Positions 1-43,271 of a stretch of DNA of 43,271 bases are shown piece by piece. The stretch is from Candidatus Woesearchaeota archaeon. GTDB lineage: Archaea > Nanobdellota > Nanobdellia > SCGC-AAA011-G17 > GW2011-AR20. The stretch spans positions 1 through 43,271 of the forward strand of contig JAGVYY010000046.1 in NCBI GenBank assembly GCA_018303005.1, read 5' to 3'. Made by a program: the position numbers and the translations under genes. Below the pieces are notes generated by a model. It was not told where the DNA came from. It did not search any database and worked only from the letters and a program-made list of their open reading frames with translations. Within the stretch, counting starts at the first letter, position 1, and each line of letters starts with the position of its first letter.

Positions 1-212
1 GATCTCCAGTTTAATGGAAAAATTTCATTGACATCAAGACCAGTTTCTTCTTTTATTTCTCTTTTAACGGCATCTTTTACTGTTTCCTTATCTTCTACCA
101 AACCAGTTACTATAAACCAAAAATCTCCTCCATGCTTTATACTCTTACTATTATTTCTAAGGGCTAAAAACTTTCTATTATGTACAATAAATGATAGTAT
201 TTTCTTTTTCAT
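1..212 (-). CDS. Nudix hydrolase, partial (runs off the window start)
   Basis: Minus-strand reading from ATG at 212: MKKKILSFIVHNRKFLALRNNSKSIKHGGDFWFIVTGLVEDKETVKDAVKREIKEETGLDVNEIFPLNW; contains the Nudix-box pattern REIKEETGL. Confidence 0.8.
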   Translation of the reverse strand, partial: MKKKILSFIVHNRKFLALRNNSKSIKHGGDFWFIVTGLVEDKETVKDAVKREIKEETGLDVNEIFPLNWR

Positions 213-753
213 TTTTTTGAATTAAGAATTTTGCAATCTCTTCAAAGTTTTTATTCCACACATCTAAATTCTCCTCTTCTGTAGATTCAGCAAATGTTTT
301 ACTGCTATTCTCGAGCATGAGGACTCGATTCCAGTTCCCCCTTGTACCTCTAATCACTTTTGAAATCTTTATAGGAACTCTAAATACAAATTCTTTTATT
401 AAACCATTAGGTTCTGCATAGACCGCAGCAATCTCAAAATATCCTTTTCTATCTTCTTTTAGTAGAGTAATTAATTTCTCTGCAGACAACCTGCTTTCTA
501 TATACTTTGTATACGGCCCAGGAAATCCTAATTCATTAATAAATAAGCTATGATCTTCCCTAATGACTGGAAGCTTAAGCTTCTTTGAGACAGATACTGC
601 AGCATGTCTTGCTATCTCTAAACTAGTATCAGCCTGTATCTCTTCATATTTCTCATCTAACATCTTTAGTTCTAGGTTATATTTTGAGAAACTTTTTTTG
701 GCAGCTAAGATTTTCCATGGATTTTTTGTTAATAGATAAATTATCTTTCTCAT
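178..753 (-). CDS. Ham1/RdgB-like non-canonical purine NTP pyrophosphatase
   Basis: TKNPWKILAAKKSF start, DTSLEIARHAA, REDHSLFINELGFPGPYTKYIE typical of the ITPase family. Confidence 0.75.
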   Translation of the reverse strand: MRKIIYLLTKNPWKILAAKKSFSKYNLELKMLDEKYEEIQADTSLEIARHAAVSVSKKLKLPVIREDHSLFINELGFPGPYTKYIESRLSAEKLITLLKEDRKGYFEIAAVYAEPNGLIKEFVFRVPIKISKVIRGTRGNWNRVLMLENSSKTFAESTEEENLDVWNKNFEEIAKFLIQKNEKENTIIYCT

Positions 754-883
754 ATTAACAATCTAATCAATTTTATTTTATAAATCCTTCTACAATAAAA
801 ATTGGAACATCGTCAAGTCATTCTTAAAGTATTATTATTAAACGAAGAAAAATATATATAAAGTCTTGCAAATTACACTTATT

Positions 884-1378
884 ATGTTGTTTGTAATAAT
901 AAGAGGACCGGCAGCAGTTGGGAAGTCAACAATATCTAAAATTATTGTAGAGAATATTGGAGCTCTTCATGTATCTTTTGATGATATCTTAAGCAAACAC
1001 AATCTAGGTACAGTTGAAAGAGATGGTATCTCTGCAGAAAATTTTGTTAGAGGTAATGAAATTGCTTTGGATATGATAAAACAATTAAAACCAAAAATTG
1101 TGATGTTAGATGGATGTTTTTATCGAGATGAACAAATGAACTATATTCTTAAAAATTTTATTGGTAAACATTTTGTATTTACACTTAAAGCAAAAGTAGA
1201 AGAGTGCATTATACGTAACAAGGAAAGGGGTAGCCCTATACCAGAAAATGCAGTACGTGATGTTTTTAAATTAGTTTCAAAAAGGGATTATGGAATCATC
1301 ATTGATACTTCTGGAAAAACAATTAATCAGACAGTAAAAGAAATTTTAAACTATCTTCCTTTAAAGAAGGCCAGGTAA
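884..1378 (+). CDS. P-loop (AAA_33/chloramphenicol phosphotransferase-like) kinase
   Basis: Walker A GPAAVGKST; ATG at 884 preferred over the upstream TTG at 866. Confidence 0.65.
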   Translation: MLFVIIRGPAAVGKSTISKIIVENIGALHVSFDDILSKHNLGTVERDGISAENFVRGNEIALDMIKQLKPKIVMLDGCFYRDEQMNYILKNFIGKHFVFTLKAKVEECIIRNKERGSPIPENAVRDVFKLVSKRDYGIIIDTSGKTINQTVKEILNYLPLKKAR

Positions 1379-1450
1379 TTTTTTTCCATTCACAGTTTTT
1401 TGAAGAATTTCATGGATGTTAAAAATAAATAAAGATTCAATATCAATCAT

Positions 1451-1483
1451 TGGAATCTCCACCCTTTAGGGTGTGGAGGATGT
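1451..1483 (+). other. Hairpin followed by GGATGTCAA, resembling an IS200/IS605 (IS1341-type) right end
   Basis: GGAATCTCCACCCTTTAGGGTGTGGAGGATGTCAA. Confidence 0.5.
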
Positions 1484-1543
1484 CAATTATAGAAAAATAA
1501 AGTATATAATGCAAATGGAATTAATACAAGTATTTAATCAATC

Positions 1544-2023
1544 TTAGGTTGGCCCCTCATAAGGTCTAACCTCAAGAATTTTAATAAGCCTAGGACTACC
1601 TTTTTCTGTTGCTATCCTAACAATTTCATCAGGTTTTTTCATGATCATCCCTTTAGCAAGAGGAGTGTTATATGCAATAATATCATTCTTTGGATCAGAT
1701 TCTCCAAATCCTGCTATATGGAAAACTCTTCTTTCTAGATTTTCCTCTGCTAGAACAGTACACCCAAGACATACGTGCTCTGGATTGGATGGATAGTCCA
1801 CTACTTCCATGTCTCTTCTTATAGCATAATCTCTTTTTAATGATTCAGTAGCCATTCGCATATCTGTCATTAAAGTATAGAATCCAGGATTATCATGCCA
1901 TCGATCGCCAGACTGTTGGGCAGTCGGGTTTGTTTCAGCCTTTAGCTTATTTAAAGTAGTTTCCATTTCTCTTATCTTTCCATTAAATTCTCTTATTCCT
2001 TTTAAAGAAAAATAATTTGGCAT
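1544..2023 (-). CDS. GreA/GreB-like transcription elongation/cleavage factor
   Basis: GDRWHDNPGFYTL N-terminal coiled-coil pattern and FKBP-like C-terminal region (NDIIAYNTPLAKGMIMKKPDEIVRI). Confidence 0.7.
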   Translation of the reverse strand: MPNYFSLKGIREFNGKIREMETTLNKLKAETNPTAQQSGDRWHDNPGFYTLMTDMRMATESLKRDYAIRRDMEVVDYPSNPEHVCLGCTVLAEENLERRVFHIAGFGESDPKNDIIAYNTPLAKGMIMKKPDEIVRIATEKGSPRLIKILEVRPYEGPT

Positions 2024-2080
2024 TATCTAATTATCTTGAGTAATTCTTATAAAGTTTATGTTTTGGAAACAACAAAAATT

Positions 2081-2602
2081 TCAACCTTTTCTAGTCTCAT
2101 CAAATTTCTTGAAAGATTCCTCTCCAACTTCTGTGACTAAATCTCCGAATTTATCAATGACTTTCTGTACTTTTTCCTTGGAGGGTCCTTCAATCTCAAT
2201 AAATTTCAAAGAATGCGGTTCAATAAAATCAACAAACATAACTTCAACATTACCTAATTTCCAAAGTTCCCGAATAGATTTATTTTTAGATATCTCATGA
2301 AATTTAAGATATTTAAATATTTTTAATAAACTGTCAGCATCATCTACACCAGTAGACAATTCAACCCTTTTCCATATCTTATCATCAGTTTCACATTTAC
2401 CTTTGAAAGTAAGTTCAGATTTATCCCTTTTAGTCCTTATTCTAATTAAATCATGTGCATTACTCATATCAGTATGTTCTTGGCTAAAATAGATATCATC
2501 TAACCTATATTTTTCTTCAGATTTTGCACCCAACTCATGAAGTTTAGTTACTATAGCATTTTTATCTTCATACTTTAATTTGACCTCAATTTCATGGTTC
2601 AT
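2081..2602 (-). CDS. CYTH-domain protein (class IV adenylate cyclase CyaB-like)
   Basis: HEIEVKLKYEDK start (ExExK), LRIRTKRDKSELTFKGK, FIEIEGPS. Confidence 0.8.
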   Translation of the reverse strand: MNHEIEVKLKYEDKNAIVTKLHELGAKSEEKYRLDDIYFSQEHTDMSNAHDLIRIRTKRDKSELTFKGKCETDDKIWKRVELSTGVDDADSLLKIFKYLKFHEISKNKSIRELWKLGNVEVMFVDFIEPHSLKFIEIEGPSKEKVQKVIDKFGDLVTEVGEESFKKFDETRKG

Positions 2603-2652
2603 GTTTTCTAGGAAGGGTTATCTTTTTAAAACTTTTTCGATACAACATAATA

Positions 2653-3249
2653 ATGGCTATAATAGAGTTTTTTGGTATGGAAAGAGCTGGAAAAAGTACT
2701 CAGATAAGATTGTTGATAGCTGAATTAACACATGTCAAGTTAAGCTTTGCATTACACAAAAGACCTCCAATCAACTTTAAAGAAGGTTATAATTTAGAAT
2801 ATTTTCACTCTAAGTACTATGAAAGTATTTTTGATGCATTTCAGAGATATCATACTGAAGATTCAGGTGTTTTGATATTCGATAGGGGTTTGTATGACAG
2901 ACTTGTTCTGCTTCATCTGGACTATAAAAATGGGGAAGTTAGTAAAAAATTCAAGGAAGATTTATCTAGGAATATAGAAGATCACCTTAATCTAATTGAT
3001 CATCCAATAATGTTTTTAATCCCTCCTAAGATATCATTAGAAAGATGGCCTTTACAAATAATAGAGAACAGGGATAACCTTAGATTAATTGAAGAGTTAG
3101 ACACAATTGAAAACCGTTTAGATATGCATTATCTATTCAATGGATATAATGTATTAAAAGAAAGATATCCGAATATTACGGAGATAGACGGTACAAGGGC
3201 CAGAGAAGATATTCACAAAGATATATTATCCATTTTTAATATAGTCTAA
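2653..3249 (+). CDS. Thymidylate kinase-like P-loop protein
   Basis: IEFFGMERAGKSTQ Walker A, FDRGLYDRLVL (DRY/DRG-like motif). Confidence 0.65.
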   Translation: MAIIEFFGMERAGKSTQIRLLIAELTHVKLSFALHKRPPINFKEGYNLEYFHSKYYESIFDAFQRYHTEDSGVLIFDRGLYDRLVLLHLDYKNGEVSKKFKEDLSRNIEDHLNLIDHPIMFLIPPKISLERWPLQIIENRDNLRLIEELDTIENRLDMHYLFNGYNVLKERYPNITEIDGTRAREDIHKDILSIFNIV

Positions 3250-4425
3250 ATATTTCTTTAATATCGGAACTTGGAAAGGAAATACCATTTCAGGAGACCC
3301 ATCTATTATTCTAGATAATTCATTTACGGAAATCCAACGAGGATCACGAGTTTCGAATAAGTTTTCTTGAAGTTTTCCCCCTATAACTTCACATAAAAAA
3401 GTTATTCCAAAGTACGCTCTTTCCCCCCTCAATTGTTGGTTACAAGAAAAAGGTTCGTAAGAGATAGAGGTATTTTCCTCATCATCATATCTGTAATGAT
3501 TAGAGATTCCTAACACTTTAACGTCCAATCCTGTTTCTTCATTAACTTCCCTAACTACTGTTTCATAAGCTGTTTCAAACCTATCCATTAAACCACCTGG
3601 TATCTCGATCTTACCAGAATTCACAGGATCGATAGTTGGTTTATATCTAGTTTGGATAAGAATTTCTCTCCCATTTTTACTATTCCTCTGGACAATTGCA
3701 GAGACTACTGAAATATTAATTGGCAAAGTGTCAAAATCAATGTAGTGTTCTTCTTCTGGTATATAATAACCCTCTTTAACAAGCAACTTAAACACATTGG
3801 GACAGTGATGTGCTATGCCTCTTCTAGCATTTAGTACATCTTGGAATGTATTTAGATCTGATCTTAATTTTAATTTATAGATATTTTTTCCCCTACAATT
3901 CCGCATTAAGTCGTTAAATGAATGCGAGGTGCTCCATCTAACATCTTGAAATATATCTCTTTCATAGGGAGACTTAACTCCTATTAGATATATCCCTCCA
4001 TCCAGTTCCGGACCATGAACAAAATCATTTTCATTTAATCTTGCAAAGCTCGAGATCATATCTTTCTCAGATAAAAAAGGTAAATCTATAGGTATCAAGA
4101 TCATCCTGCTATACTGTTGGGATAATCTAAAAAATATTCCATTTAGCCGTTGACTTTGTGCCACTAATTTATCTTCAATTAAACTCTCAGTGAGCATCCC
4201 ATCAAGACCATATTTCTCATTGAATTTCTTTAATTCATCCTTTGTATTGGTCGCAACCAACAAATCATAATGATTAGAATCACTCACATTCTCAACCAAA
4301 TCATCAAGACAAGACAAACTAAATTCCAATGCAAATTCTCTGCCAATATCCTTCTCTATTCTTGTTTTACATTTACCTAGGATAGGCCATTTAGCATAGA
4401 TGACAACTACACAATCTTTAGTCAT
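3226..4425 (-). CDS. DUF2064-type glycosyltransferase-fold domain fused to C-terminal Nudix domain
   Basis: N-term VVVIYAKWPILGKCKTRI...PIDLPFLSEKDM...GPELDGGIYLIG resembles DUF2064; C-term GGLMDRFETAYETVVREVNEETGLDV is a Nudix box; ATG at 4425 fits 2 nt after the upstream stop. Confidence 0.75.
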   Translation of the reverse strand: MTKDCVVVIYAKWPILGKCKTRIEKDIGREFALEFSLSCLDDLVENVSDSNHYDLLVATNTKDELKKFNEKYGLDGMLTESLIEDKLVAQSQRLNGIFFRLSQQYSRMILIPIDLPFLSEKDMISSFARLNENDFVHGPELDGGIYLIGVKSPYERDIFQDVRWSTSHSFNDLMRNCRGKNIYKLKLRSDLNTFQDVLNARRGIAHHCPNVFKLLVKEGYYIPEEEHYIDFDTLPINISVVSAIVQRNSKNGREILIQTRYKPTIDPVNSGKIEIPGGLMDRFETAYETVVREVNEETGLDVKVLGISNHYRYDDEENTSISYEPFSCNQQLRGERAYFGITFLCEVIGGKLQENLFETRDPRWISVNELSRIIDGSPEMVFPFQVPILKKYLDYIKNG

Positions 4426-4427
4426 TT

Positions 4428-5411
4428 TTAATCCTGATTCCAATATGTTTTACCCTCTCCAGGTCTTTGAAATAAGAATATTCGAGAATCTACTAATTTA
4501 GCCAATATTTTACCAAGATCCTGATTATCAATTGCAGCCTTCAAAGATATTGATACAGGACTGATATGACACGGTTTTAATTCCAAATTAGGTGTAAGGA
4601 ATATCTCATTTGATTTATAACATGTTCGACAAACACTTTGTTCGCCACAACCTATTTCTATAGCAAATCCCTCTGTACCATTATATTCAAAGAAATTTGC
4701 AGGCAAGTAATCTGTCTGGCCCCTAAACATCCACTCTTTCTCAATTTTTCTACATCCCAATCCCTCTAGTTTTGCAACCAAATCTCCAAGAGGGATAATC
4801 AGCCTCTGGTGTTGATTTTCAATGGGCTCAAAATTCAAGAATTTAAATTTAAAGCTATATCTAGCACAAAGATCCAATGTTCCTTTAATTATCTCATCTG
4901 TGTCATTAATCCCGTATATTGGAACATGTTTTATTTCAATCTTTTTTCCATAACCTTCCCGACCAAGTAAGTTTAAGTTGTTAGTTAATTTATCATATTG
5001 TTCTTTAGTACCTCTAGTGATCTTCCTCCAAGTATCAAAATCTGTAGTATGAATGGATACTGCAATTTTCGTAAAAGGATATAACTGATTCATTATCAAG
5101 CTTTCATCTAACTCAATACCGTTAGTATGGAAGAATGATCTTTGTATATTACTCTCATTAATAATATCAAGTATTCTTTTAAGTTCGGGATGTAATGTTG
5201 GGTCTCCTCCTGTTAATGAGATATGTTCTAATCCATTATCCATCAGCACATTCAGCAAATATGCAAAATCATCAACATCAATATTTGTAGAATCTCTCCG
5301 TTCTTTATTCATTCCTTCATTTGAACAGAAAAAACAATGTAGGTTACAATAATCTGTAATGGAGACTCTCAAAGGGAATCGTTCCAATATTTGTTTCAAT
5401 GTTAATTCCAT
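4428..5411 (-). CDS. Radical SAM protein (MoaA-like)
   Basis: CNLHCFFC (CxxxCxxC), GGDPTLHPEL, C-terminal CGEQSVCRTC...KPC cysteine cluster. Confidence 0.9.
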   Translation of the reverse strand: MELTLKQILERFPLRVSITDYCNLHCFFCSNEGMNKERRDSTNIDVDDFAYLLNVLMDNGLEHISLTGGDPTLHPELKRILDIINESNIQRSFFHTNGIELDESLIMNQLYPFTKIAVSIHTTDFDTWRKITRGTKEQYDKLTNNLNLLGREGYGKKIEIKHVPIYGINDTDEIIKGTLDLCARYSFKFKFLNFEPIENQHQRLIIPLGDLVAKLEGLGCRKIEKEWMFRGQTDYLPANFFEYNGTEGFAIEIGCGEQSVCRTCYKSNEIFLTPNLELKPCHISPVSISLKAAIDNQDLGKILAKLVDSRIFLFQRPGEGKTYWNQD

Positions 5412-5413
5412 TT

Positions 5414-6589
5414 TTAAGATTCATATTTCTTTTCTTTATGCCAATCTTGTGCGCCCATTCCCGGTGCCAACATTAGATATTCTCTTGATAATTTGAACAA
5501 ACCCAACAACTGTGTTGTATTATCTCTCTCTATTGCACGGGTAAGATCTATCTTAGTATCTAAAACAGAACAAGGTTTCAGATATAAACCTCTCCCATCT
5601 TCTGAAGGTTTGACAAACATACATAAAAAATCATAGCATGATAAACAAGTAGCTTTATCTCCACATCCAAAAATGCTATGTAAACCAGTTTGAGCTCCAG
5701 AGAATTCGAAATTCACACCAGGAATATAAGTATTTGGATCATTGTGTTTTGGTACATCTTCTGGGAACTCACAACCCAATCTTTCCAACTTTGAAAACAA
5801 TTCTTTTCTTCCAACTTGAAGAGGCTTTTGAGAAGCGTATTGAGGATCAAACTGCAGAAATTTAGGATGAAAATTATATTTGGCGCAAGCATCTAAAAAC
5901 GCACTTAACTCTTCTTCACTATCATTGAATCCACGCATAACAACTGATTTCATAAAAACCTTGTGCCCAATATTCTGATTTGCAATATATTCCAGATTCT
6001 CCATCATCCTATCAAATTTTTTTCTTTGGGCTTTTTCCGGATATATCCCATGGAAATTAGTCATCTTATTCCAGGTATCGAATATAACAGAATTAATGGA
6101 TGCTCCTATCCTAGAAAAATTGCTTTTAATTCTGTCAACTAGATTTGGATTTAATTCAATTGCGTTACTATGTAATGAAAATCTTATTTTGGGATAAGTC
6201 TTGGTCCATTCAACAATTCTAAATTCCCCCTTAACAAAGTCAGGATGCAATGTAGGTTCTCCCCCACTAAAATCAATCGATTTCAAAGGAGTATTATTCA
6301 ATAACATCTCACTTAATTTTATAACCAGATTGGTATCAGCAGATTTTAATGTCTTTGATGTGTAGTTTGATCCTTCATTTGAACAGAATGTGCACCAAAT
6401 ATTGCATTGCGGGGTTAGGGAGTATCTTAATCTGAGTTTACCAAACAAATCTATCATCTGTTCCTCTGTCAGACTAGTAATTCCATGAATTGTCAAGATA
6501 TCTTTACTCAGATCGACATAACGACCATCTGCAGATTTTCTTACAGTAGCTTCTGCTTCTTGTTTTCCACTATCGGATTCATTTTCCAT
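5414..6589 (-). CDS. Radical SAM protein (MoaA-like), paralog of the next gene
   Basis: CNIWCTFC, GGEPTLHPDF, C-terminal CGDKATCLSC...KPC. Confidence 0.9.
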   Translation of the reverse strand: MENESDSGKQEAEATVRKSADGRYVDLSKDILTIHGITSLTEEQMIDLFGKLRLRYSLTPQCNIWCTFCSNEGSNYTSKTLKSADTNLVIKLSEMLLNNTPLKSIDFSGGEPTLHPDFVKGEFRIVEWTKTYPKIRFSLHSNAIELNPNLVDRIKSNFSRIGASINSVIFDTWNKMTNFHGIYPEKAQRKKFDRMMENLEYIANQNIGHKVFMKSVVMRGFNDSEEELSAFLDACAKYNFHPKFLQFDPQYASQKPLQVGRKELFSKLERLGCEFPEDVPKHNDPNTYIPGVNFEFSGAQTGLHSIFGCGDKATCLSCYDFLCMFVKPSEDGRGLYLKPCSVLDTKIDLTRAIERDNTTQLLGLFKLSREYLMLAPGMGAQDWHKEKKYES

Positions 6590-6793
6590 TATATTACATC
6601 TCTTATAAAAAACATATACAGATTAATATTTAAGCTTTCCTGGTTAATCATTAAAGAGTGATATAAGAATAAATCCACATTTGCTTTTCTTTTGTCTTCT
6701 CCCTTTTCATTCTTTCTCCTACTTATAAAAATTCAACAATAAAGGAATAATTTTCATTTTCTCCTCATTTAATCTACTATCTAAATATTTAAC

Positions 6794-6862
6794 TTATTTT
6801 CTTATCAGTGTCTTAACTTTATTTTTCAATTCTTCCTTATTTGGTAAATAAAATTTTACATC
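6794..6862 (-). pseudogene. Remnant of DUF1016/YhcG-type nuclease C-terminus (copy 1)
   Basis: Minus-strand in-frame DVKFYLPNKEELKNKVKTLIRK-stop, matching the tails at 7470 and 8876. Confidence 0.55.
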
Positions 6863-6887
6863 TTAATTAATAAATTAGGTAATTTAT

Positions 6888-7427
6888 CTATAATTTCTTA
6901 GATGCTTTGAATAAAAATATTATTTCAATTATAGCTAATGGCAAGAAAATCAGCAAGAATATAAATATCAGGATTATAGAAAGGATAGATGCTCCGGATA
7001 TTATATTTAATACCCCTATTGCAGTTGCAATCTTTCCAAATTTCTTCTTTAATTTTAATGTGCTTATACCAAAGAAAATTGAAATTATACCTATAACTAC
7101 CAGTATTATTACAGAAAAAACAAGTAAGGATAGTGGTGAATATGATAAGTGTAATATCTGGTAAATAAATAAGAATACAGAAGCGATAATTAAGGCGTAA
7201 GAGGATTTAACTAATGAGCTGATTTTCAGCTTTTTTCCTATTATAAGAAAACCCCTGACAAAAAGAATATATGATATCATGTAAATAATGCTAAGAAGTA
7301 CATAAATAATAATAAACTTTGTTGTTAATGTAGATATATTTCTTGCAATCTCTGCCAAGATTAAAGGAATTGCAATTATCAAATTTATAATGCCAAAAAT
7401 TCCTGCATTTCTTATATCTTTGTCCAT
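6888..7427 (-). CDS. Small multi-pass membrane protein (DUF996-like)
   Basis: Five or more hydrophobic segments, ISIFFGISTLKLKKKFGKIATAIGVLNIISG. Confidence 0.6.
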   Translation of the reverse strand: MDKDIRNAGIFGIINLIIAIPLILAEIARNISTLTTKFIIIYVLLSIIYMISYILFVRGFLIIGKKLKISSLVKSSYALIIASVFLFIYQILHLSYSPLSLLVFSVIILVVIGIISIFFGISTLKLKKKFGKIATAIGVLNIISGASILSIILIFIFLLIFLPLAIIEIIFLFKASKKL

Positions 7428-7469
7428 GGTATTTGAACTATTATAATGATATTTAAAATTATCTGAATG

Positions 7470-7544
7470 TTACCCCAGCAGATTTTTTACCCTATTGATT
7501 AGTTCCTCCTTATCAGGCAGATAAATTTTGTATTTGGAAACAAA
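7470..7544 (-). pseudogene. Remnant of DUF1016/YhcG-type nuclease C-terminus (copy 2)
   Basis: Minus-strand FVSKYKIYLPDKEELINRVKNLLG-stop. Confidence 0.75.
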
Positions 7545-7551
7545 TTATAAA

Positions 7552-8202
7552 TTAATGTAAATAACCTTGAACATAATAATTATGTTTAATTGCATAATCG
7601 CAAATAACAATAATTTTATTTAGGGTTGCCTTAAAATTTTTATAAAAAGAATATTTTTTGATTACTACAATTACTTTTTCACCTTTTTTGTCGATCCATT
7701 TATCATTAATTTTTTCATGCAAAACACTATACGCTGAAAATTCAAACTTTTCTTTTGTTAAATCAACTTTTTTATCATTCAGTATATAGTAACACTCATC
7801 CCATCCACCCTCTATATATACTTTATTATCTCCAATAAATACCTCTTCACTTCCATGCATGAATTTTTCCCCTTTGAAACTAATCCAATAGAAGTAAGGA
7901 AATTTATTAGGGTTTTCTTTTATAACTTTTAAAATAGTTTTAATTGTTGATTTAACTTTTTTTGGATCAAATATTATGTCTTTATTTGGTTCATCACTAT
8001 ATAATGATACGTCTACAATTTCGTAAAAATCTAAATCCAATTTTTGATTTGCAATCTTTTCGATTTTTTCAAGGTTATCTCTAAATAAGGGCTGATATTG
8101 ATAATATCTTGAAGATAGAGATGGTAAATCTTTTATAAAAACAGGCTCAATATCTCCATTCGGTTTCTTTTTTACAGGACGAATGTTATAATCGACTCCC
8201 AT
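7552..8202 (-). CDS. Uncharacterized protein
   Basis: 216-aa ORF, no recognised family. Confidence 0.6.
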   Translation of the reverse strand: MGVDYNIRPVKKKPNGDIEPVFIKDLPSLSSRYYQYQPLFRDNLEKIEKIANQKLDLDFYEIVDVSLYSDEPNKDIIFDPKKVKSTIKTILKVIKENPNKFPYFYWISFKGEKFMHGSEEVFIGDNKVYIEGGWDECYYILNDKKVDLTKEKFEFSAYSVLHEKINDKWIDKKGEKVIVVIKKYSFYKNFKATLNKIIVICDYAIKHNYYVQGYLH

Positions 8203-8389
8203 GAAATCAATAGATGATGCAATATTTTTAAAAGTTGCTGTATTTAGGCAGGTTTCTCAATTGCGTATAACTTATCGGATTAAGTATAGTTTTTCTTTAG
8301 AAAAATTAAGCGAAACATTATTTAATTCAGTGTTATATTCCTTTTTCTGAAAGAAAAGATCGAATGAAGTGAGAAGTCAATTACCTGGC

Positions 8390-8734
8390 TTACCCTTTAA
8401 ATTCAAATCTAACAAATTCAACTTTAATACCGCTTTTGGGATCTTTTGTTAAATAACCTGGTGGCCCAACCTGAACTACTTGTTTCATTTTGTCTGTCGG
8501 TTCACTTGCACATGCAACTCGAATAATGACATCTGCTGGCTTGTTGTTAGGAAAATCCTTTTTGAATTCATTACTCATTGTATAACCAACATAATTAGCC
8601 AATTTTTGGATGAGGGAGCCATATCTTTTCTCTGGATCTTTTGTGACTCCTGCATCAACTATTTCAAGGTATATTTTTTTCTTGTCTTTTGATCTTGCTA
8701 TGATATCCAATTTATTCGGTTCTTCTAGTGTCAT
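8390..8734 (-). CDS. Uncharacterized protein, possibly DUF6572-like
   Basis: NKLDIIARSKDKKKIYLEIVDAG...RYGSLIQKLANYVGY; weak family recall. Confidence 0.45.
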   Translation of the reverse strand: MTLEEPNKLDIIARSKDKKKIYLEIVDAGVTKDPEKRYGSLIQKLANYVGYTMSNEFKKDFPNNKPADVIIRVACASEPTDKMKQVVQVGPPGYLTKDPKSGIKVEFVRFEFKG

Positions 8735-8875
8735 GTATTTAATGGGTATAGAAAGGAGTATAAAAGATTTTCTAAAAGCCGAATAATTGATTGTAACTAA
8801 TAGGTGCTAGTTTCCAGATAGGGATTGGATTTTAGTGTAACAATATCAAAGGGAAAATTTAGAATTTTAAATATG

Positions 8876-9190
8876 TTACTTTAATAACTTTCTAACCTTA
8901 TTTGCTAATTCTTCCTTGTCAGGCAAATAAATTTTGTATTTAGAAACAAATAATCTATTAGTTATCGAACCTAAAGCATACTTAACTAAAATATCGTCTT
9001 TATCAGCACTTAAAATAATTCCAATAGGCTTCATTATCGTTATTAGACTTCTCTTCTTCTTTAAAGTAATTCAAATACATATTCATTTTTCCAATATCAA
9101 CATGATTTACCTTTCCAATTTTCAAGTCAATCAAAACAAAGCATTTCAGTATTCTGTGATAAAATACTAAAATTAATAAATTGGAATAAG
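8876..9190 (-). pseudogene. Frameshifted C-terminal half of DUF1016/YhcG-type PDDEXK nuclease (copy 3)
   Basis: Minus strand: LVFYHRILKCFVLIDLKIGKVNHVDIGKMNMYLNYFKEEEKSNNDNE, then frameshift, then PIGIILSADKDDILVKYALGSITNRLFVSKYKIYLPDKEELANKVRKLLK-stop. Confidence 0.85.
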
Positions 9191-9197
9191 ATGTAAT

Positions 9198-9815
9198 CTA
9201 TTTATATGAATTAAGCTTATGTTTTCCTGATATATAAGAACTTTTTTGTTTTTCTTTATGAGATTTAATTTCAAGATTAAATAAGATAGATGATCCTGTT
9301 AATGTTAGTATTCCCACAATAATAAACGCTGTTTTAAAACCAAAAAAAGATGCTATTGTTGCTCCAATCAAGCCAGACAAGGCAATTCCCAAGCCGACAA
9401 AAGTAGAGTAAATGCTCCATTCATATCCCTCTCTTCCTTTATCAATATGTGTTGTAAATAAGCTTAACCATGTCGGAACTGCCAATCCTGCCCCTATTCC
9501 TCTTATAACTTGTGCAATATAAATATGCTCCATTTTGCTGGCAAGAACAAAGATAAATGGCACTATTGAAACAATTAAAGTTCCTGTAATTAAATATTTT
9601 ATTTTTTCCCTATGATTATCAATATATTTTGAAAAAGGCAGTTGGACAAGAGATTTTGTTATTAAAAATAAAGTTGTTGCAAATCCAGCAGCCATCAAGC
9701 TTCCATTGATTAATCTGTCTTTTATGAAAACCGCTAGAAAAGGATCAATCAAGCCAAAGCCTGTTATTAGAAATATGTCTGACAGTATTAATAATTTAAT
9801 AGTCTTATCCATCAA
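9198..9815 (-). CDS. MFS-type transporter, 6-TM half-size
   Basis: About six TM segments with MFS signature LPFSKYIDNHREK; only N-terminal-half length (205 aa). Confidence 0.7.
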   Translation of the reverse strand: MMDKTIKLLILSDIFLITGFGLIDPFLAVFIKDRLINGSLMAAGFATTLFLITKSLVQLPFSKYIDNHREKIKYLITGTLIVSIVPFIFVLASKMEHIYIAQVIRGIGAGLAVPTWLSLFTTHIDKGREGYEWSIYSTFVGLGIALSGLIGATIASFFGFKTAFIIVGILTLTGSSILFNLEIKSHKEKQKSSYISGKHKLNSYK

Positions 9816-9858
9816 TATATTAGAATTAATGAATAGTATATAAATTTTATGAAAAATT

Positions 9859-11367
9859 TTAATCTAATAAATGTTGAATTATCTGTCTGGCCATGTCTCT
9901 GCCTGTATTATTACTGCTGGGAGTGCTAGATACAGTTTTTTTTAGGTGTGGATTATCTGTCCTCCTTATTTCCCCATGCCCATTCCTTTTCTTTGGCACA
10001 TATTCAAGACCCAGCTCTTCAAATAATTTTTTTTGTTTTCTGTTTGGAGATCCATTCCAGTCACGAAGCACAGTAAAAATTTTCTGATTTCTTTTTACAT
10101 CAGTTTTTCCAATCTTTTCCTCTTCCGGATTTTTTACAGAAACATAGAATGAACCAGACTCATCATCAGATGGTTGTTCATATGTATAATCGTTCATAAA
10201 AAAATAACCATTTGTGAGTATAGCTTTTACATTATCATTATAAAAACCTAATTCTGATTTTACTTCATTTACTGTAAATCTTTGTTTAAGTATGAATTCT
10301 GAACTCTCTATTTTCTTTACTAAATCCCCATCATACAACTTAATTTCAGATCCTTCAACTTCTTTCTTTTTTAAAGTATAGTTTGAGGTATCAGCAACAG
10401 TATCTTCTCTTTCACCATGATCTATCCTTGATAATTTCCCTTCTTTTTCTAACTCTCCTAAATAAAGTTCAACACTTTCTTTAGCATCATGATCTTCTAT
10501 ATTTAAAAGATCTAAGATAATTTGTGTGTTTATAGTTTCACTTTCTTCACCTAAAATGTCTATAGCTTCACTTATTTCTTTTTTTGTCTTTTCGTCTAAT
10601 ATAATTTTATCTTCCTTTTTTAAAGTATAATAACCATCTACCTTAACTAAATCATTAACCGGTAAAACATGTGTTTTTACAATTTGTCTGATTCTTTCAG
10701 TTTCTTTATTTAAATCGTAAAGAGGATTATCTGCACTATAAGAATTATGTTGTAAATCTTTTATGCTAAATCTGCCAGTTTCTTTTAATAATTTTTCAGC
10801 ATCAGCAATAATATCACTATTTTGAGCTCTGCTTTTTAATGCTGAATCTAATTCTGTTTTCAATTCTGTATACTGTTGATCTGTAAGACCATATTTTGAA
10901 ATTATTTTTTCTCTTTCTGTTTTGTCTAATATAGCATTATACACAAGTCTTCTTTCCAATTCTTGTTTAGGCTCTTTTCTTTCAGTGATTGGTGCAGCTG
11001 GTGCAATTGGTGCAACTGGTTTTTCTGCAGAAGTACCTGAATATTTTTCATAAGTATCAACGAATTTTTGTAAAGCCTGAAAGAATTCTTTTTTTTGTGT
11101 TGCATATTTAGAGATAAGTACACCTTTTCTTCTTGCAGTTTCAATATCCTGCCTATCTATTGTAGCAGCTTTGTGCAATATGACCTGCAAGTTATCAGAC
11201 GCATTTGCATACCCATTATCAATATTTTCGCTGGCTTCTTTTCTATACTGTTGATAATCCTGTTCATAACTCTCTCTAGTTTGATTATAATTTAATCTAG
11301 CTTGTTCTACTATTTCTGCTAGATCTTCAATTTTTTTTGTTTTATCCTTTAAATCTTTAAATGCCAT
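9859..11367 (-). CDS. Coiled-coil protein with internal winged-helix-like segments
   Basis: 502-aa ORF; helical N-terminus, IILDLLNIEDHDAKESVELYLGELEKEGKLSRI wHTH-like. Confidence 0.65.
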   Translation of the reverse strand: MAFKDLKDKTKKIEDLAEIVEQARLNYNQTRESYEQDYQQYRKEASENIDNGYANASDNLQVILHKAATIDRQDIETARRKGVLISKYATQKKEFFQALQKFVDTYEKYSGTSAEKPVAPIAPAAPITERKEPKQELERRLVYNAILDKTEREKIISKYGLTDQQYTELKTELDSALKSRAQNSDIIADAEKLLKETGRFSIKDLQHNSYSADNPLYDLNKETERIRQIVKTHVLPVNDLVKVDGYYTLKKEDKIILDEKTKKEISEAIDILGEESETINTQIILDLLNIEDHDAKESVELYLGELEKEGKLSRIDHGEREDTVADTSNYTLKKKEVEGSEIKLYDGDLVKKIESSEFILKQRFTVNEVKSELGFYNDNVKAILTNGYFFMNDYTYEQPSDDESGSFYVSVKNPEEEKIGKTDVKRNQKIFTVLRDWNGSPNRKQKKLFEELGLEYVPKKRNGHGEIRRTDNPHLKKTVSSTPSSNNTGRDMARQIIQHLLD

Positions 11368-11427
11368 GCTAGATTATTAATAAAACGGATTTATAAATCT
11401 ATCGAATTGTTACCATTCTAGAGTAAT

Positions 11428-12432
11428 CTATTTGATATGATACGCAGAAAATATCATGTCAGAGGTATCTGTATAAAACTCTCTATAGATTAAATTAACT
11501 TTATTTTTTCCCCCATAAATTCGTACACATTTATCTTCTACACATTTATCTAACAAATTCTCCTGTTCAATTGTATCTTTTCTATACCATTGCCTAACCC
11601 ATTGCCTTTTAGATTCATTATTATTCAATGTGACAAATAGTAAAGCAGGAGGGCTTATTAGGCCATTATTAAACAATAACCTAAATGTAAGTTCTTTATT
11701 TGGTGAAAACTGACCATCAAAATCTAAATTTAAAACATTAAACCTATGGGTATCATAATACAAATCTTTAAAGACATCACTCATAAGACCATTTTCTATT
11801 GTTAATTTCTCAAAAAGGTTAATGCCTTCTTCTCCCCAGATTGATGCATGTCTTTTTATTGAGTTCATTATATTATAATTTCTCAGGTTAGCTTCAATGA
11901 TTAAGCTTCTATCTGTAGAGAATCCCCGTACATTTCTTGCCAATGTGATATAACTTCTAAAATTCACATTTTCTAATCCAGCATAACTAATTAATTTTAC
12001 TTCCTGATCTTTGATTAAATATTTTTCAATAAGTTCTGGAAATGATTCTCTAATTCTTTTTTTATTCTTGCCATTAGGATTCACCACACCAAAAACCTCA
12101 TTCTCCAATAAATGATCTAATGATCCACATTCTTCTCTTAAAATATTTTTAGTGATATCACCTGTTAAATAAAATGATTCATCATATTCAATTCCAATTT
12201 TTTTACATATATCTTTCCTACTTAATCCCTGTTCTCTTAATCCATGATATCTTTCCAATAGACCTTGTAAGATAAAATTATCAACACTGTGAAAGTATAT
12301 CTCTGTGAACTCTTCATTTAAAAAAGGTGCATACATAGACTCACTTTTAGCTCTTATTTTTTCTAATTTAAGCAAAAACTCTTCTGTTAATGAAGTTGTT
12401 CCATTCTTTGATGATATTGAAAACTTAGCCAT
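11428..12432 (-). CDS. Uncharacterized protein, possible Rossmann/methyltransferase-like fold
   Basis: Alternating strands VKLISYAGLEN, RSLIIEANLRN, FNVLNLDFDGQF, ALLFVTLNNNE suggest a class I MTase-like core. Confidence 0.55.
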   Translation of the reverse strand: MAKFSISSKNGTTSLTEEFLLKLEKIRAKSESMYAPFLNEEFTEIYFHSVDNFILQGLLERYHGLREQGLSRKDICKKIGIEYDESFYLTGDITKNILREECGSLDHLLENEVFGVVNPNGKNKKRIRESFPELIEKYLIKDQEVKLISYAGLENVNFRSYITLARNVRGFSTDRSLIIEANLRNYNIMNSIKRHASIWGEEGINLFEKLTIENGLMSDVFKDLYYDTHRFNVLNLDFDGQFSPNKELTFRLLFNNGLISPPALLFVTLNNNESKRQWVRQWYRKDTIEQENLLDKCVEDKCVRIYGGKNKVNLIYREFYTDTSDMIFSAYHIK

Positions 12433-12437
12433 TTTTC

Positions 12438-12662
12438 TCAGCTACTTTTATTTTTTGATGCATCAGCTAAATCATTTAGTAAAGAATCCCTAACACTAGT
12501 TAATATCTCAATTATCTTCTTTCTTGTCGGAAGCCCCATCTCTTTCATGAACACATTCCATTTACCATAAACATCCTGTATTTCTTTTATAGTTGGAATC
12601 TGCAATTGATGATCTGATTCAATTAATTCTCCCCTTAATTTATTATAATCTTGGTATGTCAA
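12438..12662 (-). CDS. HNR-repeat-like (homing endonuclease associated repeat) small ORF; likely the 3' part of the 12740-13525 gene via -1 frameshift
   Basis: QIPTIKEIQDVYGKWNVFMKEMGLP resembles HNR; the frame stays open upstream through 12740 into the A10 tract. Confidence 0.5.
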   Translation of the reverse strand: MTYQDYNKLRGELIESDHQLQIPTIKEIQDVYGKWNVFMKEMGLPTRKKIIEILTSVRDSLLNDLADASKNKSS

Positions 12663-12739
12663 ATAAAAACGTATACCTTTATCAAAAAATATCGGTTTAA
12701 GAATACTTTCAAGATTTTTTTTATTTTCTTCTTCAAAAA

Positions 12740-13525
12740 TTATTTTTTTTTTGCTTCTTGCTTTCTAGTTTCCACAGTATAACTTCTTTTATATCCAGCA
12801 AGGCTTTTAGAATCTATCTGATACATATTCATAACATCATTATTTGTTAATTCCCCATTTTTTATTCTTCCTATGTCTCCATATAATTCTTTTTTATCAA
12901 TTTGATCTTTAGGTGTTGTTCCTTTAGATGTTCCTGCAGGTTCATACCCTGGAAAACTGTATCTGCTTATGTTTTTTCTATCTACATTTATTTTAACAAC
13001 ATTTACAAGAAAACCATCTTCTTTTAAACTCATTATAGCACGTGCATAATTAGATCTGTCAAATCTACTTCCTGCAGTATCTAAACCTAATGGTTTTGTT
13101 ATTTCGCTTGATAAAAAATAACCTCTTTCCCTATATTTCTCTGCTTCCTGTATTATCCCCTGTTTTATTTCATTTATCTTATCAGATAATTTGCCTACAG
13201 ATTTATTTTTAACTCTAATTCCAGATTGAGAAATTGCTTTTTCATCAGGGTTATAAGGTCTATATGCTCTTAAAATATCAACTAATGGAGAATAATGATC
13301 TTTTATTTTTCTTGATACGTCATCTATTCTAATATTATAACCTGCTTCAGCTTGTTCTACTTTTTCTACTAATGTAACAAGATATGATGTAAAATTGTTT
13401 ACATCATCAGGAACAGATTTTAGATCGGTATTTAACTCTGTTGCTAGATTTTCTTGAGCTTTTTCGTAAGTTTTCTTGTGTTCTTCAAGTTTATTCAATT
13501 TTTGTGTTAGATTATCTAGACTCAT
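12740..13525 (-). CDS. Coiled-coil/wHTH-like protein
   Basis: 261-aa ORF, helical N-terminus, RSNYARAIMSLKEDGFLVNVVKI wHTH-like; ends in A10 tract. Confidence 0.6.
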   Translation of the reverse strand: MSLDNLTQKLNKLEEHKKTYEKAQENLATELNTDLKSVPDDVNNFTSYLVTLVEKVEQAEAGYNIRIDDVSRKIKDHYSPLVDILRAYRPYNPDEKAISQSGIRVKNKSVGKLSDKINEIKQGIIQEAEKYRERGYFLSSEITKPLGLDTAGSRFDRSNYARAIMSLKEDGFLVNVVKINVDRKNISRYSFPGYEPAGTSKGTTPKDQIDKKELYGDIGRIKNGELTNNDVMNMYQIDSKSLAGYKRSYTVETRKQEAKKK

Positions 13526-13655
13526 TGTAGATTTTATACAAATAAAAAGATATATAAATCTTTCGTTATGTTGCTACTTAATAATTAAGTCAAAAGAATA
13601 GTTTTATAAACCTTTTTTAACATCAAATAAATTATTAAATAATATAACAATAAAC

Positions 13656-14273
13656 ATGGCAAAAAATTATGTTATTCTTACTGAAGATGAAAAACAAAAA
13701 GTAAGAAATTGGCTAAAAGACAGAAGTATATCTGTGTCAGGCTTTTGCAGAGAATTCAATAAAATGTATAGCTTAGAAATAAAGGAAGATACATTTAGAA
13801 GATATTTAAGCGAAAATGAAAGAAGAAACATACCTGGAAGTTTAAAAGATAAGATCTATCAGTATATTGATAATTTTGATAACACCAATAGTACTGATGA
13901 TATTGTAATACAAAAAGAACAAAAATATAAAACTACTGAATTAAGTGATTATGACAAAGAAATTTTAGCAGGATTAGATAATTTAGAATCAAGGGTTAGC
14001 GCCTTAAGAAATAAAATATTAACCAAAGATTCTCAGGAAATAAGACCAGAACTCGGAGAAAAACTCGAAACAATTGGAAGTTTATTCTACATGTTAATCG
14101 AAAATTTAGATGATTTAAAGTCAGCTTCTATAGGGGAAAGAAAAAAACTTGCAGATACAATAAATCCAAGAGATGCAGGTTATTTAATTACGTTGCTTAA
14201 CACATATTTTAAAGAAGACCCATTTAATACCTGGATGCTAAGAACACCATACAAGCCTGAAGGCAGAAGATAA
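13656..14273 (+). CDS. Helix-turn-helix protein
   Basis: [36 protein letters not shown]-like N-terminus; directly upstream of the GHKL ATPase. Confidence 0.6.
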
Positions 14274-14275
14274 AA

Positions 14276-15871
14276 ATGATAAAAAGAGTTAGTTATGAAA
14301 TTCCAGAACCACACCTTTTCATAAAAGAATTCCAGCAAATATATAGTACACCACCAATAGCTTTCAAAGAATATGTATCAAACAGTATAGATGCGATTAA
14401 TAGAACTGAAAAAAATCCAATAAATCTTGGAATTATCGTTAATAAAAATGCAGGAACAATAATAATAAGAGATGATGGTATAGGAATGACAAATAATGGG
14501 GTGGAAAATATTCCTAGAAGAATAGGTTTGTCATCAAATAGAGAAGTCAAAGAAGCAATAGGTGAAAAAGGTTTGGGGTTATATGCATATGTTGCATGTG
14601 GTGCAGAAAGATTCCAATTATACACAAGAAATGTGGAAAGCAATGATAATTTTTTCACCAGTTTAACCATGTCACAAACTTCTAAGGAGGCTGAAGTTGA
14701 TCAGGTCCATGCAAGAGACTTACCTTTTGGAGAATTTGAACATGGAACAGAGGTAATCCTAAGCGGAATACCTCCAAATGTTATAGACCGTTACTTTACT
14801 CCAAGTAAAATTAAAGATTTAGTTGCTGATTTTTATTCTCCAATAATCAGAAAAGGAATTCTTAAAGCGACAGTAGGATGGCTTGGCAGGGGTCAGAAAC
14901 AAGTTCATATAGATCCTATTCAATATAGAGGAGAACTAGTTTTAGATGATCTTATTGAAGTAGAATATAAAAAAGATGGGGAAGGGGATCTTGGTAGTAT
15001 TCATTTGTATTTATTTGTAAATCCAGATGGTAAAAATGAAAAAGTAAAATACTATAACAAAGGTGTTAAAGTGTATGATTCTATTAGTTTACTTGATGAG
15101 CTTGGTGATTTACCCTGGAAAAGTGGAAAATTGCTTGGAGAAGCCGATGAAGATTTCTTGACGCTAAACCCACAAAGAGAAGGCCCTGTTCGTCAAGGAA
15201 CAAGATATCAGCTGTTTATAGATATTTTAAAAGATAAAGAAAATTATCTTAATGGAGAAATAAAAAGATTAAAAACCAGAGAAAGAAGAACAAGAGAGAA
15301 GGAAATTACAGATAGTATCTTAAGAAATTTTGATATTATTTATCACGATTTTAAACTAAAATATGCAGATGTATGGGTTGAAGGCAGATCAGGACATCAG
15401 GTACAAGATGTCATAGAAAAGGATGAAAAAGCTGTTCCAGATATAAAAAGAGAAGGAAAAAATGGAAATAAAGGAAGAAAAACAGAAGATGGTAACGGAA
15501 AAAATGTAGTAGAACCTTCTCCGGATGGAAAACCAAAACCAATAAGAAGTGCAAGAAGAGATATTTCAGGGAATTATGCAACAGATTTCACAAATTTTGA
15601 TGTTGATAAACAACTCTTAAGGAGCGAGTTAGATTCTACATTTGGATTGATAAGGATTAATATTGGTCATTCAGATTATGAAAAAGTAATTGATGATGAC
15701 CACAAATTTGCCAAATATACAACACATTTATTAGCTCAGGAGATTGCATATGGTGAGTTTATAAGGCTTAATGGAATTGATCCTCAAGCTCTAGATTCTA
15801 ATGTGACTTTAATGAAAAATCTGGCAATTGAATTTTTTTTAATGCAAATGCAAATCAGCAAAATTGAGTAA
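14276..15871 (+). CDS. GHKL (MORC/Hsp90-like) ATPase
   Basis: N-box FKEYVSNSIDAI, G1 DDGIGM, G2 GEKGLGLYAYVACG; C-terminal INIGHSDYEKVIDDD region. Confidence 0.85.
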   Translation: MIKRVSYEIPEPHLFIKEFQQIYSTPPIAFKEYVSNSIDAINRTEKNPINLGIIVNKNAGTIIIRDDGIGMTNNGVENIPRRIGLSSNREVKEAIGEKGLGLYAYVACGAERFQLYTRNVESNDNFFTSLTMSQTSKEAEVDQVHARDLPFGEFEHGTEVILSGIPPNVIDRYFTPSKIKDLVADFYSPIIRKGILKATVGWLGRGQKQVHIDPIQYRGELVLDDLIEVEYKKDGEGDLGSIHLYLFVNPDGKNEKVKYYNKGVKVYDSISLLDELGDLPWKSGKLLGEADEDFLTLNPQREGPVRQGTRYQLFIDILKDKENYLNGEIKRLKTRERRTREKEITDSILRNFDIIYHDFKLKYADVWVEGRSGHQVQDVIEKDEKAVPDIKREGKNGNKGRKTEDGNGKNVVEPSPDGKPKPIRSARRDISGNYATDFTNFDVDKQLLRSELDSTFGLIRINIGHSDYEKVIDDDHKFAKYTTHLLAQEIAYGEFIRLNGIDPQALDSNVTLMKNLAIEFFLMQMQISKIE

Positions 15872-16020
15872 AATCTAAATTATATAATGTAGAAAAGTTT
15901 AGCTACCTGTTTAATGTTAATTGTATAATAGTAACAAATAGAAAGAATTATAAAGGTGGAAATCTACATATTTCTATAAATTTCACAAAAATAATAAGGA
16001 GAGACAATCAAAATAGGGCT

Positions 16021-16620
16021 ATGTCAAGTATTGCTAATTCACAGATGGGTAATGCAGCTAAAGCATTAATAGATGTAGGAACTATTGTTTTATCACTATC
16101 AACAAACATTGTATATGCCCAAGAGACAGACCCTTTTCTTTTTGTTAAGGATAGTCCTAATTACCAGCTCCTGATGAAAGTAGCGCAGGATGTTATTGGT
16201 CATGGAGAGAAAGATTCTTACAAATCTCATCCTACAGATAAATCTGCAGATGAAGAGAATCGGATTGAAGTAAGGACTTTTAAAGAAATTCTAAGAACAC
16301 CTGAAGATTCTCTATCTGTAAGAGTAAACGATATTGACAGTAATGGGAAATTAAGTGTGGGAGATAAAATAGTAGTAGACACACCCATGCCTTATAGTAT
16401 TTATAGTATTACACCTTCTTCAATTGATGCCGTTACTTATACTATTAAAAGCAACGGAGTTAAGGCTAGCCTAACAGATGCTGACTTATTGGTTCTTTCT
16501 ATATTTGGCAATGATGATAAAATTAGCAAGGATGAAATATATCGCAGAGTTAATAATGTATCTTTGAGGAATAGGATAAACCAACTTGACAGATTAAGAC
16601 ATATTTATGTTAGGAAATAA
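16021..16620 (+). CDS. Uncharacterized protein with hydrophobic N-terminus, EF-hand-like loop and C-terminal wHTH-like segment
   Basis: IDVGTIVLSLSTNIVYAQ hydrophobic segment; DIDSNGKLSVGD loop; LLVLSIFGNDDKISKDEIYRRVNNVSLRNRINQLDRLRHIYVRK. Confidence 0.55.
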   Translation: MSSIANSQMGNAAKALIDVGTIVLSLSTNIVYAQETDPFLFVKDSPNYQLLMKVAQDVIGHGEKDSYKSHPTDKSADEENRIEVRTFKEILRTPEDSLSVRVNDIDSNGKLSVGDKIVVDTPMPYSIYSITPSSIDAVTYTIKSNGVKASLTDADLLVLSIFGNDDKISKDEIYRRVNNVSLRNRINQLDRLRHIYVRK

Positions 16621-16942
16621 CAACTAAAATTCTTGCTTTAATTTTATTAATTCTAAATACATAAATTAAGATGATCTTGAGTAATAACTTTAATTAAAGG
16701 AGGCCTAAAATTAGATTAACCAAGTTTTTCCTGAATTGAAGATAACTAATATTTAACCAAAATCAGCTTATTTTTAAAGATTTCAGAGAGACCTTATTTT
16801 CTTTATAAATCTTTCTATATGATTTTTCAAAATTGAGCTCTATAAGGCTTGTATGTGCAAAATTTGGCACTTTTACAGGGGAAAAGTATATAAATAAAAG
16901 CATCCTAAGTTTACTAGATTTTTAATATATTTTTAAAATAAA

Positions 16943-19013
<2,071 letters not shown>

Positions 19014-19016
19014 AAA

Positions 19017-19550
19017 ATGGTAAAATCAAAACAATCTAGTTGTAAAGATCTTTTAGGAGCATTAATTAGTAACCAATCAATCAGTAATCATTATCCTGAA
19101 ATTAAAAAAATTTATTTGAGGGTTGATATTTGCCAAGATGTTAAAGATTTTTATATAGGATCAAATCCATGGATTCCTTCCATATCAGGTTTTATACCAG
19201 AGAATCTTATTCAGCAGCCGAATTCAGAAGCAATTTTAAAAGGAATATTCGGACATGAACTTTCACATATTGTTCTAGGAATGAGTTTTAAAATACTCCC
19301 CTTATATTTAATTGATAAATTTTTATTTATGAAATATCCTGAATTATATGATAGATTTGATGGATGTTTTAACGCTTTAAAAACTATTGAAAATTTAACA
19401 GATGAAGAAACTATAAGAAGAGGATTAGGTGATGAATTATATCAGGCTAAGGTATACCTTGAATGTTTACAACATAGATTTGATGGTTTATATATGCCTG
19501 CCGGTTATTGGAGTTATGAATTATTACCATTGATAAAACAAACAAGTTAA
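19017..19550 (+). CDS. Putative zincin-like protein with HExxH motif
   Basis: GIFGHELSHIVLG motif; 177 aa; tightly placed between gyrB and gyrA. Confidence 0.6.
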   Translation: MVKSKQSSCKDLLGALISNQSISNHYPEIKKIYLRVDICQDVKDFYIGSNPWIPSISGFIPENLIQQPNSEAILKGIFGHELSHIVLGMSFKILPLYLIDKFLFMKYPELYDRFDGCFNALKTIENLTDEETIRRGLGDELYQAKVYLECLQHRFDGLYMPAGYWSYELLPLIKQTS

Positions 19551-19551
19551 A

Positions 19552-21966
19552 ATGCCAGAAACAATACAGGTAAAGCTGATTGAACAGGAAATGAAAGAGT
19601 CTTACATAGACTATGCCATGTCTGTTATAACCGCAAGAGCATTACCTGATGTTAATGATGGCTTAAAACCTGTACATAGAAGAATTTTATATGCAATGTA
19701 TAAATCAAAAATGTTTCATGACAGACCATTTAGGAAATGCGCATTTGTCGTTGGAAGAGTTTTAGGTTCTTATCATCCTCATTCTGATGTGGCTGTTTAT
19801 GATTCTTTAGTTAGAATGGCCCAGCCTTTTTCTTTAAGATATCCACTAATCCAAAGTCAAGGTAATTTTGGCTCGACAGGCAATGATGATCCACCAGCTA
19901 GTATGAGATATACAGAATGTAAGCTGAACAAAGCAGCAGAGGAAATGTTAGAGGACATAGAGAAGAATACTGTAAAATTTGTTCCTAATTATGACAATAC
20001 AACACAAGAGCCAATTGTTTTACCTGCTAAATTACCGAATTTATTGATTAATGGAACAGCTGGAATTGCAGTTGGTATGGCAACCAATATCCCGCCGCAT
20101 AATATACAAGAAGTATGTGATGCTACAATTGCTACAATAAATAACCCAGATATTTCTGTTGAAGAATTAATGCATTATATCAAGGGCCCTGATTTTCCAT
20201 CAGGAGCTATGATTTTAGGAAAACTTGGTATACTAGAAGCTTATAAAAAAGGAAGGGGAAAAATAATAATCCAAGCTAAAACAGAAATAGACAAAAAAAA
20301 CAGGATAATAATCAATGAATTACCATATCAGGTTTCTCCAACAAATTTAATAGAGGGCATTGCAGATTTAGTCAGGGATAAGAAAGTTGAAGGTATTTCT
20401 GATATTAGAGACGAATCAGATAGAAAAGGAATGAGAATTGTTGTTGAAACAAAAAACAACGCGAATCCTGAAGTAGTGCTAAACCAATTGTATAAACATA
20501 CACAACTAAAAGAGACGTATGGAATAATAATGCTTGCTCTTGTTGCAGGACAGCCTAAGGTTCTTTCTTTAACAGAAATTATAAAATATTATATTGCGCA
20601 TAGGAGAAGAATTGTAAGAAGAAGAACGCAGTTTGAACTGAAAGAAGCAGAGGCAAGAGCGCATATCCTAGAAGGTTTGAAGATTGCACTAACCAACATT
20701 GATTCAGTTATAAAATTAATCAAGGAATCTAGAGACCAGGAAACTGCTAAAATAGGATTAATTGAGAATTATAAATTATCTGTTGAACAAGCCCAGGCTA
20801 TTCTTGATATGAGATTAAGAAGATTAACTTCTTTGGAACAAAACAGGATACAGGAAGAATATGATTCTTTAGTAAAATTGATTGCAGAGCTAAAATCTAT
20901 ACTTGCATCAGAGCAAAAAATTCTTGATATGATAAAGAGAGAATTAACTGAATTAAAAGAAAAATACAAAGATGAAAGAAAAACTATTGTTCTTGAAAAA
21001 GAGGATGAGAATATTGAAACTGAGGATTTGATCCAGAAAGAAGATGTTATCATAACTGCTACAAGAGCAGGATATATTAAAAGAACTTCTTTAAGCTTGT
21101 ATAAGCAGCAGAGAAGAGGGGGAACAGGAATAATCGCTACTGAAACTAAAGATGATGACATTGTAGAGCATTTATTCACAACTTCAAATCATAGCTATCT
21201 GTTGTTTTTCACTGATAAGGGAAGGATATACTGGTTAAAGGCTTTTAAGATTCCTGAAGGCTCAAGATATGCCAAAGGAAAAGGTATTGTAAATTTAATC
21301 TCTTTACAGGATGATGAGAGAATAAATTCCATATTGCCTCTGCCATTGTTCTCAGATTCTTTGAATTTGTTGTTTATAACCAAAAAAGGCATGCTGAAAA
21401 AAACTTCATTGAGTAGATTTTCTAAGCCAAGAAAGAAAGGAATAATTGCCATTAAATTAAAAGATAAAGATGAATTGGTAAATGTTAAATTAATCCCTTC
21501 TGGAATAAACATTATAATTGCGAGCAAAAAAGGAAATGCTGTTAAATTTAAAGAATCAGATGCAAGAGTAATGGGAAGAAATTCCTCTGGTGTCAGGGGT
21601 ATTAGATTAAGGGAGAAAGATGAAGTTATTGGTTTAGAAATTGCTAAGGCAGATGCCACATTACTGACTATAACAGAAAAAGGATTTGGCAAGAGAACCC
21701 AGATGGAAGAATACAGATTGATCAGAAGGGGCGGAAAAGGAGTTACAAATATAAAAATCACTGAAAAGAATGGTCCTGTTGTTGGAATAAAGACTGTGAT
21801 GGACAATGATGAATTAATGTGCATAACCAGGAAAGGAGTTATCATAAGATTCAAAGCAACTGATGTTTCTGTTATTGGAAGACATACACAAGGTGTTAGA
21901 ATAATGAAGCTAAGAGAAGATGATTCTGTTGTGGCTGTTGCAAGGGTTATTCAGAATAATGGATAA
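19552..21966 (+). CDS. gyrA: DNA gyrase subunit A
   Basis: YAMSVITARALPDVNDGLKPVHRRILYAM, QGNFGSTGNDDPPASMRYTE, C-terminal beta-propeller repeats. Confidence 0.97.
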   Translation: MPETIQVKLIEQEMKESYIDYAMSVITARALPDVNDGLKPVHRRILYAMYKSKMFHDRPFRKCAFVVGRVLGSYHPHSDVAVYDSLVRMAQPFSLRYPLIQSQGNFGSTGNDDPPASMRYTECKLNKAAEEMLEDIEKNTVKFVPNYDNTTQEPIVLPAKLPNLLINGTAGIAVGMATNIPPHNIQEVCDATIATINNPDISVEELMHYIKGPDFPSGAMILGKLGILEAYKKGRGKIIIQAKTEIDKKNRIIINELPYQVSPTNLIEGIADLVRDKKVEGISDIRDESDRKGMRIVVETKNNANPEVVLNQLYKHTQLKETYGIIMLALVAGQPKVLSLTEIIKYYIAHRRRIVRRRTQFELKEAEARAHILEGLKIALTNIDSVIKLIKESRDQETAKIGLIENYKLSVEQAQAILDMRLRRLTSLEQNRIQEEYDSLVKLIAELKSILASEQKILDMIKRELTELKEKYKDERKTIVLEKEDENIETEDLIQKEDVIITATRAGYIKRTSLSLYKQQRRGGTGIIATETKDDDIVEHLFTTSNHSYLLFFTDKGRIYWLKAFKIPEGSRYAKGKGIVNLISLQDDERINSILPLPLFSDSLNLLFITKKGMLKKTSLSRFSKPRKKGIIAIKLKDKDELVNVKLIPSGINIIIASKKGNAVKFKESDARVMGRNSSGVRGIRLREKDEVIGLEIAKADATLLTITEKGFGKRTQMEEYRLIRRGGKGVTNIKITEKNGPVVGIKTVMDNDELMCITRKGVIIRFKATDVSVIGRHTQGVRIMKLREDDSVVAVARVIQNNG

Positions 21967-22075
21967 AAATAATTAAGGTAATCAAATTTCACCGGTAACT
22001 GTGTATCCCAGAAATAGAGATTTTCAGTCTTTAACAGAATTTTTTGACGAACAGGATAATTAGCCTAATCAATGG

Positions 22076-22630
22076 ATGTCTTATGTAGGTCCTGCAGGAA
22101 TTGGACAATACTCACTAAAAAAAGGGTCAGCTGGAATTCTTGCAAGACTTGACATTTATTTTAGACAAGCATCTCCTAGAGAAATGAGAGTGGATTTCGA
22201 GAATTTTGGTGAGCAGGTTGTTGGACCTGCAGTAAAAGACATACATGAAGAAGAAAAAGAAAAATATAAAGACAATGAAATATTTATGATTTTTGGAAGA
22301 GATCATTATTTTATTGGTCCTCCAAGAATAATAAAATCACTGTTTTTAACAAGAGTTTTTCCTGGTGAAGTACCAACAGATATATCTAGTTTAGTAAAGG
22401 AAGTAGATGAACATGCAGAAACAGGAGAGAGAGTTATATTTCAACACTATCAATTCTTGCATGCAACTGAAGGTAAAATTCGATATTTATCATTTAGAAA
22501 AATTGAAGATTATAATCCATCTAAATTAAGCTTATATGGCCTTATAAAAATAGCGGATAGGAAAATGACCTATTATCCAAATTCTAATCCAAATAAACCT
22601 ATAGATTTTACATCCGCATTATACAAATGA
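22076..22630 (+). CDS. Uncharacterized protein
   Basis: 184-aa ORF; in-frame coding-like sequence continues upstream past a TAG at 22061. Confidence 0.5.
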   Translation: MSYVGPAGIGQYSLKKGSAGILARLDIYFRQASPREMRVDFENFGEQVVGPAVKDIHEEEKEKYKDNEIFMIFGRDHYFIGPPRIIKSLFLTRVFPGEVPTDISSLVKEVDEHAETGERVIFQHYQFLHATEGKIRYLSFRKIEDYNPSKLSLYGLIKIADRKMTYYPNSNPNKPIDFTSALYK

Positions 22631-22672
22631 GGATGGATATTCTTGCTATATTAATAAAAGATATATATTAAC

Positions 22673-23209
22673 TTAATTCGGTTGGTTATTCCTTTTTATC
22701 TTATTAAATATATTCCAAAATTCATTTATAACGTCAGCACCAATTCTGAATTTATTTTCTATCATTTCTTTAATTATATTCCTAAGCTCTGTTTCGTTAA
22801 TAAAATCTTTTTTATAAGCCTCGATCAATACCTTTAATGAACCAATTGGTTTTATACCATATAATTTAGCTATTTTTCTTCCTAAAGCTTCATCCATTAT
22901 GATATTTTTATTTTTTTCTTGTAATGCCAGAGCTATAGCATCTGATTCTTCGATATCAATTTGATAATATACCTTTTTTAATTCTTTAGAAAAATTATTA
23001 TATTTTTTATTCAGATGTAAAATTATTATATTTTTATTATCAATGAATTTCTTTAATATTTTTGCATCCGGTGCATTTATTTTTAATCCATCTTCTACTA
23101 TTTCTTTATAAATTACTTCTGTAATATAGATCTTACCATAAATTTCTATTATAAGGCTTAATTTATTTATTTTTGCGAATATTATCAAAGAGGAAGAATC
23201 AGCTATCAT
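22673..23209 (-). CDS. PIN-domain toxin-like protein (DUF3368)
   Basis: IADSSSLIIFAKI, EESDAIALA, NIIMDEALGRKIAKLYGIKPIGSLKVLIEAYKK. Confidence 0.85.
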   Translation of the reverse strand: MIADSSSLIIFAKINKLSLIIEIYGKIYITEVIYKEIVEDGLKINAPDAKILKKFIDNKNIIILHLNKKYNNFSKELKKVYYQIDIEESDAIALALQEKNKNIIMDEALGRKIAKLYGIKPIGSLKVLIEAYKKDFINETELRNIIKEMIENKFRIGADVINEFWNIFNKIKRNNQPN

Positions 23210-23505
23210 AGTAAGTCTTCTGTATCTTCCCTTAATTCATCTATTGTATAATGAAAATTAATATTTCTTTTTTGTAAAATATCTAAAAATGATGTTAAAG
23301 GTATACCTGCAATTTTTGATGCTTTTGATGCAGTTGCCTCATTATTTTGAAATTTTTTTAGGGCTAGTTCTAATTTCTTATCTTTTATTCCCTTATCTAT
23401 AACATCTCTAAGTATTTCTGATTTTTTTCTTCCCTCTAATTTAGATATATCTTCTATTTCAATTAATTCTTCTTTTCCAATCCTAACAGATATTGTTTTT
23501 TCCAT
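23206..23505 (-). CDS. UPF0175/RHH-type antitoxin
   Basis: RHH N-terminus and AGIPLTSFLDILQKRNINFHYTIDELREDTEDL; overlaps toxin start by 4 nt. Confidence 0.8.
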   Translation of the reverse strand: MEKTISVRIGKEELIEIEDISKLEGRKKSEILRDVIDKGIKDKKLELALKKFQNNEATASKASKIAGIPLTSFLDILQKRNINFHYTIDELREDTEDLL

Positions 23506-23586
23506 ATGTTTGCATATGTGGTAATTTGTATTTAAATCTTTCTATTATCAGTAAATAAATAAATATGAGTTTAATTTATAATTAAT

Positions 23587-23907
23587 ATGCCAAGATTCAA
23601 AGAGAGAGAAAAATTAAAGAAACACGTTCTAGAAAGAATAAAAGTTCTATTTAGGGAAGCCAAACTACAGTTTAAAGAAAAGCCAGAATTAGCTGACAGG
23701 TATGTTTTTTTGGCAAGAAAATCAGCAATGAAGATTAACCTGAAATTGCCAAGAGAGATTAAAAGAAGATTCTGCAAACATTGCTATAAATATATTGTTC
23801 CTGGTGTTAATTGCAGAGTTCGTATAAACAAAAATAGAGTGATATATTATTGTTTTAATTGTAAGGGTTATATGAGATTTATGCTGAAAATGAAGAAGAT
23901 AAAATAA
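23587..23907 (+). CDS. rnp4: Ribonuclease P protein component 4 (Rpp21/Rpr2)
   Basis: RYVFLARKSAMKINLKLPREIKRRFCKHCYKYIVPGVNCRVRI...YYCFNCKGYMRF. Confidence 0.88.
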   Translation: MPRFKEREKLKKHVLERIKVLFREAKLQFKEKPELADRYVFLARKSAMKINLKLPREIKRRFCKHCYKYIVPGVNCRVRINKNRVIYYCFNCKGYMRFMLKMKKIK

Positions 23908-24036
23908 TTATAAAAATGATGATATTAACAAATATGTCATTTTATTACTTACTCAAAAACAATTATTTTCTGAAATGAAGCAAAGTTTTATATATGTGGC
24001 TGCCTTCTATTCTGTATAAAAATAAGGATTGTTTTC

Positions 24037-24582
24037 TTGATTTTTATAGTTATGTTCATTGTCAGCTGTTCTAAAAATGAACAGATTGGAAAAGATGATA
24101 TAATTGCTAATGACCAAGAGCAGCTGAATCAGAACCAACTAGACCAGTATCAACCTGATGACAATGCTAAGATAACTGATAATATTGATAATAGAGCATT
24201 GATACGTGAACTTCACATAAGTAACCTCAAGGCAGTCTATGGACTTGATTATCAGGTCCTTCAGAAGAGTTACAATAAAGAATTCTATTTTCTTGACACT
24301 AAAGAAACAGTTGATATAATACAGGAACTGAAAAAAGAAAAAAACAATGAAAATATTGGTAGAAATATTGAAGATCTTTATAATCTACAAGATATTAAGC
24401 TGTTTGATTACAATGAAATGCTTGGTCTAGGATTTGTTCATGATTATGAAAACACCTTTGAAATAAAACCAGGCGATTATCTTGCGATCATACCTCCGAT
24501 ACAAGGTCTTAACCTAGAGGGTTATATGGTTTTGTATAGGAAAGTAGATGGCAGATTCCTGGCAGTTGCCGGCACTAAATAA
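24037..24582 (+). CDS. Predicted lipoprotein
   Basis: MIFIVMFIVSCSKN lipobox-like signal. Confidence 0.5.
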   Translation: MIFIVMFIVSCSKNEQIGKDDIIANDQEQLNQNQLDQYQPDDNAKITDNIDNRALIRELHISNLKAVYGLDYQVLQKSYNKEFYFLDTKETVDIIQELKKEKNNENIGRNIEDLYNLQDIKLFDYNEMLGLGFVHDYENTFEIKPGDYLAIIPPIQGLNLEGYMVLYRKVDGRFLAVAGTK

Positions 24583-24599
24583 ATTTTAAATTTTGTCTC

Positions 24600-24737
24600 A
24601 ACATTTTTAATTTCAACGCCTTTTCCAAGCAAGAATATTTTTACAGAATGCTTTTTACCAAGTGCTTCATTTCCAAATCTGAAACAATTCCAGCAAGTTT
24701 CTCCATCATTTGTGTTTAAAATTAGACCTATTTTTAT
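24600..24737 (-). pseudogene. Truncated DsrE-family protein
   Basis: Minus strand: IKIGLILNTNDGETCWNCFRFGNEALGKKHSVKIFLLGKGVEIKNVE; ATA in place of a start codon and no C-terminal half. Confidence 0.6.
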
Positions 24738-24743
24738 GTAAAA

Positions 24744-25133
24744 CTATCTCGCATTATCTACTATCTCAATAACATCTTTTTCAACTTCCTCAGCTTCTTT
24801 CTTATTTACTTCTGGAAAAAACTGAGAGATCATTGTCGGCTTCATTCCTACAATTTTCACTTTTCCGTTTTCTTCCAGAACATTAATTTTACATGGCATA
24901 CAGAGAGAAATGAGCCGGTTTTTGTTCAAAAATTGGTTTGCATACCTGCCCGAGCAAATCTCAATAATCTTTAACGGCTTCTGGTTAAAGCCTTTTGCTG
25001 CTAATCTTTCTTTTATATCATAAATTTGAAACAAAGACCAGCCTTTTTGTTCTACTGCTTTTAAGACTGAAACAACTGCCTCATCAAAACTATTTTCTGT
25101 TTCAACAATATATGCGAAATCTTCAGTTTGCAT
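24744..25133 (-). CDS. DUF302-domain protein
   Basis: FDEAVVSVLKAVEQKGWSLFQIYDIKERLAAKGF, ICSGRYANQFL, LMPCKINV-like. Confidence 0.8.
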   Translation of the reverse strand: MQTEDFAYIVETENSFDEAVVSVLKAVEQKGWSLFQIYDIKERLAAKGFNQKPLKIIEICSGRYANQFLNKNRLISLCMPCKINVLEENGKVKIVGMKPTMISQFFPEVNKKEAEEVEKDVIEIVDNAR

Positions 25134-25141
25134 ATTCTACC

Positions 25142-25402
25142 TTATTTCAATTCCTTCCTCATTTCTTCATATTGCTTCTTTGTTATTTCTCCAGAAGCAT
25201 ATCTTCTCTTTATAATTGTTAACGAATCCGACTCATTTTTATTAGATTGGCTTGTGTTGATTAAGGTAACTATGAGCCAAATGATAAGCCCCCAGAAAAG
25301 CAACATAAAAATAAATCCAAAGCCCATGCCAAAACTACCGAACAGGAAAAGCAGTACAGCAGCAACTAATATCCAAATCCACACATTTTTGTTTTCTTCC
25401 AT
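25142..25402 (-). CDS. SHOCT-domain membrane protein
   Basis: TM segments then LTIIKRRYASGEITKKQYEEMRKELK. Confidence 0.8.
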   Translation of the reverse strand: MEENKNVWIWILVAAVLLFLFGSFGMGFGFIFMLLFWGLIIWLIVTLINTSQSNKNESDSLTIIKRRYASGEITKKQYEEMRKELK

Positions 25403-25404
25403 AT

Positions 25405-25565
25405 TTACTTCCCTATCTCTTTTTTCATATCCTCAAACTGTTTTTTTGTTATTTTCCCTTGAGCAAACCTCTTCTTTAAAATGGTAAGGGGTGTTTCGGA
25501 AATAGTCTTTTTTATTCCAAACTTATAGACAAGCCACACTGTTAAATGCTTTATAATACTTTTCT
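25405..25565 (-). pseudogene. C-terminal remnant of a second SHOCT protein
   Basis: Minus strand: SIIKHLTVWLVYKFGIKKTISETPLTILKKRFAQGKITKKQFEDMKKEIGK-stop; interrupted upstream. Confidence 0.6.
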
Positions 25566-25725
25566 ATTTCTTTTGTATCTTGAGATTTATACTAATCTGT
25601 TAGATAAGAATAGATTACATTTTTCATTTTCTTATTGTTACTTAAGAATTTATAAAACTTTTGTTTTAACTCTGCAATATCTGACTGAATATTGATAATA
25701 AATAAAAGAATAAGCAAACAAATGT

Positions 25726-26130
25726 CTATGCTTTTAATCTTTCATATAATCTAGGCCATTCTCTTCTTGTAAAATATTTTTCCTTCCTCAATAAATGGCC
25801 AAAGCCTTTTCTTAATAGCTCTTTTGTGACAATGCCATTTTTATGGGGGTGTTTATATAACTTAGGCAAAGGACTATTAAATCCATGTGAATAATGAACT
25901 AATTCATGGGCTATTGTAGTATCAATAATAAATTCCGGTACTAGCTCGTGCTTAAACAAGCTGTTAATAGCAATATACGAATCAGAGCCTCTTCTTGCTA
26001 TATGGCCGAATTTGTTTTTCCATTTTCCTTTAAATTTAATATCGACATTATTTAACCTTGGAGTTTCTGGAAATAGTAATTCCCAGATATTATCCATTCT
26101 TTTCCTTAACCATTGGTCATTACGTGTCAT
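25726..26130 (-). CDS. SprT-like zinc metallopeptidase-fold protein
   Basis: TIAHELVHYSHGF (HExxH) and C-terminal helical region. Confidence 0.7.
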   Translation of the reverse strand: MTRNDQWLRKRMDNIWELLFPETPRLNNVDIKFKGKWKNKFGHIARRGSDSYIAINSLFKHELVPEFIIDTTIAHELVHYSHGFNSPLPKLYKHPHKNGIVTKELLRKGFGHLLRKEKYFTRREWPRLYERLKA

Positions 26131-26197
26131 TCTAACAAATTCTTATCTGGTTTAAATTTCCAGAAGGCTTTAAATATTTTACAGTTCTTACATTTAA

Positions 26198-26731
26198 ATG
26201 AATCTTTCTGATAACAATATGGATAAACTAATAGAACTTGAGGATTATATCAGGAGCACGAATCAAGTCTATAATTTTAGAGATTATCTTGAAGATCAGA
26301 ATGTAATGATTGTACATGAAACTCCATTAAGGCATAGCATTCCCGGATTAAGGAATGTATTATATAATGTATTGAAAGACATAAATATTACAGATTTTTT
26401 TAAAAAATTTATATATGATAGTCTTGTTGAGGGATATTCAACATCCAAAAACATTAATGATCTTTTGGATGTATTTATGAGATCTAATAATTTAATCTTT
26501 GATAGAGATATGTCATATAAACTGGAAAAAGAATATATAATAAAATTCTCAAAACCTCTTGTTTTTAAGTATTGCTTTGATGAAGAGGTTTATCTTGACC
26601 AAGATGAGAATGAACTTGCAATCAGGACCATCAATTGGATAAAGGAGTATAATCAATATCATCATGGATTCCGGTTAGATGAACAACTAATGTCAATTGA
26701 GAAAAAAATTAGGCATTTTGCCTATTACTAA
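26198..26731 (+). CDS. Uncharacterized protein
   Basis: 177-aa ORF, no family recognised. Confidence 0.5.
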   Translation: MNLSDNNMDKLIELEDYIRSTNQVYNFRDYLEDQNVMIVHETPLRHSIPGLRNVLYNVLKDINITDFFKKFIYDSLVEGYSTSKNINDLLDVFMRSNNLIFDRDMSYKLEKEYIIKFSKPLVFKYCFDEEVYLDQDENELAIRTINWIKEYNQYHHGFRLDEQLMSIEKKIRHFAYY

Positions 26732-26922
26732 TCTTTTTTGAATTCTGCAATTTCTTCTATTAAATCAATATGACCCAGGAACATTGCTCTGCAGCAGTAT
26801 CTTTCTAAGCCTAATTCATCTAGAACCCTTTTTGTGTCATCTTTCTTGGCCCTTTCCTTGAAATCTTCCCAAAGATGTGCTAGAGGCTTGTTGCATGAGA
26901 AGCATCTAATTGGAATTATCAT
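26728..26922 (-). CDS. rpoN: DNA-directed RNA polymerase subunit N (Rpb10)
   Basis: MIIPIRCFSCNKPLAHLWEDF...LDELGLERYCCRAMFLGHIDLI. Confidence 0.95.
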   Translation of the reverse strand: MIIPIRCFSCNKPLAHLWEDFKERAKKDDTKRVLDELGLERYCCRAMFLGHIDLIEEIAEFKKD

Positions 26923-26955
26923 TTTATATTCTTAGCAATTAGAAGATTTATAAAT

Positions 26956-27129
26956 TTAACCTTTTATTTTGCAAAGTATATCATAATGATATTTGTAGCG
27001 GTTTTCAATTATGTTCCTTCTGTAACAGCTGTAGCAAAATCGGTCATATCTACTATTACTATAATGCATTCTTATATCTTTGAAACAAGAATCACATTTC
27101 TTAAATGAATAACCCTGGAGATTTGCCAT
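26956..27129 (-). CDS. Small zinc-ribbon-like protein
   Basis: CDSCFKD...FCYSC; start at MANLQGYS preceded by AGAGGTGATC Shine-Dalgarno-like sequence. Confidence 0.55.
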   Translation of the reverse strand: MANLQGYSFKKCDSCFKDIRMHYSNSRYDRFCYSCYRRNIIENRYKYHYDILCKIKG

Positions 27130-27291
27130 TTTGATCACCTCTGACTTATTTTTAAGAATCCTCCTTTTAAAGGCTACGGGAGTGGTTTGCATATGCAACA
27201 TTTGAGTGGAAAATATACGATTAATTATTATGGTTACTTTGTAATGGTTACATATAATAAGGTTTATAAACTCAAAATCTTGCTTAGCTAT

Positions 27292-27951
27292 ATGGTATTA
27301 GATGACACTTTAATTAAGAATGATTCTATTTGCAGTTATCTGCCGGAATCTATTTTAACTGGAAATGAAATAAGAGATTATAGAAAGCGCAATAAAATTA
27401 CACAAAGAGAGTTGAGCGATATTTTAGAGATACCACTTACAACACTGAGAAGACTAGAATATAGAGATGAAATCTCTATTTATTATTCATGCATAAAAAC
27501 CAGAGATTATGTGGTAAGACTCTATAAAACAATACTTGGCGTTGATCCTCTTGATATTGATCATCTGATTCATGTGCAAGAAAAAGTGAAAGAAAAAATT
27601 GCTTTGATAGACTCAGCAAGAAGAGATGGTGCAAGCACGGCAAAAGAGATATCATATAAGTCAAACATTCCATTACGTATAGTATACCTTTACAAAAAGA
27701 AGGGATATATTGATTTTGAACCTGTAAAAAGAGGACCTAAAGATGGTTGTATAAAATTACCAACAAATACATGGCGTAACAGAGATCTAATCTATAAGAT
27801 GGTTGAACAAGGAAGATCCCAGGCAGAAATTGCTAGTAAAATAGGCACATCAAGGGAAAATATAAGGCAGTACCTTGTAAGACATGATATGCATGATCTA
27901 TGGAAAAATAACAATGAAAAAAAGAAGAGAATTAAATCCGGGTTTAGTTAA
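27292..27951 (+). CDS. XRE-family HTH regulator with second C-terminal HTH
   Basis: RKRNKITQRELSDILEIPLTTLRRLE; SQAEIASKIGTSRENIRQYL; ATG at 27292 lies ~25 nt after GGTTTATAAA. Confidence 0.7.
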   Translation: MVLDDTLIKNDSICSYLPESILTGNEIRDYRKRNKITQRELSDILEIPLTTLRRLEYRDEISIYYSCIKTRDYVVRLYKTILGVDPLDIDHLIHVQEKVKEKIALIDSARRDGASTAKEISYKSNIPLRIVYLYKKKGYIDFEPVKRGPKDGCIKLPTNTWRNRDLIYKMVEQGRSQAEIASKIGTSRENIRQYLVRHDMHDLWKNNNEKKKRIKSGFS

Positions 27952-28016
27952 TATCTTTTATAAAATTAATCATTAAGCCAGCGATTTCAGATGAGCAAGA
28001 TACCAATGATATTGTC

Positions 28017-28436
28017 TTATCTGTAGGACTTTGCTCTTTTCTTCCTTGGCTTTGAATCATTTGGCTTATGAGGCTCATTTCTTCTGACATCTGCTACAAG
28101 CAGATTTCTGTCATAATCCAGGAAGTCTCTTTCCAATTTCTTGTTGTTATGAAATGCTACAATAGCGCGGGCGATTGCCAATCTTGAGGCTTCTGTCTGG
28201 CCTTGCCATCCGCCTCCCCTGACATTTATATCTATCCTAATATTTTTTGTGAATGAATCTCCGGCAATGACCAGAGGTTCCATTATTCTCATTCTTGATA
28301 GTTTATTCCCATAATTGCCAAGCATTATATGGTTTATTCTTATCTGGCCTTTTCCTTGTTTTATCACTGCTCTTGCTATTGCTCTCTTTCTTTTTCCTGA
28401 GACTATTATTGGTTTATTGGATATTTTTGCCTGCAT
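28017..28436 (-). CDS. rps9: Ribosomal protein S9 (uS9)
   Basis: SGKRKRAIARAVIKQGKGQIRIN...GGGWQGQTEASRLAIARAIV...DYDRNLLVADVRRNEPHKP. Confidence 0.95.
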   Translation of the reverse strand: MQAKISNKPIIVSGKRKRAIARAVIKQGKGQIRINHIMLGNYGNKLSRMRIMEPLVIAGDSFTKNIRIDINVRGGGWQGQTEASRLAIARAIVAFHNNKKLERDFLDYDRNLLVADVRRNEPHKPNDSKPRKKRAKSYR

Positions 28437-28797
28437 TTTTCCAGATTAGACTCTCTAAATTGAGAGTGGTTGCAATATATATAAGTTCATTTACATAATC
28501 ATTGTATAATGAGCTTAGTTTTTCATTTTTGAAATCTTTTTTATGAGAGTCATACGAATAAAATGTTGCAGCATGAAGCATGACCAATAATGGTACAACA
28601 GCCGGATTTGCTTCGATTTCAAGATACAATGTTGAGTTCTTTAGCCTTTTAATTAAGTTATTTCCAGTGAATAAATCTCCGTTTCTTAATGATAATCCTA
28701 TTTCACTGTCTGGTAAGTGTATAAAAAGACCATCGATGGTTTCATATTGTATCTGTATGCTATGTGTCTGTAATTCTTTTGTCTGTATTTCTTCCAT
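28414..28797 (-). CDS. Uncharacterized protein within ribosomal operon
   Basis: 127-aa ORF between L13 and S9, overlaps S9 start. Confidence 0.6.
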   Translation of the reverse strand: MEEIQTKELQTHSIQIQYETIDGLFIHLPDSEIGLSLRNGDLFTGNNLIKRLKNSTLYLEIEANPAVVPLLVMLHAATFYSYDSHKKDFKNEKLSSLYNDYVNELIYIATTLNLESLIWKNAGKNIQ

Positions 28798-28807
28798 TTT
28801 TAAATTT

Positions 28808-29227
28808 TTAAAACTTTGCTCCTAAATTTTTTGATATTTCACCTAATGAGATATAGTTCGGGCTTTTTGTTGTGCTCACATTGTTATCATACATTTTTTC
28901 TGTTTTTTTATTTTTTAATTCTTCAGGGACTCCAATATAACACATTATTCTTCTGAAAGCTGTTCTTCCGCGTGTCCTGTCCCATGGAAGCATGCCTCTT
29001 ATTATCCTTCTTATTAATCTGTCTGGCATTCTTGACACAAAAGGACCTGCGAAAGGATGTCCCATCTTTGTTTTTCTTTCATACTTTGCTAAGATGTCTT
29101 TTTTCCTTCCTGTTATAGCAGCCTTTTCACAGTTTATAATAGCTACCTTTTCGCCCATAAGCGCCTTTTTAGCGGCATAACTAGCTAATCTGCCTGCAAT
29201 TATATTTTCTGCATCTATCACTATCAT
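28808..29227 (-). CDS. rpl13: Ribosomal protein L13 (uL13)
   Basis: IIAGRLASYAAKKALMGEKVAIINCEKAAITGRK...RIIRGMLPW. Confidence 0.95.
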   Translation of the reverse strand: MIVIDAENIIAGRLASYAAKKALMGEKVAIINCEKAAITGRKKDILAKYERKTKMGHPFAGPFVSRMPDRLIRRIIRGMLPWDRTRGRTAFRRIMCYIGVPEELKNKKTEKMYDNNVSTTKSPNYISLGEISKNLGAKF

Positions 29228-29228
29228 A

Positions 29229-29591
29229 TTAACCTATTATCCTTATTTTTTTCCCCTGTGGATTCTTTTTTATTAATTCTTTTATTGTAATTGCTTTTCC
29301 CATTTTATTTATCTTTTCTTTGGCTTCTCTTGAGAACTGATAGGCTGCGACTGTCAATTTTTTTGTCATTTCACCCATACCCAAGACTTTTCCAGGAACT
29401 ATGGCAGTTTCGCCTTCTCTTGTGTGTTTATCTATCCTGTAAATGTTTACTGATCTTCTTCTTCTTGTTGGTTTCTCTAGTTCATAAGCGATTCTCTTCC
29501 AGAGATTTATATTGCTGCTTTTAGCAGTCTCCTTTACATCATTTATTAGTTTCTGCAGTTCCGGGTTTGTTGGGCCTGTTCTTTTTACCAT
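29229..29591 (-). CDS. rpl18e: Ribosomal protein L18e
   Basis: RTGPTNPELQKLINDVKETAKSSNINLWKRIAYELEKPTRRRRSVN...VLGMGEMTKKLTVAAYQFS. Confidence 0.95.
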   Translation of the reverse strand: MVKRTGPTNPELQKLINDVKETAKSSNINLWKRIAYELEKPTRRRRSVNIYRIDKHTREGETAIVPGKVLGMGEMTKKLTVAAYQFSREAKEKINKMGKAITIKELIKKNPQGKKIRIIG

Positions 29592-29601
29592 GCTGATTTC
29601 A

Positions 29602-29856
29602 TTAATCTTCTGCTACCACATTTGGTTCTGGAAGCCTTGAAAAATATTTTTTTCCATCAAGATATGATATTTCCACTCTTGTGTATCTTTCGATTTGATG
29701 TATTATTGGAATAATATTTGTTTCGCTATATTCTTCTTTTAGACGTAGCTTTAAACTATCTTCGTTTATCTTGTTATTATCTATTGTCTGTTTTATTACT
29801 TTTTCCAATTCTTCCCTATTTAATGGTTCTTGTCTGCTGTTTTGTGTATTTGTCAT
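29602..29856 (-). CDS. Uncharacterized small protein
   Basis: ORF with ATG at 29856 preceded by AGGTGAATCTT SD-like sequence. Confidence 0.5.
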   Translation of the reverse strand: MTNTQNSRQEPLNREELEKVIKQTIDNNKINEDSLKLRLKEEYSETNIIPIIHQIERYTRVEISYLDGKKYFSRLPEPNVVAED

Positions 29857-29930
29857 AAGATTCACCTTTACCTCAGTTTTATTATATCTAGTTAAGCAGT
29901 TGATTGACATCAATTAGTTTTATAAATGTT

Positions 29931-29965
29931 TTTGTTAACACGTATTGTTAAGTTAGCGGGATCTA
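29931..29965 (+). repeat. Left inverted repeat of R-M module
   Basis: GTTAACACGTATTGTTAAGTTAGCGGGATCTA. Confidence 0.8.
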
Positions 29966-30018
29966 TTAAATGAATGGAATTCAGAAAGGGTTAAAAAGTA
30001 GTTTTCCTTTGCTTTTTT

Positions 30019-30732
30019 ATGTCAAAAGGTTTAATCCCATCAGCAATAGAAATTTTACAAAATGCAGAAAAGATAAATCCCAATCTTAATATTAATCAAT
30101 TACATTCTAAAACATTTGAATTAATGAAGCTGTATAGAACTAATTATTATGAAAGTAGAGTAAATGAACTTCTTTCAAGTAAAAATTTAATCAGCATATC
30201 AAATGAAATGAAATTAAGTATTAAGAAAGAACTATTAAACCCAATTATTGCTAATGAAACAGAATACAGTAACTTTATGGAGGAGGTATCTAGACGTGTT
30301 AGCCAAACCTTCCAAGTAATTTCTGGAAATTTAGCCGAGCTCTGTGTTGAAAGAGAATTAAATAAAATTGGTTTAAAGACAAATATTGATTATGTTAGAA
30401 AGAAGGAAAGGACAGATTTTATAATATATTATCGTGTTAATGGTAAACAGACTAAAAAGCATAGAATAGAAGTAAAGAATGTTAAGTTAAGAGAAAGAGG
30501 AGCAAGGGGATTGGCTTTTGATGGAGATAGTATGGTTGGTTTTTTTGATCAACCATCGGAATTTACTGAGTCTAATATTGAAATTATAGATGAACATTGT
30601 AAAAAAACAGGTGGATATTGTTACATACCCTTGGGAACTTTAGAATTAATTAAAAATAAAACTAAAAGATTTAAAGCAAATACGGAATTAGCTTTGGACA
30701 TGAAGAAATTTGTAAATGTTGGTTTTATTTAG
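30019..30732 (+). CDS. Type II restriction endonuclease-like PD-(D/E)xK protein
   Basis: GNLAELCVERELNKIG...RTDFIIYY...HRIEVKN; convergent with a DNA methyltransferase; TTAAAAAG box ~25 nt upstream. Confidence 0.7.
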   Translation: MSKGLIPSAIEILQNAEKINPNLNINQLHSKTFELMKLYRTNYYESRVNELLSSKNLISISNEMKLSIKKELLNPIIANETEYSNFMEEVSRRVSQTFQVISGNLAELCVERELNKIGLKTNIDYVRKKERTDFIIYYRVNGKQTKKHRIEVKNVKLRERGARGLAFDGDSMVGFFDQPSEFTESNIEIIDEHCKKTGGYCYIPLGTLELIKNKTKRFKANTELALDMKKFVNVGFI

Positions 30733-31603
30733 GGGGTCTCCAGAAATCTAAAATATATTCAAAAGTTGTTCCTAATGTTATATAATTGTTTGGATATCCA
30801 AAAATTCCAGCTCCATTAACAAGATTCCTTCTATCCCAAATAATTGTATTTCTTAATTCATAACCTGCTTTTTCTAATGCTTCTATAACATAAATATGCA
30901 AAGGTATTCTTTTATTTTCCCACCATAAATCTGTGATATTGATAATACAATGCGCTTTATATTTGAGTAATGGTAATATCCCTTTATAGATTTCCCCTAA
31001 AGCATTTGCGTATACTCTTGGTTCCATAGTTCCTAAATCTCTTGGATTATTAGAATATTGCTGGACTTTCATATAAATCTTATCTTGCCTTAAATTACCT
31101 CTTCTACTTTTGTTAAGTCTTTTTCTGTTTAGCATATTTGAATAAGGTGGTGAAGTAACACAAAGTGCCACTGATTCTTTCTCTAGATATTTTGGTATAT
31201 TTATAGCATCATCATTAATAATTATCTGCCTTGAAGAATCTTCTAATCTCTTTTGTTCTAATCTTTTTTTTGAGAAATTTACATATTCTTTTTTTAAATC
31301 AAATCCCACTGCATTTCTATCTAAATCTTTAGAGGCAATTAATGTAGTTCCAATACCAACAAAAGGATCTAAAACAAGTTCACCTTTATGTGTAAACAAT
31401 TGAATGCATTTTTTTGGCAGAGCTATCGGAAAAACAGCTGGATGTGTTTCTTTATCACGTATATCTCTTTTTTCATAAAAGAATTCCCACACAGCTACTT
31501 GATGGTGCAACCATTCTTTTGCACTTAAGCAATTAGTATGATTAAGAGGGCAATTACAAGTTTTCTCATTTAGAATGTTTAATGTTTTAACGTTTTTTTT
31601 CAT
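30725..31603 (-). CDS. DNA methyltransferase (N4/N6 amino-MTase)
   Basis: TSPPYSNML catalytic motif; LVLDPFVGIGTTLIASKDLDRNAVGFDL SAM motif. Confidence 0.9.
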   Translation of the reverse strand: MKKNVKTLNILNEKTCNCPLNHTNCLSAKEWLHHQVAVWEFFYEKRDIRDKETHPAVFPIALPKKCIQLFTHKGELVLDPFVGIGTTLIASKDLDRNAVGFDLKKEYVNFSKKRLEQKRLEDSSRQIIINDDAINIPKYLEKESVALCVTSPPYSNMLNRKRLNKSRRGNLRQDKIYMKVQQYSNNPRDLGTMEPRVYANALGEIYKGILPLLKYKAHCIINITDLWWENKRIPLHIYVIEALEKAGYELRNTIIWDRRNLVNGAGIFGYPNNYITLGTTFEYILDFWRPPK

Positions 31604-31748
31604 CTTTCTTATTTTTACGAGGTTTATTCCAATAAGGGCTTTTGCATTTAGGACATATTATAGGGTAATCTTCTTTGTTTCTAGGAACCCACTCATGAGA
31701 GCACCTTTCACATTTAAAGCCTTTAAAAATTAATTCAATTTCTCCCAT
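31587..31748 (-). CDS. 53-aa zinc-ribbon protein upstream of the methyltransferase
   Basis: MGEIELIFKGFKCERCSHEWVPRNKEDYPIICPKCKSPYWNKPRKNKKDEKKR; CxxC...CxxC; not in the ORF track. Confidence 0.75.
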   Translation of the reverse strand: MGEIELIFKGFKCERCSHEWVPRNKEDYPIICPKCKSPYWNKPRKNKKDEKKR

Positions 31749-31833
31749 ATATAAAAATAATTATACTGAACTATTTAAACCTTACTCTTTTAAGTCATAC
31801 TTTTATAGTAATAACTTACAAACGAAATATATG

Positions 31834-31867
31834 TAGATCCCACTAACTTAACAATACATTGTTAACA
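31834..31867 (-). repeat. Right inverted repeat of R-M module
   Basis: Reverse complement GTTAACAATGTATTGTTAAGTTAGTGGGATCTA matches the left copy with one indel and two to three substitutions. Confidence 0.8.
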
Positions 31868-32004
31868 GAATTTTTTAAATGTTGTTATTTTTTTGTTACA
31901 TTTTAGATAAGAGCTACTTGCTAAACAAACTTGCTGCCAGAACCAATTGAGATAAAGAGTTTACATTAAAAAAATTTATATATACAGCATATAGCAGATA
32001 AATA

Positions 32005-33132
32005 ATGAAAGAATATTTTGTCTGGATAAGAAACAAGATTAATTCTTTTCTTTATAGAAATGTACTTAGGCGGATATTCTTCAAAGTAGATCCTGAAACC
32101 ATGCATGATAATGTTATAGCAATAGGCAGATTTTTAGGTAATTACTTTTTTACAAGGAAACTTGTGGCTCTTCTTTATTCTTATTCTGATAAAAGATTAG
32201 AGCAAAATATCCTTGGGATTACATTTCCTAATCCTGTTGGCCTTGCTGCAGGTTTTGATAAAAATGCACAACTGACAGACATTCTTCCTTCTGTGGGATT
32301 TGGTTTTGCAGAAATAGGCTCTGTAACAGGAAAGCCATGTGAGGGAAATCCAAAACCAAGATTATGGAGATTGAAAAAATCCAAGAGCCTTGTTGTCAAT
32401 TATGGTTTGAAAAGTGAAGGATGTAAAAAAATTTCAAATCAGCTAAGAAATAAGAAGTTCAGTATCCCTATAGGGATAAGCGTTGCCAAAACAAATAGCA
32501 AAGAGACTGTAGATACTGATCATGGAATAAAAGATTATGTCATAGCATACAGGGCATTTGATAATATAGGAGCGTATACTACAATTAACATAAGCTGTCC
32601 AAATGCATTTGGCGGACAACCATTCACAAGTGCCAGGAAATTAGACATGCTTCTTGACAAAATAGACAGGATATCAGTTAAGAAACCTGTTTTCCTGAAG
32701 ATCTCTCCTGACTTGAATAAAAAAGAAATAGACAGCATCATCAAAGTTTCCTTAAACCATAATATAAAGGGATTTGTTTGCACAAATCTTACAAAAAACA
32801 GGAATAACAAAAAGATAATTGATAGAGTTGTTCCAGAGAAAGGAGGAATAAGCGGAAAGGTTTTAGAGGATAAGGCAGATGATGTTATAAGATATGTCTA
32901 TAAGAAGACAAGAGGAAGATTTATCATAATAGGATGTGGTGGAATCTTTTGCGGAGAAGATGCGTATAGAAAAATCAGGGCAGGGGCTTCAATGATTCAG
33001 ATTATAACTGGCATGATATATGAAGGACCTCAAGTTGTAAGCGAAATCAACAGGAATCTGGTCACGCTATTAAAGAAAGATGGATTCAATAACATTGCAG
33101 AAGCAATAGGCACTGCAGCATTGAAACAATAG
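32005..33132 (+). CDS. pyrD: Dihydroorotate dehydrogenase, class 2-like
   Basis: DPETMHDNVI, NPVGLAAGFDKNAQ, GFAEIGSVTGKPCEGNPKPRLWRL, NISCPNAFGGQPF, GCGGIFCGEDAYRKIRAGASMIQIITGMIYEGP; TTTATATATA ~25 nt upstream of ATG. Confidence 0.92.
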   Translation: MKEYFVWIRNKINSFLYRNVLRRIFFKVDPETMHDNVIAIGRFLGNYFFTRKLVALLYSYSDKRLEQNILGITFPNPVGLAAGFDKNAQLTDILPSVGFGFAEIGSVTGKPCEGNPKPRLWRLKKSKSLVVNYGLKSEGCKKISNQLRNKKFSIPIGISVAKTNSKETVDTDHGIKDYVIAYRAFDNIGAYTTINISCPNAFGGQPFTSARKLDMLLDKIDRISVKKPVFLKISPDLNKKEIDSIIKVSLNHNIKGFVCTNLTKNRNNKKIIDRVVPEKGGISGKVLEDKADDVIRYVYKKTRGRFIIIGCGGIFCGEDAYRKIRAGASMIQIITGMIYEGPQVVSEINRNLVTLLKKDGFNNIAEAIGTAALKQ

Positions 33133-33354
33133 ATGATATAATGCTACATAAAATTAGATCATAGGAAGATGTTGTTTTAAAGATAATATCAGTCTTATGT
33201 TAGGTTGATTTCATGCTGTTTTTAAGAAATTTTTTATTACATAGTATCTGACAAAAGTTTTAACTTAATATTAATCCATTTAATAAGGAAAATTAGATAT
33301 AAGGATTATTATTTTAGTAAGCAAATATTTATGTCTTCTGCTAACATTACACAA

Positions 33355-35733
33355 TTATCCCTCTCTCAGATAACCCCAAGTATGCAGTCTGTCACTGTCT
33401 TCATACCATCTGTCACCAATATCAGTTCTGTAATACATGTTCGGAATAAGTATGTTCTTTACCCTATGGTAAGCTTGATTTTGTGCTTGTTTCATTGTAG
33501 GCCCTGTGCCACAGACAGTCAATAAGAAACCAGATGTTCCGGCAACAACCCATTCGTCATTTATCTTTTTTATATCTTCAATGTGCACTCCTTCAAGATT
33601 CGGTTTCTTAAATAATATGACAGACTCTTTGGACTTGGCAGTGAGTGTTTCTATATCTTTAAAAGGAAAAGGCGGAACCACAATAGCGACACCAACCTGG
33701 AATCCGTTTCTTACATTTAGCTTTGGTTTTTTTCCTTGTGCTAATTCATATAAAAATTCACTGATATGACTTATCATTCCTTCCTGTTGTATGCTTATAG
33801 TAGGATACCCAAACCTGGAAGTGAATTCTAAGGGATAAATTCCGTTGCTGTTTACCATGCAGTTTATGTCGATATATCCTATATAGCCCTCTTCAGCAAG
33901 CTTCGGTTCAATCTTTTTCAGTGTGTTATTAAAAAGCTTGTTAGGTCCGCTCCAGAACATTGATGTATTGCCACACCAGTATGGCTTACCATTTCTTCTT
34001 ACATACATTATGTGATTTTTCACAGTTGCACAATAAACCTTCTTATTATATCTGATTTTTTTTATTTCTTTTCCATCTGCTATAACATCTAAATTCTTGG
34101 TTCTCTCATGTATCTCATATTGTAGCTTTGGCCTATGGGCAAGATTATTCTCGAGGAAAGCTTTTTTTCCTGTTACCTTTTTTATGACAGCAACTCTTCC
34201 TGTCTTCAAGGCCAATTCCTGGATGTCATTGGCTAATTCTTTAGAATATGTATAAAATACCCTGTAATCTTCTCCAATTATTTTTCCGTTGCATAGGCAA
34301 TACCAATCAAGAAACAGATTTATCTGCGTAGGCGCGAGGTCTTTTATTATGCCTGGAATATATTTTTTACTTTCTTCTTTAAATTCATCAAGATAAGAGG
34401 CTAGTTGTTTGTTATATGTGTAATATTCAGAGTTATTTTCTCTGAAATTAAATGGGATCTTATCAAGAATATGCTTTAACATCATTTGCTTTTCTATCTG
34501 TTTTTCTCCGTTTATCCGGTAAATGCCTGTATCGGTAATATCTATTTTATCAATACATATTTTGCTGCCTGATACATGACCATTAGAAAGCCACATCCCA
34601 AAAAAAGGCAGCCAATCATCCATATCAACTTTGATTTCATAAGAATCAGAGATCAATAACTGGTTTTTTTGGTAGTCATTTTGATAACTACCTGAAAGAA
34701 CCGGCTTCAGCAAAAAACTCTTGATTGTGTTGCTGCGCCAAATTCCTGTTCTCTTAATCAAACTTTGATGCTGCAAATCTCTTGCTTTTACAAACTCAAA
34801 ACTATTGTTTTTCTCCTTTGCATCAAAATTTGAAGAAACAAACATGTTATGGTCAGGTGTAACAGCAATATCTAAATCTTCATTCTTTATTTTTATCAAT
34901 TCCTTATGGTGGCTAAATGCAACGATTAATTCAGGTTTATTAAACTCAATGTTATCATTATCAGGGTTTAGCGTACAGATTTTATCATTATGGTCTAGAC
35001 CCTTGAAATATTTCCATCCTTTTTCAGTCAAAACTTCTGTATTTTCGTCATAACAACCCATTTCTCCAGTGCTTGGCCCTATATTGCCTGGAAATAATTT
35101 TTTGTGCTCAAAATTAATATTTATTGGATAAACAAACTCTTTTCCGTTAAAAAAAGCACCAACCGCAGCTTCTACCCCATTAATTCTTTTTTGCAGCTGA
35201 AAAGAATGCATTTTTTTTGACCATGCCCTTTTATAGTCATCAAGAACTTTGATAACATCTTTTCCATCTTCTTCTTCTCCGACAAATAACAATCCTTTAT
35301 TGGTCTGTATTTGCCCGCTTGGCTTTATGACATATCTTCCAGGATTCCTGGTTACAAATTCAATGGCATCATCAAAAGAGGTGAAATTATTGTATGGGAG
35401 TGTATTCACACCTGCTTTTTTTAGTTCATCTTGCCCAAAGGACCTGTCATCTTCTAGTTTATCAGTGTATGGTGAACCACCCACAACAAGTTTTCCCTGG
35501 TCTCTTAACTTCTTGGCCTTATTACCAAAGACAACATCATCAAAAATTATAATATCTGCCCATTCAACATCTTTTTCCCAATCATCTGATTTTGGGACAA
35601 ATCCGTCAGCTACATCTTTTTCTTCTGGATTCTTAATAAAATATCTTACATAATGTCCTTCTTGTATGACTTTCCAGGCAGTATCACCTATAAGTGCATC
35701 ATTAGAGACGAACAGAAACTTTTTTTGATCCAT
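33355..35733 (-). CDS. purD: ATP-grasp phosphoribosylamine-glycine ligase-like protein interrupted by an intein
   Basis: Exteins ...GNIGPSTGEMG / TSMFWSGPNKLF... join into a continuous GARS-like ATP-grasp. Confidence 0.8.
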   Translation of the reverse strand: MDQKKFLFVSNDALIGDTAWKVIQEGHYVRYFIKNPEEKDVADGFVPKSDDWEKDVEWADIIIFDDVVFGNKAKKLRDQGKLVVGGSPYTDKLEDDRSFGQDELKKAGVNTLPYNNFTSFDDAIEFVTRNPGRYVIKPSGQIQTNKGLLFVGEEEDGKDVIKVLDDYKRAWSKKMHSFQLQKRINGVEAAVGAFFNGKEFVYPININFEHKKLFPGNIGPSTGEMGCYDENTEVLTEKGWKYFKGLDHNDKICTLNPDNDNIEFNKPELIVAFSHHKELIKIKNEDLDIAVTPDHNMFVSSNFDAKEKNNSFEFVKARDLQHQSLIKRTGIWRSNTIKSFLLKPVLSGSYQNDYQKNQLLISDSYEIKVDMDDWLPFFGMWLSNGHVSGSKICIDKIDITDTGIYRINGEKQIEKQMMLKHILDKIPFNFRENNSEYYTYNKQLASYLDEFKEESKKYIPGIIKDLAPTQINLFLDWYCLCNGKIIGEDYRVFYTYSKELANDIQELALKTGRVAVIKKVTGKKAFLENNLAHRPKLQYEIHERTKNLDVIADGKEIKKIRYNKKVYCATVKNHIMYVRRNGKPYWCGNTSMFWSGPNKLFNNTLKKIEPKLAEEGYIGYIDINCMVNSNGIYPLEFTSRFGYPTISIQQEGMISHISEFLYELAQGKKPKLNVRNGFQVGVAIVVPPFPFKDIETLTAKSKESVILFKKPNLEGVHIEDIKKINDEWVVAGTSGFLLTVCGTGPTMKQAQNQAYHRVKNILIPNMYYRTDIGDRWYEDSDRLHTWGYLREG
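33967..35055 (-). mobile_element. Intein (363 aa) with degenerate LAGLIDADG-like domain
   Basis: N-terminal CYDENTEVLTEKGWKYF, block B DIAVTPDHNMFV, block F/G KVYCATVKNHIMYVRRNGKPYWCGN|T. Confidence 0.92.
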
Positions 35734-35865
35734 TATAATATTTAATTTATGTTTTTATTTATATTCTTTTCTATGATTTTTTATAATATTCAACTGGAAT
35801 CTTAAAATAAATTCTAAAAACGGATTAACAAAACCTTTTTATAATCTTTAGTTATATGGATTGAT

Positions 35866-36192
35866 GTGATACCCGGAATTAACCCAAAACAAATGGAGAA
35901 GATGATGAAGCAGCTGGGCATGAAGCAGCAGCACATTGATGCAAGAGTAGTTATAATAAGATTAGACGACAAGGAACTGATAATAAAAAATCCTGAGGTT
36001 CTAAAAGTCAATATGATGGGACAGGAGACTTTCCAGATAACAGGAAAGATTGAGGAGAAGGAATTATTGGATGAAGGGGATGTTTCCCTGATTCAGAAAG
36101 AATCCGGCTGCACAAGAGAAGAGGCAATAAAGACTTTGAAAGAGAATAATGGAGATATTGCAGCATCTATCATTGCTTTAAAAAATGAGTAA
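35866..36192 (+). CDS. nac: Nascent polypeptide-associated complex protein
   Basis: NPKQMEKMMKQLGMKQQHIDARVVIIRLDDKELIIKNPEVLKVNMMGQETFQITG + UBA-like C-terminus. Confidence 0.92.
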   Translation: MIPGINPKQMEKMMKQLGMKQQHIDARVVIIRLDDKELIIKNPEVLKVNMMGQETFQITGKIEEKELLDEGDVSLIQKESGCTREEAIKTLKENNGDIAASIIALKNE

Positions 36193-36273
36193 GATGTAAG
36201 TACAATAAGCAATAATTACAATAGCCTAATATCAAAATCAATAAACTATAAATATTTATCCTACTTCCTATAA

Positions 36274-36750
36274 TTGATGGATATTAACTATAATGAGCAA
36301 TTAACCAAGGGAAACAGGCTCTTTAGAGCAGCGGATCACTTAGCTTATGTTACCTATCCTTTTTTGAAGGATAACAAGCTGATAATTGCAATAACGGAAA
36401 ATTTATATAATTCTATGATATACCACTTAACTGCGCTTTTACAGTTTGAGATATACTATAAAAGACTGCATGAAATGCCCCTGGATACCTTAGACAAGAT
36501 AAGGACATTTCAGGAACATTGCATGTATAGGTATAATTTTAATGCGAGACAAATAGAAATAATAAAGGATTTGCATAACTTAATGAAAGAAAGAAAAAAT
36601 AGCATAATGGAATTTTGCAGGAATGACAAATACATAATTTACAACAATATTGAGGTAAAAAGCATTTCTATAAATACCTTGAGAAATTATCTGTTCATAT
36701 CAAAAGATTTTGTGAGGAAGATTAATCTAATAATACAAAATGCTAAATGA
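36274..36750 (+). CDS. Uncharacterized helical protein, paralog of the next gene
   Basis: RLFRAADHLAYVT...NLYNSMIYHLTALL. Confidence 0.6.
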   Translation: MMDINYNEQLTKGNRLFRAADHLAYVTYPFLKDNKLIIAITENLYNSMIYHLTALLQFEIYYKRLHEMPLDTLDKIRTFQEHCMYRYNFNARQIEIIKDLHNLMKERKNSIMEFCRNDKYIIYNNIEVKSISINTLRNYLFISKDFVRKINLIIQNAK

Positions 36751-37180
36751 AGCCAAGGAAGAACTGAAAAGAGCAGATCATCTGCTGTATGTCACGTTAA
36801 AATATACAAGAACAGGAGATGTGATAAAGAATACAATCCATAGACTGGTAAATGCATTTGACAATGCTGTCATATACTCTCTGGAGATCTTAAAGACCAA
36901 AAAGAAGACGAAGATAATACCATTGACTCCGATATCAAGGGCTGAGCTATTAATGAAATTGTATAAAAAGCCTGAAATGAAGTATTTTCTTGATTTTTAT
37001 TTCCTGCTAAAAAAGATTGACAAGGCTGAATTCTATAAAAGAGAAGAATTCAGGAAAAATGTGGCTTTGATTGTTGAATGCGGTGATGAGGTTATTCAGG
37101 TTGATACTGAAACACTGCAGGAATATTTTTTAAAAACAAAGTCTTTCCTGGAGTATATCCAGGAAAAATTCAAGACGTAA
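36740..37180 (+). CDS. Uncharacterized helical protein, paralog of the previous gene
   Basis: ELKRADHLLYVT...RLVNAFDNAVIYSLEIL; 11-nt overlap with the upstream ORF. Confidence 0.6.
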   Translation: MLNEAKEELKRADHLLYVTLKYTRTGDVIKNTIHRLVNAFDNAVIYSLEILKTKKKTKIIPLTPISRAELLMKLYKKPEMKYFLDFYFLLKKIDKAEFYKREEFRKNVALIVECGDEVIQVDTETLQEYFLKTKSFLEYIQEKFKT

Positions 37181-37204
37181 GTGTTTGTTTATATATCTGA
37201 ATTA

Positions 37205-37225
37205 CCACTAGTCTCGGACTAGTGG
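37205..37225. other. 9-bp stem hairpin CCACTAGTC-TCG-GACTAGTGG
   Basis: Perfect inverted repeat, 3-nt loop. Confidence 0.8.
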
Positions 37226-37265
37226 CGTAAGCACAAGCTGTTTCTACTAATAAAATAAAGAAAAA

Positions 37266-37290
37266 TAGTGCGAAGAATGTTTTCGCACTA
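37266..37290. other. 9-bp stem hairpin TAGTGCGAA-GAATGTT-TTCGCACTA
   Basis: Perfect inverted repeat; 3' arm CACTAG can alternatively pair with CTAGTG downstream. Confidence 0.75.
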
Positions 37291-37371
37291 GAATAGTTAG
37301 ATCTAGTGTGAGCTATTTCTTCGAGATTAATAAAACTTTCTAAAAAAGGTTCTGTTAAGTTAATTAATGTT

Positions 37372-37419
37372 TTATAAATAAAGCCTCTTTTCAAATTATA
37401 AATAAACCCTCTTTTCAAA
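37372..37419. repeat. Two-copy 24-bp tandem repeat
   Basis: TTATAAATAAAGCCTCTTTTCAAA / TTATAAATAAACCCTCTTTTCAAA, one mismatch. Confidence 0.85.
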
Positions 37420-37592
37420 AGATATTAAAATGAAGTTTCTTCCCGAGAAAGAAGGTCATATCAACCTAAAATAACTCTAAAAATTAATCAGCATTACTTA
37501 GGTTAACACTTCCTTATTCATATATCACAGCTTAAATTTATCAGTCAATTCATAGAAACATTTTTAATTAGTTATTATTTACAGGTTTTTAG

Positions 37593-39116
37593 ATGATACG
37601 GATAATTGATTGCGGAAGCCAGTACACACAAAATATTGCCCGTAGAGTTAGAGAGCTTGGTGTGTTCAGTGAAATAATGCCCTTTAATTCTTCTTTGGAA
37701 AGTATTGTGGATAATGATTTAGAAGGGATTATAATATCTGGCGGACAATTTAGCGTGTATGATAATAATTCTCCTCTTTATACAAAAGAAATATTGTTTT
37801 CTGGTAAGCCTATTTTAGGGATTTGTTATGGACAACAATCAATTGCCCATATTCTTGGCGGGAAAGTAATCCCCACAGACAACAGAGAATATGGAGGAAC
37901 AAATATTACTATAAAAAAGCAAAGTCCTCTTTTTAAAGACATCCCAGATAAAACATTTCAGGTATGGATGAGCCATGGTGATATTGTAGAAGAACTACCA
38001 AAAGGATTTGAAGCTGTTGCCCGCTCTCAAAATGGCCATATAGCAGCTATGCAGAAAATGAATATCTATGCAGTACAATTTCATCCAGAAGTGGACCATA
38101 CAAACTATGGGAGGAAAATACTGAATAATTTCTTAGATATTTGCACGGCAGTAAGAAATTGGGATCCTGAAAAAAATTATGATAAAATTGTAGAAGAAAC
38201 TAAAGAAAGAATACATAACAAAGTAGGTGTTGGTGGCATAAGTGGAGGTGTTGATTCTTCAACAGTTTCTGTTTTAATAAAAAATATAATTGGAGACAAA
38301 TATCACCCTATTTTTGTTGATAATGGCTTATTAAGATTAAATGAAGCTGAAGAAGTAAAAAACAGCCTTGATTCTTTCCAATTGAATGTTAAATATGTTA
38401 ATGCAAGCGAGAGATTTCTTTCTAGACTAAAAGGCGTTGTTAATCCTGATGAAAAGAGAAAAATCATAGGGAATGAATTTGTTGCTGTGTTTGGAGAAGA
38501 AGCACAAAAAATTAAGGATGCAACTTATTTAGTCCAAGGCACATTATATCCTGATGTAATAGAAAGTGTACCTGTCTATGGTGTCTCTTCAAAGATAAAG
38601 AGGCATCATAATGTAGGTGGATTACCTAGGGATATGAACTTAGAGGTTATTGAACCATTCAGGAATATGTTCAAAGATGAAGTAAGAGAAATAGCTGAAT
38701 GCAAATTAGGCATGCCGAAGGAAATTGTATATAGACATCCTTTTCCTGGTCCGGGATTGGCTATTCGTATTGTCAGCAGTGATGTTACACCAGAAAAATT
38801 AGAACTAGTCAGGAAAGCAGATGCTATATTTATTCAAGAACTGAAAAAAAGAGACCTTTACGATAAGATAAGCCAGGCATTTGCTGGGTTATTAAACTCA
38901 CATTCAGTTGGTGTAATGGGAGATGAAGGCAGATATGAAGGCATGATTATATTAAGAGCGGTTGTTACAAATGATTTTATGACATCAGATTGTTATTATT
39001 TTGAAAAAGAGGACATAAATGCCATATCAAATAGAATCACTAATGAAGTAAAGGGCATAAATAGAGTGCTTTACGACCAAAGCCAGAAACCTCCAGCAAC
39101 AATAGAATGGGAATAA
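37593..39116 (+). CDS. guaA: GMP synthase (glutamine-hydrolysing), fused form
   Basis: GICYGQQSIAHILGG, VQFHPEVDHT, GGISGGVDSSTVS, RHPFPGPGLAIRI, PPATIEWE C-terminus. Confidence 0.97.
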   Translation: MIRIIDCGSQYTQNIARRVRELGVFSEIMPFNSSLESIVDNDLEGIIISGGQFSVYDNNSPLYTKEILFSGKPILGICYGQQSIAHILGGKVIPTDNREYGGTNITIKKQSPLFKDIPDKTFQVWMSHGDIVEELPKGFEAVARSQNGHIAAMQKMNIYAVQFHPEVDHTNYGRKILNNFLDICTAVRNWDPEKNYDKIVEETKERIHNKVGVGGISGGVDSSTVSVLIKNIIGDKYHPIFVDNGLLRLNEAEEVKNSLDSFQLNVKYVNASERFLSRLKGVVNPDEKRKIIGNEFVAVFGEEAQKIKDATYLVQGTLYPDVIESVPVYGVSSKIKRHHNVGGLPRDMNLEVIEPFRNMFKDEVREIAECKLGMPKEIVYRHPFPGPGLAIRIVSSDVTPEKLELVRKADAIFIQELKKRDLYDKISQAFAGLLNSHSVGVMGDEGRYEGMIILRAVVTNDFMTSDCYYFEKEDINAISNRITNEVKGINRVLYDQSQKPPATIEWE

Positions 39117-39223
39117 AAATACTTTAATTAGCTTAATAGCTCTTATAAAGAATCCTTTTGCTGTACTATTAATATGTGTTTTCAGATAAATTTAAAAAGT
39201 TCTTAAAATAATAAATAAAAGAC

Positions 39224-39976
39224 ATGGCAAGAAAAATATTGCTTATTGGTGGAAAAGGTGGTATTGGCAAGACAACGACATCTATAGGATTAGCTTATTC
39301 TCTATCAAAATACGGTCATGATGTTACTCTAATAGACGGAAATCTGACTACGCCGAACGTTGGCTTATATCTTGGTGTTGGAAAGATTCCAGTTACTCTG
39401 CATGATGCGATGTCTGGAAAAGAGAAAATAGAAAATGCTGTTTATCTACATAAGACTGGAATGAAGATTGTTCCTGGAAACATAAGACTTGAGTCATTGG
39501 AAAAAGTAAAGCTGAACTCTTTTAAGTTCCATGTAAAAAGGCTTGACAATACAACAGAGATAATACTGATAGATGGTGCTGCGGGCCTTGGAAAAGAAGC
39601 TGTTACAGCAATGGGTGTTGCAGACGAGGTTTTGATATTGACTAATCCGGAACTGCCGGCAGTTGTGGATGCCTTGAAAACAATAAAGCTTGCAGAATCA
39701 ATGAAAAAGAGTGTTTCAGGCATTGTTCTGGTAAAAGATAGAAAAAATTCAATGTCAATAAGAAGTATTGAAAAAATACTAAACAAGCCAGTTATCTCGA
39801 TTATCCCTTATGATGAGAAGATAAATAATGCTGTATTCCAAAAAGAGCTTGTTTCAGAGCTTTATCCATATTCTAAAGTTTCAACAGGATACAGGAAACT
39901 GGCAGCTTATGTTACTGGAAAAAAATATAAAGAAGATTCAATGATTGATTCTTTCTTAAAAATTTTCGGATTGTAG
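39224..39976 (+). CDS. MinD/ParA-like ATPase
   Basis: GGKGGIGKTTTSIGLAYSLSKYGHDVTLIDGNLTTPNVGLYLG. Confidence 0.88.
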   Translation: MARKILLIGGKGGIGKTTTSIGLAYSLSKYGHDVTLIDGNLTTPNVGLYLGVGKIPVTLHDAMSGKEKIENAVYLHKTGMKIVPGNIRLESLEKVKLNSFKFHVKRLDNTTEIILIDGAAGLGKEAVTAMGVADEVLILTNPELPAVVDALKTIKLAESMKKSVSGIVLVKDRKNSMSIRSIEKILNKPVISIIPYDEKINNAVFQKELVSELYPYSKVSTGYRKLAAYVTGKKYKEDSMIDSFLKIFGL

Positions 39977-40145
39977 TCAATAGATAACAAAGTGAATTTA
40001 TAAAACAAGCACTATGTATTTCAATAAACTGGATAGAAAAAGTTGAAATGGAATCTTATTTATCTTCGAAACCTTAAAGAATTAGACTAATGCTTCAGAT
40101 AGTTAAATATTTAAAGAATATTAAAAGATTAAGAATATTGGTTAA

Positions 40146-40253
40146 GCCCTGATAGTGTAGTGGCCTAGCACGCAGCCCTGTCAAACAAATCTGAGAGATT
40201 TAATAAAGATATACAGAACGGCTGCAACCCGGGTTCAAATCCCGGTCAGGGCG
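40146..40253 (+). tRNA. tRNA-Asp (GTC) with 35-nt intron at 40184-40218
   Basis: Acceptor GCCCTGA/TCAGGGC+G, anticodon stem CAGCC/GGCTG, loop CTGTCA|intron|C, T-arm CCGGGTTCAAATCCCGG; BHB motif with 4-bp CTGU:ACAG helix and 3-nt bulges CAA and AAC. Confidence 0.95.
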
Positions 40254-40313
40254 TAGCACTAAAATGTTCAACGTTTGGAAAGATTTAAATGGTTGTTCCT
40301 CTATTAATTAATA

Positions 40314-40450
40314 ATGGATAAAATTGATATTCATAATAGAGAAGCTGATTATCTGAAGGCTAAGGATACTTTAAAAAATAATAAAAAGATAAAAGAGGAA
40401 AAATATAATTTTAATATCATTTTATTTTCAATCTGTTATAAGAAATAAAA
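40314..40450 (+). pseudogene. Decayed N-terminus of archaeal tyrosine recombinase (XerA/integrase-like)
   Basis: MDKIDIHNREADYLKAKDTLKNNKKIKEEK then sequence degenerates into stops. Confidence 0.55.
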
Positions 40451-40663
40451 TACAGCAGTTTACTCTAAATGCAGAAAGGTTAAACACTCCAAAATTACAA
40501 GAAACAGATTTAAAATGTGAGATATTGCCTTCTAAAAGATAAATTATTTCAATTTTTTAAAATTGATAGAGGTAGTTGGAAAAGACAAAGCTAGGTTAAT
40601 TGCCAAAAGAGTTGATATTGTATGAAGCTTGATTTTAAGAAGAAAATATACTGATATTATTTC

Positions 40664-40740
40664 AGATTATTAACTAGATTATTACAATGTTCAGCTACTT
40701 TTAAGCCTTTGTCTGTTAATATAAATAGAAAGATTTATAT
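40664..40740 (-). pseudogene. Orphan C-terminal fragment of winged-helix regulator (left copy)
   Basis: Minus strand IFLFILTDKGLKVAEHCNNLVNNLK-stop; ~80% identical by eye to 42331-42400. Confidence 0.75.
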
Positions 40741-40776
40741 ACTAAAGATACATATTATAACACTATAATATATAAA

Positions 40777-41406
40777 ATGAAATTAAGTATCTTAATTAGA
40801 AAATTAGCATTAGAAAAGAATGATTATATTAGCTCAGAAACTTTAAAAGAATACTGTAAAGACATAAAGACATCTTACTTAACAACAGTAAAGTACTTGT
40901 TAAGGCATAATTATATAGTAAGAATATTAAAGGGTATTTTTTATGTAAAATCATTAGAAGAAAGAAAATTTAAGAAAATCAATATTAATTATTTAGATGC
41001 AATAAAAAAGGCATTAGAAATTAAAAAGATAGAGAATTGGTATTTTGGTTTAGAAACAGCTTTAAAATTGAATAAGGTAACACATGAATACTTTACCTTA
41101 GATTATGTTTTTACAGATAGCTTATTTAGACCAAAACCAGTAACTATTATGAATCATAAAATAAAATTTATTAAAGTAAATGCAAGATTATTTAGGTTTG
41201 GCATTATAAAAAATAGTCTGAATTATTCTAATATTGAGAAAACAATTTTGGATTTTATTTACATTGGAAAATATAATAGTTTAAGTGATAATGAAATTAA
41301 AAACAATATTGTAGATTTGTTAAAATTAAGTTCAAAAAGAAAATTAAAAATATATCTAAAATATTATCCAAAAACTGTTACTAAATTATTAAAAGGTATA
41401 ATATGA
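40777..41406 (+). CDS. AbiEi-like antitoxin/transcriptional regulator
   Basis: N-terminal wHTH (YISSETLKEYCKDIKTSYLTTVKYLLRHNYIVRILKGIFYVKS), typical partner of AbiEii. Confidence 0.8.
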   Translation: MKLSILIRKLALEKNDYISSETLKEYCKDIKTSYLTTVKYLLRHNYIVRILKGIFYVKSLEERKFKKININYLDAIKKALEIKKIENWYFGLETALKLNKVTHEYFTLDYVFTDSLFRPKPVTIMNHKIKFIKVNARLFRFGIIKNSLNYSNIEKTILDFIYIGKYNSLSDNEIKNNIVDLLKLSSKRKLKIYLKYYPKTVTKLLKGII

Positions 41407-42332
41407 TAACAAAAGAATTTGTAGATTATATAGGAAGTAAAACTAAAATAGAGAAAAGAGAACTTATAGAGAAAGATTTTTTATTACAGGAATTATTATT
41501 GGAATTGCAGAAAGAAAAGTATTTCAGGGAGAATTTTGTATTTAAGGGTGGAACTTGCTTGATTAAGTGTTATCTTGGTTACTTTAGATTTTCAGAAGAT
41601 TTAGATTTTTCTTTTATAAAACAGAATTTGTTTAAAAATAAAAGTGAAAATCAGATTAGAAAGTTATTATCTAAAGAAATTAATATTTTCTTAAATATAA
41701 TTGAAGAAATAAGCAAGAAGATATATCTAGATTTTAAGAGTTCTAAAGGTAATAGAAAATATATTGAATTAGGCGGGAATAATAAGTTTTTAACTTTGAA
41801 ATTATGGTATAAATCTCAAATATTAAATGAAGAACAATTTATTAAAATACAGATTAATTTTGTGGATCTATTTAAGTATAAGTTTAAAAGAAAAAAAGCA
41901 AACAGTATTAGCAAGAATATAAATATAGAAGAAACAAAATTTCTGTTTCCTGAATATGTTGATGTTGCTACTAAGGAAATCAATATAGTATGTTATGATT
42001 TAAAAGAAATCTTATTAGAAAAGTTTAGGGCTTTATTAACTAGAAAGGGTGTTAAGGCTAGAGACTTTATAGATATTTATTTTATTTTGAAGTATTTAGA
42101 AAAAGATTTTAAGATATTTAAAAAAGATATTCTTGATAAAACAGTATTTATGTTAAGATACTATAAATATAAGAGAAATTTATTAGAGAAAGAGGAATTA
42201 CTGAAAAATTATGAAATAAAAGAAGTGGAAAAATTATTGTTAATTGAACCTGATAAAGATTTTTATGAGTTTAACAAGAAATTAGCTACTTTTGTTAATG
42301 GATTGATTGTAGAAATTAAGGGGTTATTTTAA
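41403..42332 (+). CDS. AbiEii-like nucleotidyltransferase toxin
   Basis: FVFKGGTCLIKCYLGYFRFSEDLDFSF; DLKEILLEKFRALLTRKGVKARDFIDIYFI. Confidence 0.9.
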   Translation: MITKEFVDYIGSKTKIEKRELIEKDFLLQELLLELQKEKYFRENFVFKGGTCLIKCYLGYFRFSEDLDFSFIKQNLFKNKSENQIRKLLSKEINIFLNIIEEISKKIYLDFKSSKGNRKYIELGGNNKFLTLKLWYKSQILNEEQFIKIQINFVDLFKYKFKRKKANSISKNINIEETKFLFPEYVDVATKEINIVCYDLKEILLEKFRALLTRKGVKARDFIDIYFILKYLEKDFKIFKKDILDKTVFMLRYYKYKRNLLEKEELLKNYEIKEVEKLLLIEPDKDFYEFNKKLATFVNGLIVEIKGLF

Positions 42333-42333
42333 A

Positions 42334-42573
42334 TTATTAACCAAATTATCACATGTTCAGCTATCTTTAAGCCTTTTTCTGTAATTTTAAATATACAATT
42401 CTACCATTTTTTCCTCTTTTTATTAAATTATTACTATGCAAATCATTAATAATCTTTATTACATAACTTGATGTCTTATCTGTATGTTTAGCTATAATAG
42501 ATGCATATATCTGATTATCTTTTTGCTGATATAGAAAAGATAAAATTCTTATCAATGAGTCTGTTAGTAACAT
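42334..42573 (-). CDS. Winged-helix regulator, 3' end apparently frameshifted
   Basis: LLTDSLIRILSFLYQQKDNQIYASIIAKHTDKTSSYVIKIINDLHSNNLIKRGKNGRIVYLK then ITEKGLKIAEH in another frame. Confidence 0.65.
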
Positions 42574-42630
42574 TATTTTAATTAGAATGAGAAGGTATTT
42601 AAGGATTTTTACTTTATCTGTTTATTCTTA

Positions 42631-42837
42631 TTACTTTGCTTTTATTTTATCATCCTTCTTCATTATAACTTCAATTTTTAACTCAGCCTGTTCAATTTCT
42701 TTATTGCATTTGTTTACAATATCAACACTTTCCTCAAATTTTTGCAATGAATCCTTTAATGTCAATTTCCCAGATTCAAGTTCTTCTACTATTGCTTTTA
42801 ATTTTTCAATTTTGCTTTCAAATGGAATTTCACCCAT
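42631..42837 (-). CDS. xseB: Exodeoxyribonuclease VII small subunit
   Basis: FESKIEKLKAIVEELESGKLTLKDSLQKFEESVDIVNKCNKEIEQAELKIE. Confidence 0.9.
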   Translation of the reverse strand: MGEIPFESKIEKLKAIVEELESGKLTLKDSLQKFEESVDIVNKCNKEIEQAELKIEVIMKKDDKIKAK

Positions 42838-43271
42838 CTTCTTCCTCCTTTCCGGTTATTTTAGCGTCTAATTTTCCTTTATATAGAACTATATTAATAT
42901 CATTATCAACATCTACTTCTTTTGAATCTTTAATTGTTTTATTATCCTTTACTATAATACTATACCCCATTTTTAATATTGCTTTTGGATTTATTGATTT
43001 TAGCTTAGAATCTAGAATTTCTAGTTGTTTTTTTGTTAATGTTAGTTTTTCTTTCATTAAAGATTGTAATTTAAATGTTAAATGATCCAACTCCTGTTTA
43101 TTACTATATATTTTATCAAAAGGCCTTTTAAATATTTGCCTGTTCTTTATCTGATTTAGTTCTGTTTTTTGTATATTCAAAATATTAATTATTGAATTAA
43201 TACTTCTTTTATTTAACATATTAATGAATTTCTTGATTTCTTCTACATCCGGCAATAATATTTCTATTGCT
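42830..43271 (-). CDS. xseA: Exodeoxyribonuclease VII large subunit, partial (N-terminus beyond window)
   Basis: AIEILLPDVEEIKKF...DKIYSNKQELDHLTFKLQ...LDSKLKSINPKAILKMGYSIIVKDNKTIKDSKEV; open to the window end. Confidence 0.88.
   Translation of the reverse strand, partial: AIEILLPDVEEIKKFINMLNKRSINSIINILNIQKTELNQIKNRQIFKRPFDKIYSNKQELDHLTFKLQSLMKEKLTLTKKQLEILDSKLKSINPKAILKMGYSIIVKDNKTIKDSKEVDVDNDINIVLYKGKLDAKITGKEEEDG

Follow-up and report, generated by a model that had tools for sequence, protein, structure and literature searches.

A transposase-less element with putative restriction-modification genes of an archaeon and an IS6-related transposon family found directly beside BRE/TATA core promoters

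Results

The window is the whole stretch of DNA analyzed here, the 43,271-nt contig JAGVYY010000046.1 of a Candidatus Woesearchaeota archaeon (GenBank assembly GCA_018303005.1). It harbors a 1,918-bp element (29941..31858) with cargo genes and no transposase, bounded by terminal inverted repeats (TIRs) and a target site duplication (TSD) and located upstream of the operon for ribosomal protein L18e. The features of the locus are as follows.

29229..29591, minus strand: ribosomal protein L18e, first recognizable gene of the operon (NF003079, E = 9.4e-45)
29917..29931, minus strand: target core promoter (BRE/TATA) of the L18e operon, AAACATTTATAAAAC read outward, directly adjoining the left TSD
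29932..29940, no strand: left TSD, TTGTTAACA, 9 bp, exact direct repeat of 31859-31867
29941..29965, plus strand: left TIR, CGTATTGTTAAGTTAGCGGGATCTA, 25 bp
30019..30732, plus strand: putative restriction endonuclease, 237 amino acids, D132...E151-x-K153 resembling a PD-(D/E)XK site
30725..31603, minus strand: type II DNA methyltransferase, 292 amino acids, TSPPY motif (PADLOC MTase_II PDLC03363, E = 4.6e-121)
31587..31748, minus strand: zinc-ribbon protein, 53 amino acids, weak zinc-ribbon matches, overlapping the methyltransferase start from upstream
31834..31858, minus strand: right TIR, TGTATTGTTAAGTTAGTGGGATCTA on the reverse strand, 25 bp
31859..31867, no strand: right TSD, TTGTTAACA

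An earlier, sequence-only reading had described inverted repeats of ∼33 bp interrupted by a 1-base gap. The repeats are real and were found at the positions it gave, but their length is the sum of a 25-bp TIR and a 9-bp TSD, and the gap vanishes once the sequence is parsed in this way. Merged, the two TIR copies read (C/T)GTATTGTTAAGTTAG(C/T)GGGATCTA; at the tip one copy has C where the other has T, and the remainder is almost perfect. Only one pair in the window combined an exact 9-bp direct repeat with at least 20 of 22 matching TIR positions, whereas the best of the other pairs scored 15/22 and Markov-shuffled windows (n = 20) peaked at 16/22, confirming that this TIR/TSD pair is far above chance. 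The duplication itself was absent from the earlier reading, which had suggested looking for one. The inverted match of its outer GTTAACA is accidental, arising because the TSD holds the palindrome TGTTAACA, and the palindromic nature of TTGTTAACA is a coincidence. As that reading had stated, the repeats bracket exactly the nuclease, methyltransferase, and zinc-ribbon genes, with no transposase between them in the open reading frame (ORF) list or by Pfam or NCBIfam.

The 3′ end of the methyltransferase gene overlaps the 237-amino-acid ORF, so that the two genes lie tail to tail. PDLC03363, the PADLOC type II model, covers the methyltransferase over its full length, identifying it as a type II enzyme; it also matches Pfam N6_N4_Mtase (1.6e−27), and its TSPPY motif together with PDB matches that include N4-cytosine methyltransferases makes an N4-cytosine type likely. 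No significant match to the 237-amino-acid ORF was obtained in Pfam, NCBIfam, PADLOC, or PDB, nor was a homolog found in IMG/VR or in any of the 102 further genomes of the order. Its AF2 model, built from a single sequence, was poor (pLDDT 49.6) and uninformative. The D132/E151-x-K153 pattern suggests a PD-(D/E)XK nuclease, and from this motif and the tail-to-tail pairing with the methyltransferase (M) the ORF is the putative restriction endonuclease (R). The window methyltransferase is sporadic: at E ≤ 1e−40, 5 of the 371 phylum genomes sampled have it. One of these homologs (G255) is 76% identical and preceded by a 74% identical zinc ribbon, and another (G314, locus L180) lies beside what by eye appears to be an MvaI/BcnI-type nuclease. 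This patchy spread would fit acquisition by transfer.

Read outward, the left flank of the element is AAACATTTATAAAACT, and the core promoter to the left of the TSD, which the sequence-only reading had overlooked, belongs to the ribosomal-protein operon rather than to the R-M genes. In a relative (G001, locus L186), 19 nt upstream of L18e (AACAAAAACATTTATAAAA) are identical to the window flank, and no element is present there. Because the gene further upstream differs from that in the window, this site is a homologous promoter rather than a strict empty site. Between the target promoter and L18e lies an orphan ORF of ∼84 amino acids (29602-29856, minus strand); none of the 12 further genomes in the family has a homolog of it close to L18e. 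Elsewhere in the window, a 792-amino-acid ORF (33355-35733, minus strand) resembles, by eye, a phosphoribosylamine-glycine ligase with an intein-like insert.

Searches for the family covered the order (103 genomes) and the phylum (371 genomes), and 80 regions were retrieved. As the sequence-only reading had proposed to check, further copies of the repeat exist in the same genome (G000), and autonomous relatives with this type of TIR, a 9-bp TSD, an IS6-like DDE transposase, and cargo occur both there and in many other genomes of the same archaeal class. In the window's own genome, contig C29 carries a 1,550-bp element with the same type of TIR, the TSD TAGATAGAG, a TrmB-type regulator, and no transposase. 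Contig C52 carries an autonomous element of 3,602 bp with 22/22 matching TIRs (TGCATTGTTGCATAAGCGGGAG), the TSD AGTATACAG, and a 310-amino-acid transposase in addition to cargo. Partial copies of the TIR element were also found on C8 and C20. The copy on C8 (locus L031, 2797-3012) is a 216-bp relic with the TSD CAACAACAA, located just upstream of the promoter of the rpsM (S13) operon; it includes the beginning of a small, truncated gene. Among relatives, G002 has a 3,243-bp element (TIR, TGCATTGTTAAGTTATCGGGAC; TSD, CGGCGAGGT) that encodes a transposase, and the TIR of L140, an element of the same class as that in the window, is nearly identical to the window's (TGTATTGTTAAGTTAACGGGAG). The ends of the window element are common to the transposase-encoding elements L140, L060, and L065. 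In the window's genome, which is 83% complete, the search found no intact transposase with exactly the window TIR; that of C52, with a somewhat different TIR, comes closest.

Two branches could be distinguished. Class A, to which the window element belongs, has TIRs like TGCATTGTT... and a TSD that is always 9 bp in called elements; the sister branch, class B, has TIRs of TGAGCTGT... or GGTTCTGT... and a TSD that is always 8 bp. Tips are mostly TG, TA, or TT in the window branch, and GG tips occur in some members of the 8-bp branch. When public genome and viral contigs were scanned for exact TIR matches, most of what emerged was chance matches in unrelated bacteria, together with one useful contig, VGKO01000002 of Candidatus Pacearchaeota, with the same TIR sequence as G414:C2 (L047/L140). 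This match places the transposon family in the Nanoarchaeota-type archaea.

The transposases match PF13610 (DDE_Tnp_IS240), the C52 protein more weakly. Against NF033587 (IS6) they score 62 to 107 bits, under the curated cut-off of 125, and IS6 is still the best NCBIfam match. An IS1/IS1595-type zinc ribbon is carried at the N terminus. Seven residues are invariant in 39 transposase sequences, of which C16/C19/C43/C46 are read as the zinc ribbon and D128/D196/E239 as the probable DDE triad. The AF2 model (pLDDT 85) has a DDE fold, with the ISCth4 transposase as the best PDB match in Foldseek. The Transposase_mut match reached only E = 0.0044, below the cut-off, so the transposase does not qualify as Mutator type. 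Locus L004 on C29 also contains an IS481-like (rve) insertion sequence (7780-8757) whose transposase is apparently frameshifted. This transposase was considered as the mover and rejected, as elements with matching TIRs contain transposases of a different family.

In nearly every class A element, one flank has BRE/TATA directly after the TSD (examples, AAAGGTTTATAAGC, AAACCTTTATAAATCC, and AAAGCTTTATAAACCC), and the same holds for class B. The consensus from +1 to +13 past the TSD is AAA[G/A][A/C]TTTATAAA, i.e., BRE plus TATA. Because this motif was derived from the initial flanks, the scoring scheme and threshold were frozen, and the test stated, before elements from outside the order were fetched. 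These held-out elements (n = 29) were called from TIR and TSD alone. The motif was matched at the exact TSD edge in 24 of 29, compared with a mean of 1.2/29 at offsets of 15 to 45 in the same flanks (binomial P, ∼5e−29) and likewise 1.2/29 at random places. Offsets +1 and +2 scored in 14 and 9 held-out elements, respectively, as expected because the A/T motif overlaps itself. Overall, 46 of 52 elements pass the motif at the TSD edge, a set that leaves out L037 (matching TIRs with an inexact TSD) and the partial copies L031 and L033. On the promoter side, ORF starts cluster 34 to 37 nt past the TSD, as for leaderless archaeal promoters. The logo and this spacing were taken from the better-scoring side and are thus somewhat inflated, whereas the offset comparison treats every offset equally. 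Orientation is random (24 versus 23). As controls, unrelated transposons with clear TIRs and TSDs were sought in the same loci, and none was found. Members of the family insert with the TSD directly adjoining a BRE/TATA core promoter, and both promoter and gene stay intact.

Empty sites were a further check proposed in the sequence-only reading; they were obtained for sister insertions, the window insertion having only the homologous promoter described above. For L116 (G066), located upstream of a gene reading as L21e, the joined flanks align uninterrupted in G064 and G065, and the target of L102 (G065) is intact in G064. These empty sites in sister species indicate that the promoter predates the insertion and survives it. 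In four elements (L004, L060, L101, and L164), a second TIR adjoins the TSD, in 4/4 on the flank opposite the promoter. Repeated insertion would leave this arrangement if each newcomer entered between the promoter and an element already present. The promoter that holds L102 in G065 appears in G066 (L218, C3, about 73488-74145) to bear a different insertion of ∼650 bp, possibly a case of repeated use of one target. In L031, a metallophosphatase-like gene (478-1390) lies between an upstream ORF and L21e, which are neighbors in G064 and G065; it is perhaps another cargo insertion, its ends not being recognizable.

All examined elements have ORFs beyond the transposase. DNA methyltransferases (N6_N4_Mtase, 7; D12, 2) outnumbered every other named class in a set of 89 cargo proteins, and TrmB and other HTH regulators were frequent. 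DNA methyltransferase or restriction-modification (R-M) genes occur in 9 of 51 other elements, with nucleases of the MjaI type (two), MvaI/BcnI type (two), and HinP1I type (one) and one type I/IIG-like fusion; in the other three of the nine, the methyltransferases (one D12) have unannotated partners. The R (or candidate R) and M genes are tail to tail in all eight two-gene cases, as in the window, which supports the 237-amino-acid ORF as R.

Discussion

The window element is very probably a non-autonomous cargo transposon whose cargo is a putative type II R-M pair and a zinc ribbon, and which belongs to an IS6-related family found in Nanoarchaeota-type archaea. A non-autonomous mobile R-M cassette had been one proposal of the sequence-only reading. 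This proposal is borne out: the genome holds further copies, the insertions have TSDs, autonomous relatives share the same kind of ends, and there are empty sites at sister insertions. A related transposase encoded elsewhere would act on the TIRs and move the element in trans. Alternatively, the element could descend from an autonomous transposon, having decayed by loss of the transposase and become immobile, as might be expected from the missing transposase, the one-base difference between the TIR tips, and the relic copy on C8. However, apart from that difference the TIRs are nearly perfect, an exact TSD and intact genes are preserved, and a second transposase-less copy exists on C29, making decay possible but somewhat doubtful. 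The other proposal had been that the repeats are matched operators; they would then be binding sites for a regulator of R and M, such as a control protein or the zinc ribbon. Both repeats do lie upstream of inward-reading genes and their outer part is palindromic, but that palindrome is the target-derived TSD, which differs at every other insertion; TIRs of the same kind flank unrelated cargo or a transposase; and the adjoining TATA box is the L18e promoter, present in a relative that lacks the element. In its simple form the operator proposal is refuted, and a regulatory role of this kind is highly improbable.

How the target is found is less settled than where it lies. The transposase would join the TIRs with a 9-bp stagger directly upstream of the BRE, and the fixed register suggests that the transposition complex may dock on TFB, which binds the BRE, and TBP. 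TFB, the archaeal factor, is related to Brf1. It is put here at about an even chance that an archaeal IS6-related DDE family recognizes TFB and TBP assembled on the core promoter and places its insertions precisely 8 or 9 bp upstream of the BRE, as a counterpart of Ty3 with Brf1/TBP, thereby spreading type II R-M from safe sites and sometimes repeatedly at one promoter. Direct reading of flexible, AT-rich BRE/TATA-like DNA by the transposase, with no transcription factors involved, would yield the same insertion pattern and is a serious possibility, rated a little short of even. The strength of the motif (+3 and +6 to +13 each carry 1 to 2 bits) speaks for it, as does a weak preference within the TSD (T absent at −2, G frequent at −1) like that of sequence-reading transposases. 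Against it, although not decisively, the motif stops where BRE and TATA stop and allows the variation normally seen among promoters, and the spacing to start codons is that of genuine promoters. Survivorship, in which insertions are random and only those near promoters in intergenic DNA are kept, draws on the low cost expected of an insertion upstream of a basal promoter, but selection would not fix the register to the base pair, and the 24/29 matches at the TSD edge drop to about 1/29 once the offset exceeds a few bases; it is strongly disfavored and considered very unlikely. In the favored reading of the element, the region upstream of a basal promoter in archaea would plausibly be harmless and so constitute a safe site. 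The R-M pair, being costly to lose, may punish loss of the element and aid its persistence, punishment of loss by R-M being an established idea (PMC3874152).

Several known systems share part of this organization. The mobile insertion cassettes described so far, MIC231 and its relatives, are either IS231 elements of Bacillus or carriers of qnrD (PMC3913671); they likewise have inverted repeats and a TSD around cargo, no transposase, and transposase-encoding relatives with the same ends, but the ends of the window element come from an archaeal IS6-related family and its cargo is R-M. With IS6/IS26 and archaeal IS6-like insertion sequences (PMC7986276, PMC6807381) the family shares the DDE_Tnp_IS240 domain and an internal TGT in the TIR, to which the GGTTCTGT ends present in the 8-bp-TSD sister branch can be added. 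Unlike IS6, with its 8-bp TSD and GG tip, the window branch has a 9-bp TSD, tips that are mostly TG, TA, or TT, an N-terminal zinc ribbon, and scores below the NCBIfam cut-off, and elements of the family are about 1.7 to 7 kb with cargo. Excerpts of the IS6 literature (PMC7986276, PMC6807381) name one member with a passenger gene and contain no mention of promoter-adjoining insertion for IS6. In an excerpt of PMC3874152, Furuta et al. (2010) are cited for putative mobile R-M units with imperfect inverted repeats and short target duplications, unlinked to known elements; as far as described there, these resemble the window element as R-M modules bounded by inverted repeats with a short TSD and differ in that a transposon family, transposase, and target rule are identified for the latter.

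Promoter-directed insertion has closer precedents. TnGBS, ISLre2, and ISKra4 (p-MULT 3 and 4) have Mutator-type transposases and insert 15 to 17 bp from the −35 box of sigma-A promoters, and docking of TnGBS on the bacterial initiation complex has been proposed by analogy with Ty3 (PMC3942029). Like TnGBS and ISKra4, the window family comprises prokaryotic DDE transposons at a fixed distance upstream of a promoter; unlike them, it is IS6 related, uses archaeal BRE/TATA with the TSD directly adjoining, and has random orientation. Yeast Ty3, a eukaryotic retrotransposon with its own integrase, integrates precisely upstream of Pol III genes via promoter-bound Brf1 and TBP, a contact that has been demonstrated (PMC8632968), whereas contact of the window family with such factors is proposed from its insertion pattern. 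No report of an archaeal transposon targeting BRE/TATA was found in the open-access literature searched; the nearest earlier remark is a speculation on AT-rich ISH6 targets (PMC3942029). Promoter-directed DDE transposition is known, and what is provisionally new is its occurrence in this IS6-related family, at an archaeal BRE/TATA promoter, or with R-M cargo.

A few Mutator-type elements of bacteria, at sigma-A promoters, and the Ty elements of yeast are known to target promoters precisely. Archaeal TFB and TBP are simple relatives of eukaryotic TFIIB/Brf1 and TBP, and, if true, an independent archaeal case would make it testable whether docking on a B factor and TBP is a recurrent solution for safe integration. 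The element family also offers a definite means by which R-M systems can spread among small-genome archaea, and it provides a rule for finding more cargo elements, namely, to search beside the TATA box.
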